Positions 1-64,000 of a DNA stretch of 64,000 nt are shown here, piece by piece (positions within the stretch are counted from its first letter, which is position 1; every line of letters begins with the position of its first letter). Origin of the DNA: Mumia xiangluensis (GTDB lineage: Bacteria > Actinomycetota > Actinomycetes > Propionibacteriales > Nocardioidaceae); assembly GCF_010994095.1 (NCBI RefSeq), contig NZ_WJYO01000005.1:62001-126000 (forward strand), in the 5' to 3' direction. The notes beneath the pieces are model-generated. The model was given only the letters and a program-made list of their open reading frames with translations, was not told where the DNA came from and did no database searches. Both the position numbers and the translations under genes were made by a program.

Positions 1-788
<788 letters not shown>

Positions 789-850
789 CCCTCGCACGAC
801 CCGACCGGCGGTGAGTCCGGTCCCACGATGCTTCGGCACGGTGGGACCAG

Positions 851-931
851 GCTCACCGCCGTCGGCGTTCTACGGCGTACGGCGGTGGCGGCGGCTCACC
901 GCCGTCGGCGTTCTACGGCGTACGGCGGTGG
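851..931. repeat. Two 38-bp direct repeats, each a hairpin
   Basis: Copies at 851-888 and 894-931 are identical over 38 bp and separated by 5 bp. Each contains the inverted pair CACCGCCGT / ACGGCGGTG (854-862 with 879-887 in the first copy), so each can fold into a strong stem-loop. They lie between the end of ilvC and the 3' end of a possible minus-strand small gene. A double bidirectional terminator is the simplest reading. There is no T-tract. Confidence 0.7.
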
Positions 932-932
932 C

Positions 933-1076
933 TCAGGGCGCCTCGTCCCGCTTGCGCGGGGGGCGCGGGATCTCTCCGGGATAGACGAGCCGGGCGAGCC
1001 ACCGGCGGGACGCGAGGTAGACCTCGCGAGCACCGCCTCGGCGGTAGGCGCGGCGGACGCGGCGAGCGCGGTGCAT
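933..1076 (-). CDS. Possible small basic protein (47 aa)
   Basis: A minus-strand frame of 47 codons from ATG 1076, or 61 codons from an upstream ATG at 1118. The product is Arg-rich and ends in PPRKRDEAP; its middle (YLASRRWLARLVYPG) looks like an amphipathic helix. It stops two bases short of the tandem hairpin repeat, as a real gene would, and it points away from the thiamine operon. I do not recognise the family. In DNA of this GC content a frame of this length can occur by chance, so it is only a candidate. Confidence 0.35.
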   Translation of the reverse strand: MHRARRVRRAYRRGGAREVYLASRRWLARLVYPGEIPRPPRKRDEAP

Positions 1077-1179
1077 GGCGTACTCCTCGGGGGATGGAGC
1101 CGGGCCGGGTCCCCGCACCGTACCGGTCCCACGAGGGTCCCCGAAAGGCTTGACTTCGCTCTGTTATCGTCTCCAGCAA

Positions 1180-1255
1180 CTGCACGGCCGGGGTGCCCAC
1201 GAGGCTGAGAACACACCCGACGAACCTGATCCGGGTCATACCGGCGAGAGGGAGC
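1180..1255 (+). promoter_or_regulatory. TPP riboswitch (THI element)
   Basis: The conserved blocks occur in order: GGGGTGCCC (1190-1198), GGCTGAGA (1203-1210), the ACACCC helix partner, GAACCTGATC (1222-1231), GGGTCATACCGGCG (1233-1246), then the closing GAGGGA. This is the thiamine-pyrophosphate aptamer. Its 3' end (AGAGGGAG, ending about 1254) also serves as the Shine-Dalgarno sequence 5-6 nt before the thiM ATG at 1259. TPP binding would therefore hide the ribosome site directly, which suggests translational control of the thi operon. Confidence 0.95.
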
Positions 1256-1258
1256 CTG

Positions 1259-2053
1259 ATGCTCGATCCACAGACTGCTGTCCACGTCCACGACCGGCTG
1301 CGGTCCAGCGGCCCGCTGGTGCAGGTCATCACGAACTACGTCTCGATGGACATCGCCGCCAACCTGCTCAACGCAGCGGGCGCGTCCCCGGCGATGGTCC
1401 ACGACGCACGCGAGGCCGGTGAGTTCGCGGGGATCGCGCAGGCGGTCGTCGCCAACATCGGCACGCTGTCGCCGCCGTGGGTCGACGGGATGCTCGCCGC
1501 GGTCGAGGTCGCGAGCGCTGCCGGCAAGCCGTGGGTCCTGGACCCGGTCGCTGTCGGTGCCACCGCCTACCGTCGCGAGACGGCGGCGCTGCTCGTGGAG
1601 CACCGTCCGACCGTCATCCGCGGCAACGCGAGCGAGATCCTCTCGATCGCGACGTCGACCGGCGCCGGGCGCGGGGTCGACGCCGATGCGGACACGGCAG
1701 ACGTTCGCGCGGACGCCGAGGCGCTCGCCTCGAAGCTCGACACGGTCGTCGCCATGACCGGTGTGGTCGACGTCGTGACCGACGGCACGCGTACGGCGCA
1801 CGTCATCGGGGGTGACGACCGCGCGCCCATGATCACCGCGCTGGGCTGCTCGGCGAGCGCCCTCGTCGCCGCGTGCTGCGCGGTCCACGACGACGCGTTC
1901 GAGGCGTCGACGGCCGCACTCGCGATCCTCACCGCCGCCATCGAGCAGGCGGGCGCGCTCGCCGAGGGGCCGGGCTCGCTGCGGTGGCGCCTGATGGACG
2001 CGCTCTCGACGCTTCCGTCGTCGGCCGTCGCCGACGTCGTCGCGCGCCGATGA
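1259..2053 (+). CDS. thiM: Hydroxyethylthiazole kinase
   Basis: Phosphorylates 4-methyl-5-(2-hydroxyethyl)thiazole with ATP so that the thiazole can be salvaged into thiamine. The product is 264 residues, normal for the family. It starts QVITNYVSMD.AANLLNAAGA and carries WVLDPVAVGA and the active-site ITALGCSAS motif (Cys about 197). A longer frame opens at 1193, but that start lies inside the riboswitch. ATG 1259 directly follows the aptamer-borne ribosome site and is preferred. The stop overlaps the thiE start by four bases (ATGA), so the genes are translationally coupled. Confidence 0.95.
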   Translation: MLDPQTAVHVHDRLRSSGPLVQVITNYVSMDIAANLLNAAGASPAMVHDAREAGEFAGIAQAVVANIGTLSPPWVDGMLAAVEVASAAGKPWVLDPVAVGATAYRRETAALLVEHRPTVIRGNASEILSIATSTGAGRGVDADADTADVRADAEALASKLDTVVAMTGVVDVVTDGTRTAHVIGGDDRAPMITALGCSASALVAACCAVHDDAFEASTAALAILTAAIEQAGALAEGPGSLRWRLMDALSTLPSSAVADVVARR

Positions 2054-2745
2054 CCGCAGGCCCCGGCGTGGGCGCCGACGCCGCAGGTCGCCCCGACCTC
2101 CGGCTCTACCTCGTCACGGGCGACGTGCCTGCAGGTGCGGACCTCGCGGACGTGGTCTCTGCCGCCGTCGAGGGGGGAGTGACGACCCTTCAGCTGCGCG
2201 ACAAGTCCGGCACGCGCGACGATGTGATCCGCGTCGGCACGCGCCTCGTCGAGCGGCTCGCCGGCACCGGGGTCACGTTCATCGTCAACGACGACGTGGA
2301 CGCCGCCCGAGCGATCCCCGGCGCCGGTCTGCACGTCGGTCCGGACGACCTCCACCCGGCCGACGCACGTTCCTCGCTCGGCGACGCCGCGGTGATCGGC
2401 TGGTCGATCCACGACGTCGCGCAGCTGGACGACGCGGCGGCGCTGGAGGCCTGCGACTACCTGGCGGTGAGCCCCGTGTGGCCGACACCGACGAAGCCCG
2501 ACACCACCACGCCCTGGGGACTCGACGGCGTACGCCGTCTGCGCGACGCGGTGCCCGCACGGCTCCCGCTGGTCGCGATCGGCGGCATCACCGCGGCCAA
2601 CGCGGCGTCGGTCGTCGGGGCCGGCGCGGATGGAGTGTGCGTCGTGTCCGCGATCTGCTCGGCGGCCGATCCGCAGGCGGCCGCCCACACGCTCCGCGCT
2701 CAGGTGGACGCGGCGCTCGGACGCGCACCAGGATGGTCGCCATGA
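2050..2745 (+). CDS. thiE: Thiamine-phosphate synthase
   Basis: Joins hydroxymethylpyrimidine diphosphate to thiazole phosphate, releasing pyrophosphate and giving thiamine phosphate. At 231 residues this is a TIM barrel with the usual motifs: [42 protein letters not shown] and AIGGI near the C-terminus. The start ATG overlaps the thiM stop and the gene ends overlapping the thiD start. It is the central step between the ThiM and ThiD products, so the operon order follows the salvage pathway. Confidence 0.95.
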
Positions 2746-3545
2746 CCGATGTCCCTGTGATGCTGTCGATCGCCGGCTCGGACCCCTCCGGCGGCGCCGG
2801 GATCCAGGCCGACCTCAAGACGGCGACGGCGCTCGGAGCGTACGGCGCTGCTGTCATCACCGCGCTCACGGTGCAGAACACGCTCGGGGTGACCGGCATC
2901 CACGCCGTCCCGCCGGACTTCGTCGCTGCCCAGATCCGGTCGGTCCTCGACGACCTCGACGTCGGCGCCGTGAAGATCGGCATGCTCGGGACCGCGGACG
3001 CCGTGGTCGAGGTGGCGGTCGCGCTCGGGTCGGCGGACGTGCCGATCGTCCTCGACCCGGTGATGGTCGCGACGTCCGGCGACCGCCTCGTGCCGCCGGA
3101 CGCGGTGGACGCGATCCGTACGATGCTGCTCCCGCTCGCGACGGTCGTCACCCCGAACGTCCCCGAGGCGGCGGTGCTCGTCGGCGCCGATCCTGCGAAG
3201 GACGTCGACGGGCTCGCGGAGGCGGCGTACGCGCTCCGCGGCATCGGTGCTTCGGCTGCGCTGGTGAAGGGCGGGCACCTCGGCGGCGACCTCAGCGTGG
3301 ACGTGCTCGCCGACGCCGACGGCGTACGCACGTACGAGGCGCCGCGCGTCGCCACCGCCAACACGCACGGCACTGGCTGCACGCTCTCGTCGGCGATCGC
3401 CGCGGGCCTCGCGCTCGGGCTCCCGCTGCGCGACGCGGTCGCAGACGCGAAGGACTACCTCACGGGCGCCCTGCGCGGCGGCGCCGACCAGCACCTCGGG
3501 CACGGCAGCGGCCCGGTCGACCACCTCTGGAGACAGCGATCATGA
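2742..3545 (+). CDS. thiD: Hydroxymethylpyrimidine/phosphomethylpyrimidine kinase
   Basis: Phosphorylates HMP and then HMP-P to HMP-PP, the partner for ThiE. The 267-residue product has the ribokinase-fold signatures [19 protein letters not shown] at the N-terminus and [16 protein letters not shown] near the C-terminus, with the catalytic Cys in GTGC. ATG 2742 (ATGA overlap with thiE) has an AGGATGG ribosome site just upstream. An in-frame ATG at 2733 would lie within that site and is less likely. It is coupled to thiE and followed within 10 bp by tenA. Confidence 0.95.
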
Positions 3546-3555
3546 AGGAATGCCG

Positions 3556-4227
3556 GTGACGAGCTTCTCGGAGGCAGCGTGGACGCACGTCGGCGACTGG
3601 TACGACGCGATCCTCGCCCACCCGTTCGTGACGGGACTGGCTGAGGGGACCCTCCCGCAGGAGGTGTTCGCCCGGTACCTCCTGGACGACGCCCACTACC
3701 TCGCCCAGTACGCGAGCACGCTCGCGATGCTGTCGGCGCGGGCCGGCGACCCGGCGCTGGCCGCAGAGCTCGCTCGCGCCGCTGCGGAGTCGGTCGAGGC
3801 CGAGCGGCTGCTGCACCAGGGCTTCCTCGGCCCGCTCGGGATCGATCCCGACGCCCCGGACGTCGCCGAGCCGACGCCGACCTGCCGGGCGTACGTCGGC
3901 ACTCTCCTCGCCGATGCGGCGTACGCGCCCGTCGAGGTCGGGATCGCCGGCGTCCTGCCGTGCTTCCGCGTCTATCTCGAGGTCGGGCGTGCGATCGCCG
4001 CCCAGGCCGACGACCCTGCACACCCGTTCCGGACCTGGATCGACACGTACTCCGATCCCGCGTTCGACGCGGCCGTCACCCGGATGGAGACCTGGGTCGA
4101 CCGCCTCGCCGACGAGGCCACGGAGGCGCGGCGCGACGCGATGCTGGAAGCGTACGCACGAGCGACGCGGTTCGAGTGGATGTTCTGGGACGCCTCGTGG
4201 CGCGGGGAGACCTGGCCGAAGCCCTGA
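3556..4227 (+). CDS. tenA: TenA-family aminopyrimidine aminohydrolase (thiaminase II)
   Basis: Hydrolyses aminopyrimidine breakdown products of thiamine to HMP, feeding ThiD. The residues expected for TenA are present: the DDAHYL acidic pair near the N-terminus, Cys in GVLPCFRVYLEVG, and the late Glu in RFEWMFWDASW. AAGGA (3545-3549) abuts ATG 3550 but lies 6 nt before an in-frame GTG at 3556, so I prefer the GTG; the two starts differ by two residues. It is the last gene of the riboswitch operon, and a long hairpin follows. Confidence 0.92.
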   Translation: MTSFSEAAWTHVGDWYDAILAHPFVTGLAEGTLPQEVFARYLLDDAHYLAQYASTLAMLSARAGDPALAAELARAAAESVEAERLLHQGFLGPLGIDPDAPDVAEPTPTCRAYVGTLLADAAYAPVEVGIAGVLPCFRVYLEVGRAIAAQADDPAHPFRTWIDTYSDPAFDAAVTRMETWVDRLADEATEARRDAMLEAYARATRFEWMFWDASWRGETWPKP

Positions 4228-4269
4228 GCGCTCGGCCCTGTCCACGCTGCGCGAGCGGCCCTGTCCGTG

Positions 4270-4324
4270 CGTCGGTGTCTCAGCGTCCACCGCGTCGCGG
4301 CTGGTGGACGCTGAGGCGCCGACG
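4270..4324. terminator. Long stem-loop between convergent genes
   Basis: The core is a 13-bp perfect stem, CTCAGCGTCCACC (4279-4291) with GGTGGACGCTGAG (4303-4315). The outer arms 4270-4278 and 4316-4324 continue it to about 22 pairs with two G-U. It sits between the converging tenA and anti-sigma-like genes. There is no T-tract on either side. Confidence 0.75.
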
Positions 4325-4338
4325 GGTGGCGTCGTTCG

Positions 4339-5460
4339 TCAGCGGCAGCCGAAGTGCTCTCGGGAGGTGACGGCGCTGCCGCCGGCGTCGATCTCGTCGG
4401 CGACCTGCCGCACGATGTCTGCGTACGCGCCCTCGGCGTCCATCGGCTTCAGCAGCGGCCAGTCACGTGCTCCGACGATCGCCCTTGTCGCCGTACGCCG
4501 AGCTGTCGCGTCGTCGTCGGACTCGGCGCGCTCCAGGGCACCGAGCCACCCGCACACCACCGCGTCGAGGATGTGGACGCTCGTCTGGTAGCGGTCGTTC
4601 GTCCCGGGGACGTCCAGGTCCTCCCGAGCGAGGCCAGGCGGGAGCGGTACGCCGGTGAGGAGTTCGTCGACCACCTGCGTCGTCTTCTCCGGGGTGACGA
4701 TCTCCGGCGGCATGGCGGCGAGCCAGTCCTCGACCGATGCCGCCCGGATCGTCCGCAGGACGGCGACGATCTCGGCACGATCGCGCCATCCGCCGATGCC
4801 GGTCCGGATCTCGGCGAACGTGTTGCCCGACGGCCGGAGCATCACGGCGATGTCGTGGGACGAGTACTGGAACTCGCTCCCGTCCTGGCCGTCGATCGAG
4901 AACGGTCGCGGCGCCGAGACATCGCGACGGTCGACGAGGTATCCGTCGTACTGGTCGGCTGCGTACCAGTTGAACTCGAGCTGGCGCTTGCCCTTCTTGA
5001 ACACGACGGTTCCTTCGTCCTCGGCGAATCCGTACACATTGGTCGCCCGCCAGCCGGGCTCGCCGATCAGCAGCCTCGGGTTGCGGCGCGCGGCGTCGAC
5101 GACCGCCGACGCGTAGCGGATCGGAGCCTCGATCGTCGTCGGACCCGACGTCTCTGCGGACGGAGCGCGGTCGCGCGCGGTGTCGTCTGCACCGCTTCCG
5201 TCGGGCGGGGTGTCGCGCCAGGACGGGACGACCAGGGCGGCGACGAGCACCGCGAACGCAGCGGCGCCCAAGGTCAACGAGAGTCGTCGACGCACTGGTC
5301 GCCGTGCGGGGGTGGGCACCGGCACGGGGGGTGGGTCTTGCGGGGGCGTGGACACGATCTCCTCCAAGAGGTAGCGCTCAGCCCCGTGCAGGTCACCCAC
5401 GAGTCCAGGCGCGCCGGGGTCGGCGGCTCGCAGCATGCGGGTGAGGTTGTCGTCGGTCAT
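4339..5460 (-). CDS. Sigma-associated single-pass membrane protein (anti-sigma-like)
   Basis: 373 residues: a short cytoplasmic N-terminus (about 1-57, Pro-rich near its end), one membrane segment at about 60-80 (LTLGAAAFAVLVAALVVPSW), and a large extracytoplasmic domain with no motif I can name. ATG 5460 overlaps the sigma stop by four bases and follows a GAGGAGGGA ribosome site. Co-translation with a sigma factor and this topology suggest that it holds the sigma factor at the membrane. It has no zinc-binding HxxxCxxC anti-sigma signature, so a direct inhibitory role is inferred from context only. Confidence 0.75.
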   Translation of the reverse strand: MTDDNLTRMLRAADPGAPGLVGDLHGAERYLLEEIVSTPPQDPPPVPVPTPARRPVRRRLSLTLGAAAFAVLVAALVVPSWRDTPPDGSGADDTARDRAPSAETSGPTTIEAPIRYASAVVDAARRNPRLLIGEPGWRATNVYGFAEDEGTVVFKKGKRQLEFNWYAADQYDGYLVDRRDVSAPRPFSIDGQDGSEFQYSSHDIAVMLRPSGNTFAEIRTGIGGWRDRAEIVAVLRTIRAASVEDWLAAMPPEIVTPEKTTQVVDELLTGVPLPPGLAREDLDVPGTNDRYQTSVHILDAVVCGWLGALERAESDDDATARRTATRAIVGARDWPLLKPMDAEGAYADIVRQVADEIDAGGSAVTSREHFGCR

Positions 5461-6041
5461 CGTCCCTCCTCGGGGCTGAGCTTCATGCGGATGCCCCTTT
5501 CATGTCCGGGTGCCACCACTTCGTCACCGGGCGATCCGTCGCCGAGCACGTCACGTAGCCGCCGTCGGGCCCGCAGGAGCCGAGTCCTCGCAGCGCTCGT
5601 ACGGATGCCGAGGACCTCGGCGATCTCACGAGGTTCAAGGCCTTCCCATGCCGACAGCATGAGGAGCTCGCGGTCGGTGTCGCCCAGTCGTTGCAGCGCT
5701 TCGCGTACGACGGTCTGCGCGGTGACCTCTGTCGCGTGGTCGGGCACGACTCTCACCGACAGGTCCTCCCGGAGGCGCTCGCCGAGTCGTGCGCGGCGGC
5801 GCGCGCCTCGCTCGGCGTTCGCACGGACGTGGCGCGCCACCACGTACAGCCACAGCCGGCTCTCCTCTCCGGGCGTCAGCTCGTCGAGCCGGCGCCAGGC
5901 GACCAGGAACGTGTCGGCGACGAGGTCTGCCGCGTCGTCGGGATGGCGTGTGCGGCGCACGGCGTAGGCGAGCAGCGCGTCGAAGTGGGCGGTGTACAGC
6001 GCGCGGAAACGCTCCTCGCGATGCCGTTCTGGAGTCGTCAC
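5457..6041 (-). CDS. ECF-type RNA polymerase sigma factor
   Basis: 194 residues from GTG 6041. Region 2 is visible in FRALYTAHFDALLAYAVRR and DDAADLVADTFLVAWRRL; region 4 has DRELLMLSAWEGLEPREIAE followed by the recognition helix LGIRTSAARTRLLRARRRL. The reading frame extends far upstream, but homology starts here and the extension overlaps the next gene in another frame. It is translationally coupled to the membrane protein downstream. The set of genes it controls cannot be read from the window. Confidence 0.88.
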   Translation of the reverse strand: MTTPERHREERFRALYTAHFDALLAYAVRRTRHPDDAADLVADTFLVAWRRLDELTPGEESRLWLYVVARHVRANAERGARRRARLGERLREDLSVRVVPDHATEVTAQTVVREALQRLGDTDRELLMLSAWEGLEPREIAEVLGIRTSAARTRLLRARRRLRDVLGDGSPGDEVVAPGHERGIRMKLSPEEGR

Positions 6042-6145
6042 GTGGGAATCATGTCCGGCAACCGGCCGATCGTGACAGACCTGAGGTGCTGCGTATCGAC
6101 ACGTGACCGGACCCGCGCCGCACGGGAAGGCGCGGGCCTGCCCGG

Positions 6146-7585
6146 TCAGGCCGTGAGGGCCGGGCGGCGCCGCGTCGACGGTGGCGCGGCACGGCCTGCG
6201 ACGACGGCATCCCATGCGAGCGCGAGACGGTCCACACCGTCCGCGAGGTGCTCGGCGCTGCGGGCGTAGGGCAGGCGCAGCGACGTCTCGCCTCCGCCGT
6301 CGGCGAAGAAGCGCGGTCCGGCGGTCAGGAGCAGGTCGTGCGCCTCCGCGGCGACCACGAGGCGGCTCGAGGCGCGTGCGGGCAGCCGGACCCACAGCGA
6401 CAGGCCACCCACCGGCGCGTTGAGCCCCCAGTCCGGGAGCCGCTCTCGCAGGGCGACGACGAGCTCGTCGCGGCGTGCGCGGAGGCGCTCACGCCGTCCG
6501 TCGAGCACCTCGCGGCGGACGCGCAGCAGCTCGGCGACCGCCAGCTGCTCGAGGATCGGCGTGCCGATGTCGACGGTCTCGCGTGCTGCGACCAGGCGGG
6601 GTACGACCGCGTGCGGGGCGCGGATCCAGCCGATCCGCAGGCCGCCCCAGAACGTCTTGCTCGCCGACCCCAGCGTGATCGCGCCCGGGTGGTGCGCGGC
6701 GAGGGGGACCGGCATCGCCTGCTCGTCGACGTCGAGGCACAGCTCGGCCATCGTCTCGTCGACGATGGGCGTCGTCGTCGAGCGGCGCAGGATCGAGGCG
6801 ACGTCGTGACGGGTCACGTCGTCCATCAGCGTGCCGGTCGGGTTCTGGAAGTCGGGGATGAGGTACGCCCAGGCGACCGGCGCAGCGCGGACGGAGGCGG
6901 CGAGCGCGTCGAGGTCCAGACGGTGGCCGTCGTGCGGGACGCCGAGCACGCGGAGACCGCTGCGGCGCAGAGCGTCGATCGCGTTCGGGTACGTCGGGCT
7001 CTCGACCGCGACCCGCTCACCGCGTGCGGCCAGGGTGCGGGCGAGGAGCGTGAGCGCGGACTGGGCCCCGGACGTGATGATGATCTGGTCGGGGTCGGTG
7101 GGAAGCCCGCGCTCGAGGTAGCGCTGCGCGACCAGCTCCCGCAGGACCGGCACGCCGGTGGTCTCGTACCCCGTCTCGTTGAGGTACTCGGGGAGCTGCT
7201 CCAGCGCGCGGCCGTACGCGAGCCCGACGCCCGGCGCGGCGTGCCCCGCGGCGATGGTCCATCCGACCATCGTCGACCCGGGAGCGGGCATGAACGGCGG
7301 ACGGCTGCCGCGGGGGAGTGCGACGACGCTGCCGGAGCCGCGGCGCGAGACGAGCAGCCCGGCGTCGCGCAGCGTCGCGTACGCGCGAGTGACGGTCGTA
7401 CGGCTGACCGGCAGCGCGGCGGTGAGGTCTCGTTCGCTGGGGAGGCGCGTGCCGGCAGGGATGCGCCCGTCGAGGACCAGGAGCCGGATCAGGTCCGCGA
7501 GCTCCCGGTAGCCCGGCGGATCGTCAGCCGAGACGTCGACCAGCGCGCGGAGTCGATCGGCAGACAGGACGGAAGTCGGGGCCAT
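6146..7585 (-). CDS. MocR-type regulator: GntR wHTH fused to PLP aminotransferase fold (YczR-like)
   Basis: 479 residues. The N-terminal winged helix (about 20-85) contains RLPSERDLTAALPVSRTTVTRAYATL. A fold-type I aminotransferase domain follows, with PDFQNPTG and the PLP lysine in SASKTFWGGLRIGW. ATG 7585 is chosen over an upstream start at 7663 because that extension would cross the operator and the divergent gene. It is divergent from a YczE-type membrane gene, the classic arrangement for the actinobacterial YczR group. The PLP-binding domain probably senses a vitamin B6 form or an amino-acid adduct. Confidence 0.92.
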   Translation of the reverse strand: MAPTSVLSADRLRALVDVSADDPPGYRELADLIRLLVLDGRIPAGTRLPSERDLTAALPVSRTTVTRAYATLRDAGLLVSRRGSGSVVALPRGSRPPFMPAPGSTMVGWTIAAGHAAPGVGLAYGRALEQLPEYLNETGYETTGVPVLRELVAQRYLERGLPTDPDQIIITSGAQSALTLLARTLAARGERVAVESPTYPNAIDALRRSGLRVLGVPHDGHRLDLDALAASVRAAPVAWAYLIPDFQNPTGTLMDDVTRHDVASILRRSTTTPIVDETMAELCLDVDEQAMPVPLAAHHPGAITLGSASKTFWGGLRIGWIRAPHAVVPRLVAARETVDIGTPILEQLAVAELLRVRREVLDGRRERLRARRDELVVALRERLPDWGLNAPVGGLSLWVRLPARASSRLVVAAEAHDLLLTAGPRFFADGGGETSLRLPYARSAEHLADGVDRLALAWDAVVAGRAAPPSTRRRPALTA

Positions 7586-7602
7586 GTAGGCCACTATTCC
7601 AC

Positions 7603-7629
7603 GATTGGCTATCGAAACGTAGTCCAATC
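7603..7629. promoter_or_regulatory. Candidate MocR/YczR operator
   Basis: An inverted repeat with one indel: GATTGGCTA (7603-7611) and TAGTCCAATC (7620-7629). A third related half-site, TAGGCCACTA, lies at 7587-7596. It sits between the divergent regulator and yczE starts, overlapping the expected -35 of yczE. Its -10 may be TAGGCT at 7640-7645. MocR regulators commonly bind repeated half-sites of this kind. Confidence 0.6.
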
Positions 7630-7647
7630 GGCGGCAAACTAGGCTGT

Positions 7648-8325
7648 ATGGCTCGCCCCGCATACACCCCTGTGTCTGTCTCTCCGGTCGCTCAGCTGCG
7701 GACCGGTCGACTCGTACGCCGCCTCCCGCAGCTCGTCTTCGGGCTCATGCTCTACGGATGGTCGATGGCGTTGATGGTCGAGGCCGGCCTCGGGCTCGAT
7801 CCCTGGGACGTGTTCCACGAGGGGCTGACCAAGTACCTCCCGCTGACGTTCGGCCAGATCACCATGGTCGTCGGTGCGGTCGTGCTCATCCTCTGGATTC
7901 CGCTGCGGCAGTGGCCGGGGGTCGGGACGGTGCTGAACGTGCTGCTGATCGGTATCGCGGTGGACCAGGGGATCGCGCTGTTCGAGCAGCCGGACTCGCT
8001 GGTGCTGCGCGCGGTGATGCTGGTGTCGGGCGTCGTGCTCAACGGGCTCGCCGGCGCCCTGTACATCGGCGCGCACCTGGGCCCCGGGCCGCGCGACGGG
8101 CTCTTCCTCGGCCTCGTCCGGCGCACCGGCTACAGCGTCCGTCTGATGCGGACCTCGGTGGAGATCACCGTGCTCGCGCTCGGCTGGCTGCTCGGCGGCA
8201 CCGTGGGTGTCGGGACCGTCCTGTACGCGTTGGCCATCGGCCCGATCGTGCAGGCATTCCTCCCGCTCGTCCAGGTGCGGCTGCCCGAGGCGGCGGCAGC
8301 GCCCGAGCCTGCGCCGGCCCCCTAG
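7648..8325 (+). CDS. yczE: YczE-family integral membrane protein
   Basis: 225 residues with about five to six hydrophobic helices. Family-typical features are LVFGLMLYGWSMALMVEAGLGLDPWDVFHEGL at the first helix and loop, and a later GPGPRDGLFLGL loop. Its function in any organism is not firmly known; linkage to a PLP-binding regulator suggests transport or homeostasis of a B6-related or amino compound. The gene is divergent from the MocR regulator and ends at the long hairpin 8329-8383. Confidence 0.88.
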   Translation: MARPAYTPVSVSPVAQLRTGRLVRRLPQLVFGLMLYGWSMALMVEAGLGLDPWDVFHEGLTKYLPLTFGQITMVVGAVVLILWIPLRQWPGVGTVLNVLLIGIAVDQGIALFEQPDSLVLRAVMLVSGVVLNGLAGALYIGAHLGPGPRDGLFLGLVRRTGYSVRLMRTSVEITVLALGWLLGGTVGVGTVLYALAIGPIVQAFLPLVQVRLPEAAAAPEPAPAP

Positions 8326-8328
8326 ACA

Positions 8329-8383
8329 CGTTGGTGCGTGGGTCGTCACCGTGCGGGGGTCGGTGACTACCCACGCACCAACG
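8329..8383. terminator. 22-bp stem-loop between convergent genes
   Basis: Arms 8329-8350 and 8362-8383 pair over 22 bp with one mismatch (CGTTGGTGCGTGGGT... against ...ACCCACGCACCAACG), with an 11-nt loop. It begins three bases after the yczE stop and ends 13 bases before the methyltransferase stop on the other strand, so it can serve both genes. No T-tract. Confidence 0.8.
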
Positions 8384-8395
8384 CGCGCGGTTGAC

Positions 8396-8959
8396 TCAGA
8401 CCCGCGTCGCGAGGATCACGGACGCGTCGGGCGCGACCATCACCTCGACGGCGACGAAGCGCTCGTCGGTGAGCCACTGCTCGCGCACCACGTCCACGCG
8501 GCCCTCGTAGATCGGGGGCCACGTGTACGACGGGGTGAAGTCGTCGAGCACCGCGATGCCCCCGTGCTCCATGAGGTCGGCGACGAGGTCGACGCTGCGC
8601 TTGACGTCGCGGACGTCCACGAACAGCAGCGAGAACGGGGCGTACCTCTCGAGCGCGCTCCAGTCTCCCGAGGTGACCTCGACCGAGGGCGTGTCCGAGA
8701 AGAGGTCCTGAACGGCTTCGGCGAGCTTCGGGTCGAGCTCGGCGCTGACGATGCGCGCGCCCTCGGCGACGCCGCTGGAGAGCCACGCGGAACCGACCCC
8801 GCACCCGGTCCCGAGCTCGGCCAGGGTGCCGGTGCGGGAGGCGGCGAGCGTCGCCAGGAGGCGGCCCGTCTCGTGGCGGGTCGCCGTGATGAAGCCGCGG
8901 CGCCGTGAGAGGTCGAGGGCTCGCGAGACGAGGGGCGGAACTTCGGTGGGGGCGCTCAC
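8396..8959 (-). CDS. Class I SAM-dependent O-methyltransferase
   Basis: 187 residues. The SAM-binding glycine loop is LAELGTGCGVGSAWL (about 47-61), followed by the acidic strand IVSAELDP and the metal- or substrate-binding FVDVRDVKRSV and AVLDDF motifs of the small O-methyltransferase family. The substrate cannot be inferred. It is a single gene, convergent with yczE and divergent from the leuB leader region. Confidence 0.88.
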   Translation of the reverse strand: MSAPTEVPPLVSRALDLSRRRGFITATRHETGRLLATLAASRTGTLAELGTGCGVGSAWLSSGVAEGARIVSAELDPKLAEAVQDLFSDTPSVEVTSGDWSALERYAPFSLLFVDVRDVKRSVDLVADLMEHGGIAVLDDFTPSYTWPPIYEGRVDVVREQWLTDERFVAVEVMVAPDASVILATRV

Positions 8960-9066
8960 GGCTCGAGTCTGTCACACCGCCACAGTCCGGACGTCGGTCT
9001 CAATCAGCGAGATCGATTGTCGAACCGGTAGCGCGATGCGGAATCGCGACGTACGGTCGACCCATC

Positions 9067-9114
9067 ATGCGGATTAACGTCGTATTCCTCGACTGCCGCG
9101 GCGAGGCCTCTTAG
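9067..9114 (+). CDS. Candidate leader peptide (15 aa) upstream of the leuB region
   Basis: ATG 9067 to TAG 9112-9114 encodes MRINVVFLDCRGEAS, with Ile, two Val and Leu in the first seven residues. A -10-like TACGGT (9052-9057) ends 9 nt before the ATG, so the transcript would have almost no untranslated lead. The last codons overlap the 5' arm of a perfect 11-bp hairpin (9096-9132), the geometry expected of ribosome-controlled leaders. It lies 438 nt before leuB with a 45-aa ORF in between. Whether it is translated is unproven. Confidence 0.45.
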   Translation: MRINVVFLDCRGEAS

Positions 9115-9132
9115 GCCGACACCTCGCCGCGG
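9096..9132 (+). promoter_or_regulatory. Leader hairpin with a nested alternative fold
   Basis: CCGCGGCGAGG (9096-9106) pairs perfectly with CCTCGCCGCGG (9122-9132). Inside, GGCCT (9105-9109) can instead pair with AGGCC (9113-9117), using two bases of the outer left arm, so the folds compete. A ribosome finishing the 15-codon ORF would cover the left arm. No T-tract follows, so this is not a standard intrinsic terminator. Confidence 0.6.
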
Positions 9133-9266
9133 AGCTTGGCGTTGGCCGACGACCCGCAGCGAGGATCCCGCACCGCACTTCTTCCTCCCGTCCGGAGACT
9201 CGGTCCGCCCGGTTCCACGGCTCGCCACAGGCATCCGTGAAGCAACCGATTCAAAGGACTGGACCG

Positions 9267-9404
9267 ATGTACGAGATGAACTACTCCGAGTGGGGCCCGA
9301 GCCGCCACTGGAACGAGGACAGCCGCGACGAGGGGCCTCGCAACCCCATCCAGACAGCGCTGGACCTGCGCGACAACGGCGGCCCTCGACCGGACGACAA
9401 CTGA
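9267..9404 (+). CDS. 45-aa hydrophilic small protein, unknown
   Basis: ATG 9267 to TGA 9402-9404, preceded by an AAAGGA ribosome site (about 9253-9258) at 8-9 nt. The product begins [19 protein letters not shown] and is rich in Asp, Asn, Arg and Pro, with no membrane segment or signal peptide. It lies between the 15-codon leader ORF and leuB on the same strand. I do not recognise the family. The clear ribosome site and the otherwise empty 545-bp region make a real gene plausible. Confidence 0.5.
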
Positions 9405-9432
9405 CGTCTCGACTCGCTTCGCCCGCTCGTCC
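9405..9432. repeat. Degenerate REP-like element (GTCTCGACTCGC family)
   Basis: Immediately after the small ORF lies GTCTCGACTCGCTTCGCCCG followed by CTCGTCC. It closely matches, on the opposite strand, the GGTCGAGCGAGCGG / AGCGAGTCGAGACC repeat inserted in cydD at 62353-62434. I know similar sequences as dispersed intergenic repeats in Nocardioides-type genomes. It may form the 3' end of the leader transcript. Confidence 0.5.
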
Positions 9433-9461
9433 GGGCGGCGTCGCGAATCCACCATCCGAGA

Positions 9462-9497
9462 TCCCAGTATCAGATGCTGGGACGCCGTGAGTAGAGT
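9462..9497 (+). promoter_or_regulatory. leuB promoter region with palindrome
   Basis: The palindrome TCCCAG...CTGGGA (9462-9482, 9-nt spacer) overlaps where a -35 would lie. A -10-like TAGAGT (9492-9497) ends 7 nt before ATG 9505, so leuB could have its own leaderless transcript. An IclR-type leucine regulator (LtbR/NdgR group) is a reasonable guess for the palindrome. No such gene is in the window. Confidence 0.5.
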
Positions 9498-9504
9498 ACG
9501 AGCC

Positions 9505-10569
9505 ATGACACGAAGCTTCTCCCTGGCCGTGATCCCTGGAGACGGGATCGGTCCCGAGGTCGTCGCCGAGGCGACCCGCGTCCTCGACGAGGTCGCACGC
9601 ATCCACGACGTGACGTTCGAGCAGACGCCGTACGTCCTGGGTGCCGAGCACTACATCGAGACGGGAGAGGTCCTTCCCGACGCGACGCTGGCCGAGATCC
9701 GCGGCCACGACGCGATCCTTCTCGGAGCGATCGGCGGCAAGCCGGGCGATCCCCGCCTCCCCGCCGGACTCCTGGAGCGCAACCTCCTGCTGCGGCTGCG
9801 CTTCCAGCTCGACCACTACGTGAACCTGCGCCCCACCAAGACGTACCCGCAGGTCAACTCCCCGCTGCGTGATGCCGAGGGTGTCGACTTCGTGGTCGTC
9901 CGCGAGGGCACCGAAGGCCCGTACGTCGGCAACGGCGGTCGGCTGCGTGCCGACACACCGCACGAGGTCGCGACCGAGGTCAGCCTCAACACGGCCTTCG
10001 GCGTCGAGCGGGTCGTCCGCGACGCGTTCGCCCGCGCGCAGGCGCGTCGCAAGAAGCTCACCCTCGTCCACAAGACGAACGTCCTCGTCCACTCGGGTGC
10101 CGTCTGGTCGCGCATCGTCGACGCTGTCGCGCCGGAGTTCCCCGAGGTCACCGTCGACTACCTCCACGTCGACGCTGCCACGATCTTCCTGGTCACCGAC
10201 CCGGCGCGGTTCGACGTGATCGTCACCGACAACCTGTTCGGCGACATCCTCACCGACCTCGCCGGCGCCATCTCCGGGGGCATCGGTCTGGCCGCGAGCG
10301 GCAACATCAACCCCGACCGTACGGCGCCGAGCATGTTCGAGCCCGTCCACGGCTCCGCGCCCGACATCGCCGGCCAGGGCATCGCAGACCCCACCGCCGC
10401 GATCGGCTCGGTCGCGCTGCTCCTCGAGCACCTCGGGCTGCCTGAGGCCGCCGCGCAGATCGACCGCGCGATCGCCGCCGACATCACTGCCCGCACGGGG
10501 CAGCGCACCACCAAGGAGGTGGGGGAGGCCATCGCGGCGCGCGTGGCCGGTGACGTAGGCGGGGCATGA
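9505..10569 (+). CDS. leuB: 3-isopropylmalate dehydrogenase
   Basis: Oxidative decarboxylation of 3-isopropylmalate in leucine synthesis. It is 354 residues, the size of the actinobacterial type. Visible are [16 protein letters not shown] at the N-terminus, substrate-loop arginines in [17 protein letters not shown], the metal-binding [17 protein letters not shown], and the NAD site [18 protein letters not shown] six codons upstream (9487) is possible, but the -10-like TAGAGT lies between it and ATG 9505. It ends with an ATGA overlap into the ilvE frame. Confidence 0.96.
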
Positions 10570-10607
10570 CTCAACCCCCCTCGTCTCCGTCCGAAAGGTC
10601 AAGTACC

Positions 10608-11714
10608 GTGCCCCTCATGACCACCTCTACCGACGCCTTCTCCTACGCGTTGGAGCCCAGCCCCGCTCCGGTCTCCGACGAGCGCCGCGCAGAGATCCTC
10701 GCCAACCCCGGCTTCGGGGTCCACTTCACCGACCACATGTTCACGTCGGAGTGGACGCCCGAGACAGGCTGGGCCGACCCGACGGTGAAGCCGTACGGTC
10801 CGCTCATGCTGGATCCGGCCACCGCGGTCCTGCACTACGCACAGGAGATCTTCGAGGGGCTGAAGGCGTACGCCCACGCCGACGGCTCGATCTGGACCTT
10901 CCGCCCCGACGCGAACGCCGCCCGTTTCCAGCGCTCCGCTCACCGCCTCGCGCTGCCGGAGCTGCCGGAGGACTGGTTCATCGGCTCGATCGACGCCCTG
11001 GTCACCACCGACCGGTCGTGGGTGCCGACCGGTGGTGAGACCAGCCTCTACCTGCGCCCCTTCATGTACGCGTCGGAGGCGTTCCTCGGTGTGCGCCCGA
11101 GCAAGCACGTCACCTACTGCGTGATCGCCTCGCCGGCGGGCGCCTACTTCGCCGGTGGCATGAAGCCGGTCAACATCTGGCTGTCCCGCGAGTACGCCCG
11201 CGCCGGCTCCGGCGGCACGGGTGCCGCGAAGTGCGGGGGCAACTACGCCTCCAGCCTCCTGCCGCAGCAGATCGCCGCCGAGCACGGCTGCGACCAGGTG
11301 GTCTTCCTCGACTCCGAGGAGCACCAGTGGATCGAAGAGCTCGGCGGCATGAACCTCTACTTCGTGCACGACGACGGCACGATCGTGACGCCGGCGAGCG
11401 ACTCGATCCTCGAAGGCATCACGCGCGACGCGATCGGCACCATCGCCGGCGACCTCGGCTACAAGGTCGAGCAGCGGCGCTTCGGCATCGACGAGTGGAT
11501 CGACGGAGTCGCCAGCGGCCACGTCACCGAGGTCTTCGCCTGCGGGACGGCTGCGGTCGTGACGCAGGTCGGTGCGCTGCGGTGGCCCGACGGTGAGGCC
11601 GTGACCGACGTCGATGGCGCCGGGTCGGTGACGATGGCGATCCGCGAGGCCCTGATCGACGTCCAGTACGGCCGTGCGGAGGACAAGCACGGCTGGATGC
11701 ACCGCATCGCGTGA
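10608..11714 (+). CDS. ilvE: Branched-chain amino acid aminotransferase
   Basis: Final transamination of valine, leucine and isoleucine synthesis, a fold-type IV PLP enzyme. From GTG 10608 it is 368 residues. The family features are HYAQEIFEGLKAY, LYLRPFMYA, the PLP lysine in GAAKCGGNYASSLLPQ, and GGMNLYFV. The frame opens at ATG 10566 overlapping the leuB stop, but GAAAGG at 10593-10598 points to GTG 10608 (9 nt) or ATG 10617. It is co-directional and probably co-transcribed with leuB. Confidence 0.95.
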   Translation: MPLMTTSTDAFSYALEPSPAPVSDERRAEILANPGFGVHFTDHMFTSEWTPETGWADPTVKPYGPLMLDPATAVLHYAQEIFEGLKAYAHADGSIWTFRPDANAARFQRSAHRLALPELPEDWFIGSIDALVTTDRSWVPTGGETSLYLRPFMYASEAFLGVRPSKHVTYCVIASPAGAYFAGGMKPVNIWLSREYARAGSGGTGAAKCGGNYASSLLPQQIAAEHGCDQVVFLDSEEHQWIEELGGMNLYFVHDDGTIVTPASDSILEGITRDAIGTIAGDLGYKVEQRRFGIDEWIDGVASGHVTEVFACGTAAVVTQVGALRWPDGEAVTDVDGAGSVTMAIREALIDVQYGRAEDKHGWMHRIA

Positions 11715-11776
11715 CGCCCGCGGGGGCGTGACGCGTACGAGGCGCGGCCGCAGGGGCGTGACGCCCGCAGAGGTGT

Positions 11777-11797
11777 CCGTACGGCGCTCCCGTACGG
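11777..11797. terminator. Short stem-loop between convergent ilvE and MDR gene
   Basis: CCGTACG (11777-11783) pairs with CGTACGG (11791-11797) around a 7-nt loop in the 92-bp convergent gap. GGGCGTGACG occurs twice just upstream. The structure is weaker than the other inter-gene hairpins here, so the call is tentative. Confidence 0.4.
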
Positions 11798-11806
11798 CGG
11801 GTCGGC

Positions 11807-12817
11807 TCAGCTCCCGACGGTGACGACGACCTTCCCGCGGTTGTGGCCCGCCATCAGGCGCGCGAACGCAGCGGGAGCGGACGCGAGACCGACGTGGCGC
11901 TCCTCGTGCAGCGTGAGGGTGCCGTCGGCGATCAGCGCGGCGACCTCCTCGTGCTGGGCGCCTGCGAGGTCGCCGTGGTCGTACACGACCATGCCGTGCA
12001 CCACCGCGCGCGCCATCATGACCGCGCCGACCGGGAGCATGGTGGGCGGGCCGTCGTTGTACTGGTCCATCAACCCGCACAGCGACACCCGTGCGCCGGG
12101 GGCGAGCAGACTGACGGCGGTGTGCAGCGTCGGCATGTCGCCCATGTGCAGGTAGCCGTCGATGCCGTCGGGACACGCCGCCGCCAGCGCCGCCTCCCAG
12201 CGGTCACGGCCACGGACCACGGCGGCCGCATAGCCGAGTCGCTGTGTCGCGTCCGCGGCCTTGTCGTCGTCGCCGACGATCGCGACGGTCCGTGCCCCGC
12301 GGTGCCGGAGCATGGCTCCGGCGACCGAGCCGACGCCGCCGGTGGCGGAGCCGACGACGACGGTCTCGCCCGGCCGCGGAACGAGCTGGCGGACGACGGC
12401 GGCGTACGCGGTGAGACCGGGCATCCCGAACGCCCCGAGCGCGGCCGAGGCGGGGATGCCCTCGGGTACACGCACGGGTGTGGCCGCCTTGGCCGGGATG
12501 ACGGCCTCCGCGCGCCAGCCCGTCTCGGCGAGGACGAGGGTGCCGTCGGGTACGTCGGCGGCGCGCGACGCGACGACGCGACCGATCGCGCGACCCGGGA
12601 CGACGTCGCCGATCGCCAGAGGGGCATCGCCGAGGTGACGACCGGCGAGGGTCGACCGCAGGTAGGGGTCGAGCGAGAGGTCGAGCACGGCGACGCGGAC
12701 GTCGCCGTCGGCGAGCTCAGGCACCTCCACCTCGGCGAGGCCGAGGTCGTCGGGCTGGGGGAGCCCGCTCGGACGACGGCGGATCACGATGGCGGGGACG
12801 CGTGGCTGGGCGTTCAT
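11807..12817 (-). CDS. MDR-family NADP-dependent oxidoreductase (PTGR/CurA-like), copy 1
   Basis: 336 residues. A GroES-like N-terminal half includes LDLSLDPYLRSTL, and a Rossmann half includes VVVGSATGGVGSVAGAMLRHRG. The DPYLR and LGAFGMPGLTAY motifs place it with zinc-free double-bond reductases (leukotriene B4 dehydrogenase, CurA). The start ATG 12817 is preferred over an upstream in-frame start at 12871, which would cross the palindrome 12860-12876. It is divergent from the VOC-FAD pair and is a paralogue of the MDR gene at 16035-17093. Confidence 0.88.
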   Translation of the reverse strand: MNAQPRVPAIVIRRRPSGLPQPDDLGLAEVEVPELADGDVRVAVLDLSLDPYLRSTLAGRHLGDAPLAIGDVVPGRAIGRVVASRAADVPDGTLVLAETGWRAEAVIPAKAATPVRVPEGIPASAALGAFGMPGLTAYAAVVRQLVPRPGETVVVGSATGGVGSVAGAMLRHRGARTVAIVGDDDKAADATQRLGYAAAVVRGRDRWEAALAAACPDGIDGYLHMGDMPTLHTAVSLLAPGARVSLCGLMDQYNDGPPTMLPVGAVMMARAVVHGMVVYDHGDLAGAQHEEVAALIADGTLTLHEERHVGLASAPAAFARLMAGHNRGKVVVTVGS

Positions 12818-12859
12818 CGAGGGAGGGTCTCTTTCGCGTCGACAAGGGTGACGGCCATA

Positions 12860-12876
12860 ATGGAACACCATTCCAT
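12860..12876. promoter_or_regulatory. Palindromic operator in divergent promoter
   Basis: ATGGAA-CACCA-TTCCAT is a 17-bp perfect inverted repeat between the divergent MDR gene (start 12817) and the VOC gene (start 12931). Its size and symmetry resemble TetR-family operators. No TetR gene lies in the window, so the regulator would be encoded elsewhere. Confidence 0.6.
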
Positions 12877-12930
12877 CTCACGCGTCGGCGGGTCGACACC
12901 GTTCGGCGCACCGCGTCGGAAGGAGCGTCG

Positions 12931-13881
12931 GTGCCCCGCTCTGGCTCCCGCCTGTACGGTCCGCTCGTCTCGACCGGCGACCTCTCCGAACAGCGACGTC
13001 TCTTCGCCGCCCTCGGGATGGAGGTCCGCGGCGAAACTGTGCTTCAGCCCGGAGACGCCGAGGCGCTGCTCGGAGCAGGAGCGGGCGAGACGATGCTGCT
13101 CGCGCTGCAGACACCGGGAGTCGTCGCCGGGGCCGTCGTGTGCCGGTACGCCGAGCCGTCGGACCAGACGGTCCGCGACCTGGCGGCACCGCTGGACCGC
13201 GACGCCTTCAAGGTCGTGGACTTCCACGCGCCGGATCTCGTCGCCGCAGCCGCGGACGCCGCCGCAGCCGGGTTCGACGTGTCGACGCCGGACGGCGAGT
13301 ACGACATGGCGGGCACCGGGCTGCGCGAGGCGCACATCCGAGGCGCGGACGGGCTGACGGTCGCACTGCTCGGGGGTGCGCCCGGCGCGCTCGACCCGTA
13401 CGTGAGCGTGACCGACCGCGCCGTCAGCGAGGTGCTCGGCATCACCGCGCCCGTGACCGACGTCGAGGCGGCCGAGTCGTTCTACGCCGACGTCTTCGGG
13501 TGGAAGGTGGTGCACGAGTACGCGGTCGACGGTGCCTCCGTCGAGAACCTGGTCGGGGCCGGGACGCGCGTGCGGATGGCCGGACGCTGCATCGGGACGG
13601 CCGCCGACGAGCCGTACGTCGGTCTGGTCACCTACGAGGTCGAGGCCGGCGGCGCAGTCGGCAGCTCGCGGCTCGGGCGTACGGTGCCGCCGTACCGCGG
13701 GCTGCTCGGTGGGGTGGTCGTCACCGACGACCTCGACGGCGTCCGCGCTCGCGCGGCGACCGCTGCCGGGGACGCGGTGGCGTTGACTCTCGCACCGTTC
13801 GGCGCTGCGCGCGCCGCCGTCGTACGCCCGCCGTCCGGGATCCCGCACCTCGTCGTCGAGCCGGGGAAGGATTCGGCATGA
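12931..13881 (+). CDS. VOC/glyoxalase-fold protein, two tandem modules
   Basis: 316 residues with two vicinal-oxygen-chelate units. The first starts at about residue 6 (LYGPLVSTGDLSEQRRLFAALGMEV). The second starts at about residue 167 (VLGITAPVTDVEAAESFYADVFGWKVV). GTG 12931 follows a GGAAGGAGC ribosome site; the upstream frame extension is not family-like. It could be a lyase, isomerase or dioxygenase; the chelating residues are not clear enough to choose. It is coupled by an ATGA overlap to the FAD oxidoreductase. Confidence 0.8.
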   Translation: MPRSGSRLYGPLVSTGDLSEQRRLFAALGMEVRGETVLQPGDAEALLGAGAGETMLLALQTPGVVAGAVVCRYAEPSDQTVRDLAAPLDRDAFKVVDFHAPDLVAAAADAAAAGFDVSTPDGEYDMAGTGLREAHIRGADGLTVALLGGAPGALDPYVSVTDRAVSEVLGITAPVTDVEAAESFYADVFGWKVVHEYAVDGASVENLVGAGTRVRMAGRCIGTAADEPYVGLVTYEVEAGGAVGSSRLGRTVPPYRGLLGGVVVTDDLDGVRARAATAAGDAVALTLAPFGAARAAVVRPPSGIPHLVVEPGKDSA

Positions 13882-15365
13882 GCGCCGCAGACGCGTACGA
13901 CGTGGTCGTGGTGGGCGCGGGCACGGCCGGCATCCCGTGCGCGGTGAATGCCGCCGATGCCGGCGCCCGCGTGCTGCTCGTCGAGAAGGACTCCCGCATC
14001 GGCGGGACGCTCCACGTCAGCGGCGGGCACCTGGCCGCAGCCGGGACCCGTCGCCAGCGCGAGCGCGGCATCGAGGACTCGCCGCAGGCGCACCGTGCCG
14101 ACATCGCCCGCATCAGCCACGGGACGGCACGCGACGACCTCGTCGACCTCCTCGTGGCCGAAGCCGCGACGACGATCGACTGGCTCGACGAGCGCGGGTT
14201 CGCCTTCGCGCCGGAGACACCGCGCATCGTGTACGGCCACGAGCCCTACACGACGGCGCGCACGTACTACGGCACGGACGAGGGCCTGTCCGTGCTCGAG
14301 GTGCTCCGCCCCGAGCTGGAGCGGGCGTGCGCCGAGCGCGACCTGACACTGTGGACGAACGCGCCGGTGACCGAGCTGCTGACCGGCGCCGACGGGACAG
14401 TCACGGGCATCAGCGTCTACCGGGACGGCCGCGAGACGACCGTCCGTGCGGACGCGGTCGTGCTCGCCACCGGCGGGTACGGAGCCGATCCCGACCTGTT
14501 CCTGGAGCTCGAGGGCGCACCGCTCGTCTCGGCAACCTCCCGCACCGCGACCGGCGACGGCCTGCACCTCGGCAGGTCGGTCGGCGCGCGTCTCCAGGGC
14601 GCGGGGAGCTCGCTGCCGACGTTCGGCGGGCTTCCCGACCCGCGGACGCCCGGCCGCGCGAACTGGTCCGACCGGCAGCGGCTGACCAGCGAGCGTCCGC
14701 CGTGGGAGATCTACGTGGACCGTGCCGGCAGCCGGTGGGTCGCCGAGGACGAGGACTCCATCGACGTGAAGGAGCGGGCACTCGCCGAGGTGACCGACCG
14801 TACCTTCTGGACGGTGTTCGACGACGCCGCGCTCACCCAGGCGACCGGGACGATGCGGCAGATGGTCGTCGGCCACGAGCCCGACGCCGTACGCGCGATG
14901 ATGAACACCCGACCTGGCGTGCACTGCGCCGGGACGCTCGCCGGGCTCGCGGAGCTGGCCGGTATCGACGCGCCGGGCCTCGAGCGGACGGTCTCCGCGT
15001 ACAACGGCGCCGTGGAGGCCGGCAGCGACCCCGCGTTCGGCCGGACGTTCCTGCCTGCGCCGATCGCCACGGCGCCGTTCTACGCGATCCGTAACCACGC
15101 GATCACGCTCGTGACGTTCCAGGGGCTGGACGTCGACGGCTCGTTCGCCGTACGCGACGAGGCGGGCCGGGCGATCACCGGACTCTACGCCGTCGGCGAG
15201 GTGATCGGTGCGGGAGCGACGAGCGGGAACAGCTTCTGCTCCGGCATGCTCGTCACCCCCGCCCTCACCTTCGGGCGCCTCCTCGGCGCCGCGCTCGGCA
15301 CCGCAGCCAGGAAGGGCACCGCAGCCAGTGAGAGCGCGGAGGTCAGGGAGCGAACAGCGCCGTAG
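13878..15365 (+). CDS. FAD-dependent oxidoreductase, fumarate reductase flavoprotein-like
   Basis: 495 residues. The FAD Rossmann motif is VVVVGAGTAGIPCAVNAADAG at residues 8-28, with VLLVEKDSRIGGTLHVSGGH after it. The C-terminal FAD site is YAVGEVIGAGATSGNSFCSGMLVTPALTFGRLLG. The architecture fits the family of fumarate reductases, 3-ketosteroid dehydrogenases and urocanate reductases. Substrate is unknown. It shares an operon with the VOC protein, so the two probably act on the same small molecule. Its last 23 bp overlap the converging gene. Confidence 0.88.
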   Translation: MSAADAYDVVVVGAGTAGIPCAVNAADAGARVLLVEKDSRIGGTLHVSGGHLAAAGTRRQRERGIEDSPQAHRADIARISHGTARDDLVDLLVAEAATTIDWLDERGFAFAPETPRIVYGHEPYTTARTYYGTDEGLSVLEVLRPELERACAERDLTLWTNAPVTELLTGADGTVTGISVYRDGRETTVRADAVVLATGGYGADPDLFLELEGAPLVSATSRTATGDGLHLGRSVGARLQGAGSSLPTFGGLPDPRTPGRANWSDRQRLTSERPPWEIYVDRAGSRWVAEDEDSIDVKERALAEVTDRTFWTVFDDAALTQATGTMRQMVVGHEPDAVRAMMNTRPGVHCAGTLAGLAELAGIDAPGLERTVSAYNGAVEAGSDPAFGRTFLPAPIATAPFYAIRNHAITLVTFQGLDVDGSFAVRDEAGRAITGLYAVGEVIGAGATSGNSFCSGMLVTPALTFGRLLGAALGTAARKGTAASESAEVRERTAP

Positions 15366-16038
15366 CCGGGTCGTCGTGCAACGTGACGGCGAGGCGGTCG
15401 GCGTCGGCGTCGTACGCGAGCGTGACGTCGATGCTGCGGGTCAGCGTCGGGTCGTCGCCGCCGGCGGACGCATCGCCGTACCCACGGGCGACGTCGCGCA
15501 GCGTGACCGTCGCCGGCCCGACCGGATCGTTGTCCGGCCACTCCTCGATCACGCGCTGGGCGATCCCCGTCAGCACCGCGTCGACCATCGGCAGCGCGGC
15601 GTCGCCCGTGTCGGCGACGTACAGCTCGGGAAGCCCGAAGCGTGCCAGACCGTGGGTCGCGGTGGTCGTCTCTTCGGGCCGCTCCAGCACGAACCACTCG
15701 CCGGCCCGCAGGACGTCGGGGTGCGGCCCCTGCGGACCGAGGAGGCGTGGCACCGCGGCGTCGACGACGACACCGACGTGCTCGGCCGCGAGCGCACGTG
15801 CTGCCGCCTGCGTCTGCCGCTGCAGCGTGAGCGCGTCGCTCAGGTCGCCCTCCGCCGACACCGCCGTCGCGTAGGTCAGAGACTCGGCGAAGCGTACGGC
15901 CTTGGGGCTCGACCCCCGAGCCAGCAGCAGGCTCGGCGGAGGCACCGGGGGAGCGGGCAGGTCGGACTCGATCGGCTCGTCGGTGAGGACGACGTACAGG
16001 GCGGCGACCGTGCGGGGCACCGGGACCGGGCGGGTCAC
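15343..16038 (-). CDS. Hypothetical protein, coupled to MDR gene
   Basis: 231 residues from GTG 16038, which overlaps the MDR stop (GTGA). The sequence is soluble, with no signal peptide or membrane helix. Recognisable stretches are VAALYVVLTDEPIE near the start and LARFGLPELYVADTGDAALPMVDAVLTGI centrally. The layout resembles uncharacterised actinobacterial proteins of the suppressor-of-fused/DUF4261 type, but I cannot assign it. Its 3' end overlaps the FAD gene by 23 bp on the opposite strand. Confidence 0.65.
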   Translation of the reverse strand: MTRPVPVPRTVAALYVVLTDEPIESDLPAPPVPPPSLLLARGSSPKAVRFAESLTYATAVSAEGDLSDALTLQRQTQAAARALAAEHVGVVVDAAVPRLLGPQGPHPDVLRAGEWFVLERPEETTTATHGLARFGLPELYVADTGDAALPMVDAVLTGIAQRVIEEWPDNDPVGPATVTLRDVARGYGDASAGGDDPTLTRSIDVTLAYDADADRLAVTLHDDPATALFAP

Positions 16039-17093
16039 GGGTTGGTCGGGTCCGCGCCGACCTGCACCACGAGCTTGCCGAAGTTCGTGCCGCGCAGCAT
16101 GCCGAGGAATGCCTCGGGCGCCTTCTCGAGGCCGTCGACGACATCCTCGCGGTAGCGGACGCGGCCGTCGGCGATCCAACCCGCCATGTCATCCTGGAAC
16201 TGGCGGTAGTGAGCCTTCACGAACTCGCGCTGGATGAAGCCGCGGACGGTGAGGCTGCGCGTGAGGATGCGGCTCAGCAGCGCGGGTGAGCGGTCCGGGC
16301 CGTCCGGGAGCCTGGTGGCGTTGTACTGGGAGATCAGGCCGCACAGCGGGATGCGGCCGAACTCGTTCATCCGGGGGAGGACCGCGTCGAAGACGGCGCC
16401 GCCGACGTTCTCGAAGTAGACGTCGATGCCCTCGGGCGTGGCCGCCGCCAGCTCGTCGACGAAGTCGGGGGAGCGGTGGTCGAGCGCGACGTCGAAGCCG
16501 AGCTCGTCCTTCACGTAGGCGACCTTCTCCGGGCCCCCGGCGATGCCGACGGCGCGGGCGCCCTTGATCTGCGCGATCTGCCCGACCGCGGAGCCGACCG
16601 GACCGGCAGCTGCCGCGACGACGACCGTCTCGGTCGGCTGAGGACGCCCGATCTCGAGCAGACCGGCGTACGCGGTGAAGCCAGGCATGCCGAGGACGCC
16701 GAGGGCCGTCGACAAGGGAGCGCGCGTCGGGTCCAAGCGGCGCACCGCCTTCGCGTGCACCACGGCGTACTCCTGCCACCCGGTAAGGGCGAGGACGACG
16801 TCGCCGACCGCGACGAGATCGCTGTTGGACGCCACCACCTCCGAGACGGTGCCGCCGGTCATCACACCGCCGACGGGGACGGGGGCGTCGTACGACTCGG
16901 CGTCCGACATGCGGCCACGCATGTAGGGGTCGAGGGACAGGTAGATGGTCCTCAGCAGGACCTCGTCCGGTCCGGGCTCCGGGACGGCGGTGCGCTCGAG
17001 GGTGAAGTTGTCGGGCGTCGGCTCGCCGTGCGGCCGGCTCGCCAGGAGGACGCTCAGGTGGGTCGTGGGGGCCGGGGCTGCGGTGGAAGTCAT
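16035..17093 (-). CDS. MDR-family NADP-dependent oxidoreductase (CurA-like), copy 2
   Basis: 352 residues. N-terminal domain IYLSLDPYMRGRM, then LGVLGMPGFTAYAGLLEIGRP, cofactor loop VVVAAAAGPVGSAVGQIAQIKGARAVGIAGG, and FENVGGAVFDAVLPRMNEFGRIPLCGLISQYN. These match zinc-free reductases acting on alpha,beta-unsaturated ketones and aldehydes. It is clearly closer to the canonical family than copy 1 at 11807-12817. The gene starts next to the cimA leader on the other strand. Confidence 0.92.
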   Translation of the reverse strand: MTSTAAPAPTTHLSVLLASRPHGEPTPDNFTLERTAVPEPGPDEVLLRTIYLSLDPYMRGRMSDAESYDAPVPVGGVMTGGTVSEVVASNSDLVAVGDVVLALTGWQEYAVVHAKAVRRLDPTRAPLSTALGVLGMPGFTAYAGLLEIGRPQPTETVVVAAAAGPVGSAVGQIAQIKGARAVGIAGGPEKVAYVKDELGFDVALDHRSPDFVDELAAATPEGIDVYFENVGGAVFDAVLPRMNEFGRIPLCGLISQYNATRLPDGPDRSPALLSRILTRSLTVRGFIQREFVKAHYRQFQDDMAGWIADGRVRYREDVVDGLEKAPEAFLGMLRGTNFGKLVVQVGADPTNP

Positions 17094-17106
17094 GGTCGGG
17101 CCAGTC

Positions 17107-17112
17107 TAAGGT
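17107..17112 (+). promoter_or_regulatory. -10 element for the cimA leader
   Basis: TAAGGT ends 6 nt before ATG 17119, so transcription would begin at or next to the leader start codon (a leaderless leader peptide). No convincing -35 is visible. Confidence 0.5.
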
Positions 17113-17118
17113 GGGCGT

Positions 17119-17160
17119 ATGCACCGCGTGACCGACGTCATCATTAGTCAGCGCGTCTGA
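17119..17160 (+). CDS. cimA leader peptide, Val/Ile-rich
   Basis: Thirteen codons ending TGA 17158-17160 encode MHRVTDVIISQRV. Five of thirteen residues are Val or Ile (GTG, GTC, ATC, ATT, GTC), with a clustered Val-Ile-Ile run. The last codons form the 5' arm of the first leader hairpin. A factor-independent terminator follows at 17186-17214 and cimA starts at 17258. This is the layout of ribosome-mediated attenuation, here sensing isoleucine and valine supply. Confidence 0.75.
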   Translation: MHRVTDVIISQRV

Positions 17161-17214
17161 CCCACCTCCCGGGTCCGACGCGCCAGCCTCTCGTATCCCC
17201 GAGGGGCATTTTTT
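17151..17214 (+). terminator. cimA attenuator with competing antiterminator
   Basis: Hairpin 1: GCGCGTC (17151-17157) with GACGCGC (17177-17183), extended by GACCC/GGGTC. Terminator: GCCTCTCG (17186-17193) with CGAGGGGC (17200-17207), then six T (17209-17214). Antiterminator: 17165-17173 can pair with 17198-17206 (eight pairs, one mismatch), which needs hairpin 1 open and removes the terminator 3' arm. A ribosome stalled on the Val-Ile-Ile codons would cover the 5' arm of hairpin 1 and favour readthrough. Confidence 0.8.
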
Positions 17215-17257
17215 ATGTCCGGGAGGACCCGACGCCGCACCCGAGCAGGAGATGACG

Positions 17258-18844
17258 ATGACGACCGATCCGACCTTCCACGTGTACGACACCACGCTGC
17301 GCGACGGCGCGCAGCAGGAGGGGCTGAACCTCTCCGTCGCCGACAAGCTGGTGATCTCGCGCCACCTCGACGACCTCGGCGTCGGCTACATCGAGGGCGG
17401 CTGGCCGGGCTCCAACCCGAAGGACACCGAGTTCTTCGCCCGCGCCCGTACCGAGCTGACGCTGAAGCACGCGACCCTGGCGGCGTTCGGGGCCACGCGG
17501 CGGGCCGGCTCGAACGCCGCCGACGACCCGCTCGTCGCCGCGCTGCGCGACTCCGGGGCGTCGGTCGTCACCCTGGTCGCGAAGAGCCACGACCGCCACG
17601 TCGAGCTGGCGCTGCGGACCACGCTGGAGGAGAACCTCGCGATGGTCCGTGACACCGTCGAGTACCTGCGCGAGCACGGGCAGCGCGTGTTCGTGGACTG
17701 CGAGCACTTCTTCGACGGCTATCGCCGCAACCGTGACTACGCGCTCGACGTCGTCCGTACGGCCGCCGAGGCCGGAGCCGAGGTCGTCATCCTGTGCGAC
17801 ACCAACGGCGGGATGCTTCCGCACTGGGTCGGCGAGATCGTCGCCGACGTCGCCGCCTCCACCGGCGCACGCCTCGGCATCCACGCGCACAACGACACCG
17901 GCTGCGCGGTCGCCAACTCCGTCGCCGCCGTCCAGGCCGGTGCGACGCACCTTCAGGGATGCATCAACGGGTACGGCGAGCGCACCGGCAACGCCGACCT
18001 GATCGCCTGCGTCGCGAACCTCGAGCTGAAGCTGGGCCAGAAGGTGATGCCGACGGGCGCGCTGCGCGAGGCCAGCCGCATCGCGCACGCCGTCGCGGAG
18101 GTCACGAACTACCCGCCCGCCGCGCGGCAGCCGTACACCGGTGTCTCGGCCTTCGCGCACAAGGCCGGCCTGCACGCCAGCGCCATCCGGGTCGATCCCG
18201 ACCTCTACCAGCACATCGATCCCGAGCTGGTCGGCAACGACATGCGGCTGCTCGTCTCCGAGATGGCGGGGCGGGCCACGATCGAGCTCAAGGGCAAGGA
18301 GCTCGGGTTCGACCTGAGCGGCGACGCCGAGACCCTCGCGCTGGTGACCGACGTGGTCAAGGAGCGCGAGCAGGCGGGCTACACGTTCGAGGCCGCCGAC
18401 GCCTCGTTCGAGCTGCTGCTCGCCGAGATGGTCGAGGGCGAGCGGCCGTCGTACTTCGACGTCCAGTCGTGGCGTGTCATCACCGAGTCGAGCCAGGCCG
18501 CGGGCGAGGAAGCCCAGTCGGAGGCCACGCTGAAGATCGTGGCCGGAGGGCAGCGCTATGTCGTGACCGGTGAGGGCAACGGCCCGGTCTCGGCGCTCGA
18601 CCACGCGCTTCGCCAGGCGATCGAGCGGGCGTTCCCGGACGTCGAGACCTTCGGCCTGAACGACTACCGGGTGCGGATCCTCAACGAGTCCGGCGGCACC
18701 GACGCCCGCATCAGAGTCATGATCGGCACGACCGACGGCGTCGACACGTGGACCACGGTCGGCGTCGGGCACAACATCGTCGAGGCGTCGTGGGAGGCGC
18801 TGCTCGACGCGTTCACCTACGGCCTCCGCCGCCACCGCCCCTGA
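17258..18844 (+). CDS. cimA: Citramalate synthase (alpha-IPM/homocitrate synthase family)
   Basis: 528 residues. HMGL-like TIM barrel starting VYDTTLRDGAQQEGLNLS, with metal ligands in HAHNDTGCAVANS and GYGERTGNADL, then HKAGLHASA. The C-terminal LeuA-type regulatory domain includes FGLNDYRVRILNESGGTDARIRV. The set matches the CimA subfamily, which condenses acetyl-CoA with pyruvate to open a threonine-independent route to isoleucine. Two ATGs lie six bases apart; CAGGAG (17246-17251) suits 17258 better than 17252. The Val/Ile leader and attenuator upstream agree with this role. Confidence 0.92.
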   Translation: MTTDPTFHVYDTTLRDGAQQEGLNLSVADKLVISRHLDDLGVGYIEGGWPGSNPKDTEFFARARTELTLKHATLAAFGATRRAGSNAADDPLVAALRDSGASVVTLVAKSHDRHVELALRTTLEENLAMVRDTVEYLREHGQRVFVDCEHFFDGYRRNRDYALDVVRTAAEAGAEVVILCDTNGGMLPHWVGEIVADVAASTGARLGIHAHNDTGCAVANSVAAVQAGATHLQGCINGYGERTGNADLIACVANLELKLGQKVMPTGALREASRIAHAVAEVTNYPPAARQPYTGVSAFAHKAGLHASAIRVDPDLYQHIDPELVGNDMRLLVSEMAGRATIELKGKELGFDLSGDAETLALVTDVVKEREQAGYTFEAADASFELLLAEMVEGERPSYFDVQSWRVITESSQAAGEEAQSEATLKIVAGGQRYVVTGEGNGPVSALDHALRQAIERAFPDVETFGLNDYRVRILNESGGTDARIRVMIGTTDGVDTWTTVGVGHNIVEASWEALLDAFTYGLRRHRP

Positions 18845-18846
18845 TG

Positions 18847-18900
18847 ACGAAGGACTCGACATCCCCGTCGCCCGAGCGACGGGAATGTCGAGTCCTTCGT
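18847..18900. terminator. 25-bp stem-loop between convergent genes
   Basis: Arms 18847-18871 and 18876-18900 pair over 25 bp with a single mismatch around the tetraloop CCGA. It starts two bases after the cimA stop and ends 16 bases before the stop of the converging peptidase gene. No T-tract. Confidence 0.85.
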
Positions 18901-18916
18901 AGGGTCGAGGGGTACG

Positions 18917-20212
18917 TCACCAGTTGGTGGCGCCCCTGGGGAGCTTCTTGCCCGGAGGCCGGTAGAGGTACGAGACTCCGCCGGTCGAGTCCTGCCAGAC
19001 CTTCTCGAAGTTCTCACGGGTGTAGACGTTGCGGACCGCGTCGTTGCTGCTCGACGCAGGGTCGTTGAGGATCGGGTCGCCGTCGGCGGTGAAGCCGATG
19101 ATGACCATGAGGTGGCCGTCGGTGTCGTACCCCGCCTCGGGCATCTCCTCGAGGTCCCACGACAGCGAGGTGATCACCGGGATGCCGGCCGCGACCAGCT
19201 TCTCGGCCTCGGCGAGCGAGCGGAGACGAGTGACGAACGTGTCGAGCCCGAACGTGTGCGCGTACGCGGCGTTGAAGGGCCAGTTGCCGGCACCTTCGTA
19301 CGTGTAGTCCCACGTCTTGATTGCCGCGTAGTCGACCTGCGGGTCACCGTTGGGAGCGACGATGTCGCGCAGCTCGCGCTGCGGCACCTCGTACTTCTTG
19401 CCCCAGTAGTACTGCACCATCGTCGTGGACGTGGGGGAGCACCAGACCTGACCGCCGCCGCCGAACTCCGGGTACTCGCCCTTGTGGATGTTCTGCGAGA
19501 ACCGGGGGACGGCGAGCTCGACGTGGCGGCCGAGGGTGAACTCGCTGGTGACGCCGTCGTCGCCGGAGAGCAGCTCGTTGGTCATCGTCGTGACGCCGTC
19601 GAGCCGCGGGCTCTTGCGGGTGCCCTCGGGCCGGAGGAGCGTCACGCGGGTCTGGTACGCGACCGGCTCGTGCCCGGTGCGTGCCGAGAAGGTGTCGGTC
19701 CAGATGTTCGCGTTGGCGTCGCCCTGTCCGTCGAGCGACGTGCGGTGGATGTCGCCGGCGGCGAAGTCGTCGCCCGAGGCCCAGCGGCCCATCACGTACC
19801 ACTTCGTCCAGGTCCCGTCGGCGAGCTTGCCGCGGAACGTGGTCTCGACGAACGTGCCGGTCGGCGTGCGTGCGTTCCACGACGTGATCGACTCGTCGAT
19901 GGCGTAGCCCGGCGTCACGACCGGCGACGTCCAGCGGCCGTACGTGTACGACTTCTCCGTCCCGTCGCCGAACGGATCGGTGTACGTGGTGGTGCGCTTC
20001 GACAGCGGACTGATCACCAGGCTCCCGTCGAGCGCCGGGACGACGCCCTCCCACGAGCCGTGCGCGAAGTCGAGCAGGTTGTCCCAGTGCTTCACGCTGA
20101 TGGCGGGTCCGGGCGGAGCGACGTCCTCCGCGGCTGAGGCGGTCGAGACCGGGGATGAGGCGACCGCGACGATGGAAAGACTTGCGATACCTATCAAGAT
20201 CTGACGGAACAT
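18917..20212 (-). CDS. Secreted peptidase C39-like protein
   Basis: 431 residues. A signal peptide is visible (MFRQILIGIASLSIVAVASS..ASA, cleavage near 30). A beta-rich N-terminal region of about 200 residues precedes a papain-like domain: Cys in GGGQVWCSPTSTTMVQYYW, His in DGHLMVIIGF, and ND in PILNDPASSSND. ATG 20212 follows a GAGGAGC ribosome site. It probably acts outside the cell on peptides or cell-wall proteins, and no bacteriocin transporter is nearby. It is a single gene that ends at the 25-bp hairpin. Confidence 0.87.
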   Translation of the reverse strand: MFRQILIGIASLSIVAVASSPVSTASAAEDVAPPGPAISVKHWDNLLDFAHGSWEGVVPALDGSLVISPLSKRTTTYTDPFGDGTEKSYTYGRWTSPVVTPGYAIDESITSWNARTPTGTFVETTFRGKLADGTWTKWYVMGRWASGDDFAAGDIHRTSLDGQGDANANIWTDTFSARTGHEPVAYQTRVTLLRPEGTRKSPRLDGVTTMTNELLSGDDGVTSEFTLGRHVELAVPRFSQNIHKGEYPEFGGGGQVWCSPTSTTMVQYYWGKKYEVPQRELRDIVAPNGDPQVDYAAIKTWDYTYEGAGNWPFNAAYAHTFGLDTFVTRLRSLAEAEKLVAAGIPVITSLSWDLEEMPEAGYDTDGHLMVIIGFTADGDPILNDPASSSNDAVRNVYTRENFEKVWQDSTGGVSYLYRPPGKKLPRGATNW

Positions 20213-20344
20213 GCTGCTCCTCGGGCTAGTGGCTGCGAAGATCCTCTCGCACGGCCAGCCTGTCAGGGAACAGCACGTCTCGCCCCTCGGGAACACTCGT
20301 CATTGTGTCGAGGGTTGGTCGGTGAGATGCGTTACCTATCTGTC

Positions 20345-21601
20345 TCAGGCAGGTTGCAGCCTCGCTGTCGTCAGGTCGCCCGGCGCGCCCGACGTGCCCG
20401 ACGTGCCCGGCGCGCCCGACGTGCCCGACGTGCCGGGCGTGACCGGCCGGGTTCGCGGACGACGGGTGCTCCGCGACCGACGCTGCTGCCGCTCGTGCCG
20501 CTCGAGGGCGCCGATCGGGTCCCGGTACAACGGGCCCAGCGCGATCGCCGTCGCCGCCGCAGCCTGCACCTCCGCGCCGAAGCGCGACAGCGTGATGGGC
20601 ACCGGCCCGAGCCCGGTCGTACGGCGGAACGCCTCCAGCACGACCGACGCGGCCGGCGGGTAGGCGGTGAACGCCTGCCCTGCCAGGACGACCCGGTTCG
20701 GGTCGAGGAGGTCGCGCACGACGCCGACGGCACGGCCGAGGTGGTCGGCTCGCTCGATGAGCAGGGCGTGGGCGTCGGCGTCGCCGGCGAGCGCCGCGGC
20801 GTGGACGAGCTCGACGTCGGGCCGCGAGACGATCCCGGCGGCGTGCGCCGCCGGGCCGATCGCCGCGACGGTGGCGCCGAGGCACCCGCGGGCGCCGCAC
20901 GCGCACGGTGTGTCGGAGAGGGTCGGAAGGTGGGTGACGCTCCCCGTACGCCGCCCGCCGGACGGCACCACGCCGTCGTGGATGGTCGCCACCCCGACCG
21001 TCTCGCGTGCGTAGACGTAGGCGGTCGTGCCCTGCGCGTGGTCCGGCGAGGACAGCAGGTCGGCGGCGGCGACGGCGGCGACGTGGTCGGCGGTCGCGGT
21101 GGGAAGGTCTGTGACATCGCGAAGGGTGCGTCCGGCGGTGATGGGCGACCGGTCGATCGCCTCCCACGGGGCGACCACCGCGGCGGTCACGAGCCGTCGG
21201 TCGCCGATGCCCGCGTCCAGGCCAAGGAGTCGCCTGCCGGCGGCGACGACGAGCTCACGGTCGTCGCCGCGGGTCGGCAGGTGGGCGATCGCGAGGACCC
21301 GACCCCGCAGGTCGGACACCGCCACCGTGGTGACGAGCCGGCCGATGTGCACCGCTGCCGCGGACAGGCGCCGGTCGTCGACCTCGACCGGGATGGTCGG
21401 CCGTCCGACGTGTCCGGCGCGGGTGCAGTCGGGACGTTCCTGGAGCAGGCCGTGCTGGACCAGCGACGTGACCTGGCGGCCGATGGTCGCGGCGCTCAGT
21501 CCGGTGTGCTCGGCGATCTGGTCGCGAAAGGCCACGCCGTGGCGAAGCACCGTGCGGAGCACGATCCCGGCGGTCGAGCTGTCCTGCGCGAACGTGTTCA
21601 C
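20345..21601 (-). CDS. ROK-family transcriptional regulator, degenerate kinase fold
   Basis: 418 residues from GTG 21601 (GAGGG upstream). The N-terminal HTH is DQIAEHTGLSAATIGRQVTSLV. The ROK domain follows, with the zinc site HLPTLSDTPCACGARGCLG. The usual catalytic Asn-Asp of the NDANAAA motif is replaced (TADHVAAVAAAD) and the final Glu of GCLE is Gly, so sugar phosphorylation is unlikely. The C-terminal tail is basic, then ends in TSGTSGAPG repeats. It is divergent from the TauD-family gene and may regulate it; that is context only. Confidence 0.82.
   Translation of the reverse strand: MNTFAQDSSTAGIVLRTVLRHGVAFRDQIAEHTGLSAATIGRQVTSLVQHGLLQERPDCTRAGHVGRPTIPVEVDDRRLSAAAVHIGRLVTTVAVSDLRGRVLAIAHLPTRGDDRELVVAAGRRLLGLDAGIGDRRLVTAAVVAPWEAIDRSPITAGRTLRDVTDLPTATADHVAAVAAADLLSSPDHAQGTTAYVYARETVGVATIHDGVVPSGGRRTGSVTHLPTLSDTPCACGARGCLGATVAAIGPAAHAAGIVSRPDVELVHAAALAGDADAHALLIERADHLGRAVGVVRDLLDPNRVVLAGQAFTAYPPAASVVLEAFRRTTGLGPVPITLSRFGAEVQAAAATAIALGPLYRDPIGALERHERQQRRSRSTRRPRTRPVTPGTSGTSGAPGTSGTSGAPGDLTTARLQPA
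20381..20434. repeat. Two 27-bp tandem repeats within ROK gene 3' end
   Basis: CGGCGCGCCCGACGTGCCCG followed by ACGTGCC occurs twice in tandem (20381-20407, 20408-20434), itself built from 9-bp CCGACGTGC units. It encodes the in-frame TSGTSGAPG repeat at the C-terminus, so copy number could vary without shifting the frame. Confidence 0.8.
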
Positions 21602-21812
21602 GAGCCCTCGTTTCGTCGTGTCGGCATCTGCAGCAAATAGATAAAGTCAAGTAACTAGGACGACATTAGCCGGTCAACCCGCGTCTTCGCTGCTTTCTCG
21701 CCCTCTGGGACGACGAGTCGGTTGAAGTCAGGCTGACCGCAAACCTTCGCTCCTGGCCCGCTCACCGTCACCGTGGTGTGAGGACGCCACCCGACCAGGA
21801 AGGCCGCACGTC

Positions 21813-22793
21813 ATGACCTCGACCCTCAGCGACCCCGCGCCCGCGGACCCCGCGGTCGGGTCACGGAGCCCGCGACACGAGCGCATCGCGGTCCACCGGA
21901 TCGGCGGACGCATCGGCGCACGCATCGAGGGAGTGCAGCTCTCGGGTGCCCTCGACGCGCAGACGGTCGCCGAGATCCGGACGGCGCTGCTGCGTCACAA
22001 GGTCGTGTTCTTCCGTGGTCAGGACCACCTCGACGACGAGCAGCAGATCGCGTTCGCCGGGCTGCTCGGCCCGCTCACCAGTGCACACCCGACCATCAGC
22101 ACCGGCTCGTCCCGCGTGCTCACGATCAAGACCCGCAACGGCCAGGCCGCCAACTCGTGGCACACCGACGTGTCGTTCGTCGACAAGGTCCCGGCGATCA
22201 GCGTCCTCCGTGGTGTCGAGGTGACCGAGTACGGCGGCACGACCTCGTGGGCCAACACCGTCACCGCGTACGAGGCCCTGCCCGAGCCGCTGCGGGTGCT
22301 GGCCGACCGGCTGTGGGCGGTGCACAGCAACCTGTACGACTACGCGGCGATGAACGAGCTGGGTGACGCGGACCCGGACGACCCGGAGGTCGCCGAGTAC
22401 CGCAAGCAGTTCGGCCGCATCCCGTTCGAGACCGAGCACCCGGTGGTGCGCGTCCACCCGGAGACCGGCGAGCGTGCACTGCTCCTCGGGCAGTTCTTCC
22501 AGAGGTTCGTCGGCCTTAACACCTATGAGTCCCACGAGATCTTCGAGCTCCTCCAGACCCGCATCACCAAGCTCGAGAACACGGTCCGCTGGACGTGGGC
22601 GCCGGGTGACGTCGCCATCTGGGACAACCGCGCCACGCAGCACTACGCCGTCGCCGACTTCGACGACCAGCCGCGCGAGGTACGGCGCGTGACCGTCGCC
22701 GGCGACGTGCCGGTGAGCATCGACGGCCGCACCAGCGTCGTACGCTCCGGGAGCTCGGCGGACTTCGTCGACATCGACTCGCTGATCAGCTGA
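21813..22793 (+). CDS. TauD/AtsK-type alpha-ketoglutarate-dependent dioxygenase
   Basis: 326 residues. The iron triad is visible: His117 and Asp119 in NSWHTDVSF and His277 in NRATQHYAV, with the ketoglutarate-binding arginine in [32 protein letters not shown] is typical of the family. Members oxidise taurine, alkyl sulfate esters or 2,4-D-like ethers; no sulfonate transporter is adjacent, so the substrate is open. ATG follows an AGGAAGG ribosome site. It is divergent from the ROK regulator and ends near a 15-bp hairpin. Confidence 0.9.
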
Positions 22794-22820
22794 TCACGCA
22801 TCGCTGATCGGTGGCCCGAC

Positions 22821-22858
22821 GCGCGGGTGGAGGGCAGACGGCGGCCCTCCACCCGCGC
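22821..22858. terminator. 15-bp perfect stem-loop between convergent genes
   Basis: GCGCGGGTGGAGGGC (22821-22835) pairs perfectly with GCCCTCCACCCGCGC (22844-22858) around an 8-nt loop, between the dioxygenase and the end of the zinc operon. Confidence 0.85.
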
Positions 22859-22863
22859 AACCT

Positions 22864-23721
22864 TCAACCGAACGACAGGACGTGCTCGTAGTCGGCGAGC
22901 AGCCGCGCCCGCAGGACCGCCGCCCGCTCGGCGTGCGCGCGCTGCAGGCGGACGTACTCCGCCTTGCCGTCGGCCGTCTCGATCCGCACCGGCTCGTAGC
23001 CGAGCCCGCTCAGGTCGTACGGCGCCGCGCGCATGTCGAGCTCGCGGACGTCGCGCGCCAGCGCGAAGCAGTCGAGCAGCAGGTCGGAGTCGCCGTACGG
23101 AGCCAGCTTGCTCGCCCACTTGTAGAGGTCCATGTTGGCGTGCAGGCAGCCCGGCTGCTCGAGCGTCCGCTGGGTCGCACGCGTCGGGGTGAGCGAGTTC
23201 AGCGGTGCGGCGGGGGGAGTGAAGAACCGGTACGCGTCGATGTGCGTGCAGCGGAGCTGGTGCGCCTCGACCACCGCGTCCGTGCCGCCCGCGCCGAGCC
23301 GCAGCGGCCAGTCGTGCCGCACCTCGCCCGGCGGCTGCCGATAGACCATCGCCCACTCGTGCAGCCCGAAGCAGTCCGTACGAGCGGGTCGCGTGGCCGT
23401 CATCGTGAGGAGTCCACGGATCCACTCCATGCCCTCGCGGCGGCCGGCGAGACGGTTGAGATCGGCGCCGACACCCGCGGCGTACGTCGTGTACGCCCCC
23501 AGCGCCGCGTAGTCCGACGCGTCACCGCCGAGCAGCACCCCCGCGCCCGGGTGCCAGCGCGACAGACGCGCGGGTGAGTAGCCGTAGTACTCGAACAGGA
23601 AGTCGTCGACGGGATGCTTCTCGCCCCGCGCCCGTCGCTCGCGACGTCCGGCGACGAACGGCTCTGCGCGCTCGGAGTGGCGTACGGCGCGCTCGCGCCA
23701 GTCGTCCTCGTCGAGCGTCAC
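22864..23721 (-). CDS. Conserved actinobacterial protein (often annotated 3-methyladenine DNA glycosylase), last gene of zinc operon
   Basis: 285 residues from GTG 23721, which overlaps the zur stop (GTGA). Landmarks are DDFLFEYYGYSPARLSRWHPG, CFGLHEWAMVYR, LRCTHIDAYRFFTPPA, and GCLHANMDLYKWASKL. Homologues carry a DNA-glycosylase name in databases, but I see no HhH-GPD or AAG motif and regard that as unproven. Several His/Cys residues lie in conserved-looking positions. Coupling to zur suggests a zinc-related task. The longer frame to 23856 overlaps zur and is not used. Confidence 0.75.
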   Translation of the reverse strand: MTLDEDDWRERAVRHSERAEPFVAGRRERRARGEKHPVDDFLFEYYGYSPARLSRWHPGAGVLLGGDASDYAALGAYTTYAAGVGADLNRLAGRREGMEWIRGLLTMTATRPARTDCFGLHEWAMVYRQPPGEVRHDWPLRLGAGGTDAVVEAHQLRCTHIDAYRFFTPPAAPLNSLTPTRATQRTLEQPGCLHANMDLYKWASKLAPYGDSDLLLDCFALARDVRELDMRAAPYDLSGLGYEPVRIETADGKAEYVRLQRAHAERAAVLRARLLADYEHVLSFG

Positions 23722-24110
23722 CCACACTGGTCGCAGGTCCCGAAGAGCTCGAGGGTGTGCGCCATCTGCCGGAACCCGTGCTCGGCGCCGACCTGCTCGA
23801 CCCACCGTTCGAGAGCCGGGCCCTGCACCTCGACCGTGCGACCGCACTCGCGGCACACCAGGTGGTGGTGATGGTTGTCGGTGATGCAGCGCCGGTAGAG
23901 GACCTCGCCCTCGTCGTTTCGCAGCTGGTCCACCTCCGCGGCGTCGGCCAGCGCCTGCAGGTTGCGGTAGACGGTCGACAGCCCCACCGACTCGCCGCGG
24001 TCGCGCAGCGCGTCGTGGATCTCCCGCGCGCTCGCGAAGCGGTCGAGGTCGTCCATCACAGCGGCGACGGCGCGCCGCTGGCGGGTCGTACGGATCGGGG
24101 TCTCGGTCAT
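23718..24110 (-). CDS. zur: Zinc uptake regulator, Fur family
   Basis: 130 residues. Winged helix with REIHDALRDRGESVGLSTVYRNLQAL, then the metal-binding HHHHLVCRECGRTVEV and a C-terminal CDQC pair, together giving the structural zinc site and a regulatory His-rich site. It is the fourth gene in znuA-znuC-znuB-zur, with ATGA overlap to znuB. The perfect Fur/Zur-type palindrome in front of znuA (26777-26797) and the transporter type identify it as Zur and not Fur. Repression would include its own gene. Confidence 0.93.
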   Translation of the reverse strand: MTETPIRTTRQRRAVAAVMDDLDRFASAREIHDALRDRGESVGLSTVYRNLQALADAAEVDQLRNDEGEVLYRRCITDNHHHHLVCRECGRTVEVQGPALERWVEQVGAEHGFRQMAHTLELFGTCDQCG

Positions 24111-24961
24111 GCTGCCTCCTCCACCGGGTCGTTCGTGCTGGACAGGCGCCGTCGCGTCGATCGGACGAGGTGCCCGACCGGGGCGAGCGCCAGGAAGATC
24201 CCCAGCGCCACGATGACGATCGTCGGTCCGGGCTGGGTGTCGATCTCGTAGCTGCCGAGCACGCCGGCGAGCGCGGCGAACGTGCCGATACCCATCGCGA
24301 GGACGAACGTGCCTCGGAAGCTGCGGGTCAGCTGCTGCGCAGCGGCGACCGGGACGACCATCAACGCGGACACCAGCAGGAGGCCGACGGTCCGCATGGA
24401 GACGGTCACGGTCACGGCGGCGAGGACGGCGATGAGGATGCCGTACGCCTGGACCGGCACGCCGGAGACGCGGGCGTGCTCCTCGTCCTGGCACACCGCG
24501 AACAGCTGCGGCGACAGTCCCACGGACAGCAGCAGCACGACGGCGCCGAGCACCGCCACGATGACCAGGTCGCTTGGTGAGACGCTCAGGATCGAGCCGA
24601 ACAGATAGCTGTTGAGCTGCGCGGCGGAGCCTCCCGCAAGGTTGACGAGCAGGACACCGCCCGCGATGCCGCCGTAGAACAGCAGCGCCAGCGCCACGTC
24701 ACCGCTGGTGCGTCCATAGGTCCGCAGCAGCTCGATCGCGACCGCGCCGAGGATGCTGACGACGACCGCGGTCACCAGCGGCTGGGTGCCGGTGAGGAGA
24801 CCGGCGGCGACCCCGGTCAGAGCGATGTGGCCGATGCCGTCGCCGAGGAGCGCGAGGCGGCGCTGCACCAGGTACGTGCCGATGGCGGGCGCGGTCAGAC
24901 CGGTGACGATCGCGGCCACGAGTGCCCGCTGCATGAAGTCGTAGGTGAGGATGTCGTTCAT
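24107..24961 (-). CDS. znuB: Zinc ABC transporter permease
   Basis: 284 residues with eight or nine hydrophobic helices of the ABC-3 family. The start is MNDILTYDFMQRALVAAI; GDGIGHIALTGVAAG and the cytoplasmic coupling segment with QDEEHARVSGVPV are typical. ATG 24961 overlaps the znuC stop (ATGA), and its end overlaps the zur start. It carries zinc delivered by ZnuA across the membrane, powered by ZnuC. Confidence 0.93.
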   Translation of the reverse strand: MNDILTYDFMQRALVAAIVTGLTAPAIGTYLVQRRLALLGDGIGHIALTGVAAGLLTGTQPLVTAVVVSILGAVAIELLRTYGRTSGDVALALLFYGGIAGGVLLVNLAGGSAAQLNSYLFGSILSVSPSDLVIVAVLGAVVLLLSVGLSPQLFAVCQDEEHARVSGVPVQAYGILIAVLAAVTVTVSMRTVGLLLVSALMVVPVAAAQQLTRSFRGTFVLAMGIGTFAALAGVLGSYEIDTQPGPTIVIVALGIFLALAPVGHLVRSTRRRLSSTNDPVEEAA

Positions 24962-25782
24962 GCGCCCCACGCCCCCGTCCCGTCGATCCCGACGTGCGGG
25001 CCTGGCTCGACCAGGTGCGGGTGATGCTGGTTGTGGGGTTCGGAGGCTGCCGCGAGGTCGCCGCCGGTGCACGGGCCGTCGTACGAGACCTTCCCGGAGC
25101 GCAGCACGACCGCCCGGTCGATCATCGGCTCGAACGGGCCGAGCTCGTGGGCGACCATGAAGATCGCGCGGCCCTCTCCGAGGAGCCGCCCGAACAGCTC
25201 CGCCAGCGCGACCTGACTGCGGGCATCGACCCCGGCCGTCGGCTCGTCGAGCACGAGCAGGTCTGGCCGCGACGCGAGCCCGCGAGCGAGCATCACGCGC
25301 TGCTGCTGTCCGCCCGAGAGCTCGGCCGCCGGCTGCGTGGCGTAATCCTCGAGGTCGACCAGCGCGATCGCCTCCGCCACGGCGCTCCGGTCATCCCGCG
25401 ACGAGCGCCCCGCGTGCGGACGGCGGGACAGGCGGCCGCTCATGACCACCTCGCGCACGGTCGACGGGACGCCGGCGGCGGCCGTCGAGCGTTGCGGGAC
25501 GTAGCCGATGCGCTGGCGGTCGCGGAACCGCCGCAGCGGTGTCCCGAACAGGCGCACCTGGCCGGCGGCGATCGGGATCACGCCCATCGCCGCCCGCATC
25601 AGCGTCGTCTTGCCGGAGCCGTTGCTCCCGAGCAGCACCACGAACTCCGACGGGTGGACCGCCAGCGAGACACCGCGCACGACCTCGCGCCCGCCGAGGG
25701 CGACGTGGACGTCGTCGACCACGAGCGGGTCGGCGCCGGTGGAGCGGGCGCTGGCTGATCGGGTGCTGGCTGAACGGGTCAT
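24958..25782 (-). CDS. znuC: Zinc ABC transporter ATP-binding protein
   Basis: 274 residues. Walker A GSNGSGKTT, Q-loop YVPQRS, signature LSGGQQQRVMLARGL, Walker B LLVLDEPTAGVD, and switch histidine in VAHEL. The C-terminal tail is His-rich (EPHNQHHPHLVEPGPH), as in several zinc-uptake ATPases, and could bind the metal. The N-terminal 18 residues contain a Ser-Ala-Arg repeat (TRSASTRSASARS). Both ends overlap neighbours by ATGA. Confidence 0.94.
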   Translation of the reverse strand: MTRSASTRSASARSTGADPLVVDDVHVALGGREVVRGVSLAVHPSEFVVLLGSNGSGKTTLMRAAMGVIPIAAGQVRLFGTPLRRFRDRQRIGYVPQRSTAAAGVPSTVREVVMSGRLSRRPHAGRSSRDDRSAVAEAIALVDLEDYATQPAAELSGGQQQRVMLARGLASRPDLLVLDEPTAGVDARSQVALAELFGRLLGEGRAIFMVAHELGPFEPMIDRAVVLRSGKVSYDGPCTGGDLAAASEPHNQHHPHLVEPGPHVGIDGTGAWGA

Positions 25783-26759
25783 GGGCAGTCGTTAGCCTTC
25801 TGGAGTGCGGCGAGGTTCTGGCGCATGAGCGTCAGGTAGGTCTCGTCGCTGGTGTCGTCGGTGAGGCCCTCGATGGGGGAGAGTACGGCAGTGGTCACGC
25901 CGGCCTCACGGGCGATCGTCTCTGCCGTGCGCGGGCTGCTGAGCTCCTCGGTGAACACGGTGGTGATGCCCTCGGTCTCCACAAGTCCCGTGATCTCGGC
26001 GAGCTGCTGGGTCGACGGCTCCGTGTTGGGGTCGATGCCGGCGATCGGGATCTGCTCGAGGTCGTAGGCGTCGGCGAGGTAGCCGAAGGCGGCGTGGCTC
26101 GTGACGAAGCTGCGGATGCGGCACTGGGCGAGGCCGGTGTCGAAATCCTTGTCGAGGGCGGTGAGCTCGGCGTCGAGGGCGTCGGCGTTCTTGCGGTACT
26201 CGGCGGCGTTGTCCGGGTCGAGAGTGGAGAGCCGGTCGGCGACGGCGTCGGAGACCATCAGCATGCGCTCGGGGTCGAGCCAGACGTGCGGATCGATCCC
26301 ACCGTGGTCGTGCCCGTGGTCGTCCTCGCCCTCCTCGTGGTCGTGGTCGGCGTGCTCCTCGGTGTGGCCGTCGGCCGAGCTCTCGAGGAGCGGCACGACG
26401 TCGGCGAGGTCGAGGACCGCGTCGTCGGCGAGGTCGGACTGGTTGATCGCGTCGTCGACCTGCGGCTGGAAGCCGTCGAGCGTGACGACGAGGTCCGCGT
26501 CCACGATGGAGCCGAGCTGCTGTGCCGTCAGCTCGACGTCGTGGGGCTCGACGCCGGGCTGGGTGAGGTTGTCCACGCTCACCATGGTGCCCCCGATCTG
26601 CTCCGCGACGTACGCGAAGGGGTACGCGCCAGCGACGACGGAGAGGCGGTCGTCGGAGTCGCCCGAGCCGTCGGACCCGCACGCGACCAGGGTCAGGAGG
26701 AGCGGGGCGAGGGCGGCGGCAGCGAGCGTACGGCGCCGGTGCGAGACGGAGGAGGGCAT
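25779..26759 (-). CDS. znuA: Zinc-binding lipoprotein of ABC transporter
   Basis: 326 residues. Signal sequence with lipobox LLTLVACGS. A cluster A-I solute-binding domain follows, with the family histidines in QPGVEPHDVELT, DPHVWLDP and SHAAFGYLA, and the late GITTVFTEELSS. Between the first two lies the flexible His/Asp/Glu-rich loop (HTEEHADHDHEEGEDDHGH), diagnostic of ZnuA over Mn-binding relatives. ATG 26759 is chosen because upstream in-frame starts would lie inside the Zur box. A -10 TAATGT 7 nt upstream suggests a leaderless mRNA. Confidence 0.95.
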   Translation of the reverse strand: MPSSVSHRRRTLAAAALAPLLLTLVACGSDGSGDSDDRLSVVAGAYPFAYVAEQIGGTMVSVDNLTQPGVEPHDVELTAQQLGSIVDADLVVTLDGFQPQVDDAINQSDLADDAVLDLADVVPLLESSADGHTEEHADHDHEEGEDDHGHDHGGIDPHVWLDPERMLMVSDAVADRLSTLDPDNAAEYRKNADALDAELTALDKDFDTGLAQCRIRSFVTSHAAFGYLADAYDLEQIPIAGIDPNTEPSTQQLAEITGLVETEGITTVFTEELSSPRTAETIAREAGVTTAVLSPIEGLTDDTSDETYLTLMRQNLAALQKANDCP

Positions 26760-26766
26760 GACGGCC

Positions 26767-26797
26767 ACATTATTGCGTTTGAGAACCATTCTCAAAC
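26767..26797 (-). promoter_or_regulatory. znuA promoter with Zur box
   Basis: The Zur box at 26777-26797 is a perfect 21-bp palindrome (GTTTGAGAA-CCA-TTCTCAAAC), close to the actinobacterial Zur consensus. On the minus strand it contains the -35 TTGAGA. A 17-bp spacer leads to -10 TAATGT (complement at 26767-26772), followed 7 nt later by ATG 26759. Zinc-loaded Zur would cover the -35. Confidence 0.9.
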
Positions 26798-26829
26798 TCG
26801 GGTCGCGTGACGCCGCTCTCTCCGACCGA

Positions 26830-27093
26830 TCAGCCGAGTACGGCGGTCAGGAACCGGCCCACGAGCAGCGCGACCAGGATCCCGACGACCAGCACGCGGA
26901 TCCTGGCGAGGCCGGACGTCTGGTCGGGGGAGCGCTGCGCGAGCCACACCACGAACGCGACGAGGACCGCGAGTGCCGGGATGCCGATCCACGCCGGCGC
27001 CGCCAGGCCGGCGACGAGCAGCAGCGCCCCCAGGAGCGGGATCACCAGCCGCGCCCGACGCGACGCCTGCAGACGGTCGTACGAGTCGCTCAT
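26830..27093 (-). CDS. Small two/three-helix membrane protein (DUF6703-like)
   Basis: 87 residues from ATG 27093 (ATG 27102 is also in frame). A basic N-terminus RLQASRRARLVIP is followed by hydrophobic stretches LLGALLLVAGLAAP, GIPALAVLVAFVVWLA and a third, RIRVLVVGILVALLVGRFL. This pattern occurs in a small uncharacterised actinobacterial family. It lies just upstream of the Zur-controlled promoter on the same strand, with its stop 33 bp before the Zur box. Function unknown. Confidence 0.75.
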   Translation of the reverse strand: MSDSYDRLQASRRARLVIPLLGALLLVAGLAAPAWIGIPALAVLVAFVVWLAQRSPDQTSGLARIRVLVVGILVALLVGRFLTAVLG

Positions 27094-27139
27094 GGCCGTC
27101 ATCCTGCCCTACGGATCTGCGGGCGACTAGGCTGCGCGC

Positions 27140-27490
27140 GTGCTCGTCATCACGCGATTCCGCGTCCCGCCCGCGGCGAACGACGACTTCACGGCCGACC
27201 TGCGAGCCGTCGTCGACGCACTCGCCGCACGCCCCGGCCTCGTCGACTCCTACGTCGGCCGCAACCTCGACGAGCCGACCCTGTGGACGCTCACCACCCG
27301 GTGGCAGAGCGTCGGCGCCTACCGGCGCGCACTCTCGGCGTACGACGTCAAGCTCGCCACTGCTCGCCCGTACGCCTTCGCGCTCGAGGAGCCGAGCGCG
27401 TACACGGACACGTTTGACGATGTGGTCGCCGACGATGTGGTCGACGACACGAACCCGTCCCCCGGCGCGCCGCGACGGGGGAATAGGTGA
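27140..27490 (+). CDS. ABM-domain protein (dimeric alpha/beta-barrel)
   Basis: 116 residues from GTG 27140. Start LVITRFRVPPAAND, then RPGLVDSYVGRNLDEPTLWTLTTRWQSVGAYRRAL, a pattern of the antibiotic biosynthesis monooxygenase fold, followed by an acidic Asp/Val-rich tail. Such small proteins are often heme- or quinone-related monooxygenases, or merely structural relatives. -10 TAGGCT (27128-27133) ends 6 nt before the GTG, implying a leaderless transcript. Confidence 0.8.
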   Translation: MLVITRFRVPPAANDDFTADLRAVVDALAARPGLVDSYVGRNLDEPTLWTLTTRWQSVGAYRRALSAYDVKLATARPYAFALEEPSAYTDTFDDVVADDVVDDTNPSPGAPRRGNR

Positions 27491-27515
27491 ACCACGAGAC
27501 GGATTGGCCGACGAC

Positions 27516-28508
27516 ATGAGCCTCAAGAGCATCGACCTCGGAGACGGGCTGCACGTCAGCCCGCAGGGATTCGGCGGCATGGCGCTGACCGCCGTCTACG
27601 GCGGCGCAGACCCCGACACCGCGCTCGCGACGCTGGAGCATGCGCTCGACCTCGGCGTCACCTTCGTCGACACCGCGGACGTGTACGGCAACGGCACCAA
27701 CGAGGAGCTCATCGCCCGCCTCCTCGCGGGCCGGCGCGACGAGGTCCAGATCGCGACGAAGTTCGGCGTCTCCGGCAACATCCGCACCGGCGAGAAGGAG
27801 GTCCGCGGCGACGCCGCGTACGTCCGCGCCTGCATCGACGCCTCGTTGACGCGGCTCGGGACGGATGTCGTCGACCTCTACTACATGCACCGCATCGACA
27901 CCCGCGTCGAGATCGAGGAGACCGTCGGCGCGATGGCCGAGCTGGTCGCCGCCGGCAAGGTGCGTCACCTCGGTCTGTCGGAGGTGACGGCCACCGAGCT
28001 GCGCCGTGCGCACGCCGTGCACCCGATCGCCGCGGTGCAGAGCGAGTGGTCGATCTGGAGCCGAGACGTGGAGGCGCATGTCGTCCCGACCGCTGCCGAG
28101 CTGGGAGTCGGCTTCGTCGCCTACTCACCGCTCGGGCGCGGGTTCCTCGCCGGAGCGGCGACGGCCGACCTGCCCGCCGGGGACATGCGGCACACCTTCC
28201 CGCGGTTCGACGCCGACAACCAGCAGGCCAACCAGGTCGTCGTCGACACCGTGCGCGCGGTCGCCGCCCGCCTCGACGTGACACCGGCTCAGGTCGCCCT
28301 GGCCTGGGTCTACGAGCAGGGTCGCCGCGCGGGTCTGCCGGTCGTTCCCATCCCGGGGACGCGCCGCGCCCAGCGGGTCGACGAGAACGTCGCGGCTCTC
28401 GCCGTCTCGCTGGACGCCGAGGCCCTGGCGGCGCTGGACGCGGTCTCCGACGCCGTGGCGGGCGCGCGGTCCGCGGACCCGACCTGGGTGTCCTCGGGAC
28501 GCGAGTAG
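27516..28508 (+). CDS. Aldo/keto reductase
   Basis: 330 residues, TIM-barrel NADPH-dependent reductase. The tetrad is present: Asp in FVDTADVYG, Tyr in DVYG, Lys in IATKFG, and His in YYMHRID. The C-terminal cofactor loop is PIPGTRRAQRVDENVAAL. It resembles the subgroup with yeast pyridoxal reductase and plant AKR4-like enzymes, but the substrate is unassigned. ATG 27516 follows the ABM gene by 25 bp; the longer frame (from 26973) overlaps that gene and is not used. Confidence 0.93.
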   Translation: MSLKSIDLGDGLHVSPQGFGGMALTAVYGGADPDTALATLEHALDLGVTFVDTADVYGNGTNEELIARLLAGRRDEVQIATKFGVSGNIRTGEKEVRGDAAYVRACIDASLTRLGTDVVDLYYMHRIDTRVEIEETVGAMAELVAAGKVRHLGLSEVTATELRRAHAVHPIAAVQSEWSIWSRDVEAHVVPTAAELGVGFVAYSPLGRGFLAGAATADLPAGDMRHTFPRFDADNQQANQVVVDTVRAVAARLDVTPAQVALAWVYEQGRRAGLPVVPIPGTRRAQRVDENVAALAVSLDAEALAALDAVSDAVAGARSADPTWVSSGRE

Positions 28509-28643
28509 GCGAGGGGCTGCCTCGACCAACGGCTGCGGTCAGGCGCACGCGGCCCTCGGGTAGCCTGGACCCGCCAACTCGGGCGCGGACGCCACGGCGT
28601 CCGCTGATGCCCGCCGACACCCAGCCGGAAACGGAGCACTCCT

Positions 28644-30032
28644 GTGCCTGCCTCTGCGATCGACAACGTCGTCAGCCTCTCCAAGCGCCGCGGGTTCGTG
28701 TTCCCGTCCGGCGAGATCTACGGAGGCACGCGCTCCGCGTGGGACTACGGTCCGCTGGGCGTCGAGCTCAAGGAGAACATCAAGCGTCAGTGGTGGCGCT
28801 CGATGGTGCAGAGCCGTGACGACATCGTCGGCCTCGACTCGTCGGTGATCCTGCCGCGCGCGGTCTGGGAGGCGTCCGGCCACGTCGACGTGTTCACCGA
28901 CCCGCTGATCGAGTGCCAGCACTGCCACAAGCGGTTCCGTGAGGACCACCTCCAGGAGGCGTACGCCGAGAAGAAGGGCCTCGACAACCCCGACGACGTC
29001 CCGATGACCGACGTCGCGTGCCCGAACTGCGGCACCCGGGGCCAGTGGACCGAGCCGCGCCAGTTCTCCGGCCTGCTCAAGACGTTCCTCGGCCCGGTCG
29101 ACTCTGAGGAGGGCATGCACTACCTCCGTCCGGAGACCGCGCAGGGCATCTTCGTGAACTTCGCTCTCGTGATGGCTGCCGCGCGCAAGAAGCCGCCGTT
29201 CGGCATCGCGCAGATGGGCAAGTCGTTCCGCAACGAGATCACGCCCGGCAACTTCATCTTCCGGACGCGCGAGTTCGAGCAGATGGAGATGGAGTTCTTC
29301 GTCAAGCCCGGCTCGGACGAGGAGTGGCACCAGTACTGGATCGACGAGCGCATGTCCTGGTACACGAAGCTCGGCGTCTCCGCCGACAACCTGCGCCTCT
29401 ACGAGCACCCGGCCGAGAAGCTCTCCCACTACTCCAAGCGCACCGTCGACATCGAGTACCGGTTCCGCTTCGCCGGCTCCGAGTGGGGCGAGCTCGAGGG
29501 CATCGCGAACCGCACCGACTTCGACCTCGGCACGCACTCGAAGCACTCGGGCAACGATCTCTCGTACTTCGACCAGGAGCTCGGCGAGCGCTGGACCCCG
29601 TACGTCATCGAGCCCGCAGCCGGCGTGAACCGGTCGATGATGGCGTTCCTCGTCGATGCCTACCGTGAGGACGAGGCGCCCAACGCCAAGGGCGGCGTCG
29701 ACAAGCGCACCCTGCTGGCGCTCGACCCGCGCCTGTCGCCGGTCAAGGCCGCGGTGCTGCCGCTGTCGCGCAACGAGCGGCTGAGCCCGGCGGCACGGGA
29801 CCTCGCCGCGGAGCTGCGCCAGAGCTGGAGCGTCGACTTCGACGACGCCGGCGCGATCGGCCGTCGCTACCGCCGTCAGGACGAGATCGGCACACCGTTC
29901 TGCATCACGGTCGACTTCGACACCCTTGACGACAACGCGGTGACGATCCGCGAGCGCGACACGATGGCGCAGGAGCGGGTCTCACTGGACCAGGTCCCCG
30001 CCTACCTCGCTGCGCGCCTGATCGGCGCATGA
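28644..30032 (+). CDS. glyS: Glycyl-tRNA synthetase
   Basis: 462 residues, the dimeric class II type. Class II motif 2 and flanking substrate loop in [14 protein letters not shown] and [20 protein letters not shown], motif 3 in [14 protein letters not shown], and a zinc module ECQHCHK...CPNCGT. The anticodon-binding domain follows. GTG 28644 has a CGGAG ribosome site 7-8 nt upstream. There is no T-box in the 135-bp leader. Its stop overlaps the lipoprotein start (ATGA). Confidence 0.97.
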
Positions 30033-30652
30033 CCCGCAGTCGAGCGGCAGTCACGGCACCTCGTACGCCCTGGCGGGCGGCGGCGGTCGCGGTGACCGTC
30101 GCGGCGGGCCTGGTGCTCGCCGGGTGCAGCGGCGACGACGAACCCGAGGCGAAGACGACGGCCGAGGCGACCTCGGCGGTGGAGCTCCCGGAGGGCGTGA
30201 CGCTGACCGAGGCCGGCTCGGAGATCGCGATGGGGCAGCCGGCGACCGTCGGATACCCGGTCGGCGAGGCGGCGAGCGCCATCACGGTCACGGTCACGTC
30301 GGTGAAGCCCGGCCGGATCTCGGACCTGTCGGGCTACGTGCTCGACAAGGCCTCGGCTGCATCCACGCCGTACTACGCCACCGTGTCGGTCCGCAACGAC
30401 GGTCCCGACCCGCTCGGCGGGGCCGCGGTTCCGGTCTTCGGGTTCGACTCGACTCCTGCGTTCTTCCCTCCGACGACGTTCGCCGGCGAGAAGTACGCGA
30501 AGTGCCCGGGCGGTGCCCTGCCCAAGTCCTTCGCGGCGGGGGCGACCTGGCAGGGGTGCTTCGTCCTCCTCGTCCCGCAGGGCGCGAAGCTCACGTCGGT
30601 CCAGGTGCGGACCTCCGATCTCGCGACGCCGGTGTCCTGGCCCGTCGCGTGA
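30029..30652 (+). CDS. Lipoprotein, unknown
   Basis: 207 residues. Arg-rich N-terminus and hydrophobic stretch ending in the lipobox [10 protein letters not shown] (Cys about 33), then an acidic Thr-rich linker. The globular part has an immunoglobulin-like pattern ([44 protein letters not shown]), as in DUF4352-type extracellular domains. Two cysteines could form a disulfide. It is translationally coupled to glyS, which is unusual for a surface protein. Confidence 0.82.
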
Positions 30653-30693
30653 CCCGCGGGCCGGGGGCCGATCCGCGCTGGCATGCTTAGGGC

Positions 30694-31905
30694 ATGCGCG
30701 AGGTGATGCAGTCCACGAAGCTGTCCGACGTCCTGTACGACATCAGGGGCCCGGTGCTGGACGAGGCCAAGCGTCTCGAGGACGAGGGCCACCGCATCCT
30801 CAAGCTCAACATCGGCAACCCGGCACCGTTCGGCTTCGACGCGCCCGACGAGATCCTCGTCGACATCATCGCGAACCTCCACCAGGCCCAGGGATACAGC
30901 GACTCCAAGGGCCTGATGCCGGCCCGTCGCGCCATCGTGCAGCACTACGAGGAGCGGATCCCCGGCGTCGACGTCGAGGACGTCTACATCGGCAACGGTG
31001 TCTCGGAGCTCATCGTGATGGCGATGCAGGCGCTGCTCGACGACGGCGACGAGGTTCTCGTGCCGATGCCGGACTACCCGCTGTGGACAGCGGCGGTCAG
31101 CCTCGCTGGAGGGACGGCCGTCCACTACCGGTGCGACGAGGCGTCCGACTGGAACCCCGACATCGACGACCTCCGGGCGAAGGTCACCGACCGCACCAAG
31201 GCCGTCGTCGTGATCAACCCGAACAACCCGACCGGCGCCGTCTACGCTCCGGAGGTCCTGGAGCAGATCGCGCAGCTCGCCCGCGAGCGCGAGCTGATCG
31301 TCTACGCCGACGAGATCTACGACAAGATCCTGTACGACGACGCGCAGCACACCCTGATGGCGTCGGTCGCCGACGACGTCCTGTGCGTGACCTTCAACGG
31401 TCTCTCCAAGGCGTACCGTGTGGCGGGATTCCGCAGCGGATGGATGATGCTGACGGGCCCGAAGCACCACGCGCACAGCTACATCGAGGGCCTCAACATG
31501 CTCGCGAACATGCGGCTGTGCCCCAACGTGCCGTCGCAGTACGCGATCGCGACCGCCCTCGGCGGACGCCAGTCGATCAACGACCTGATCCTGCCCGGCG
31601 GTCGCCTGCTCGAGCAGCGCGACCGGGCGTACGAGCTGCTGACGGCGATCCCCGGCGTCAGCGTGGTCAAGCCGAAGGGGGCGCTCTACATGTTCCCGCG
31701 GCTCGATCCTGAGGTGTACCCGATCGCCGACGACGAGAAGTTCGCCTACGAGCTGCTGCGCGAGCAGAAGCTGCTCGTCGTGCAGGGGACCGGGTTCAAC
31801 TGGCCGACGCCGGACCACTTCCGGCTCGTCACGCTGCCCCGGGTGGAGGATCTCGAGGACGCCATCGGCCGGATCGCGCACTTCCTGGAGACGTACGCCG
31901 CCTGA
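30694..31905 (+). CDS. Alanine-type aminotransferase (AlaA-like, fold type I)
   Basis: 403 residues. Substrate-binding N-terminus LNIGNPAPFGFDAP, PLP contacts in VINPNNPTGAVY and IYADEIYD, the Schiff-base lysine in FNGLSKAYRVAGFRSGWM, and the terminal arginine in DHFRLVTLP. The GFDAPDEI start and SLSKxYRxAGxRxGW-type motif are those of the AlaA/alanine-pyruvate transaminase group. Pyruvate-alanine exchange is likely. It stands alone, with a long multi-segment hairpin after the stop. Confidence 0.9.
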   Translation: MREVMQSTKLSDVLYDIRGPVLDEAKRLEDEGHRILKLNIGNPAPFGFDAPDEILVDIIANLHQAQGYSDSKGLMPARRAIVQHYEERIPGVDVEDVYIGNGVSELIVMAMQALLDDGDEVLVPMPDYPLWTAAVSLAGGTAVHYRCDEASDWNPDIDDLRAKVTDRTKAVVVINPNNPTGAVYAPEVLEQIAQLARERELIVYADEIYDKILYDDAQHTLMASVADDVLCVTFNGLSKAYRVAGFRSGWMMLTGPKHHAHSYIEGLNMLANMRLCPNVPSQYAIATALGGRQSINDLILPGGRLLEQRDRAYELLTAIPGVSVVKPKGALYMFPRLDPEVYPIADDEKFAYELLREQKLLVVQGTGFNWPTPDHFRLVTLPRVEDLEDAIGRIAHFLETYAA

Positions 31906-31915
31906 GGCCGCCCGC

Positions 31916-31991
31916 CCCGTCCCCGATTCGTGGGATTTGGCAAGGAATTGCGGCCCTGATTCCTTGCGCAGTCCCACAGATCGGGGACGGG
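31916..31991. terminator. Long segmented stem-loop
   Basis: Three paired blocks separated by small internal loops: 31916-31927 with 31980-31991 (12 bp), GTGGGA (31930-31935) with TCCCAC (31972-31977), and GCAAGGAAT (31940-31948) with ATTCCTTGC (31959-31967). It lies between two same-strand genes and starts 10 bp after the aminotransferase stop. Confidence 0.8.
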
Positions 31992-32025
31992 ACGGCGCTT
32001 GCTCGTGCCTGAGAGAATGGACGCC

Positions 32026-33162
32026 ATGCTCACCGCTCCCGCACGACCGCTGCGCCTCGGCAGCCTCGAGGTCGCGACGCCGGTCGTGCTCGCGCCGATG
32101 GCGGGGGTCACCAACGCGGCGTTCCGGCAGCTCTGCGCCGAGCAGGGTGCGGGCCTGTACGTCTGCGAGATGATCACGTCCCGCGGCATCGTCGAGGGCG
32201 ACCCCATCAGCCTGCGGATGCTGAGCTTCGCCGAGGCCGAGACAGTGCGGTCGGTGCAGCTGTACGGCATCGATCCCGTCTACATCGGCAAGGCCGTCCG
32301 GATCCTGTGCGACGAGTACGGCGTCGGCCACGTCGACCTGAACTTCGGCTGCCCGGTACCCAAGATCACCCGCAAGGGCGGGGGTGCGGCGCTGCCGTGG
32401 AAGGCGACGCTGCTCGGCGAGATCCTGACCGAGGCCGTCAGCGCCGCGAAGCCGTACGACGTCCCGGTGACGATGAAGACCCGCAAGGGCATCGACGACG
32501 ACCACCTGACCTACCTCGACGCGGGCCGCATCGCGCAGGACGCCGGGTGTGCCGCGATCGCGCTGCACGGGCGTACGGCGGCCCAGCACTACTCGGGCAC
32601 CGCTGACTGGGACTCGATCGCGACCCTGAAGCAGGCCGTCGACATCCCGGTCCTCGGCAACGGCGACATCTGGGAGGCGTCCGACGCGATCGCCATGGTC
32701 GAGAAGACCGGCGTCGACGGCGTCGTCGTCGGGCGAGGCTGCCTCGGTCGGCCGTGGCTCTTCCGGGACCTGGCGGCAGCGTTCGCCGGCGACGACGCGA
32801 TCGCGCTCCCGACGCTCGGCGAGGTCGCCGGGTGGATGCGCCGGCACGTCGAGCTGCTGGCCGCGGACATGGGTGAGGAGCGCGGCTGCATCGAGTTCCG
32901 CAAGCACGTCGCCTGGTACCTCAAGGGCTTCCGCGCCGGAGGTCGCATGCGGCACGCCCTCGCCACGATCAGCTCGCTCGCCGACCTCGACACGCTGCTC
33001 GCCGACCTGGACCACGACGAGCCGTACCCGGTCGGCGAGCTCGGCACCCCCCGCGGGCGGCAGGGGAGCCCGAAGCGCGTCGCGCTGCCCGACGGCTGGC
33101 TGTCGTCGCGCGAGGTCACCCGCATCGACCCGGCCGCCGAGGACGCTACATCCGGAGGCTGA
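32026..33162 (+). CDS. dusB: tRNA-dihydrouridine synthase
   Basis: 378 residues. FMN-dependent TIM barrel: LAPMAGVTNAAFRQLC at the N-terminus, catalytic Cys in DLNFGCPVPKITRKGGGAALP, then TMKTRKG, LHGRTAAQHYSG, GNGDIW, and VVGRGCLGRPWLF. It reduces uridines in the tRNA D-loop. ATG 32026 is preferred over ATG 32017 because GAGAAT (32013-32018) lies 7 nt upstream as a leaderless -10. Its 3' end overlaps the converging amidohydrolase by 17 bp. Confidence 0.94.
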   Translation: MLTAPARPLRLGSLEVATPVVLAPMAGVTNAAFRQLCAEQGAGLYVCEMITSRGIVEGDPISLRMLSFAEAETVRSVQLYGIDPVYIGKAVRILCDEYGVGHVDLNFGCPVPKITRKGGGAALPWKATLLGEILTEAVSAAKPYDVPVTMKTRKGIDDDHLTYLDAGRIAQDAGCAAIALHGRTAAQHYSGTADWDSIATLKQAVDIPVLGNGDIWEASDAIAMVEKTGVDGVVVGRGCLGRPWLFRDLAAAFAGDDAIALPTLGEVAGWMRRHVELLAADMGEERGCIEFRKHVAWYLKGFRAGGRMRHALATISSLADLDTLLADLDHDEPYPVGELGTPRGRQGSPKRVALPDGWLSSREVTRIDPAAEDATSGG

Positions 33163-34390
33163 GCCCGCCTGCATCGGGGACGGAACCCACCGGGACGCCT
33201 GCCTTGACGACGGTCCGCGGGCGCGACCGGTCCCAGAGCACCTCGACGTCGTCGATCGGGTCGGCGGCCAGCACGATGAGGTCGGCGGGAGTCCCGACCG
33301 CGAGACGACCGAGCTCCGGACGCCCGAACAGCGCCGCGTTGACGGTCGTGATCGAGCAGAGCAGCTCCGCAGGGGTCTGCACCTCGGCCTGGAGCTGCAG
33401 CCCGCGCAGCTGGTCGTCCTCGAGGTCACCCATCAGATCGCTGCCGAACCCGACCGGGACGCCCGCGGCGGTTGCCAGAGCGATCGCCTGCCGTCCCGAG
33501 TCGAGAACCTCGGCGTTCTTGGCACGTCCTGTCGCCGACAGCCCGACCTCGTCGGCGCGGCGCGCCATGGAGTCGTACGTGACGAGCGTGGGCACGAGGT
33601 AGGCACCGTGCTCGGCCATCGCCTGCGCCGCGGCGTCGTCGATGAGGTTGCCGTGCTCGATCGAACGGACACCGTGGGTCACCGAGTGGATGACGGCCTC
33701 GCTCGAGTAGGCGTGCGCGGCGACGTAGCTGCCACGCCGCGTCGCCTCGTCGACGACGGCGGCGACCTCCTCGGCGGAGTACTGCGGGATGCGGATCGGG
33801 TCGACCGGCGACACGACTCCGCCCGACGTCATGATCTTGATGACGTGGGCTCCCTGCTGGAAGCGGCGACGCACAGCGCGGCGGAGATCGTCGACGCCGT
33901 CCACGATCTCGTTCATGTGTCCCTCGTGGAAGCACACGTCCAGGTCCGCGGGACGGGGATCACCGTGGCCGCCGGTCTGGCTGAGGGCGGGCCCGCTGTA
34001 GAGGTAGCGCGGTGCCGGCACCAGCTGCTGGTCGAGCGCCTGAGCGAGCCCGGCGTCGCCGCCGGCCACGTCGCGGACCGTGGTGAACCCACGGGCGAGA
34101 CAGGCGCCCAGGCGCCTCGTCGCGTTGATGGCGACGAAGCTCATCGCGCGGCGCTCGAGCTCGAGGCCGCCCATGCAGGTGCTGTACGCGTGGAAGTGCG
34201 CGTCGAGGAATCCTGGTACGACGGTGCCGCCGCCGCAGTCGAGCACCGGCGCGTCGGTGGGACCGACGTCGCCGATCTCGCTGATCATGCCGTCCTCGAC
34301 CAGGAGGTCGCCCTCGACGACGGTGCCGCCCTCGGGGTCACGGAAGCGCCCGTCGCGCAGGACGAGAGAGGTGCTCCGGTCGTACGCCAT
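33146..34390 (-). CDS. Metal-dependent amidohydrolase (prolidase/imidazolonepropionase-like)
   Basis: 414 residues. Amidohydrolase barrel with metal ligands in LDAHFHAYST, the carboxylated-lysine region HVIKIMTSGG, then VAAHAYSSEAV, SIEHGNLID and GFGSDLMGD. The C-terminal composite domain has GTPADLIVLAADP. Relatives hydrolyse Xaa-Pro dipeptides, acyl-lysine or organophosphate-like esters; the specificity is not visible. Start ATG 34390 has TACGAT 6 nt upstream (leaderless pattern); a second ATG at 34411 lies before that box. Confidence 0.9.
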   Translation of the reverse strand: MAYDRSTSLVLRDGRFRDPEGGTVVEGDLLVEDGMISEIGDVGPTDAPVLDCGGGTVVPGFLDAHFHAYSTCMGGLELERRAMSFVAINATRRLGACLARGFTTVRDVAGGDAGLAQALDQQLVPAPRYLYSGPALSQTGGHGDPRPADLDVCFHEGHMNEIVDGVDDLRRAVRRRFQQGAHVIKIMTSGGVVSPVDPIRIPQYSAEEVAAVVDEATRRGSYVAAHAYSSEAVIHSVTHGVRSIEHGNLIDDAAAQAMAEHGAYLVPTLVTYDSMARRADEVGLSATGRAKNAEVLDSGRQAIALATAAGVPVGFGSDLMGDLEDDQLRGLQLQAEVQTPAELLCSITTVNAALFGRPELGRLAVGTPADLIVLAADPIDDVEVLWDRSRPRTVVKAGVPVGSVPDAGGLSLRM

Positions 34391-34444
34391 CCCTGCATCG
34401 TACGGGGCCACGTCCCGAGGACGAGGCAGCGGCGAGCGGAGCGG

Positions 34445-35881
34445 TCAGCCTTCGCCGAGCGCCTCTCGTGCCTGCCGTGCCAGGGCCAGCTGCGTGGTCG
34501 CGAGACCGCGTACGTCCGTCGCGTCGAGCGAGCGCGCGTGTGCTGCGACCGGCCCGTCCGGCGTGTGGACCTCGATGTCGGCGACCCCACGCAGGCGCTG
34601 CAGCGGACCCTGCTTGATCGCCACGGACTGCGTCTTCGCGTGCGGGAGCACATCGGTGCGGTGCATGATCCAGCCCGACTCGGCGACGAACCCGTGGGCG
34701 TCCGAGCCCGCGGCGCGGAAACGCCACCCGACCGGCGCGAACAGCCACGACCTTCCTGGTGCGCGCACGCGAGGGACGCGAGCGTGGTCGACGTCGGCGA
34801 ACAGCTCGCCGATCACCATCCGGACCTCGCCCGGCGTCGCGACCGGGACGAGCGTCGCACTGCCCGAGTCGTCGGAGTCGTTGGACCCGCCGGCGACGGT
34901 GACCTCGGCGCGCTCGAGCCGAAGCGGCCGCCACAACGCGGCCTGTCGGACGACGACCGCCTGCACCCGGTCGTACGGGACGGTCTGCGAGATCCGCGAC
35001 AGCAGCCCGCGCGTGACGTGCAGGCCGGTGGGTGCCCGCCGCAGCGTGAAGTCCCACTGGGCGATGACCCTCGACATGATCACCTGGCCGGCCCACAGGA
35101 GCAGCGGCACCACGCCGAACACGATCACGCCCGGGAACACGACACCTCCGACGACCAGCGCCGTCAGGAATGCGGCCGGGACGAGGAACTCCGCCGACGC
35201 GACCGTGGAGACCACCAGCCGGGTCGGGGGCACGACGAGGATCGGCGGCGTCTGGTCGAGGTGCCAGGCTCCCGGCACCGGCACCGGCACCGGCGCGGCG
35301 CCGGCCTCGGTCGGGTCGGCCGCCACGGGGCCACTCCCTGCGGGGGGCGCGGCGAACTCCCGCACCGCCTGGGACCCCGCCTCGTACGCGCGTTGGAGCA
35401 GGATCGCGCGCAGGCGGTCGGCCTCGCTGTGGCGGAGGTACTGGAGGGAGACCCGTGAGTCGTCGCCGCCGGCCAGCTCGATGCGCAGCTCGCAGAGGCG
35501 GAAGACGCGGGCGGCGAACGGCTCGGCGATGTCGACGGACTGGATCCGCTCGTACGGCGCTCGCCGCGACGTGCGCGTCAGGATGCCGCGTTCGATGCGG
35601 ATCTCGCGTCCGTCGATGAAGTAGCGGGTGAACCGCCACGAGAGGTAGCCGAACGCGACACCGAGGAGCGCAGCCGCACCGACGATCGCCAGGCCGATCC
35701 ACAGCATCGACAGCAGACTGCGGCTCTCGCCGCCCTCGACGACGTCGCGCCCGAACGCGACCAGGCCGGCAGCGACCCAGATCCACACCCGGACGAGCGC
35801 GCTCGCCGGGTGCGTCCGCTCGCCGACCGCCTCCGGGGCGCCCGAGGACGGGAGCGGTGCCTGCTCAGATCCCGGAGCCAC
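34445..35881 (-). CDS. Membrane protein with repeated bacterial-PH (DUF304/YdbT) domains
   Basis: 478 residues from GTG 35881, overlapping the previous gene by 17 bp. Two N-terminal helices (VWIWVAAGLVAFG, MLWIGLAIVGAAALLGVAF), a PH-like unit (IRIERGILTRTSRRAPYERIQSVDI), a Pro/Val-rich linker, a second helix pair near the middle, and further PH units (VTRGLLSRISQTVPYDRVQAVVV; VLPHAKTQSVAIKQG). This is the architecture of B. subtilis YdbT. The partner YdbS-like gene lies directly upstream. Function unknown; a link to envelope stress is reported for the B. subtilis pair. Confidence 0.85.
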   Translation of the reverse strand: MAPGSEQAPLPSSGAPEAVGERTHPASALVRVWIWVAAGLVAFGRDVVEGGESRSLLSMLWIGLAIVGAAALLGVAFGYLSWRFTRYFIDGREIRIERGILTRTSRRAPYERIQSVDIAEPFAARVFRLCELRIELAGGDDSRVSLQYLRHSEADRLRAILLQRAYEAGSQAVREFAAPPAGSGPVAADPTEAGAAPVPVPVPGAWHLDQTPPILVVPPTRLVVSTVASAEFLVPAAFLTALVVGGVVFPGVIVFGVVPLLLWAGQVIMSRVIAQWDFTLRRAPTGLHVTRGLLSRISQTVPYDRVQAVVVRQAALWRPLRLERAEVTVAGGSNDSDDSGSATLVPVATPGEVRMVIGELFADVDHARVPRVRAPGRSWLFAPVGWRFRAAGSDAHGFVAESGWIMHRTDVLPHAKTQSVAIKQGPLQRLRGVADIEVHTPDGPVAAHARSLDATDVRGLATTQLALARQAREALGEG

Positions 35882-36356
35882 GAGTCTTCCCGAGCTCGGT
35901 GAGGCGGTCGCGCAGACGGGTGGCCTCGTCGGCCGGGACCCCGGGGATGACGGCCGAGGTCTGCGAGCTGGCGGTGTGCAGCGAGACGGTGGCGATGCCG
36001 TACGACCGCTCGAGCGGCCCTGCGGCCACGTCGACGTACTGGACACGTCCGTACGGGACCGCGACGATCTGCCGCCACGCGACGCCGTGGCGGATCCACA
36101 GGTCCTCGGCGTTCTCGGCGTAGCCCCACGCCGCCTGGTTGCGTGCGGACCACAGCCAGCCCCAGACGATCACGACGGTGGCGGCGAACACGATCAGCGC
36201 CACCAGCCACCACCACTGGAGGACGAGAGCGACCACGGCGGCGACGACGATCGCGATGACGAGCGTCCAGACGACGAACAGCAGCCGGTGCAGCGTACGG
36301 AGCTTGGTCGAGACCGGGTGCCAGGACTCGGCGGGTGGTGCGAAGAGGGGGTCCAC
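35865..36356 (-). CDS. Bacterial-PH (DUF304/YdbS-like) membrane protein
   Basis: 163 residues from GTG 36356; TAGGGT lies 7 nt upstream, so the mRNA looks leaderless. Two adjacent hydrophobic helices (LLFVVWTLVIAIVVAAVVALVL and WWLVALIVFAATVVIVWGW) precede one PH unit with LWIRHGVAWRQIVAVPYGRVQYVDV. It pairs with the larger YdbT-like gene through a 17-bp overlap, as ydbS-ydbT do elsewhere. Confidence 0.85.
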   Translation of the reverse strand: MDPLFAPPAESWHPVSTKLRTLHRLLFVVWTLVIAIVVAAVVALVLQWWWLVALIVFAATVVIVWGWLWSARNQAAWGYAENAEDLWIRHGVAWRQIVAVPYGRVQYVDVAAGPLERSYGIATVSLHTASSQTSAVIPGVPADEATRLRDRLTELGKTRGSGI

Positions 36357-36366
36357 AGGTCCGACC

Positions 36367-38592
36367 CTACCGAGGGTCGTCGCCCGCTCCTGCCGAGGCG
36401 AAGGACGACGCGGTGACGGGCGCAGGTCGCTCACCCGCGGGTGGGTCGTCCCCGGCGGGAGCCGTCGGTGCACGCAGGGATCCGTACCGTTCCATCCGCT
36501 GCCACCGCAGCCGCACGCCGGCGAGCGACGTCCACACCGACTGGATGACGACGAGGTACATCAGCTGGCGGTAGACGACCTGCTGGAGCGCGAGCGTCCA
36601 CAGCGGCGCGAGACGCTCGCCGTCGAGGCGGAACGCGTACACGCTCGTCGCCAGCTGCAGCCCCAGGAACGCGAGCCACAGGCCGATCACACGGGGCGGG
36701 TCGAGGAAGATCAGCCCGTAGATCGCGAACACGTCGACGACCGGTGCGAGCAGCGGGAGCAGCACCTGGAAGAGCATCAGGTACGTGAGGCCGCGGCGGC
36801 CGAAACGGCCGGCGCGGCCGCCCTGGGTGTAGGCGCCGCGGTGCTTCCACATCGCCTGCAGGGTGCCGTAGCACCAGCGGTAGCGCTGCCGCCACAACGC
36901 CCCGAGGGTCGCGGGAGCCTCGGTCCAGGCACGGGCCTCCTCCTGGTAGACGACGCGCCACCCGTCGCGCAGCAGCGCCATCGTGAGGTCGGTGTCCTCG
37001 GCCAGCGTCGCGTCGCTGACCCCGCCGACGGCGACCAGCGCGGAACGACGGAACGCGCCGATCGCACCAGGCACGGTCGGCATGCACTCGGCGAGATCGA
37101 ACAGGCGGCGGTCGAGGTTGAACCCGACGACGTACTCGATGTGCTGCCAGCGACCGAGGAGGCCGCCCCGGTTGGCGACCTTGGCGTTCCCCGAGACGGC
37201 CCCGATCTCGGGGTCACGGAACGGGAGCACCAGGTGGCGGATCGTGGCCGGCTCGAAGACCGTGTCGCCGTCGACCATCACGATGATCTCGTGCGACGCG
37301 GCGGCGATGCCGGTGTTGAGCGCGGCGGGCTTGCCGGCGTTCGGCTGACGGATGAGCCGCACCCCGGGCAGGGCCATCCGTTCGACGACGGCAGCCGTGT
37401 CGTCGGTCGAGCCGTCGTCCACGACGATGACCTCGACCGCGACGTCGGAGGCCACCAGCGAGCGTACGGCGGCCTCGATGCCTGCACTCTCGTTGAACGC
37501 AGGCACGACCACCGTGACCGGCGGGCACTCGGCGGGCGTCGGGACAGGCCCCCAGCGGTCCACGCTGCGGCGACGGTGACGCCGAGCGGCCACCACCAGG
37601 AGGAGCGAGCGCCCGACCGCAAGGACTCCGGCGGCGAGGAGCGCCACGCTGAGGATGCGGAGGATCCACGTGCTGGCCCCGAACGCGAACAGGAGCGCGC
37701 GGCCCTGCCACGTCTGGACCGGAGAGGCTGCGCCAGCGGTGCCGGTGAGGCCGGTGGTCTCGCCGACACTGCCGACCGTGACCCCGTCGGTCTTCAGCTG
37801 CGGGAGCAGCTCGTCGAGCGCAGCCACGGTCTGGCTGCGGTCGCCGCCGGCGTCGTGCAGCAGGAGGACCTCGCCGGCGTCGCCCTCGGGCGTCGAGTTC
37901 GCGACGATCGCGTCGACGCCTGGACGGCGCCAGTCCTGGCTGTCGAGCGTGGAGAGTACGGCGACATAGCCGTCCCCGGACACCTCGCGGAGCACCGCCC
38001 ACTGGCCGTCGTCGACGGCGTCGTTCGTCGACGAGTACGGGGGGCGCAGCAGCGCGCTCGTCGTCCCGGTGGCTCCGTTGAGGACCAGCTGTGACTCCCG
38101 CAGCTCGAGACTGCGCCGCCACGCCGGCACCGCGTCCAGCTCGGCGTGCGAGAAGGTGTGCATCCCGATCTCGTGGCCTTCGTCGAGGATGCGACGGGTC
38201 AGTCGAGGATGGTCGGCCACCTGGGTGCCGACGACGAAGAAGGTGGCGTGGACGCCGTGCTCCTTCAGCACGTCGAGGATCTCGGGCGTCCAGCGGGGGT
38301 CCGGGCCGTCGTCGAACGTCAGCGCGACCGACCTCGGGCCGGGCGACAGCGTACGGACCGTGTCGCCGCGCGCGTCGACGACCGGACCGCCTTCCACGAC
38401 CTCGGCCGGCACACCGTCCGACGAGCCGGAGCCGGTCACCGCTCCGTCCGGGGTCGACCCGAACATGTGGCGCGCGTACCCCTGCACGAGCAGAGCCGCT
38501 GCCAGGGTCGGCAGCAGGACCGCGAGGAGCACCCAGTGCGCGCGCGGCCGGATGTCGCGCACCGTGCGGTGGCGGGGCGTGCCGGAGGTCAT
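36367..38592 (-). CDS. Polysaccharide deacetylase - family 2 glycosyltransferase fusion
   Basis: 741 residues. Order: membrane helix at about 18-38; NodB deacetylase (about 85-280) with the catalytic base in ALTFDDGPDP, metal histidines in HTFSHAELD, RPPYSS, and LLLHDAGG; a helix pair at about 305-335; GT2 domain with VVVPAFNESAGIE, VVDDGSTDDT, MVDGDTVFEP, LAEDTDLTM, and the processive QRYRWCYG; then four C-terminal helices. This predicts synthesis of a beta-linked amino-sugar polymer inside and its N-deacetylation outside, in one chain. All catalytic residues look intact. It is coupled to the low-complexity gene upstream. Confidence 0.93.
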   Translation of the reverse strand: MTSGTPRHRTVRDIRPRAHWVLLAVLLPTLAAALLVQGYARHMFGSTPDGAVTGSGSSDGVPAEVVEGGPVVDARGDTVRTLSPGPRSVALTFDDGPDPRWTPEILDVLKEHGVHATFFVVGTQVADHPRLTRRILDEGHEIGMHTFSHAELDAVPAWRRSLELRESQLVLNGATGTTSALLRPPYSSTNDAVDDGQWAVLREVSGDGYVAVLSTLDSQDWRRPGVDAIVANSTPEGDAGEVLLLHDAGGDRSQTVAALDELLPQLKTDGVTVGSVGETTGLTGTAGAASPVQTWQGRALLFAFGASTWILRILSVALLAAGVLAVGRSLLLVVAARRHRRRSVDRWGPVPTPAECPPVTVVVPAFNESAGIEAAVRSLVASDVAVEVIVVDDGSTDDTAAVVERMALPGVRLIRQPNAGKPAALNTGIAAASHEIIVMVDGDTVFEPATIRHLVLPFRDPEIGAVSGNAKVANRGGLLGRWQHIEYVVGFNLDRRLFDLAECMPTVPGAIGAFRRSALVAVGGVSDATLAEDTDLTMALLRDGWRVVYQEEARAWTEAPATLGALWRQRYRWCYGTLQAMWKHRGAYTQGGRAGRFGRRGLTYLMLFQVLLPLLAPVVDVFAIYGLIFLDPPRVIGLWLAFLGLQLATSVYAFRLDGERLAPLWTLALQQVVYRQLMYLVVIQSVWTSLAGVRLRWQRMERYGSLRAPTAPAGDDPPAGERPAPVTASSFASAGAGDDPR

Positions 38593-38593
38593 G

Positions 38594-39187
38594 TCAGGGG
38601 GTGGCCGTGGCCTTGGCCTTGCCGGGCGCCGTCGACGACGAGCCGCGCTCCTCGGCCGGCTTCTTGTGCTCCGCCTGGGCCTCGTCGCTGTTCCCCGGCG
38701 ACGTGGGCCGGCCGGGGGTCGGCGAGGGAGCAGACGTCGTGGGTGCCGGCGTGGTCGGGGCCGGTGCCGTCACCTGCTCCGTGGGCGACGGCGTGGACGG
38801 GCGGTCGTCGGACCCGTCATCGCTCGACCCGTCGTCGTTCGACCCGTCGTCGTTCGAGCTGGACGGGTCATCGCTCGCGGGATCGTCGTTCGTCGTGCCG
38901 TTCGAAGGAGCCGCCGAGTCCGTGTCGCCGTCGCCCGCGGAGGTGCCGCGGTCGGGCTCGGGGGAGCGGGGCTGCGCAGGCTGTGCCGCCTCCGGGACCG
39001 TCGGCGGCAGGAGCGCCGACGGGAGCGTCGGGCCGCCGAGGACGCTGCTGCCGAGCGCGATCACGTACGCCGCAGCCGGGAGGGCGACGATCAGGGCCCA
39101 GCGGCGAGCGCGGCCGGCTCGTCGGCCGGACGCGTCGACGAACACCGGCTCGGAGGCCGGGCCGTGCGGGGCGGGGGGCGGGGTCAC
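38594..39187 (-). CDS. Membrane-anchored low-complexity protein
   Basis: 197 residues from GTG 39187; -10-like TAGATT lies 8 nt upstream. A basic cytoplasmic segment (RRAGRARR), one helix (WALIVALPAAAYVIALGSSVLGG), then an extracellular tail of Ser, Asp, Thr and Pro, including a DNDDGSS-type repeat. The stop lies one base before the deacetylase-glycosyltransferase start, so the two are co-expressed. It may act as a periplasmic or cell-wall spacer or accessory of that enzyme. No catalytic motif. Confidence 0.72.
   Translation of the reverse strand: MTPPPAPHGPASEPVFVDASGRRAGRARRWALIVALPAAAYVIALGSSVLGGPTLPSALLPPTVPEAAQPAQPRSPEPDRGTSAGDGDTDSAAPSNGTTNDDPASDDPSSSNDDGSNDDGSSDDGSDDRPSTPSPTEQVTAPAPTTPAPTTSAPSPTPGRPTSPGNSDEAQAEHKKPAEERGSSSTAPGKAKATATP
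38811..38855. repeat. Three 15-bp tandem repeats inside the low-complexity gene
   Basis: GACCCGTCRTCGYTC occurs three times in tandem, encoding in-frame Asn/Asp-Asp-Gly-Ser repeats on the minus strand. It is a multiple of three bases, so copy changes keep the frame. Confidence 0.7.
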
Positions 39188-39378
39188 AGCGGCCGAATCT
39201 ATCAGCGGCGGCAAGACCCTCGGAAGCGTCGCGTGCCCGATGGTCCATAACGGTTCGGGCAGACCCATGGACGGATATGTCTTCCTCGGCAACAATAGGC
39301 GCAGGCCCGGCCCCGGGTCGTCTCCACTTCACTCGGATCGTGCGGCACGTTCCTGCCGCTGAAGGGATGTAGTACGCC

Positions 39379-40452
<1,074 letters not shown>

Positions 40453-40506
40453 CGCCCGCATACATCGCCCTCCGGCGGCGCCAGGGCCGACCCCTCCGCG
40501 CTGTCG

Positions 40507-40552
40507 AGCAAACCGACCGAATCCCTCATTGGATTCGGTCGGTTTGCTTTAA
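40507..40552 (+). terminator. 18-bp perfect stem-loop with T-run after msiK
   Basis: AGCAAACCGACCGAATCC (40507-40524) pairs perfectly with 40531-40548 around the loop CTCATT, followed by TTTAA. It is one of the few hairpins here with a short T-run and is a likely intrinsic terminator of msiK. Confidence 0.85.
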
Positions 40553-40691
40553 CCGGCGCGGGCGGGCGCCCGCGGAGCGAGGCAGCGCGGTTGTGCGCGA
40601 CTGTCATTGCAAGAATGCGCCGGTGGGCTATTGGACGACGGGCATCTCCGGGAACGCGGCGGGCCGCGCGCTACTGGTCGAGGTCACCAGC

Positions 40692-41816
40692 ATGCCGAAG
40701 CGCAAGCAACTCAAGCCGCACTTGCGCGACGCCATGGCCCCGCTGCTGGAGCGCGGCGCGAGCGCGACCGGTGATGAACGCGACCGTGCTGTGGCGGCAG
40801 CCGTCCTCGCGAGCACCACACGCGGTGGCACGTACGGCGTCGACGAGCTCGATGACGTCTGCGGCTGCGGTTGGCCGCGCAGCTGGACGGCAGGTGACGG
40901 CACGCTCCGCCGGGCACGCGCGGTCATCGCTGCCGTCATCGAGGCAGGCGAGCGGCCGGACGATGCTGAGCTGCGCGACTTGCTCGCGGACATCGACGCG
41001 GAGTTCGTCAGGTTGCCGGAACCAGGCGACTTCACCACGTCCACGACTCGGGACGGGAGTCTGCTGGCACACCTCGCAGAGCGCTGGCCGACTTCTGACG
41101 AGCTGACGGCAATCGTCGATGCGTCGATGCACCTGGCCCTCACGCCACCACGCGGCGCGGAGAACCTGGACCCGTTGCTTCCGCTCGCCGCCCACCTACG
41201 GTGGCTGTCGCTGGGCGAGACCGCGATCGACCTTCGCGCGCTCGGATCGTTCACCGAGCTCCGAGAGCTGAGGATGCTGGGCGCGCGTCCCCGCCACAAC
41301 GTCGACCTCTCCGGTCTCGCCGCGCTGCACACGCTGCACAGTCGGGCACCACACGCCGTATCGGGCCTCGTGCTGCCGTCGTTGCGCTGCCTGTTCGTCG
41401 CCGCGGTCGATGACGAGATGCTGAGCCGGGTCACGGGTCACCTGAGGGTCTTCCGTGCTGACCTGTCGCGGCGGTTGACGCGGATCCCGTCATCGCCGGC
41501 CTTCGCGAGCATGGAAGAGCTGACGCTCAACTCGGTGGGACCGTTCGATCTTTCGTCGCTGGCCGGTCACAAAACGCTGCGGGTGATTCAGCTTCTTCAC
41601 TCCCCGAGCGTGGTCGGTGTCGAGGCACTGGCCACGATCCGGACGCTCGAGGAGGTGGTCATCGTCGCCGATGCGATCGGCGGCTGGGAAGCCCTTCTCG
41701 ACTCCGACATCGCCATGCTCCACCTCGGCTCGCCATCGTTGCCGAACAGGCCGGCGCAGCTCATCCCATCGTCGCGTCGCGATGCGTGGAGTCTCCGACG
41801 ATCGGTCCGCAGCTGA
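40692..41816 (+). CDS. Leucine-rich-repeat-like protein, unknown
   Basis: 374 residues from ATG 40692; an in-frame GTG at 40593 would add 33. The N-terminal region (about 1-110) is helical with an early CGCGWPRSW motif. From about residue 155 there are irregular LRR-like strands (HLRWLSLGETAIDLRALGSFTELRELRMLG, LEEVVIVADAIGG). No signal peptide or membrane helix. The gene has more AT-rich codons than its neighbours (for example CACAAAACG, ATTCAGCTTCTT), which may indicate recent transfer. No function can be assigned. Confidence 0.6.
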   Translation: MPKRKQLKPHLRDAMAPLLERGASATGDERDRAVAAAVLASTTRGGTYGVDELDDVCGCGWPRSWTAGDGTLRRARAVIAAVIEAGERPDDAELRDLLADIDAEFVRLPEPGDFTTSTTRDGSLLAHLAERWPTSDELTAIVDASMHLALTPPRGAENLDPLLPLAAHLRWLSLGETAIDLRALGSFTELRELRMLGARPRHNVDLSGLAALHTLHSRAPHAVSGLVLPSLRCLFVAAVDDEMLSRVTGHLRVFRADLSRRLTRIPSSPAFASMEELTLNSVGPFDLSSLAGHKTLRVIQLLHSPSVVGVEALATIRTLEEVVIVADAIGGWEALLDSDIAMLHLGSPSLPNRPAQLIPSSRRDAWSLRRSVRS

Positions 41817-41879
41817 TCGCGCCGCACAGCGCGACGGGCCAGAGCGAGGACAGGCGCTCCGGAGGCCCCGAGCGGCCGG

Positions 41880-42659
41880 TCAGAAGCCCTGCCACTCCGG
41901 CTTGTGGGCGAGGGCGTGGCGGTAGTAGTCGGCGAACTCGAGCTCGGACGCCGCCGCCTCGTCCACGAACACCGTGGCGTGCTGGTGCCACTGCAGGATC
42001 GACGCCGGGCAGCGTGCCGAGAGCGGGCCCTCGACCGCGGCAGCGACCGCCTCCGCCTTCGCGGTCCCCGTCGCGACCATGACGAGGTGGCGAGCGGTGC
42101 CGATCGTGCCGAGACCCTGCGTCAGGACGTGCCGCGGCACCTCGTCGACCGACCCGAAGAACCGTGCGTTGTCGTCACGCGTCTGCTGCGTCAACGTCTT
42201 CGGCCGGGTCCGCGACGACAGCGACGACATCGGTTCGTTGAAGCCGATGTGCCCGTCGGTGCCGATCCCGAGCAGCTGCACGTGCACGCCGCCGGCCGCG
42301 CCGATCGCCGCGTCGTAGCGCGCGCACTCGGCGGGAAGGTCGGCCGCGCCCCCGTCGGGGGAGTGGACGTCGGCCGGATCGATGTCGACGTGTTCGGTGA
42401 GCTCGCGGCGGATCACCGCGGCGTACGACTCGGGGTGCCCCGCGGGGAGGCCGACGTACTCGTCGAGCAGGAACGCGGTCGTACCGGCGAACGAGAGCCC
42501 GTCCTCCCGGTGCCGGCGGATGAGCTCCTGGTACGCGACGAGGGGAGACGATCCCGTCGCCAGCCCGATCACCGGGGCTGGCCCGCGCAGCACCGCCGCG
42601 AACACGTCGGCGACGTGCCGCCCGATCTCCTCGGCGGACTCGCAGATCACGACCTCCAC
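41880..42659 (-). CDS. nagB: Glucosamine-6-phosphate deaminase
   Basis: 259 residues from GTG 42659, 8 nt after AAGGAA. Converts glucosamine-6-P to fructose-6-P and ammonia. Motifs: IGLATGSSPL, FLLDEYVGLP, the catalytic LLGIGTDGHIGFNEP, SRTRPKTLT, and VATGTAKAEAV. It overlaps the upstream ROK kinase by 13 bp and is the last gene of the amino-sugar operon, the step that delivers amino sugar to glycolysis. No nagA deacetylase is in the window, so that step would be encoded elsewhere. Confidence 0.94.
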   Translation of the reverse strand: MEVVICESAEEIGRHVADVFAAVLRGPAPVIGLATGSSPLVAYQELIRRHREDGLSFAGTTAFLLDEYVGLPAGHPESYAAVIRRELTEHVDIDPADVHSPDGGAADLPAECARYDAAIGAAGGVHVQLLGIGTDGHIGFNEPMSSLSSRTRPKTLTQQTRDDNARFFGSVDEVPRHVLTQGLGTIGTARHLVMVATGTAKAEAVAAAVEGPLSARCPASILQWHQHATVFVDEAAASELEFADYYRHALAHKPEWQGF

Positions 42660-43642
42660 GTCGACGTTCCTTCCGTGCTCGTTGTCTCGTCTGCAGGCTG
42701 CGTCGCAGCCGGCTCGTGCGTGCCTGTCGTCGCCAGCTCGGCCGCCCCGAGAGCAGCGGCCGGGTAGTCGACCGGGAGCGCGACGATGCGCTCCCGCAGG
42801 CGCAGGCTCGCCACGAACGGCGAGACTGCCTCGTCGGAGTCCAGCTGCGCGAACAGCGGCTCCATGATGCGCTCCCCGAGTCGCATCACGCCGCCTGTGA
42901 GCACCACCCGCGCCGGGTCGACGCTGAGTGCCACGATGCGGATCGCCTCGCACAGCCAGTGCACGAACGTCTCACGGATCGCGATCGCGCGTTCGTCGCC
43001 GGCGTCGGCGGCATCGAACACGGCGACCGGCTGCGGGCCTGGACCGACGTACGGCCACTGGCGTGCCAGCCCACGCCCCGACGCGTACAGCTCGATGCAG
43101 CCGTGCTGCCCGCAGGTGCACCGCGGCCCGTCGGCGACGACGGACAGGTGACCGACCTCGCCGACCACGCCGTACGCTCCGCGGCGCAGTCGCCCGTCGA
43201 GCACGAAGCCTGCGGCGAGCCCGGTGCCCACCGACAGGAGCGCGACGTCCTCGCGCTCTCCCTGCGACCGCAGCCACGTCGCGACACCGCGGGCGGCGGC
43301 GTTCACGTCGTTGTTCACGGTGACCGGGACACCGAGGGCGCTGGCGAGCGCCCCACGGAGGTCGAGCGGCTCGGTGATGTCGAGATTGACCGCGTTGGTG
43401 AGGATCCCGTCGGCGTCGACGGCGCCGGGGATGCCAGCACCGACCGCGACGATCTCGGTCGTGGCCGGGAGGGCGTCGACGAGGCGCTTCACGACCTCGA
43501 GCGTCGTCGCGACGACGCCGGCCGGACCGAGGACGGTGGGCGTGCGGACGTCGGCCAGCACCTCGTCAGGGCGTACGGCGTCGGCCGCGATGCCGTGGAC
43601 CTTCGTGCCGCCGATGTCGAGTCCGATCCTGACGGCGCTCAT
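42647..43642 (-). CDS. ROK-family sugar kinase, probably N-acetylglucosamine kinase
   Basis: 331 residues without an HTH. ATP site LDIGGTKVHG, GAGIPGAVD, catalytic Asp in NNDVNAAARG, GTGLAAGFV, and the zinc site GHLSVVADGPRCTCGQHGCIE. These features mark an active ROK hexokinase. Position between the hexosaminidase and nagB indicates phosphorylation of GlcNAc (or glucosamine). Start and end overlap the neighbouring genes (ATGA upstream, 13 bp with nagB). The C-terminal 20 residues are Thr-rich and probably disordered. Confidence 0.9.
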   Translation of the reverse strand: MSAVRIGLDIGGTKVHGIAADAVRPDEVLADVRTPTVLGPAGVVATTLEVVKRLVDALPATTEIVAVGAGIPGAVDADGILTNAVNLDITEPLDLRGALASALGVPVTVNNDVNAAARGVATWLRSQGEREDVALLSVGTGLAAGFVLDGRLRRGAYGVVGEVGHLSVVADGPRCTCGQHGCIELYASGRGLARQWPYVGPGPQPVAVFDAADAGDERAIAIRETFVHWLCEAIRIVALSVDPARVVLTGGVMRLGERIMEPLFAQLDSDEAVSPFVASLRLRERIVALPVDYPAAALGAAELATTGTHEPAATQPADETTSTEGTSTWRS

Positions 43643-45147
43643 CGTCCTTCTCCGGTGGGTCCGGGCGTCGCGCCGGAAGCGGGTGCTGATGCGGCCAGGA
43701 TGGCCTCGCCGACCGCGCGTGACGGGGGGAGCGCCGAACCCCAGCCCCGGACGACGTGGGGGAGGGCCTCCACCTCCGGCGACGGCCAGCCGAGCTCGAC
43801 GAGCAGCGTGTCCGGGCGAGCCGCGACGAGCGCGGTGAGCCAGTCCCAGGCTCGCGGGTCCGCGGCGGCAGCGCGTGCGACCACGACGACGGGACCGTCG
43901 TGGCCGACGAGCTCGTCGATCACCGGCGCGTCGTCGGTGACTGTCAGGACCGTCGCGCCGGGCAGCCCCAGCTCGCCCCAGGCCGCGTCGCCGACGGCCA
44001 TGTTCGAGCCGGTGTCGAGCCGCACGACGAGCGGTGTGCCGGCCGGGAGCGTGTCGATCGCGTCGACGGCCTCAGCAGCCGCGCGCCGGCCGGCGACGAG
44101 GCCCGCCTCGACCACCGACGGGTCCGCGGGGACCTGTCCGGTCGCGTAGGTCGCCGCGAGGGCGTCGACGCGGCCGGCTGCGTCGTGGAGGCGCGCGGCG
44201 GAGAGCGTCCCGTCCTCGACGGCTGCGACGACCGCCTCGACCACGTCGAGGATGTCGTCGGCGCCGCGTCCACGCAGCGAAGGACCGATGCACAGCAGGT
44301 CGGCGCCGGCAGCGAGCGAGGCGACCGCGGCGGCCGGGATGCCGATCGTGGCACTCGCTCCCGCCATGTCGAGGGCGTCGGTGACGATGACGCCGTCGAA
44401 CCCGAGCTCGTCGCGCAGCAGCCCGGTCAGGATGGCCGGGCTGAGCGTCGCCGGGAGGAACGGGTCGAGCGCGCTCAGGACGATGTGCGAGGTCATGATC
44501 GTCGCCGCACCTGCCTCGATCGCGGCGACGAACGGGACCAGCTCACGCGTACGGAGCGTGTCGAGGTCGGCGTCGACCCGGGGGAGCGCGAGGTGCGAGT
44601 CGGCTGCTGTGTCGCCGTGACCCGGGAAGTGCTTGACGCACGCGGCGACACCCTGGCCCTGCAGACCCCGCACCCACGCAGCGGTGTGCCGGGCGACGAG
44701 AGCCGTGTCGGCGCCGAAGCTCCGGGTGCCGATGACGGGGTTGCGGGGGTTCGAGTTGATGTCGGCGTCGGGCGCGAGATCAAGCCAGATCCCCGCCGAC
44801 TTCAGCTCGGCGCCGATCGCGGCGGCGACTGCCGTGGTCGTCGCGAGGTCGTCGGCGCGGCCGAGGACGGCGTTGCCCGGGTACGGACTGCCCGTCGCGT
44901 AGTCGAGCCGCGTCACGTCGCCGCCCTCCTCGTCGAGCGTGAGGACGAGCGACGGCGCAGCCAGGCTCAGCGCCTGAGCGAGCGCGACGACGTCGGCGGG
45001 GTCAGCGGTCAGGTTGTTGCCGTACAGGCAGATCCCGCCGAGGCCGTCCTCCACCAGGCCCGGGAGCCAGGCTGGCACCTCGGTGCCCTCGAACGCACCG
45101 AGGACGACCCGGTGCGCGCTGCGTCGCACGGCGACGTCGGCCGTCAT
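43639..45147 (-). CDS. Glycoside hydrolase family 3 beta-N-acetylhexosaminidase (NagZ-like)
   Basis: 502 residues. The diagnostic GH3 hexosaminidase segment KHFPGHGDTAADSHLALP supplies the acid/base His-Asp dyad, and VIVTDALDMAGA the Asp nucleophile; YGNNLTADP and DEEGGDVTRL are also typical. There is no signal peptide, so it acts in the cytoplasm on imported disaccharides such as chitobiose or GlcNAc-MurNAc derivatives. A C-terminal GH3-C-like domain is present (about 330-500). ATG 45147 overlaps the permease stop. Confidence 0.9.
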   Translation of the reverse strand: MTADVAVRRSAHRVVLGAFEGTEVPAWLPGLVEDGLGGICLYGNNLTADPADVVALAQALSLAAPSLVLTLDEEGGDVTRLDYATGSPYPGNAVLGRADDLATTTAVAAAIGAELKSAGIWLDLAPDADINSNPRNPVIGTRSFGADTALVARHTAAWVRGLQGQGVAACVKHFPGHGDTAADSHLALPRVDADLDTLRTRELVPFVAAIEAGAATIMTSHIVLSALDPFLPATLSPAILTGLLRDELGFDGVIVTDALDMAGASATIGIPAAAVASLAAGADLLCIGPSLRGRGADDILDVVEAVVAAVEDGTLSAARLHDAAGRVDALAATYATGQVPADPSVVEAGLVAGRRAAAEAVDAIDTLPAGTPLVVRLDTGSNMAVGDAAWGELGLPGATVLTVTDDAPVIDELVGHDGPVVVVARAAAADPRAWDWLTALVAARPDTLLVELGWPSPEVEALPHVVRGWGSALPPSRAVGEAILAASAPASGATPGPTGEGR

Positions 45148-45998
45148 CCCTTGACCGCCCCCGACACCATGCCGCTGGTCATCTTGCTCTGGACGAACAT
45201 GAACAGCCCGATGACGGGGATCGCGACCAGCGTCGCTCCCGCCATCACGGCCGGCCAGTCGATGGCCTGGTTGGACACCGTGGTCATGCCCTGCAGCCAC
45301 AGCGGGATCGTCCGGTTCGACGGGTCCATCACGACCGTGGCGAGGGTGATCTCGTTCCAGCACTGCAGGAAGCCGTACACGCCCGAGGCCACCAGGCCCG
45401 GAGCGAGCAGCGGGAAGGTGATCGTGAAGAACGCCCGGAACCGGCTGCAGCCGTCGACCATCGCTGCCTCCTCGAGCTCTGCCGGGACGCCCGCGACGAA
45501 GCCCCGCAGCATCCAGATCGTGAACGGCAGGATCATCGCCAGGTAGAGAAGTGTCAAGCCCGCGACCGTGTTGAACAGGCCCCATCCCGACAGCATCTTG
45601 TACTGGGAGATGAACAGCGCCTCGGCCGGGATCATCTGCACGATGAGGATGACGACGATGAACGCGGTCTTGCCGCGGATGCGGAACCGCGAGATCGCCA
45701 GCGCCGCGAGGAACGCGAACACCAGACCCGCTCCGACCGCGAGCAGCGTGACCGTCAGGCTGAGCTGCATGGCGTCCCAGAAGGACGCGTCCGCCACGCG
45801 CCCGTACGCGTCGGGGCTGGTGTCGCCGCCGAACGGGAGCCACGCGGGCTCGGGGGAGCGGAGCCGCCCGAGGGTCTGGAACGAGCTGTTGACCATCCAG
45901 TAGACGGGGAAAGCCCACACGGCGGCGATCACGATCGCCAGCGTGCTCAGCAGCGTACGACCGGGGCGACGGCGCGTACGGGTGGTGGTCGTCGTCAT
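45144..45998 (-). CDS. Sugar ABC transporter permease (MalG-type)
   Basis: 284 residues with six helices. The inner-membrane coupling motif EEAAMVDGCSRFRAFFTITFPLLAPGL matches the EAA loop of carbohydrate permeases. Starts MTTTTTRTRRRPGRTLLS. It is the second permease of the amino-sugar importer, with ATGA overlaps on both sides. Confidence 0.93.
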   Translation of the reverse strand: MTTTTTRTRRRPGRTLLSTLAIVIAAVWAFPVYWMVNSSFQTLGRLRSPEPAWLPFGGDTSPDAYGRVADASFWDAMQLSLTVTLLAVGAGLVFAFLAALAISRFRIRGKTAFIVVILIVQMIPAEALFISQYKMLSGWGLFNTVAGLTLLYLAMILPFTIWMLRGFVAGVPAELEEAAMVDGCSRFRAFFTITFPLLAPGLVASGVYGFLQCWNEITLATVVMDPSNRTIPLWLQGMTTVSNQAIDWPAVMAGATLVAIPVIGLFMFVQSKMTSGMVSGAVKG

Positions 45999-46960
45999 GA
46001 TGCGCGCTCCTCACGCAGCAGGGAGCGGACGTAGCCGAAGGTCAGGCCGAGCGTGAGCAGCAGCATCACCATGGCGACCGCGGACGCGACGCCGTACTCG
46101 CTCTGGGCGATGCCGAGCTGGTACAGGTACGTGCCGAGCAGGTTCGTCTCGCTGACGGTGCCGCCGGCTCCCTGGAGGTACTTGATCTGGGCGAACACCC
46201 GCAGGTCCCACACGATCTGGAGAAGCATCACGATCGAGAGGACGGGGCGGATGGTCGGGACGATGATGTGACGGAACCGCTGCGTGCGCGACGCGCCGTC
46301 GAGCTGTGCCGCCTCGAGGGTCTCCTCGGGCACCTGGGTCAGCGCCGCGTACAGGCTGAAGGCCACGAACGGCACGCTCATCCAGACGACGATGACGCCG
46401 GCGACCAGGAAGAAGGTCCACGGGTTCGCGAGCCAGGAGTAGCCCTCCATGCCCTCGAAGCCGATCTTGACGAGCAGCCAGTTCACGACGCCGTAGCGCG
46501 TGTCGAACAGCCAGTTCCAGACCGTCAGGCTCGCGATGAGCGGCGTCGCCCAGGCAGCGAGCATCGAGACCTGCAGGATCAGCCGCGCCACGGTGGAGAT
46601 CGAGCGCATCAGCAGCGCGACACCCATGCCGATCACCAGCGTCAGCGACGCGGCGGCGAAGCAGAACACGACCGATCGGGCGATCACCGCCCAGGTCGTC
46701 GGGTCGCTGAGGATCTCGACGTAGTTGTCGAACCCGATCCAGCCCGGGTCGGCCGTGCCGAACTGCTGCGCGAGGCCGAACTCCTGGAACGACATCGCGA
46801 CCTGCCGGACCAGCGGGTAGCCGAGGCCGAGGAGCAGGGTGGCGAGGGCCGGGACGAGCAGGAGGTACGGCGCGGGGCGCCGCCGGCGGTTCCGCACCGG
46901 TGGAGGCGCGGTCGCAGGGACCCCGGGGGGCGCTTCGGTGTCTGTCATCGCCTGAGCCAT
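45995..46960 (-). CDS. Sugar ABC transporter permease (MalF-type)
   Basis: 321 residues with six helices after a Pro-rich cytoplasmic N-terminus. EAA loop: ETLEAAQLDGASRTQRFRHIIVPTIRP. It forms a heterodimer with the downstream permease. A second ATG at 46948 is possible. A 16-bp hairpin in the gap to the binding-protein gene may set its expression below that of the binding protein. Confidence 0.93.
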   Translation of the reverse strand: MAQAMTDTEAPPGVPATAPPPVRNRRRRPAPYLLLVPALATLLLGLGYPLVRQVAMSFQEFGLAQQFGTADPGWIGFDNYVEILSDPTTWAVIARSVVFCFAAASLTLVIGMGVALLMRSISTVARLILQVSMLAAWATPLIASLTVWNWLFDTRYGVVNWLLVKIGFEGMEGYSWLANPWTFFLVAGVIVVWMSVPFVAFSLYAALTQVPEETLEAAQLDGASRTQRFRHIIVPTIRPVLSIVMLLQIVWDLRVFAQIKYLQGAGGTVSETNLLGTYLYQLGIAQSEYGVASAVAMVMLLLTLGLTFGYVRSLLREERAS

Positions 46961-46985
46961 CGTCTGCCTGTCGTGTGGAAGGGGA

Positions 46986-47029
46986 TGCGGAGCCCGTCGC
47001 GCCGGGGGAAGGTCGCGACGGGCTCCGCA
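46986..47029 (-). terminator. 16-bp perfect intra-operon hairpin
   Basis: TGCGGAGCCCGTCGCG (46986-47001) pairs perfectly with 47014-47029, loop 12 nt, between the binding-protein gene and the first permease. Such hairpins commonly cause partial termination or protect the upstream mRNA, giving excess binding protein over permease. Confidence 0.8.
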
Positions 47030-47080
47030 CGCCTGTGTTGCGTCCGGGACGGGTCCCGGGCCTTGCGTGTCGAGCCTCGA

Positions 47081-48331
47081 CTACTTGTTCAGGATCTCGG
47101 CGAGCTTGGCGTCGTAGTCGGCGGCCGTCTTCGCGATGTCGGCGCCGCCGGCGATCTTGCCGAAGAACTCCTCCATGACCTGGCTGGTCTCGACCTCGGT
47201 CCAGTTCGGCGAGGTCGGGGTCAGCTTCGAGTTCGAGGCCGCGTCGACCGCGGACTTCGCGAACTCGTCCTCACCCATCTTGGCGGTGAACTCCGGGTTG
47301 GCCGGGCCGAGGCCGTTCTCTGCCAGCAGCGACTGGTACTCGTCGCTGTAGATGAGCTGGAGCAGCGCGAATGCCTCGTCCTGGTTCTTGGACTTCGCCG
47401 AGATGCCGATGTTCGAGCCGCCGGCGAACACCGGAGCCGCAGCGCCGTCGTTGCCCGGCAGCGCGAAGCCGCCGAGGTCGGCAGCCATCTCCTCGGGGAC
47501 GCTCCAGCGCGCCCAGCCCGGAGCCATGAACGCCGCGGCCTCGCCGTTGTTGAAGGGGACCCACGCCTCGGCGTCGAGGCCGTCCTTCGGAGCGGCGCTG
47601 GCGTTGTCGGAGAGGTTCTTCCAGGCCTCGAGGCCCTTGACGCTCTCGGCCGAGGACAGCTTGCCGACCCAGGAGTCACCCTCCTGGACGGCGATGTCGC
47701 CACCGTTGGCGAAGATCCACGAGATGCCGTTGCGCCAGTCCTGGCCGGGCACCCAGAAGCCGGAGTAGTTCTTGTCGCCCGACTTCTTCTTCAGCTCCAC
47801 GACCGCGGTGTTGAACGCGTCGAGGGTCGTCGGGAGGGCGATGCCGGCGTCGGCGAACGCCTTCTTGCTGTAGAAGACGTAGCGCGAGCCCCAGTAGTAG
47901 GGAACGGCGAACTGCTTGCCGTCGTACGCGCCCGCCTCGACGAAGCTCTCCGGGCCGATGTCGTCACCGAGCTCGCCGACCTTGTCGGTGAGATCCGTGA
48001 AGGCGCCCACCGAGGTGAACGTCGGCGACTGCGTGTTGCCGACCTCGAAGACGTCCGGCGTCTGGTTCTCGTCGCTCAGGGCGGTCTGCAGGCGCGGGAC
48101 GAGCTGACCCCAGTCGATGTGCTCGATCTTGAGGTCGGTGCCCTCGTTGTCTGCCTCGTACTCCTTCTCGAGCCACTTCGTCAGTGCCTCGGGGGTGTCG
48201 GTCTCGCCGGCGAGCCAGAGCTTGATGACCTTGTCGCCCGACGCGGAGTCGTCGGAGTCCGAGCTGCCGCAGGCGGTCAGCGCGAGAGCCGAGGCCACGC
48301 CCAGCACCGCAAGGCGGGTGAGATTCTTCAT
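47081..48331 (-). CDS. Sugar-binding lipoprotein (family 1 solute-binding protein)
   Basis: 416 residues. Lipobox LALTACGSSD, then an extracellular-solute-binding fold with KVIKLWLAGETDTPEALTKW, the hinge stretch AVPYYWGSRYVFYSKKAFADAG, and MAPGWARWSVPEEM. Context suggests chitobiose, GlcNAc or related muropeptide sugars. ATG 48331 is preferred (GAAGGA about 7 nt upstream) over the GTG ten codons earlier. It lies 94 bp after the ROK repressor gene, with no own promoter visible. Confidence 0.92.
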   Translation of the reverse strand: MKNLTRLAVLGVASALALTACGSSDSDDSASGDKVIKLWLAGETDTPEALTKWLEKEYEADNEGTDLKIEHIDWGQLVPRLQTALSDENQTPDVFEVGNTQSPTFTSVGAFTDLTDKVGELGDDIGPESFVEAGAYDGKQFAVPYYWGSRYVFYSKKAFADAGIALPTTLDAFNTAVVELKKKSGDKNYSGFWVPGQDWRNGISWIFANGGDIAVQEGDSWVGKLSSAESVKGLEAWKNLSDNASAAPKDGLDAEAWVPFNNGEAAAFMAPGWARWSVPEEMAADLGGFALPGNDGAAAPVFAGGSNIGISAKSKNQDEAFALLQLIYSDEYQSLLAENGLGPANPEFTAKMGEDEFAKSAVDAASNSKLTPTSPNWTEVETSQVMEEFFGKIAGGADIAKTAADYDAKLAEILNK

Positions 48332-48424
48332 GGTTGCTTCCTTCGGGGGTGAGGGCTCCACGGGGGCGGGAGGCCTACTGGGGGTGAGGAGAGGGTGTGA
48401 TGGCAGTCGTTGGAGACATCGGCG

Positions 48425-49597
48425 TCAGACCACCCCTAGCTGGGTGAAGCGGACGTGCGCCGCCGCACCCGTGAGAACGACGTCGCGTGCCAGCGATGCC
48501 ATCCGCACGTCGAGATGCTCAGCGACGACCGGCATGCTCCGCTCGGCCACCGCGGCACGGACGGCCCCCAGGAGGGGACCGTCGAGCAGCTCGGCGGGGC
48601 CGTAGAGCACGACATCGGTGATGCCGAGCGTGGTGACGATGGGTGCGAGGACCGCGCCCAGCGTCGTGCCGACCGCCTCCAGCTCGGAGGCGACGGCGTC
48701 GGGGGTGACCGCGGCGAGGCGGTCACGCAGGTGAGGGACGGCCAGCACCGTCTCGAGGCAGCCGCGGTTCCCGCAGGCGCACGGAGCGCCGCCCGGCTCG
48801 ACGACGACGTGGCCGATCTCGCCCGCCGACAGCAGGGGGCCGCCCAGCATCGCGCCGTCCATGAGGATGCCGCCGCCGACGCCGTGCCCGATCGCGACGA
48901 GCATCAGGCCGTCGGGGTTGCCGGCGCCGAAGGTGCACTCGGCGAGCGCGGCGATGTTGGCGTCGTTGGAGATCGAGACCGGCAGCCCGACGCGCGCGCC
49001 GACCGCTTCGGCGAGCGGCAGCTCGTACCAGCCGAGGTTGGGCGCCTGGCGGACGACTCCCTTGTCGTCCACGACGCCGGGAGTGCCGATGCCGACGCCG
49101 AGGACCGGGCGCTCGGACGTGGCGACGAGACGCTGGACGAGGGCGACGACGAGGTCCACGGCGGCGTCACCGCGTGCCGACCCGAGCTCGACGGCGTCCC
49201 GGGTGACGATCTCGCCGTGCAGGTCGATGAGGGCGCCCTGCAGGACGGTGTCGTCCGACAGGTCGAGGGCGACGATGAGGACGGCGTCGTGGACCAGACC
49301 GAGCAGCGTCGCCGGCTTGCCCGGGCGCGCACCCGGCTTGGTCCCGAGCTCGGCGACGAGGCCGTCCGCCAGCAGCTCCGCCACGAGGTCGGACACCGTC
49401 ACCCGGGTCAGCGAGGTGGCGCGAGCGAGGTCGGCGCGGCTGAGGGGCCCGGTGTCGGCGAGGCACTGGAGGAGGAGCGAGAGGTGGTGGCGGCGGGTGT
49501 CCGCGGGCAGCATCTTCTCCGACGACCGGCGCGCAGAACGCGGGCGCAGCGGCGTCGTGCCGCGTGCGTCGCCGGGGTCTGTCGTACGTCCGATCAC
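48425..49597 (-). CDS. ROK-family transcriptional repressor of the amino-sugar operon
   Basis: 390 residues from GTG 49597. HTH LSRADLARATSLTRVTVSDLVAELLADGLV, then a ROK domain retaining SNDANIAALAE, GHGVGGG and the zinc site GHVVVEPGGAPCACGNRGCLE, so it can bind a sugar ligand. First gene of the operon; a perfect inverted repeat (49599-49621) lies directly in front of its start, implying autorepression relieved by an amino sugar, as in NagC-type and actinobacterial ROK regulators. Confidence 0.9.
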   Translation of the reverse strand: MIGRTTDPGDARGTTPLRPRSARRSSEKMLPADTRRHHLSLLLQCLADTGPLSRADLARATSLTRVTVSDLVAELLADGLVAELGTKPGARPGKPATLLGLVHDAVLIVALDLSDDTVLQGALIDLHGEIVTRDAVELGSARGDAAVDLVVALVQRLVATSERPVLGVGIGTPGVVDDKGVVRQAPNLGWYELPLAEAVGARVGLPVSISNDANIAALAECTFGAGNPDGLMLVAIGHGVGGGILMDGAMLGGPLLSAGEIGHVVVEPGGAPCACGNRGCLETVLAVPHLRDRLAAVTPDAVASELEAVGTTLGAVLAPIVTTLGITDVVLYGPAELLDGPLLGAVRAAVAERSMPVVAEHLDVRMASLARDVVLTGAAAHVRFTQLGVV

Positions 49598-49598
49598 G

Positions 49599-49633
49599 TT
49601 GTTAGTTCACCCTACTAACAAACATCGGTCAAG
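49599..49633 (-). promoter_or_regulatory. ROK operator and operon promoter
   Basis: TTGTTAGT-TCACCCT-ACTAACAA (49599-49621) is a perfect 8-bp inverted repeat with a 7-bp spacer, the layout of ROK operators. On the minus strand a -35 TTGACC (complement at 49628-49633) precedes it, and the repeat would cover the -10 zone (TGAACT). Repressor binding would block the promoter of the whole operon. Confidence 0.8.
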
Positions 49634-49826
49634 CCTCGTTAGCCATTCGTTACCTGATGGCGGCCGACAGCGGCGGCCAGGCCGGCGTACGCCCGAGATT
49701 GACCCGGTTGGGGGACGGTGCGACACTGGGAGACGGCGGATTCCGTCCCATCCTCACCTTGTCGTCCTGACATCTTGGATGCGGAGGATGCGCCCATCCC
49801 AATCACTCCCGATGAGAAGGACTCCG

Positions 49827-50024
49827 ATGGCCAAGGCTCTCCTCGGCTACGTGGCGACGCCGAACGTCCACCAGGCCCGCGAGGCTCAGCTCCGCCGACG
49901 CATCGCCGATCTGGAAGCAGAGGTGATCCGGCTCAAGCACGAGAACGACGAGCTGGTTGCCTCGCCCGGGCTCGCACCCGTGGACCTCTCGACCGCTGAC
50001 CTGCTCGAGCCCGCGACATCCTGA
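49827..50024 (+). CDS. 65-aa coiled-coil microprotein
   Basis: ATG 49827 follows a GAGAAGGA ribosome site. The product starts MAKALLGYV and contains a heptad-rich helix (REAQLRRRIADLEAEVIRLKHENDEL, about residues 18-43), then a short acidic tail. I recall very similar small proteins with the same first seven residues in other actinobacteria, so it is probably real and conserved. Function unknown; dimerisation is likely. It precedes smc by 228 bp, a gap in which I see no other gene. Confidence 0.75.
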   Translation: MAKALLGYVATPNVHQAREAQLRRRIADLEAEVIRLKHENDELVASPGLAPVDLSTADLLEPATS

Positions 50025-50252
50025 CCTGACCGGCCTGACCCGGCCTCGGTCGTTCTGGGCCCGACACACACCCCCGCCTGCCCGGGCGTGGCGCGTCGTC
50101 CGACCCGCGTCGGTCGCCTACGCTGAGAGCGGCATCCTTCCCCGCTGCCTGCAGTCCCGCCGACGTGGCGTTTCTGCCTCGGCGCCATCGTCCTCACCGG
50201 GACACAGTCTGAGACAGCTCGTCTTGAGCCGAATGCGTGAAGGAGCACTGGC

Positions 50253-53200
50253 TTGCACCTCAAGAGCCTGACGCTGCGTGGGTTCAAGTCCTTCGCCTCT
50301 GCCACCCACCTCCAGCTCGAGCCCGGCATCACCTGCGTGGTCGGTCCCAACGGCTCCGGCAAGTCCAACGTCGTCGACGCCCTCGCCTGGGTGATGGGCG
50401 AGCAGGGCGCCAAGTCGCTGCGCGGCGGCAAGATGGAGGACGTCATCTTCGCCGGTACGTCCGGCCGCGCGCCGCTCGGCCGAGCCGAGGTCGTCCTCAC
50501 CATCGACAACTCCGACGGCGCCCTCCCGATCGACTACGCCGAGGTGACGATCTCGCGGACGATGTTCCGCAACGGCGGCTCCGAGTACGCCATCAACGGC
50601 AGCTCGTGCCGGCTCCTCGACGTCCAGGAGCTCCTCAGCGACTCCGGTATCGGCCGCGAGATGCACGTCATCGTCGGCCAGGGCCAGCTCGACTCGGTGC
50701 TGCAGGCGTCGCCCGAGGACCGCCGTGGCTTCATCGAGGAGGCCGCAGGCGTCCTGAAGCACCGCAAGCGCAAGGAGAAGGCGCTCCGCAAGCTGGACGC
50801 CACCGAGGGCAACCTGACCCGGCTCCAGGACCTGCTCGCCGAGATCCGCCGCCAGCTCAAGCCGCTCGGACGCCAGGCCGAGGTCGCTCGCAAGGCCGCC
50901 GTCGTCCAGGCGGACGTGCGCGACGCCCGCGCCCGGTTGCTCGCCGACGACGTCCTCCGCTCCCGCGAGCAGCTGCAGACCGAGCTCGCCGACGAGGAGG
51001 CGCTGCGGCTCAAGCGCTCCGCGGTCGAGGGCGCGGTCCACCAGAAGCGTACCGAGGAGGCCGCCCTCGAGGACGCGCTGCGCTCCGACGCCCCGCGACT
51101 GCAGGAGGCGCAGGACACCTGGTACGGCCTCAACAGCATGCGCGAGCGCGTCCAGGGCACCGCCGGGCTCGCCGCGGAGCGGGTCCGCAACGCCGCCGCG
51201 CTCCCGCCCGACGACCGCCGCGGGCGGGACCCGGAGGAGCTCGAGGAGGAGGCGACGCGCTTCGAGGCACAGGAGAAGGCGATCACCGAGGAGGTGACCG
51301 CCGCGGAGAAGGGCCTCCAGGACGTGATCGCGGCACGCAAGGGCGCCGAGGAGGCGTACCAGGCCGAGGAGCGCAGGCTCGCCGACCTCCTGCGCGCCGC
51401 GTCCGACCGTCGTGAAGGCCTCGCACGCCTGACCGGGCAGGTCAACACCCTCCGTACGCGCGTGCTCGCCGCGGAGGAGGAGATCGGCCGCCTCGAGGAG
51501 AACCGCCTCCTCGCGGAGCAGCGTGCCGAGCGCGCCCAGCACGAGTTCACCGGCGCCGAGACCCAGGTCGCCGGCCTGGACTCGGGCGAGACCGGCGTGG
51601 CCGCGGAGATCGACGCCGCCGAGGCCGCGCTCGAGGACGCGAGCGACCGGCTCGCGAAGACCACCGACGCCGTCCACGCCGCCGACCGCGAGCGCGCCGG
51701 GCTCGAGGCTCGCAAGGAAGCGCTCGAGATGGGTCTGGCGCGCAAGGACGGCGCCGGAGCCGTGCTCGGCGCCTCAGAACGCCTCGGGGGAGTGCTCGGG
51801 TCCGTCGCCGCCGTGGTCACGGTCGACGCCGGGTACGAGACCGCGATCGCCGCCGCCCTCGGGCCCGCGGCCGACGCCGTCGCCGTCGACACCCTCGCCA
51901 CCGCCATCGGTGCGGTCGAGTCCCTGAAGGCATCCGAGGACGGCCGGGCAGGTCTGCTCGTCGGGTCCGCGGCCGCGCTGGAGCGTGGTGGATGGCCGTC
52001 GCTCCCGCCGGGGACGACGTACGCCGTCGACGTCGTCGCCGCACCCGAGGGCGTGATGGCGGCCCTGGAGCGGATGCTCGACAGGGTCGCCGTCGTCGCG
52101 AGCATCGCCGACGCGCGCGCCCTCATCGAGCGTGACCCCGCCCTCGTCGCGGTGACGCGGGAGGGTGACCTCGTGGGCGGTCATTACGTCGCCGGCGGGT
52201 CGCAGGACGTCCCCAGCCTCATCGAGGTCCAGGCGGCCGTCGACCAGGCCGCCGAGAAGCTGCGTGCCCTCGCGGTGCGCCGCGAGGAGCTCGGCGCCGA
52301 GGTCCTCGAGCTCAAGGAGCAGCGTGCCGAGGCCAAGCAGCGACTCGACGTCGCGGTCGCCGAGCGCCGCGCGGCAGAGGCCAAGACCAACGCGCTCACC
52401 GAGAAGCTGGCCCAGCTCGGGTCGACGGTGAAGGCCGCCAAGGACGAGGGCACCCGGCTCGCGGCGGCGATCACCGCTGCGCAGAAGGCACGCGACGACG
52501 CGGCCACCGGACTGACCGAGCTCGAGAAGCGGCTGACCGACGCCGAGAACGCACCCGAGGACGAGCCCGACACCAGCGGCCTCGAGGGGCTCGCCGAGGC
52601 TGCCCGTACGCGGCGCGCCGAGGAGACCGACGCGCGCCTTGCGCTGCGTACGAGCGAGGAGCGGGCGCGGGCGATCTCCGGCCGCGCCGCGGGACTGCGT
52701 CGCCGCGCGACCGAGGAGCGGACGGCGCGCGAACGCGACCGCGTACGCCGCGAGCGGCTGCGGCGCGAGGGTGCTGCCGCGCGTGCGGTGGGAGAGACCG
52801 CGCAGGTCGTCCTCGAGCACCTGGCCGTCTCGCTGTCCGCCGCGAAGAAGGCCCGCGACGAGATCACCGCGGCCCGGGCCGAGCGCGAGCAGCAGCTTGC
52901 CGACGTACGCCGTGCGCTGCGCGACCTGTCCGTCGAGCTCTCGCGGCTGACCGACTCGGTGCACCGCGACGAGGTGGCGCGCGCCGAGCAGCGGCTGCGG
53001 ATCGAGGCTCTGGAGCAGCGTGCGCTGGAGGAGATCGGCGTCGAGGCCGACTCGCTCGTCGCCGAGTACGGGCCGGAGGTGCTGGTGCCCGTGCCGCGCC
53101 CCGTCGACGCGCCCGAGGATGAGCCCGATCCCGACCCCGTCCCGTACGTCCGTGCCGAGCAGGAGAAGCGTCTTCGCACCGCCGAGAAGGCGCTCGCCCT

Positions 53201-53810
53201 GCTCGGGCGCGTCAACCCGTTGGCGCTCGAGGAGTTCTCGGCGCTCGAGGAGCGGCACAAGTTCCTGTCCGAGCAGCTCGAGGACCTGCGCAAGACCCGC
53301 AAGGACCTGCTCGAGATCGTCGACGAGGTCGACAAGCGCGTCGAGGAGGTGTTCACGAGTGCGTGGAAGGACGTGTCGCGCGAGTTCGAAGGCGTCTTCT
53401 CGCGGCTGTTCCCCGGCGGCGAAGGACGCCTGATCCTCACCGACCCGTCGTCGATGCTCACGACGGGCATCGAGGTCGAGGCGCGCCCGCCCGGCAAGAA
53501 GGTCAAGCGGCTGTCGCTGCTGTCCGGCGGCGAGCGGTCGTTGGTGGCGGTCGCGTTCCTGGTGTCGCTGTTCAAGGCACGGCCCAGCCCGTTCTACATC
53601 CTCGACGAGGTCGAGGCCGCACTCGACGACACGAACCTCGGGCGGCTGCTGGAGATCTACGAGGAGCTGCGCGAGAACAGCCAGCTCATCGTGATCACCC
53701 ACCAGAAGCGCACGATGGAGGTCGCCGACGCCCTGTACGGCGTGTCGATGCGCGGCGACGGCGTGTCCGCGGTCATCAGCCAGCGCATCCGCGAGGCCGA
53801 GCCGGCCTAG
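50253..53810 (+). CDS. smc: Chromosome segregation protein SMC
   Basis: 1185 residues from TTG 50253, 7-8 nt after GAAGGAG. Head: MHLKSLTLRGFKSFA, Walker A GPNGSGKSNVVDAL. Long coiled coil from about 165 to 480, hinge at about 495-640 (SVAAVVTVDAGYETAIAAALG, GGHYVAGGS), second coiled coil to about 1000, then signature LSGGERSLVAVAFL and Walker B FYILDEVEAALDD. ATP-driven condensin of the chromosome. Unusually for actinomycetes, rnc/mutM and ftsY are not its immediate neighbours; a thioesterase follows. Confidence 0.97.
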   Translation: MHLKSLTLRGFKSFASATHLQLEPGITCVVGPNGSGKSNVVDALAWVMGEQGAKSLRGGKMEDVIFAGTSGRAPLGRAEVVLTIDNSDGALPIDYAEVTISRTMFRNGGSEYAINGSSCRLLDVQELLSDSGIGREMHVIVGQGQLDSVLQASPEDRRGFIEEAAGVLKHRKRKEKALRKLDATEGNLTRLQDLLAEIRRQLKPLGRQAEVARKAAVVQADVRDARARLLADDVLRSREQLQTELADEEALRLKRSAVEGAVHQKRTEEAALEDALRSDAPRLQEAQDTWYGLNSMRERVQGTAGLAAERVRNAAALPPDDRRGRDPEELEEEATRFEAQEKAITEEVTAAEKGLQDVIAARKGAEEAYQAEERRLADLLRAASDRREGLARLTGQVNTLRTRVLAAEEEIGRLEENRLLAEQRAERAQHEFTGAETQVAGLDSGETGVAAEIDAAEAALEDASDRLAKTTDAVHAADRERAGLEARKEALEMGLARKDGAGAVLGASERLGGVLGSVAAVVTVDAGYETAIAAALGPAADAVAVDTLATAIGAVESLKASEDGRAGLLVGSAAALERGGWPSLPPGTTYAVDVVAAPEGVMAALERMLDRVAVVASIADARALIERDPALVAVTREGDLVGGHYVAGGSQDVPSLIEVQAAVDQAAEKLRALAVRREELGAEVLELKEQRAEAKQRLDVAVAERRAAEAKTNALTEKLAQLGSTVKAAKDEGTRLAAAITAAQKARDDAATGLTELEKRLTDAENAPEDEPDTSGLEGLAEAARTRRAEETDARLALRTSEERARAISGRAAGLRRRATEERTARERDRVRRERLRREGAAARAVGETAQVVLEHLAVSLSAAKKARDEITAARAEREQQLADVRRALRDLSVELSRLTDSVHRDEVARAEQRLRIEALEQRALEEIGVEADSLVAEYGPEVLVPVPRPVDAPEDEPDPDPVPYVRAEQEKRLRTAEKALALLGRVNPLALEEFSALEERHKFLSEQLEDLRKTRKDLLEIVDEVDKRVEEVFTSAWKDVSREFEGVFSRLFPGGEGRLILTDPSSMLTTGIEVEARPPGKKVKRLSLLSGGERSLVAVAFLVSLFKARPSPFYILDEVEAALDDTNLGRLLEIYEELRENSQLIVITHQKRTMEVADALYGVSMRGDGVSAVISQRIREAEPA

Positions 53811-53836
53811 GTATCGTCCGGCGCGTGAGGCTGGGG

Positions 53837-53906
53837 CGAAGCCACGCTTCCTAGGACGAAGCCACACCTACAACGTGCGCTTCGTCCTAGCAGCGGTGGC
53901 TTCGTC
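53837..53906. terminator. Two-step inverted repeat with alternative pairing after smc
   Basis: CTAGGACGAAG (53851-53861) pairs with 53880-53890. CGAAGCCAC (53837-53845) pairs with GTGGCTTCG (53896-53904). A second copy of the left motif, GACGAAGCCAC (53855-53865), can instead pair with 53896-53906 over 11 bp, so two folds exclude each other. It separates smc from a same-strand gene with its own promoter. Confidence 0.7.
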
Positions 53907-53938
53907 GGCGCCCAGACCCTGCTCGCTATCCTCACGAC

Positions 53939-54388
53939 GTGAGTGCCGATTCCCGTGAGACCACCAGCCCCACCCGTGACGACTTCCCGGTCATGCGCCG
54001 GATCACGACGCGCTGGTCCGACGAGGACGTGTACGGCCACGTGAACAACGTGACGTACTACTCGTACTTCGACACCGCCGTCAACGGCTACCTCATCGAC
54101 GCGACCGGCACGGACATCCGCCGCCTCGACGCGATCGGCCTCGTGGTGGAGACGAGCTGCCGGTTCAAGCGCGAGCTCGGGTTCCCCGATGACGTCGAGG
54201 TGGGGCTCGCGGTGGAGAAGCTCGGGAACTCCTCGATCGTGTACGAGATCGGCCTGTTCCAGGGCGCGTCGCCGGAGCCCGCCGCGATCGGGCGGTTCGT
54301 CCACGTCTACGTGACACGCGAGAGCCGCGAGGTGACCCCGGTGCCGGACGCGATCCGTACGGCGGTTGCGCCGCTCGTGCGCGCCTGA
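53939..54388 (+). CDS. Acyl-CoA thioesterase, hotdog fold (4-HBT family)
   Basis: 149 residues from GTG 53939; TATCCT (53927-53932) lies 6 nt upstream, so the mRNA looks leaderless. The family signature is TRWSDEDVYGHVNNVTYYSYFDTAVNGYL with the catalytic Asp replaced-or-present segment D.YGHVNN, followed by ETSCRFKRELGFPDDVEVGLAVEKLG. It hydrolyses acyl-CoA thioesters; the chain specificity is not readable. Confidence 0.9.
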   Translation: MSADSRETTSPTRDDFPVMRRITTRWSDEDVYGHVNNVTYYSYFDTAVNGYLIDATGTDIRRLDAIGLVVETSCRFKRELGFPDDVEVGLAVEKLGNSSIVYEIGLFQGASPEPAAIGRFVHVYVTRESREVTPVPDAIRTAVAPLVRA

Positions 54389-54437
54389 CCCCACCCCGCG
54401 GCAGTTCGCCGTGACAGCCGGCCGCCGTCGGCGGTCC

Positions 54438-54953
54438 TCAGGCGGTCGGGCGCTCGTACACGATCTCGAGGCCGTCCTCCTCGTCCCACTGCTCGCCGAC
54501 CTCGACGAACCCGTACGGCAGGACGAGGTTGCGCGATGCCGCATTGTCCGGTGCGATCGTCACCCGGACGACGCGCACCGCAGGGTCGGCGTCGGCTCGC
54601 GCGAGAAGCACCTCGAACGCTGCCCGCGCATATCCGCGCCGGCGGACCTCCGGGTCGACCGCGTAGCCGATCTCGACCATGCCGTCGTCGTCCGGCGGCC
54701 CGTGGAATCCGGCCCGCCCCACGGCACGTCTGCTGTCCTCGTCCCACACCGCACCGGTGATCCACGCAGCGCTCGGGGGATCGTCGATCACCTGCTGGGC
54801 GCGGATCCGCCACACCCCGAGGAAGTCCTCGCCGACGAACGCGTCGGACAGCGGCACAGGCGCCGTGGCGTTCGCTGCGTCGAGGTCGCCCTCGGCGAGC
54901 GCGCGGAGGGTCTCGGGGGAGAGGTGGATGATGCGGACGCGGGGGAGGGGCAC
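54438..54953 (-). CDS. GNAT-family acetyltransferase
   Basis: 171 residues from the second of two adjacent GTG codons: TACGAT (54960-54965) lies 6 nt upstream of GTG 54953 but only 3 nt from GTG 54956. Acetyl-CoA site in EIGYAVDPEVRRRGYARAAFEVLLARA, then VRVVRVTIAPDNAASRNLVLPYGFVEVG, typical of RimJ/RimL-like enzymes. Substrate unknown. It precedes the AAA gene pair in location only; that pair has its stop 31 bp away on the same strand. Confidence 0.88.
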   Translation of the reverse strand: MPLPRVRIIHLSPETLRALAEGDLDAANATAPVPLSDAFVGEDFLGVWRIRAQQVIDDPPSAAWITGAVWDEDSRRAVGRAGFHGPPDDDGMVEIGYAVDPEVRRRGYARAAFEVLLARADADPAVRVVRVTIAPDNAASRNLVLPYGFVEVGEQWDEEDGLEIVYERPTA

Positions 54954-54984
54954 CACGCGATCGTACGAGTGTCGACCCCGAGGT

Positions 54985-56196
54985 TCAGAGCCGTTTTCGG
55001 ATCGGCCGGCTCCGCAGGTATGCGGCGACGTCCTCCCAGCGGTCGTCGGCGTTGGAGAACTCGACGTGGTCGCGTGCGCGGCGCAGCCAGTCGAGCGTGC
55101 TCGGCCGAAGATCGGTCAGCGCATGGTCGAGATCGGCGGCTCCGAGCGGTGCCTCGTCGCCGGTGTCGAGCGCGCGGTCGATCGCGCGGTCTGCGGCGCG
55201 CTCGACGACGGCACGCAGGTCGGCTCCGGAGAAGAAGTCCGTCCGCGCGACGACGCGATCGATCGCGCGAGCGTCCGTGTGCACGTCGCGGAGCAGGCGC
55301 CGGAGGATCACCGCGCGTGCGTCGGCGTCAGGTGGCGTGATGAACACATGCCGATCGAACCGGCCGGGGCGGACCAGGGCCGTGTCGACGTCCCACGGCT
55401 CGTTGGAGGCGCCGAGCACCAGGATGTCGGTGGTGTCGCTGCCGACCCCGTCCATCGCCTGAAGGAGGACATTGGTGAGACGGCGTGCCGAGTCGCCCTC
55501 CGCCCGGTGGCGCTTGTACGCCAGGGCGTCCAGCTCGTCGATGAACACGACGCAGGGCGCGAGCGCTCGCGCATGGGCGAACACCTCGGCGAGATTCGTC
55601 TCCGAGGCGCCGAAATACGGCGACACGATGTCCTCGATCCGGATCGGCACGAACGGCAGACCGCACTCTCCGGCCACTGCCCGCGCCACGAGGGTCTTGC
55701 CGCATCCCGGCGGGCCGTAGAGCATCACCCCGCCACCGCCTCGCCGGCCGTACTTCGCGTAGAGGTCGGGCCGCACGTACGGCATGACGATCATGCGGTG
55801 CAGAACCTTCTTCAGGTGGTCGAGGCCACCGACGTCGCTGAACCGGACCGTCTCCGCTGCCTGGGCGATCGGGGCATCGGAGGTGGCGAGCGCTGTCGTG
55901 ATGCGCAACTCCAGGTCTGCCAGCCCTTCGACCTCACCGCCGTTTCGCGCGACCTCGAGGCAGCCGCGCGCCACTCCCAGGCGCCCGAGCGCAAGCGCGA
56001 GGTCGGCGACCGCCAGGGCATCGTGGGCAGGGAGCGCGTGCGTCGCGAGCAGACGCTCGTACAGATCGAGCGCTGCGTCGCCCTCACCGTCTGCCCGCAG
56101 CGCTTCGGCGAGCAGGAGCAGCAGAGTCTCGTTGTCCGGGCTCGCCTCGAGTGCGGCACGCAGACCGTCGATGCGCGAGCGACCGGGCGTGGTCAC
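54985..56196 (-). CDS. AAA+ ATPase with N-terminal TPR-like region
   Basis: 403 residues from GTG 56196, overlapping the upstream stop (GTGA). N-terminal helical repeats (about 8-85: LEASPDNETLLLLLAEALRADGEGDAALDLYERLL), then a classic AAA module: FSDVGGLDHLKKVL, Walker A GPPGCGKT, pore-loop-like PYFGASE, Walker B CVVFIDELDALA, second region of homology with RPGRFDRHVF. It resembles one Cdc48/FtsH-type module without a protease domain, suggesting unfolding or disassembly of a partner, possibly at the membrane via the coupled TPR protein. Confidence 0.88.
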   Translation of the reverse strand: MTTPGRSRIDGLRAALEASPDNETLLLLLAEALRADGEGDAALDLYERLLATHALPAHDALAVADLALALGRLGVARGCLEVARNGGEVEGLADLELRITTALATSDAPIAQAAETVRFSDVGGLDHLKKVLHRMIVMPYVRPDLYAKYGRRGGGGVMLYGPPGCGKTLVARAVAGECGLPFVPIRIEDIVSPYFGASETNLAEVFAHARALAPCVVFIDELDALAYKRHRAEGDSARRLTNVLLQAMDGVGSDTTDILVLGASNEPWDVDTALVRPGRFDRHVFITPPDADARAVILRRLLRDVHTDARAIDRVVARTDFFSGADLRAVVERAADRAIDRALDTGDEAPLGAADLDHALTDLRPSTLDWLRRARDHVEFSNADDRWEDVAAYLRSRPIRKRL

Positions 56197-57059
56197 CGCA
56201 TCCTCCGCTTCACCCACGCCGTCAGGAGGGGAGGGAGCACCCAGCTGTACGCCACGAAGGCGATCCACAAAATCGTCGCCGTGATCCACACCGGCTCGGG
56301 GGCCGTCGCTCGGATCAGCCGGAGGGTGATCAGGGCGGCGAGCCAGATCTGCCACCAGGCGAAGCGGCTCACCAGCCTCAACGGCCACATCGCAGGGAGC
56401 ATCGCGACTGCGGACTGTCGTGCGGCGAGCGCCAGAGTCTGGTCGCCGACCCTGCTCGCTGCCGCGCGACGGACGCTGCGTGCCGCTGTGTCGTGATCGC
56501 CGAGCTTCGAGGCCGCAACGGCGTCAAGCACCAGGGCACGGGTGTCTTCCGGGTCCTCAGCGAGGACGCGGCGGGCGCTGGCCTGGACCCGCGGCCAGTT
56601 CTTCGCCTGCGCCGCGATCTCAGCGTCCAGGAGGTGGACCGTCGGATCCTCCGGCGCGATCTCGCGTGCTCGGCGCAGCAGGGAGCGTGCCTCGGACTCG
56701 CGATGTGCGAAGGCGAGGAAGGTGCCGTACTGGGTCACCACCCCGACAGCCTCCGGCAGCTGCTCCTGCGCGATGCGGTAGTGGCGCTCGGCCTCCTCAG
56801 CGTGCTTGAGTGCGTCGGACGCCTGCGCCGCGTAGAAGTGCAGAAGGCCGTTGCCGGGCGCGATCTCCAGCCCGCGGCGGGCGGCAGCCAGCCCGTCCTC
56901 GGGGCGACCGAGTCGCAACAGGGCTAGAGCACGCAGACCGAACGCGTACGGCGGGTCGAGCTCCAGGGCGGTCTCATCCAGGGAGTCGAGGCACCGCTGA
57001 GGATTCCCGACGTCCAACCAGTGCTGCGCGATCGTCAGGGCGTCACTCGTGCTCGTCAT
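56193..57059 (-). CDS. TPR protein with C-terminal membrane helices
   Basis: 288 residues. Five or six tetratricopeptide repeats occupy about 1-190 (for example GRPEDGLAAARRGLEIAPGNGLLHFYAAQA and NWPRVQASARRVLAEDPEDTRALVL). Hydrophobic segments follow at about 220-275 (WWQIWLAALITLRLI, VWITATILWIAFVAYSWVLPPLL), with a basic end KRRMR. It is translationally coupled to the AAA gene, whose own N-terminus has TPR-like repeats. An inner-membrane adaptor for the ATPase is the natural model. Confidence 0.82.
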   Translation of the reverse strand: MTSTSDALTIAQHWLDVGNPQRCLDSLDETALELDPPYAFGLRALALLRLGRPEDGLAAARRGLEIAPGNGLLHFYAAQASDALKHAEEAERHYRIAQEQLPEAVGVVTQYGTFLAFAHRESEARSLLRRAREIAPEDPTVHLLDAEIAAQAKNWPRVQASARRVLAEDPEDTRALVLDAVAASKLGDHDTAARSVRRAAASRVGDQTLALAARQSAVAMLPAMWPLRLVSRFAWWQIWLAALITLRLIRATAPEPVWITATILWIAFVAYSWVLPPLLTAWVKRRMR

Positions 57060-57224
57060 GGCGGGATCGTAGTGACCTATGTCGCATGCGGGACGAGCGG
57101 GCCTGCTCGACGTGAGGAGTGACGCACGTCATGCTCGGGGACCGCTTCCCGAAGACGCGGTTGAGCCGCGGGTGTGAAAGCCTTGGGGAAGTCCGTTTTG
57201 GCCAGATCTTGGGGGTTGTGCCAC

Positions 57225-57473
57225 ATGTCGCCGGCAGTCGTCATCGTGCCCGTCATGCTCATCATCGTCATCGCGGCGATGCTGCTCGTCGTGGTGCTCG
57301 CGTTCCCGTACCGGGGTCGTCGGGTGCCCGCCGCGATGTGGGGTTCGGAACGGATCGACAAGGCCCTCGGCGCATTCGCGGAGCAGGTCGGGATCCAGCC
57401 GGACCCGGACGTCGCCGCGCCGGGGACCGTGAGTCGCGAGCGCGTCAGCTCAGGGTCGTCCACGCCGAGCTGA
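57225..57473 (+). CDS. Small single-pass membrane protein
   Basis: 82 residues from ATG 57225; an in-frame GTG at 57174 would add 17. One long helix at the N-terminus (VVIVPVMLIIVIAAMLLVVVLAF), then a soluble part with RVPAAMWGSERIDKALGAFAEQVGI and a Ser-rich end. Not recognised. Its 3' end overlaps the converging M56 gene by 29 bp. Confidence 0.55.
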   Translation: MSPAVVIVPVMLIIVIAAMLLVVVLAFPYRGRRVPAAMWGSERIDKALGAFAEQVGIQPDPDVAAPGTVSRERVSSGSSTPS

Positions 57474-58359
57474 TCCAGGGCACCGCCAAGGTGAACGTCG
57501 GCCCGAGCACGACGACCGCCGCCAGCACGTAGCACGCGGCACCCTCGATCGCTCCGTGCCGAAGTCCGTCGTCGGCGGTCGTGCTCTCGAGCCGGTCGAT
57601 GCGGCGCACGAGCGTGCTGGTGGCGCCGAGCGCGCCCGCCGGCGCAGGGCGAGAGCCGAGCTTGACGAGCGCACGGGCCAGTGGCGTCGTCCCCGTACGG
57701 CGCCGCGCGTGGTCGTCGGCGAGGAGCTCGACCAGCACCCGGGTGCTGACCAGGGCGGCGTCGCTGCGCAGGGCGCGGGGAAAGGCCCGGTGCAGCGCCG
57801 TGAAGGTGTCGACGACGAGGTCGTGCCGGGCGCGCAGGTGGGCGCTCTCGTGCGCGAGGACCGCGTCGAGCTCCTCCGGTGACAGCGAGTCGAGGGCCCC
57901 GCGAGAGACGACGACACGCGCGTCGAGGCCGGGCACGCAGTAGGCGAGCGGCTCGTTCGCGTCGAGGATGCGGACCGAACGGCGTGCGGCGTCGCGCGCC
58001 CCGACGAGATCCACCATCGCGCGGTGCCGGCGACGGGCCGCGCGCACCTCGACGGCGACGCTCAGCAGCGACCACGTGAGCCGCACGACGACCACGACGG
58101 TGAGGGCGAAGAACGCGACGTGCAGCGCCACGCGCCAGGCTGCCGGATCCGGGTTCGGGACACCTTCGTGGACGACCAGCCACAGCGACGCCGACAGACC
58201 CGCGCCGACGACGGCGAGGATGGCCGCGAGCGCGAGCGCCTGCCAGAGCGCGATCGCGGCCCGGGGCGCGCGGTACGGCCAGTCCATCCGCGCCAGCAGG
58301 GCCGGGACCGGCTGTGCGAGCGCCAGCCCGATCAGCCCGAGGAGGAGCGGGGTGGTCAT
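57445..58359 (-). CDS. M56-family membrane metalloprotease (BlaR1-like, sensor domain absent)
   Basis: 304 residues with four hydrophobic helices and a zinc-protease motif HESAHLRARHD, plus the distal acidic ligand region ELLADDHARR. It lacks the C-terminal penicillin-binding sensor of staphylococcal BlaR1, as do most actinobacterial partners of BlaI. Its start overlaps the blaI stop (ATGA). Expected role: cleave or destabilise the BlaI repressor upon an envelope or respiratory signal. Confidence 0.9.
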   Translation of the reverse strand: MTTPLLLGLIGLALAQPVPALLARMDWPYRAPRAAIALWQALALAAILAVVGAGLSASLWLVVHEGVPNPDPAAWRVALHVAFFALTVVVVVRLTWSLLSVAVEVRAARRRHRAMVDLVGARDAARRSVRILDANEPLAYCVPGLDARVVVSRGALDSLSPEELDAVLAHESAHLRARHDLVVDTFTALHRAFPRALRSDAALVSTRVLVELLADDHARRRTGTTPLARALVKLGSRPAPAGALGATSTLVRRIDRLESTTADDGLRHGAIEGAACYVLAAVVVLGPTFTLAVPWISSAWTTLS

Positions 58360-58724
58360 GGCTCGCGCGCCTCGATGCGCGCGAGGGCTTCGCGGAGGGC
58401 GCGGGCGTCGTCGTCGCTGGCGGTCTCGGCGAAGTGCACGAGCGCCGCGGTCCGGTCGTCGCCTGCTGAGGCCAGCACCTCGTTCAGCAACGTCACCGTC
58501 AGCTCGTCGCGGCCGAGCGTGGGGGCGTACGTGAAGGCGCGGCCGCTGCGCTCGCGGACGACCACGTCCTTGCGGGCCAGCCGGTCGAGGATCGTGGTGA
58601 CGGTCGTGTAGGCGAGGTCACGCCGCGGGGTGAGCCGGTCGAGGACCTCGCGGCCGGTCAGAGGGGTGGGGGACTCCCAGAGGAGGTCCATCACCTCGCG
58701 TTCGAGCTCGCCGAGTCGTGCCAT
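58356..58724 (-). CDS. blaI: BlaI/MecI-family transcriptional repressor
   Basis: 122 residues. Winged helix with LGELEREVMDLLWESPTPLTGREVLDRL and AYTTVTTILDRLARKDVVVRERSGRAFTY, then a dimerisation helix region. The first gene of a two-gene operon with the M56 protease, facing cydA across a region with three BlaI-type palindromes. It is therefore expected to repress itself and very likely cydABDC. Confidence 0.93.
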   Translation of the reverse strand: MARLGELEREVMDLLWESPTPLTGREVLDRLTPRRDLAYTTVTTILDRLARKDVVVRERSGRAFTYAPTLGRDELTVTLLNEVLASAGDDRTAALVHFAETASDDDARALREALARIEAREP

Positions 58725-58745
58725 GCCACCAAGGGTACGGGGTGC

Positions 58746-58818
58746 TACGACGCTGTGTCGTACCCCACCTCTCGAACTACGACGCGGCGTAGTAGATTTC
58801 TCCTACAGAGCGTCGTAG
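58746..58818. promoter_or_regulatory. Three BlaI-type operators between blaI and cydA
   Basis: Site 1: TACGAC-GCTGT-GTCGTA (58746-58762). Site 2: ACTACG-ACGCGG-CGTAGT (58776-58793). Site 3: CTAC...GTAG with TCGTAG right half (58803-58818). All carry the TAC...GTA dyad of BlaI operators. Site 1 is 22 bp from the blaI start; site 3 is 100 bp from cydA. Confidence 0.75.
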
Positions 58819-58917
58819 ACGGTCGGGTGAACACAGCTCGTCAGGGTTGTCACACCGAGTCGCCGCCCACGGTCTCTCGTACTAGCGTGACGAGCACTTC
58901 GAGCCATGAGGGGCACC

Positions 58918-60330
58918 ATGGAAGCACTCGAGATCGCACGGTGGCAGTTCGGCATCACCACCGTGTACCACTTCTTCTTCGTCCCGATCACGATCGGGCT
59001 GTCGTTCCTCGTGGCGGGCCTCGAGCTCGCCTGGGTGCGCACGCGCAACGAGAAGTGGCTCCGTCTGACCAAGTTCTTCGGCAAGGTCTTCCTCATCAAC
59101 TTCGCGATGGGGATCGTGACCGGCATCGTCCAGGAGTTCCAGTTCGGGATGAACTGGTCCGACTACTCCCGCTTCGTCGGCGACATCTTCGGGGCGCCCC
59201 TCGCGATCGAGGGTCTGCTGGCCTTCTTCCTCGAGTCGACGTTCCTCGGCCTGTGGATCTTCGGGTGGGACAAGCTCTCGCCGGCGATCCACAACGCCTG
59301 CATGTGGATCGCCGCGTTCGGCACGGCGTTGTCGGCGTACTTCATCCTCGCCGCCAACTCCTTCATGCAGAACCCGGTCGGCTACACCTACAACGCGGAG
59401 CGGGGCCGCGCGGAGCTGGAGAGCTTCGCCGACGTCCTGACCAACAAGGTCGTCCTCATCACGCTCCCGCACACGCTGTTCGGCGCCTTCATGGTCGCCG
59501 GCGGGCTCGTCGCGGCGATCTCGATGTGGTGGCTGATCCGGCGCAAGCCGGTCGACGCCGACGCGTTCCGCTCCTCGCTGCGGCTCGGCGCCGTGACCCT
59601 GATCGTCGCCGGACTCGGCACGGTCGTGACCGGAGACATCCAGGGCAAGGTCATGACCGAGGTGCAGCCGATGAAGATGGCGGCAGCCGAGGCCCTGTAC
59701 GAGACGCAGCAGCCCGCGCCGTTCTCGATCCTCACCGTGGGCCCGCTCGACGGATCCGAGCCGTTGTTCCAGCTCGAGGTCCCGCACCTCCTGTCGTACC
59801 TCGCGACCGGCACCTGGGACGGCGAGGTGCAGGGCATCAACAACCTCCAGGCCGAGTACGAGGAGACCTTCGGTCCGGGCAACTACAAGCCGTACATCCC
59901 GGTCACGTACTGGTCGTTCCGGGCGATGATCACCTGCGGCATGCTCGCGATGGTCATCGGTGCGTGGATGCTGTGGTCGACCCGGAAGGGCCGCGTCCCG
60001 CGGGGCGACCGGAGATGGCCGGTCTGGCTCGCGGTCGCCGCGACCCTGCTCCCGCTCTTCGCGAACTCCTTCGGCTGGATCTTCACCGAGATGGGCCGCC
60101 AGCCGTGGCTGGTGTTCGGGCTGATGCGCACGGAGGCAGGAGTCTCTCCGAACGTCGGCGCAGGCACGGTGCTGACCTCGCTGATCGTCTTCACCCTCCT
60201 GTACGGCGTCCTGGCCGTGATCGAGGTCAAGCTGCTGCTCAAGGCGATCAAGGCAGGCCTGCCGGACGTGGATCCGGACAACGAGACCGGCAAGCAACCC
60301 GACGACCGCCCGATGGCGTTCGCGTACTGA
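58918..60330 (+). CDS. cydA: Cytochrome bd ubiquinol/menaquinol oxidase subunit I
   Basis: 470 residues. MEALEIARWQFGITTVYHFFF is the family start; the heme ligands are His in TTVYHFFFVP, His in TLPHTLFGAF and Met in the later membrane half; the quinol-binding loop is short (GDIQGKVMTEVQPMKMAAAEALYE... then KPYIPVTYWSFRAM). ATG 58918 is chosen because GAGGGG lies just upstream; ATG 58906 has no ribosome site. High-affinity terminal oxidase for low oxygen or respiratory inhibition. 13 bp before cydB. Confidence 0.96.
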   Translation: MEALEIARWQFGITTVYHFFFVPITIGLSFLVAGLELAWVRTRNEKWLRLTKFFGKVFLINFAMGIVTGIVQEFQFGMNWSDYSRFVGDIFGAPLAIEGLLAFFLESTFLGLWIFGWDKLSPAIHNACMWIAAFGTALSAYFILAANSFMQNPVGYTYNAERGRAELESFADVLTNKVVLITLPHTLFGAFMVAGGLVAAISMWWLIRRKPVDADAFRSSLRLGAVTLIVAGLGTVVTGDIQGKVMTEVQPMKMAAAEALYETQQPAPFSILTVGPLDGSEPLFQLEVPHLLSYLATGTWDGEVQGINNLQAEYEETFGPGNYKPYIPVTYWSFRAMITCGMLAMVIGAWMLWSTRKGRVPRGDRRWPVWLAVAATLLPLFANSFGWIFTEMGRQPWLVFGLMRTEAGVSPNVGAGTVLTSLIVFTLLYGVLAVIEVKLLLKAIKAGLPDVDPDNETGKQPDDRPMAFAY

Positions 60331-60343
60331 GAGGAGACGAGTC

Positions 60344-61351
60344 ATGGAGCTCACCACCGTCTGGTTCTGCGTCGTCGCGTTCCTCTTCATCGGCTACTTC
60401 GTGCTCGAGGGGTTCGACTTCGGCGTCGGCATGCTGCTGCCGTTCCTGGCCAAGAACGACCGCGAGCGGCGGACGATGATCAACACCATCGGGCCGCTGT
60501 GGGACGGCAACGAGGTCTGGCTGATCGTGGCCGGCGCGAGCATCTTCGCCGCGTTCCCGGAGTGGTACGCGACGTTGTTCAGCGGGTTCTACCTGCCGCT
60601 GCTGCTGATCCTGGTCGCGCTGATCGTGCGGGGTGTCGCCTTCGAGTACAGGCACCAGCGCGACGACGCCGCCTGGAAGAAGCGCTGGGACGCCGCGATC
60701 ATCGTCGGCTCGTTCGTGCCCGCCCTGCTGTGGGGCGTCGCGTTCGGCAACATCGTCCGCGGCGTGGAGATCGACGCCGACAAGAACTACGTCGGCACGT
60801 TTTTCGACCTCCTCAACCCGTACGCGCTGCTGGCGGGACTGGTCACCCTCACGCTCTTCCTCACCCACGGCGCGAACTTCCTCGCGCTCAAGACCCGCGG
60901 CATCATCCACGAGCGGGCCCGCGACGCGTCGCTGCGCGTGGGGCTCGTCGCGGCCGTGCTGGCCGTCGCGTTCCTGCTGTGGACGTGCCTCGACCAGGAC
61001 CAGGGCTGGGTGTGGGTCCTCTCCGGCCTCGCTGCGCTCACGTTCGTGGGCGGCCTGATCGCCGCCTGGGCGCGTCGCGACGGCTGGGCCTTCGTCGGCA
61101 CGATGGCGGCGATCGGCTTCGCGGTCACGGCGCTGTTCGTGGGGCTGTTCCCCGACGTCATGCCGTCCACGCTCGACGCGGCGTACAGCCTGACGACCGA
61201 GAACGCCGCCTCGACGGACAAGACGCTGGGCATCATGAGCTGGGTCGCGCTCATCTTCGTGCCGATCGTCATCGGCTACCAGGCGTGGAGCTACTGGGTG
61301 TTTCGCAAGCGGATCAGCGTCGAGTCCATCCCCGAGGCCGTGCACGCATGA
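60344..61351 (+). CDS. cydB: Cytochrome bd oxidase subunit II
   Basis: 335 residues with about eight to nine helices. Typical LEGFDFGVGMLLPFLAKND and TIGPLWDGNEVWLIVAGASIFAAFPEWYATLFSGFY near the N-terminus, later LTHGANFLALKT. Forms the heterodimer with CydA. AGGAGA precedes the start. Stop overlaps the cydD ATG. Confidence 0.97.
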   Translation: MELTTVWFCVVAFLFIGYFVLEGFDFGVGMLLPFLAKNDRERRTMINTIGPLWDGNEVWLIVAGASIFAAFPEWYATLFSGFYLPLLLILVALIVRGVAFEYRHQRDDAAWKKRWDAAIIVGSFVPALLWGVAFGNIVRGVEIDADKNYVGTFFDLLNPYALLAGLVTLTLFLTHGANFLALKTRGIIHERARDASLRVGLVAAVLAVAFLLWTCLDQDQGWVWVLSGLAALTFVGGLIAAWARRDGWAFVGTMAAIGFAVTALFVGLFPDVMPSTLDAAYSLTTENAASTDKTLGIMSWVALIFVPIVIGYQAWSYWVFRKRISVESIPEAVHA

Positions 61352-63114
61352 CACCTGTCGCCTCCGCCCGTGGCCCGATCGATCCGCGACTCGTACGGCG
61401 CTCGCGGGCGGTGCGCGCGTACCTGGTCGTCAGCATCGTCCTCGCCACGCTCGTCGCCGGGCTCGTGGTGGCTCAGGCGTGGCTGATCGCGTCGGTCGTG
61501 TCGGACGGCTTCGAGGGGAGCGGCGTGACCGAGGCGGTGACGACCGCGCTCGTCGCCCTCGCCGCGGTGGTCGCCGGGCGAGCGCTGCTCGGCTGGCTCC
61601 ACACGGTCGTCTCGGCACGGGCGGCCGTCCAGGTGAAGCAGCAGCTGCGCAGCGAGGTCGTCGCGCAGCTGCTGGGCGGCTCGCCGGGCAGCACGGCGTC
61701 GGGCTCGGGCACGGCGTCGGTCTCGAGCGCAGTGTCCTCCTCGAGCGCGGTCGTGACGCTGCTGGGGCCGGGGCTGGACAAGCTCGACCCGTACTTCGCG
61801 AAGTACCTGCCGCAGCTGGTGCTGGCGCTCACCGTCCCCGCCGTCGTCGTCGTGTCCGTGTTCGTCGCGGACCCGCTGTCCGGAGTGACGATCGCGGTGA
61901 CGCTGCCGTTGGTCGTCGTGTTCATGGTGCTCGTCGGCTACGTGACGCGCGACCGTACGGAGCGCCGCTGGCGCGCCCTGGTCCGGCTGTCGCACCACTT
62001 CTCCGACGTCCTCGACGGGCTGGTCGTGCTGAAGGTCTTCGGGCGCTCGCGCAACCAGACGAAGGGCATCGCCGAGGTCGGGGAGCGCAACCGCCGCGAG
62101 ACGATGGGGGCACTGCGGCTGGCGTTCTTGTCGTCGTTCGTGCTGGAGCTGGTCGCGTCGATCTCGGTCGCGCTGGTCGCGGTCTCGATCGGGCTGCGGC
62201 TCGTCGAGGGCCACATGACGCTCATGACGGGACTGTTCGTGCTCGTCCTCGCCCCCGACGCGTACCTGCCGCTGCGCCAGGTCGGTGCCCACTTCCACGA
62301 CTCGGCGGAGGGGCGTGCGGTCGCGGACGACGTGTACGCGATCCTCGACGCTCCCGCTGGTCGAGCGAGCCGCTTTCCCGCTGGTCGAGCGAGCGGCTTT
62401 CCCGCTGGTCGAGCGAGCGGAGCGAGTCGAGACCACCCCACCCTCGCCGGAGCCACCATCACCCTCGAGGAGGTCTCCGTCTCCTATCCGGGCCGTACGA
62501 CCCCCGCTCTCGCCGCGACGTCGCTGACCCTCGCCCCCGGGCAGGTCACCGCGCTCACCGGTCCTTCGGGATGCGGCAAGAGCACCCTCGTCGACGTGCT
62601 GATGGGATTCGTTGCCCCGACCACCGGGCGCGTCGTCGTGCGCACGGCGGACGGCACGACGTACGACCTCGCGGACCTCGACCTCACGGCCTGGCGCGCG
62701 GAGCTCGCGTGGGTCCCTCAGGTCCCGGGCGTGCTCGCAGGCACCGTGGCCGGCAACGTCCGCCTCGGCGCGCCGGACGCCTCGGACCGGGACGTCCTCG
62801 CCGCGTTGAGGGACGCGGGCGCGCCGGACCTGCACCCGTGGCGCGACGTCCACGAGGGCGGCGCCAACCTGTCCGCGGGCGAGCGGCGGCGGCTCGCGGT
62901 CGCCCGAGCGCTGCTCCGCGTACGCCGCGGCGGCGCTGCCGTGATGCTGCTCGACGAGCCGACCGCGGGGCTGGACCCGACGAGCGAGCAGCAAGTACGC
63001 CGTGCGCTGCGGGACGCGCGCGTGACCGTGCTCGTGGTGGCCCACCGCCGCGCGCTCGTCGCCGACGCGGACGCCGTCGTGCCCCTCCCCGCGCCGCTGG
63101 TGGTGGTCTCGTGA
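61348..63114 (+). CDS. cydD: Thiol reductant ABC exporter subunit CydD
   Basis: 588 residues. Six-helix ABC exporter domain (about 20-315), then nucleotide-binding domain: Walker A TGPSGCGKSTLVDVL, signature LSAGERRRLAVARALL, Walker B VMLLDEPTAGLD. With CydC it exports cysteine or glutathione-type thiols needed to assemble cytochrome bd. Between the two domains (about 336-362) lies an in-frame repeat (PAGRASRF, PAGRASGF, PAGRASGASR) that comes from a dispersed DNA repeat, not from the family. Overlaps cydB and cydC starts. Confidence 0.94.
   Translation: MTPVASARGPIDPRLVRRSRAVRAYLVVSIVLATLVAGLVVAQAWLIASVVSDGFEGSGVTEAVTTALVALAAVVAGRALLGWLHTVVSARAAVQVKQQLRSEVVAQLLGGSPGSTASGSGTASVSSAVSSSSAVVTLLGPGLDKLDPYFAKYLPQLVLALTVPAVVVVSVFVADPLSGVTIAVTLPLVVVFMVLVGYVTRDRTERRWRALVRLSHHFSDVLDGLVVLKVFGRSRNQTKGIAEVGERNRRETMGALRLAFLSSFVLELVASISVALVAVSIGLRLVEGHMTLMTGLFVLVLAPDAYLPLRQVGAHFHDSAEGRAVADDVYAILDAPAGRASRFPAGRASGFPAGRASGASRDHPTLAGATITLEEVSVSYPGRTTPALAATSLTLAPGQVTALTGPSGCGKSTLVDVLMGFVAPTTGRVVVRTADGTTYDLADLDLTAWRAELAWVPQVPGVLAGTVAGNVRLGAPDASDRDVLAALRDAGAPDLHPWRDVHEGGANLSAGERRRLAVARALLRVRRGGAAVMLLDEPTAGLDPTSEQQVRRALRDARVTVLVVAHRRALVADADAVVPLPAPLVVVS
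62353..62434 (+). repeat. REP-like repeat, three units, inserted in frame in cydD
   Basis: Two 24-bp units of CCCGCTGGTCGAGCGAGCSG plus CTTT (62353-62376, 62377-62400), then a third continuing into AGCGAGTCGAGACC (62401-62434). The terminal part is nearly palindromic. The total length keeps the frame. A degenerate copy in the reverse orientation lies at 9405-9432. Confidence 0.85.
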
Positions 63115-64000
63115 CCACCGCACGCAAGCGCCTCCTCGTCGGCGGACTCTTCGGAGTGCTGGCCAGCCTCGCCTCGATCGGGCTCCTGCTGGTCTCGGCG
63201 TGGCTGATCTCGCGCGCGGCGCAGCAGCCACCCGTCCTCTACCTGATGGTCGCCATCGTCGGTGTCCGCGCACTCGGGATCGGCCGTGCGGCCCTGCGCT
63301 ACGTCGAGCGTCTGCTGACCCACGACGGCGCGCTTCGCGTCGGCACCGACCTCCGGATCGCCGTCTACTCCCGGCTCGAGCGCCTTTCGCCGGCCACTCT
63401 CGCGGCGGGACGCCGGGGGGAGCGGATCGCGCGCATCGCGTCCGACGTCGAGGCGCTCCAGGACCGCCTCGTCCGCGTGACCGTGCCTCGTGCGATCACG
63501 GCGGTGTCCGCGGCCGTCGTCGTCGGGCTGGTTCTCGCCGTGTTCCCGCTGGGCGGTGTCGTCCTCGCGGTGAGCGTCGCTGTCGCGTGGATCGGTGTCG
63601 TCCTCGCCGTACGGATCGGCGGTACGCGGGCGAGCGCCGCGACCGCCGAGCTGCGCGGCCGGCTCGCTGCGGAGGTGTCGGAGGCGGTGCTGTCGTCGCG
63701 CGACCTCGTTGCGTACGGCGCGGGCGAGGCAGCAGCCGGCGATCTCGCCCGGACGGGCGCCGCGCTCGCGGCGGCCGAGCGCCGCACAGCGTTCCTGGAC
63801 GGCCTCGGCATCCTCGTCGTACGGCTGTGCCTCGGTGCCGCGACCTGCGTGATCGCGGTGGCCGGGGTCGCCGCGGTCGCGGACGGCACTCTGGGACCGG
63901 TGCTGCTGGCCGTTGTCGTGCTCGCGCCCGTCGCACTCGCCGAGCCCCTCGAGGGTCTGAGTGCGGTCGAGCAGCAGGATCAGCGATCGGCGGCCTCGCG
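63111..64000 (+). CDS. cydC: Thiol reductant ABC exporter subunit CydC (3' end outside window)
   Basis: GTG 63111 overlaps the cydD stop (GTGA). About 296 residues are present, covering most of the transmembrane domain: LFGVLASLASIGLLLVSAWLISRAAQQPP at the start, then RALGIGRAALRYVERLLTHDGALRV, which is the CydC signature region, and RIASDVEALQDRLVRVTVP. The ATPase domain lies beyond the right edge. Partner of CydD. Confidence 0.93.
   Translation, partial: MTTARKRLLVGGLFGVLASLASIGLLLVSAWLISRAAQQPPVLYLMVAIVGVRALGIGRAALRYVERLLTHDGALRVGTDLRIAVYSRLERLSPATLAAGRRGERIARIASDVEALQDRLVRVTVPRAITAVSAAVVVGLVLAVFPLGGVVLAVSVAVAWIGVVLAVRIGGTRASAATAELRGRLAAEVSEAVLSSRDLVAYGAGEAAAGDLARTGAALAAAERRTAFLDGLGILVVRLCLGAATCVIAVAGVAAVADGTLGPVLLAVVVLAPVALAEPLEGLSAVEQQDQRSAAS

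Follow-up and report, generated by a model that had tools for sequence, protein, structure and literature searches.

The window (the whole stretch of DNA that was analysed, 64,000 nucleotides of Mumia xiangluensis) was found to contain a citramalate synthase gene, cimA, preceded by a -10-like hexamer, a short leader ORF, a hairpin (hairpin 1, H1) and an intrinsic terminator hairpin followed by a T tract (Table 1). The cimA protein scored 638.6 bits against TIGR00977, for which the cut-off is 450. Two in-frame ATG codons were present at the 5′ end of cimA, at 17252 and 17258, and AGGAG was found at 17247-17251, six nucleotides before the second; because of this AGGAG the second ATG suits better and may be the start of the gene.

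The leader ORF, H1, the terminator and the six T were located where the original prediction had placed them, and the leader was confirmed to contain 13 codons, five of them for valine or isoleucine. Its ATG (17119) was found six nucleotides past the hexamer, as had been claimed for a -10 box, though the hexamer is only -10-like: no sigma-70-type promoter pair passed a scan of 17040-17260 and no -35 box was found, and the promoter was therefore assigned from the hexamer alone. In the five other loci from the same genus, TAGAGT (four loci) or TAGGAT (one locus) was present at this distance. The leader ORF is probably leaderless, its start codon being predicted at or beside the transcript start. 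A divergent gene on the minus strand (16035-17093), belonging to the NADPH-dependent curcumin reductase family, was found to start 26 nt from the leader ORF, and because the two starts are so close, the promoters of this gene and of the leader must overlap.

The last isoleucine codon of the leader was ATT, beginning 8 nt before H1, and H1 itself was 33 nt long. The terminator hairpin contained 8 pairs, 6 of them G-C, followed by a single A (17208) before the six T, and was the sole terminator-like site in 17040-17260, where 0.1 was expected by chance. The fold of 17120-17220 was more stable than all of 200 shuffled sequences (-41.8 vs a mean of -27.1 kcal/mol, z -5.0), and both H1 and the terminator were present in the minimum-energy structure of the leader.

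No Rfam covariance model (T-box, riboswitch and leader families included) matched 17107-18844 at gathering scores, and nine element-bearing loci matched none at E<=1; a T-box or riboswitch identity was rejected on this ground. Elsewhere in the window, a TPP riboswitch was found at 1179-1270 on the plus strand (55.9 bits, gathering score 54.3), and an msiK RNA at 39316-39374 on the plus strand (49.9 bits, gathering score 33).

Table 1. Features of the cimA leader region, in window coordinates
Feature	Position	Strand	Basis
-10-like hexamer TAAGGT	17107-17112	+	sequence; same-distance hexamers in same-genus loci
Leader ORF MHRVTDVIISQRV*	17119-17160	+	sequence; in-frame Ile codon near H1
Val-Ile-Ile codons GTC ATC ATT	17137-17145	+	sequence; codon counts
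Hairpin 1 (H1), basal stem GCGCGUC/GACGCGC	17151-17183	+	fold; covariation; position
Intrinsic terminator hairpin, 2 nt after H1	17186-17207	+	fold; covariation; terminator scan
Six-T tract of the terminator	17209-17214	+	sequence; terminator scan
cimA, citramalate synthase, proposed regulated gene	17252-18844	+	TIGR00977; sequence

Conservation of the element upstream of cimA

In a protein search of 58 genomes (the window's own and its relatives), 47 were found to contain a cimA-grade match (E<=2.4e-147). A covariance model, R1, was built from nine of the leaders, and its matches, compared with the genes by coordinates, placed the element immediately before cimA in 43 of the 47 loci; it was absent in the R1 search from G011, G021, G023 and G024. 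Among the first cimA loci inspected, 27 of 30 contained the element. The class was sampled with 118 spread genomes, 92 of which contained cimA at E<=1e-100, with a readable 5′ end in 90. The wider model R2 found the element before 68 of these 90 genes (E<=2.8e-5), two of the 90 loci (L004 and L016) being also among the sequences behind R2, and one further match, which was antisense, was dropped. About nine of the 22 class cimA genes without the element closely trail, as judged by eye, the end of another reading frame that resembles ilvE. With the gene ignored and a limit of E<=0.01, matches to R2 were present in 211 of the 296 class genomes.

For measurements of geometry a set of 133 elements was used, located before cimA (120), leuS (6), ilvB (3), leuA (1), ilvA (1) and a short unknown gene (2). 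The elements are related and not independent; 43 were obtained through the protein search and 90 through covariance models in which two closely spaced hairpins are already built in. The model-found class loci comprised 90 taken among the matches listed, including five repeats, and 82 of the other 85 were read. Gene names in the set were assigned by tblastn against three references, by eye, and by NCBIfam for seven partial proteins. The leader ORFs were mostly chosen by script, those of L043 and L082 being corrected by hand for the ribosome-terminator distances.

Covariation of H1 and the terminator

In an alignment of 44 distinct rows (from 46 matches, three of them before leuS), 57 cells were found to be changed on both sides of a pair, vs 16.4 after shuffling. 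The class alignment of 69 rows, one of which was a false antisense match, contained 91 such cells vs 23.2 after shuffling, and 0-11 when the partners were slid. The changes in the class rows were distributed over 3 pairs of H1 and 6 pairs of the terminator, and the terminator helix was 98.1% paired. Two stretches, GCGC at the base of H1 and CC.C in the terminator 5′ arm, hardly vary and are uninformative on pairing. Absence of conservation of the leader ORF or of compensatory changes in the stems had been named in advance as evidence against the original prediction; conservation was found, together with compensatory changes in both H1 and the terminator. Among the relatives, the 5′ arm of the terminator contained a nearly invariant CCUCUCG (window 17187-17193) and the 3′ arm varied, with G-U and A-U changes.

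Arrangement of the element and choice of the isoleucine codon

All 120 cimA elements, and all 68 elements of the class sample, contained an in-frame isoleucine codon before H1; in the class sample the nearest such codon always started 7-12 nt before H1. In the 43 elements of the relatives this distance was 7-9 nt, followed by a gap of 0-2 nt between H1 and the terminator. The gap in the class elements was 0 nt (56 elements), 1 nt (9) or 2 nt (3), and in the set of 133 it was 0 nt in 102, 1 nt in 27 and 2 nt in 4. The length of H1 ranged from 21 to 77 nt in the 133 elements and from 22 to 76 nt in the 68. Of 2660 shuffled H1 sequences, 496 also folded into a flush hairpin, which at this GC content is thus no rarity in itself, and the flush placement in 133 of 133 elements arises partly by construction because the same fold defined the ends of H1; the gap between H1 and the terminator is not set in this way. 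The loops of H1 in the 133 elements were rich in C and A (0.47 and 0.27) and poor in G and U (G 0.12).

Counted in frame, the last isoleucine codon was ATT in 93 of 120 cimA leaders and in 52 of 68 class leaders. In the coding stretches of cimA from 119 loci, ATT accounted for 65 of 1211 isoleucine codons, and the cimA gene of the window contained none among its 18. A rare and presumably slowly read ATT at the sensing place fits attenuation, as would be expected if slow decoding matters.

Presence of the element before other genes

The same layout was found to precede some leuS, ilvB, leuA and ilvA genes, with the codons at the sensing place being those for leucine (leuS and leuA), valine or leucine (ilvB) and isoleucine (ilvA). 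The genome of the window contained two further matches, one before leuS (E 2.0e-5) and a weaker one before ilvB (E 0.005). The leuS element (L160; G000:C2:561342-561418, minus strand) contained the leader MYGEHLIEPR* with CTT ATC before H1; the weak ilvB match (L161; G000:C5:59162-59248) was located 2.8 kb left of the window and contained the leader VRNILLVRH*, read by eye. Element L154, with the leader VQLHLMAIT*, was located before an ilvA-like threonine ammonia-lyase gene, and element L149, with the leader MKHLLLIESARH*, before a 2-isopropylmalate synthase gene. In L112 and L134 the element, with an isoleucine-rich leader, was found before a short gene that appeared ACT-domain-like by eye only; one of the two proteins was scanned and gave no NCBIfam match.

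Position of the ribosome relative to H1

The footprint of the E. coli ribosome is given as about 10 nt beyond the A site (PMC4824070), and the ribosome was accordingly taken here to cover 12 nt, counted from the first base in the A site, a value borrowed from E. coli. With the A site on ATC or ATT, the footprint reached 17151 or 17154, which corresponds to 1 or 4 nt of H1. Stalling at the Val-Ile-Ile codons had been predicted to cover the 5′ arm of H1, and this was not supported by the small overlap. A ribosome at the stop codon covered 19 nt of H1 in the window and masked at least 5 nt of H1 in 133 of 133 elements (automatic ORF choice). By footprint, stalling on isoleucine would keep H1 and finishing the peptide would open it, an order of events that is the reverse of the earlier scheme because the footprint spares H1 when the ribosome is stalled.

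Search for a classical antiterminator

Positions 17165-17173 had been predicted to pair with 17198-17206 as an antiterminator once H1 was open. Eight of the nine positions were found to pair in the window, though with a C-A mismatch (17169/17202) and a G-U pair that the prediction had not mentioned. In 27 aligned leaders, 51.3% of the cells paired vs 52.6% after shuffling. Duplex energies compared with shuffled loops gave p 0.2-0.9 in the window and five same-genus relatives, and in folds with the 5′ arm of H1 masked the pairing was found only in the window (L004) and its closest relative (L005). Pair counts, duplex energies and masked folds together led to its rejection as a conserved pairing.

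Equilibrium folds of the whole leader with the footprint masked were dropped as evidence, since the stalled E. coli trpL control kept its terminator at 0.97-0.98 and the test is therefore blind to a classical antiterminator. A nascent test was used instead, in which the RNA extends up to the terminator loop and the energy cost of freeing the 5′ arm of the terminator is calculated. For trpL this cost was 8.3-9.3 kcal when stalled vs 0.0 at the stop codon. The test is weak for hisL, as its stalled values (2.8-7.1 kcal) and stop value (3.7 kcal) separate poorly. In the 133 elements the median cost was 0.1 kcal at the penultimate codon, 2.0 kcal at the last codon and 2.5 kcal at the stop codon, and a cost of at least 4 kcal was found in 0, 2 and 20 elements, respectively. 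The two stalled exceptions were L053 and L055 (5.0 and 5.5 kcal), and the 20 elements at the stop codon run, in this model, in the wrong direction for a classical switch. Sequestration of the terminator 5′ arm above 0.8 in the stalled state was found in 0 of 133 elements, with nested pairs only being considered, and no antiterminator of the trp/his type sharing a strand of the terminator was found in the 133 elements by the nascent test.

Further candidates were rejected. H1 loops paired no better with their own terminators (-3.15 kcal) than with swapped partners (-3.30 kcal), and 1845 of 2000 permutations equalled or bettered the true combination. Loop and terminator thus showed no coevolution, which speaks against kissing between them and against the arrangement of Corynebacterium ilvB-II, where the terminator 3′ arm is bound by the P1 loop. 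No overlap in base pairs between H1 and the terminator was seen by eye, with the gap at 0-2 nt. A second reading frame or a ribosome-binding role for the GGGAGG of the terminator 3′ arm was dismissed because start codons, inspected by eye, were not in a conserved frame.

A classical antiterminator might still have escaped these tests as a pseudoknot, as a lineage-specific pairing or as a pairing between loop and terminator like that of Corynebacterium ilvB-II. The eight pairing positions in the window speak for it, as do the C-rich H1 loops facing a G-rich terminator 3′ arm, the P1-loop to P2a pairing proposed for ilvB (PMC10272879), and p values of 0.01 for duplexes between the loop or inner part of H1 and the terminator 3′ arm in 2 of 27 leaders (L015 and L032). 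The predicted pairing, however, did not exceed its shuffled control, the swapped loops paired as well as the own ones, and no stalled 5′ arm in the set was sequestered above 0.8, so that we regard this explanation as unlikely. RNAfold is limited to nested pairing, and the missing antiterminator could come from a pseudoknot or a protein.

Distance between the ribosome and the terminator

The distance between the ribosome and the terminator was counted in unpaired nucleotides only, from the A site or the stop codon to the terminator. In the 133 elements it was 4-11 nt (median 6) with the ribosome stalled and H1 folded, 25-85 nt with the ribosome stalled and H1 open, and 17-58 nt (median 27) with the ribosome at the stop codon and H1 open, the lowest value in the other set being 16. 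The stalled distance with H1 folded was smaller than the stop-codon distance in 133 of 133 elements, with no overlap between the two ranges; for the window the three values were 7, 40 and 25 nt, respectively. With both hairpins folded, 18-27 nt were found between the P site and the RNA 3′ end, a range that leaves out L082 (49 nt, due to a wrong ORF choice).

As yardsticks, the E. coli terminator tR2 is described as almost silent a few nucleotides after a stop codon and as fully active beyond about 27-30 nt, with termination of 0.12 at 17 nt and 0.8 at 18 nt in two series, and its silencing is abolished when translation is uncoupled (PMC4824070). A collided ribosome-polymerase complex is reported with 28 nt between the P site and the RNA 3′ end (PMC11711091). 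A pyrBI-like proximity geometry, measured with these E. coli yardsticks, fits 133 of 133 elements only with H1 folded in the stalled state. Termination at the stop codon need not be full, because the distances there reach down to 17 (16) nt, where the strength of tR2 varied with the sequence.

Proposed mechanism and alternative explanations

The best reading of the locus is ribosome-mediated attenuation of cimA by isoleucine, to which we give a probability of about 0.93, because an isoleucine-rich in-frame leader and a terminator before cimA are accompanied by conservation and covariation of H1 and the terminator. Isoleucine attenuation thus survives from the original prediction, although the antiterminator and the order of stalling do not. 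The gene would be turned up when charged Ile-tRNA is short.

Since the stalled distances fall below the yardsticks of tR2 and of the collided complex, H1 is proposed to take up slack, acting as a slack remover without pairing to the terminator as an antiterminator would. This role, which is drawn from the geometry and the E. coli distances, is put forward tentatively, at slightly less than even odds. When isoleucine is plentiful, the ribosome would run to the stop codon, cover the 5′ arm of H1 and open it, and the terminator would be far enough from the ribosome to fold, ending transcription. When isoleucine is short, the ribosome would stall on the isoleucine codons, its leading edge having just reached the foot of H1, and H1 would fold and take up the intervening RNA. 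Few nucleotides would then be left between the stalled ribosome and the terminator, which would be unable to close between ribosome and polymerase, and cimA would be transcribed. With no ribosome, both hairpins would fold and transcription would end. The same design may be widespread in Actinobacteria, with a hairpin of free length and sequence placed exactly between the edge of a ribosome stalled on isoleucine, leucine or valine codons and the base of the terminator, also before some leuS, ilvB, leuA and ilvA genes; this extension is held a shade more tentatively than the role of H1 itself.

Alternatively, H1 alone, lying flush with the terminator, could block the terminator in the exit channel of the polymerase, the ribosome deciding only whether H1 is present. 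The gap of 0-2 nt in 133 of 133 and 68 of 68 elements is compatible with this, and so is the finding that H1 is spared by the stalled ribosome and masked by the one at the stop codon. Both hairpins nevertheless fold together in the minimum-energy structure, and the gene would be on without translation, which is unusual for an attenuator; this explanation is therefore judged unlikely as well, and marginally more so than an overlooked antiterminator.

Another possibility is that H1 is mainly a pause hairpin, at which the ribosome catches up with the polymerase, read-through being achieved by another route. The distance from the 3′ end of H1 to the conserved CUCUCGU/C was 10-11 nt in the first 27 leaders, and 10-11 nt is the spacing of hairpin-stabilised pauses. 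Such a pause would account for the invariant CCUCUCG, an arm that in sequence terms is conserved beyond the needs of the terminator and whose near-invariance the slack-removal model leaves aside. Against a pausing role, the spacing was counted by eye only, the G that usually follows such a pause is missing, and read-through under starvation is not accounted for by the pause itself; as the main function it is improbable, and a pause could act together with slack removal. That the element is not an isoleucine regulator of cimA at all, serving simply to terminate an antisense or upstream transcript or being conserved for some other cause, is suggested by the divergent gene starting at 17093 on the other strand, and is made very improbable by the conserved in-frame isoleucine codons, the ATT enrichment, the covariation and the placement before branched-chain amino acid genes.

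Comparison with known attenuators

Attenuators of ilvB, leuS, trp and leuA are known in Actinobacteria (Seliverstov 2005, PMC1262725; S. lividans list, PMC8079986). The present elements resemble them in containing a short, often leaderless peptide ORF with codons for the regulating amino acid, a hairpin and a U-tailed terminator, and in being found before leuS and ilvB. Unlike in those systems, the gene here is cimA, which neither source names in its accessible text, and a fixed spacing between codon, H1 and terminator was found here that is not described in those portions for actinobacterial attenuators. The same text of PMC1262725 states that genes belonging to other amino acid pathways had no conserved structures upstream. 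No report of a cimA attenuator was found in the literature searched, which included the available part of PMC2965389 and had subscription papers mostly outside it.

As in ilvB1 of M. tuberculosis (PMC13236596), a stall would let an upstream structure form and a ribosome at the stop codon would mask that structure; in ilvB1, mutation of the regulatory codons abolished induction. The anti-terminator of ilvB1 is described there as mutually exclusive with the terminator, whereas H1 and the terminator share no bases here. A leader peptide, adjacent hairpins and a terminator are also contained in the ilvBNC attenuators of Corynebacterium (PMC11857589, PMC10272879), but these are described with a three-base overlap of antiterminator and terminator or with pairing between the P1 loop and the terminator, and neither was found in the present elements.

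With the trp and his attenuators of E. coli the element shares a leader peptide, regulatory codons and a terminator; the strong stall-dependent sequestration of the terminator in trpL is absent from it. What was found is an in-frame leader with isoleucine codons and putative translation, and an intrinsic terminator between the leader ORF and the gene. The element is of a known kind and has a well-supported layout, but shows no sign of the defining antiterminator. The proposed action resembles terminator silencing of the pyrBI type, in which a ribosome close behind the polymerase blocks folding of the terminator directly (PMC4824070). Unlike in pyrBI, the distance would here be set by a hairpin together with a stalled ribosome. 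The pyrBI attenuator senses UTP through polymerase pausing.

Attenuation of cimA would extend amino-acid attenuation to the entry to the threonine-independent route to isoleucine. If slack removal is true, no competing pairing would be needed, and the switch would consist in the distance between two machines. Such a switch would be easy to evolve, because the identity of the hairpin would not matter, and could be tested and re-used with ease, and it would provide a common frame for the leaders of cimA, leuS and ilvB together with a covariance model that finds them.
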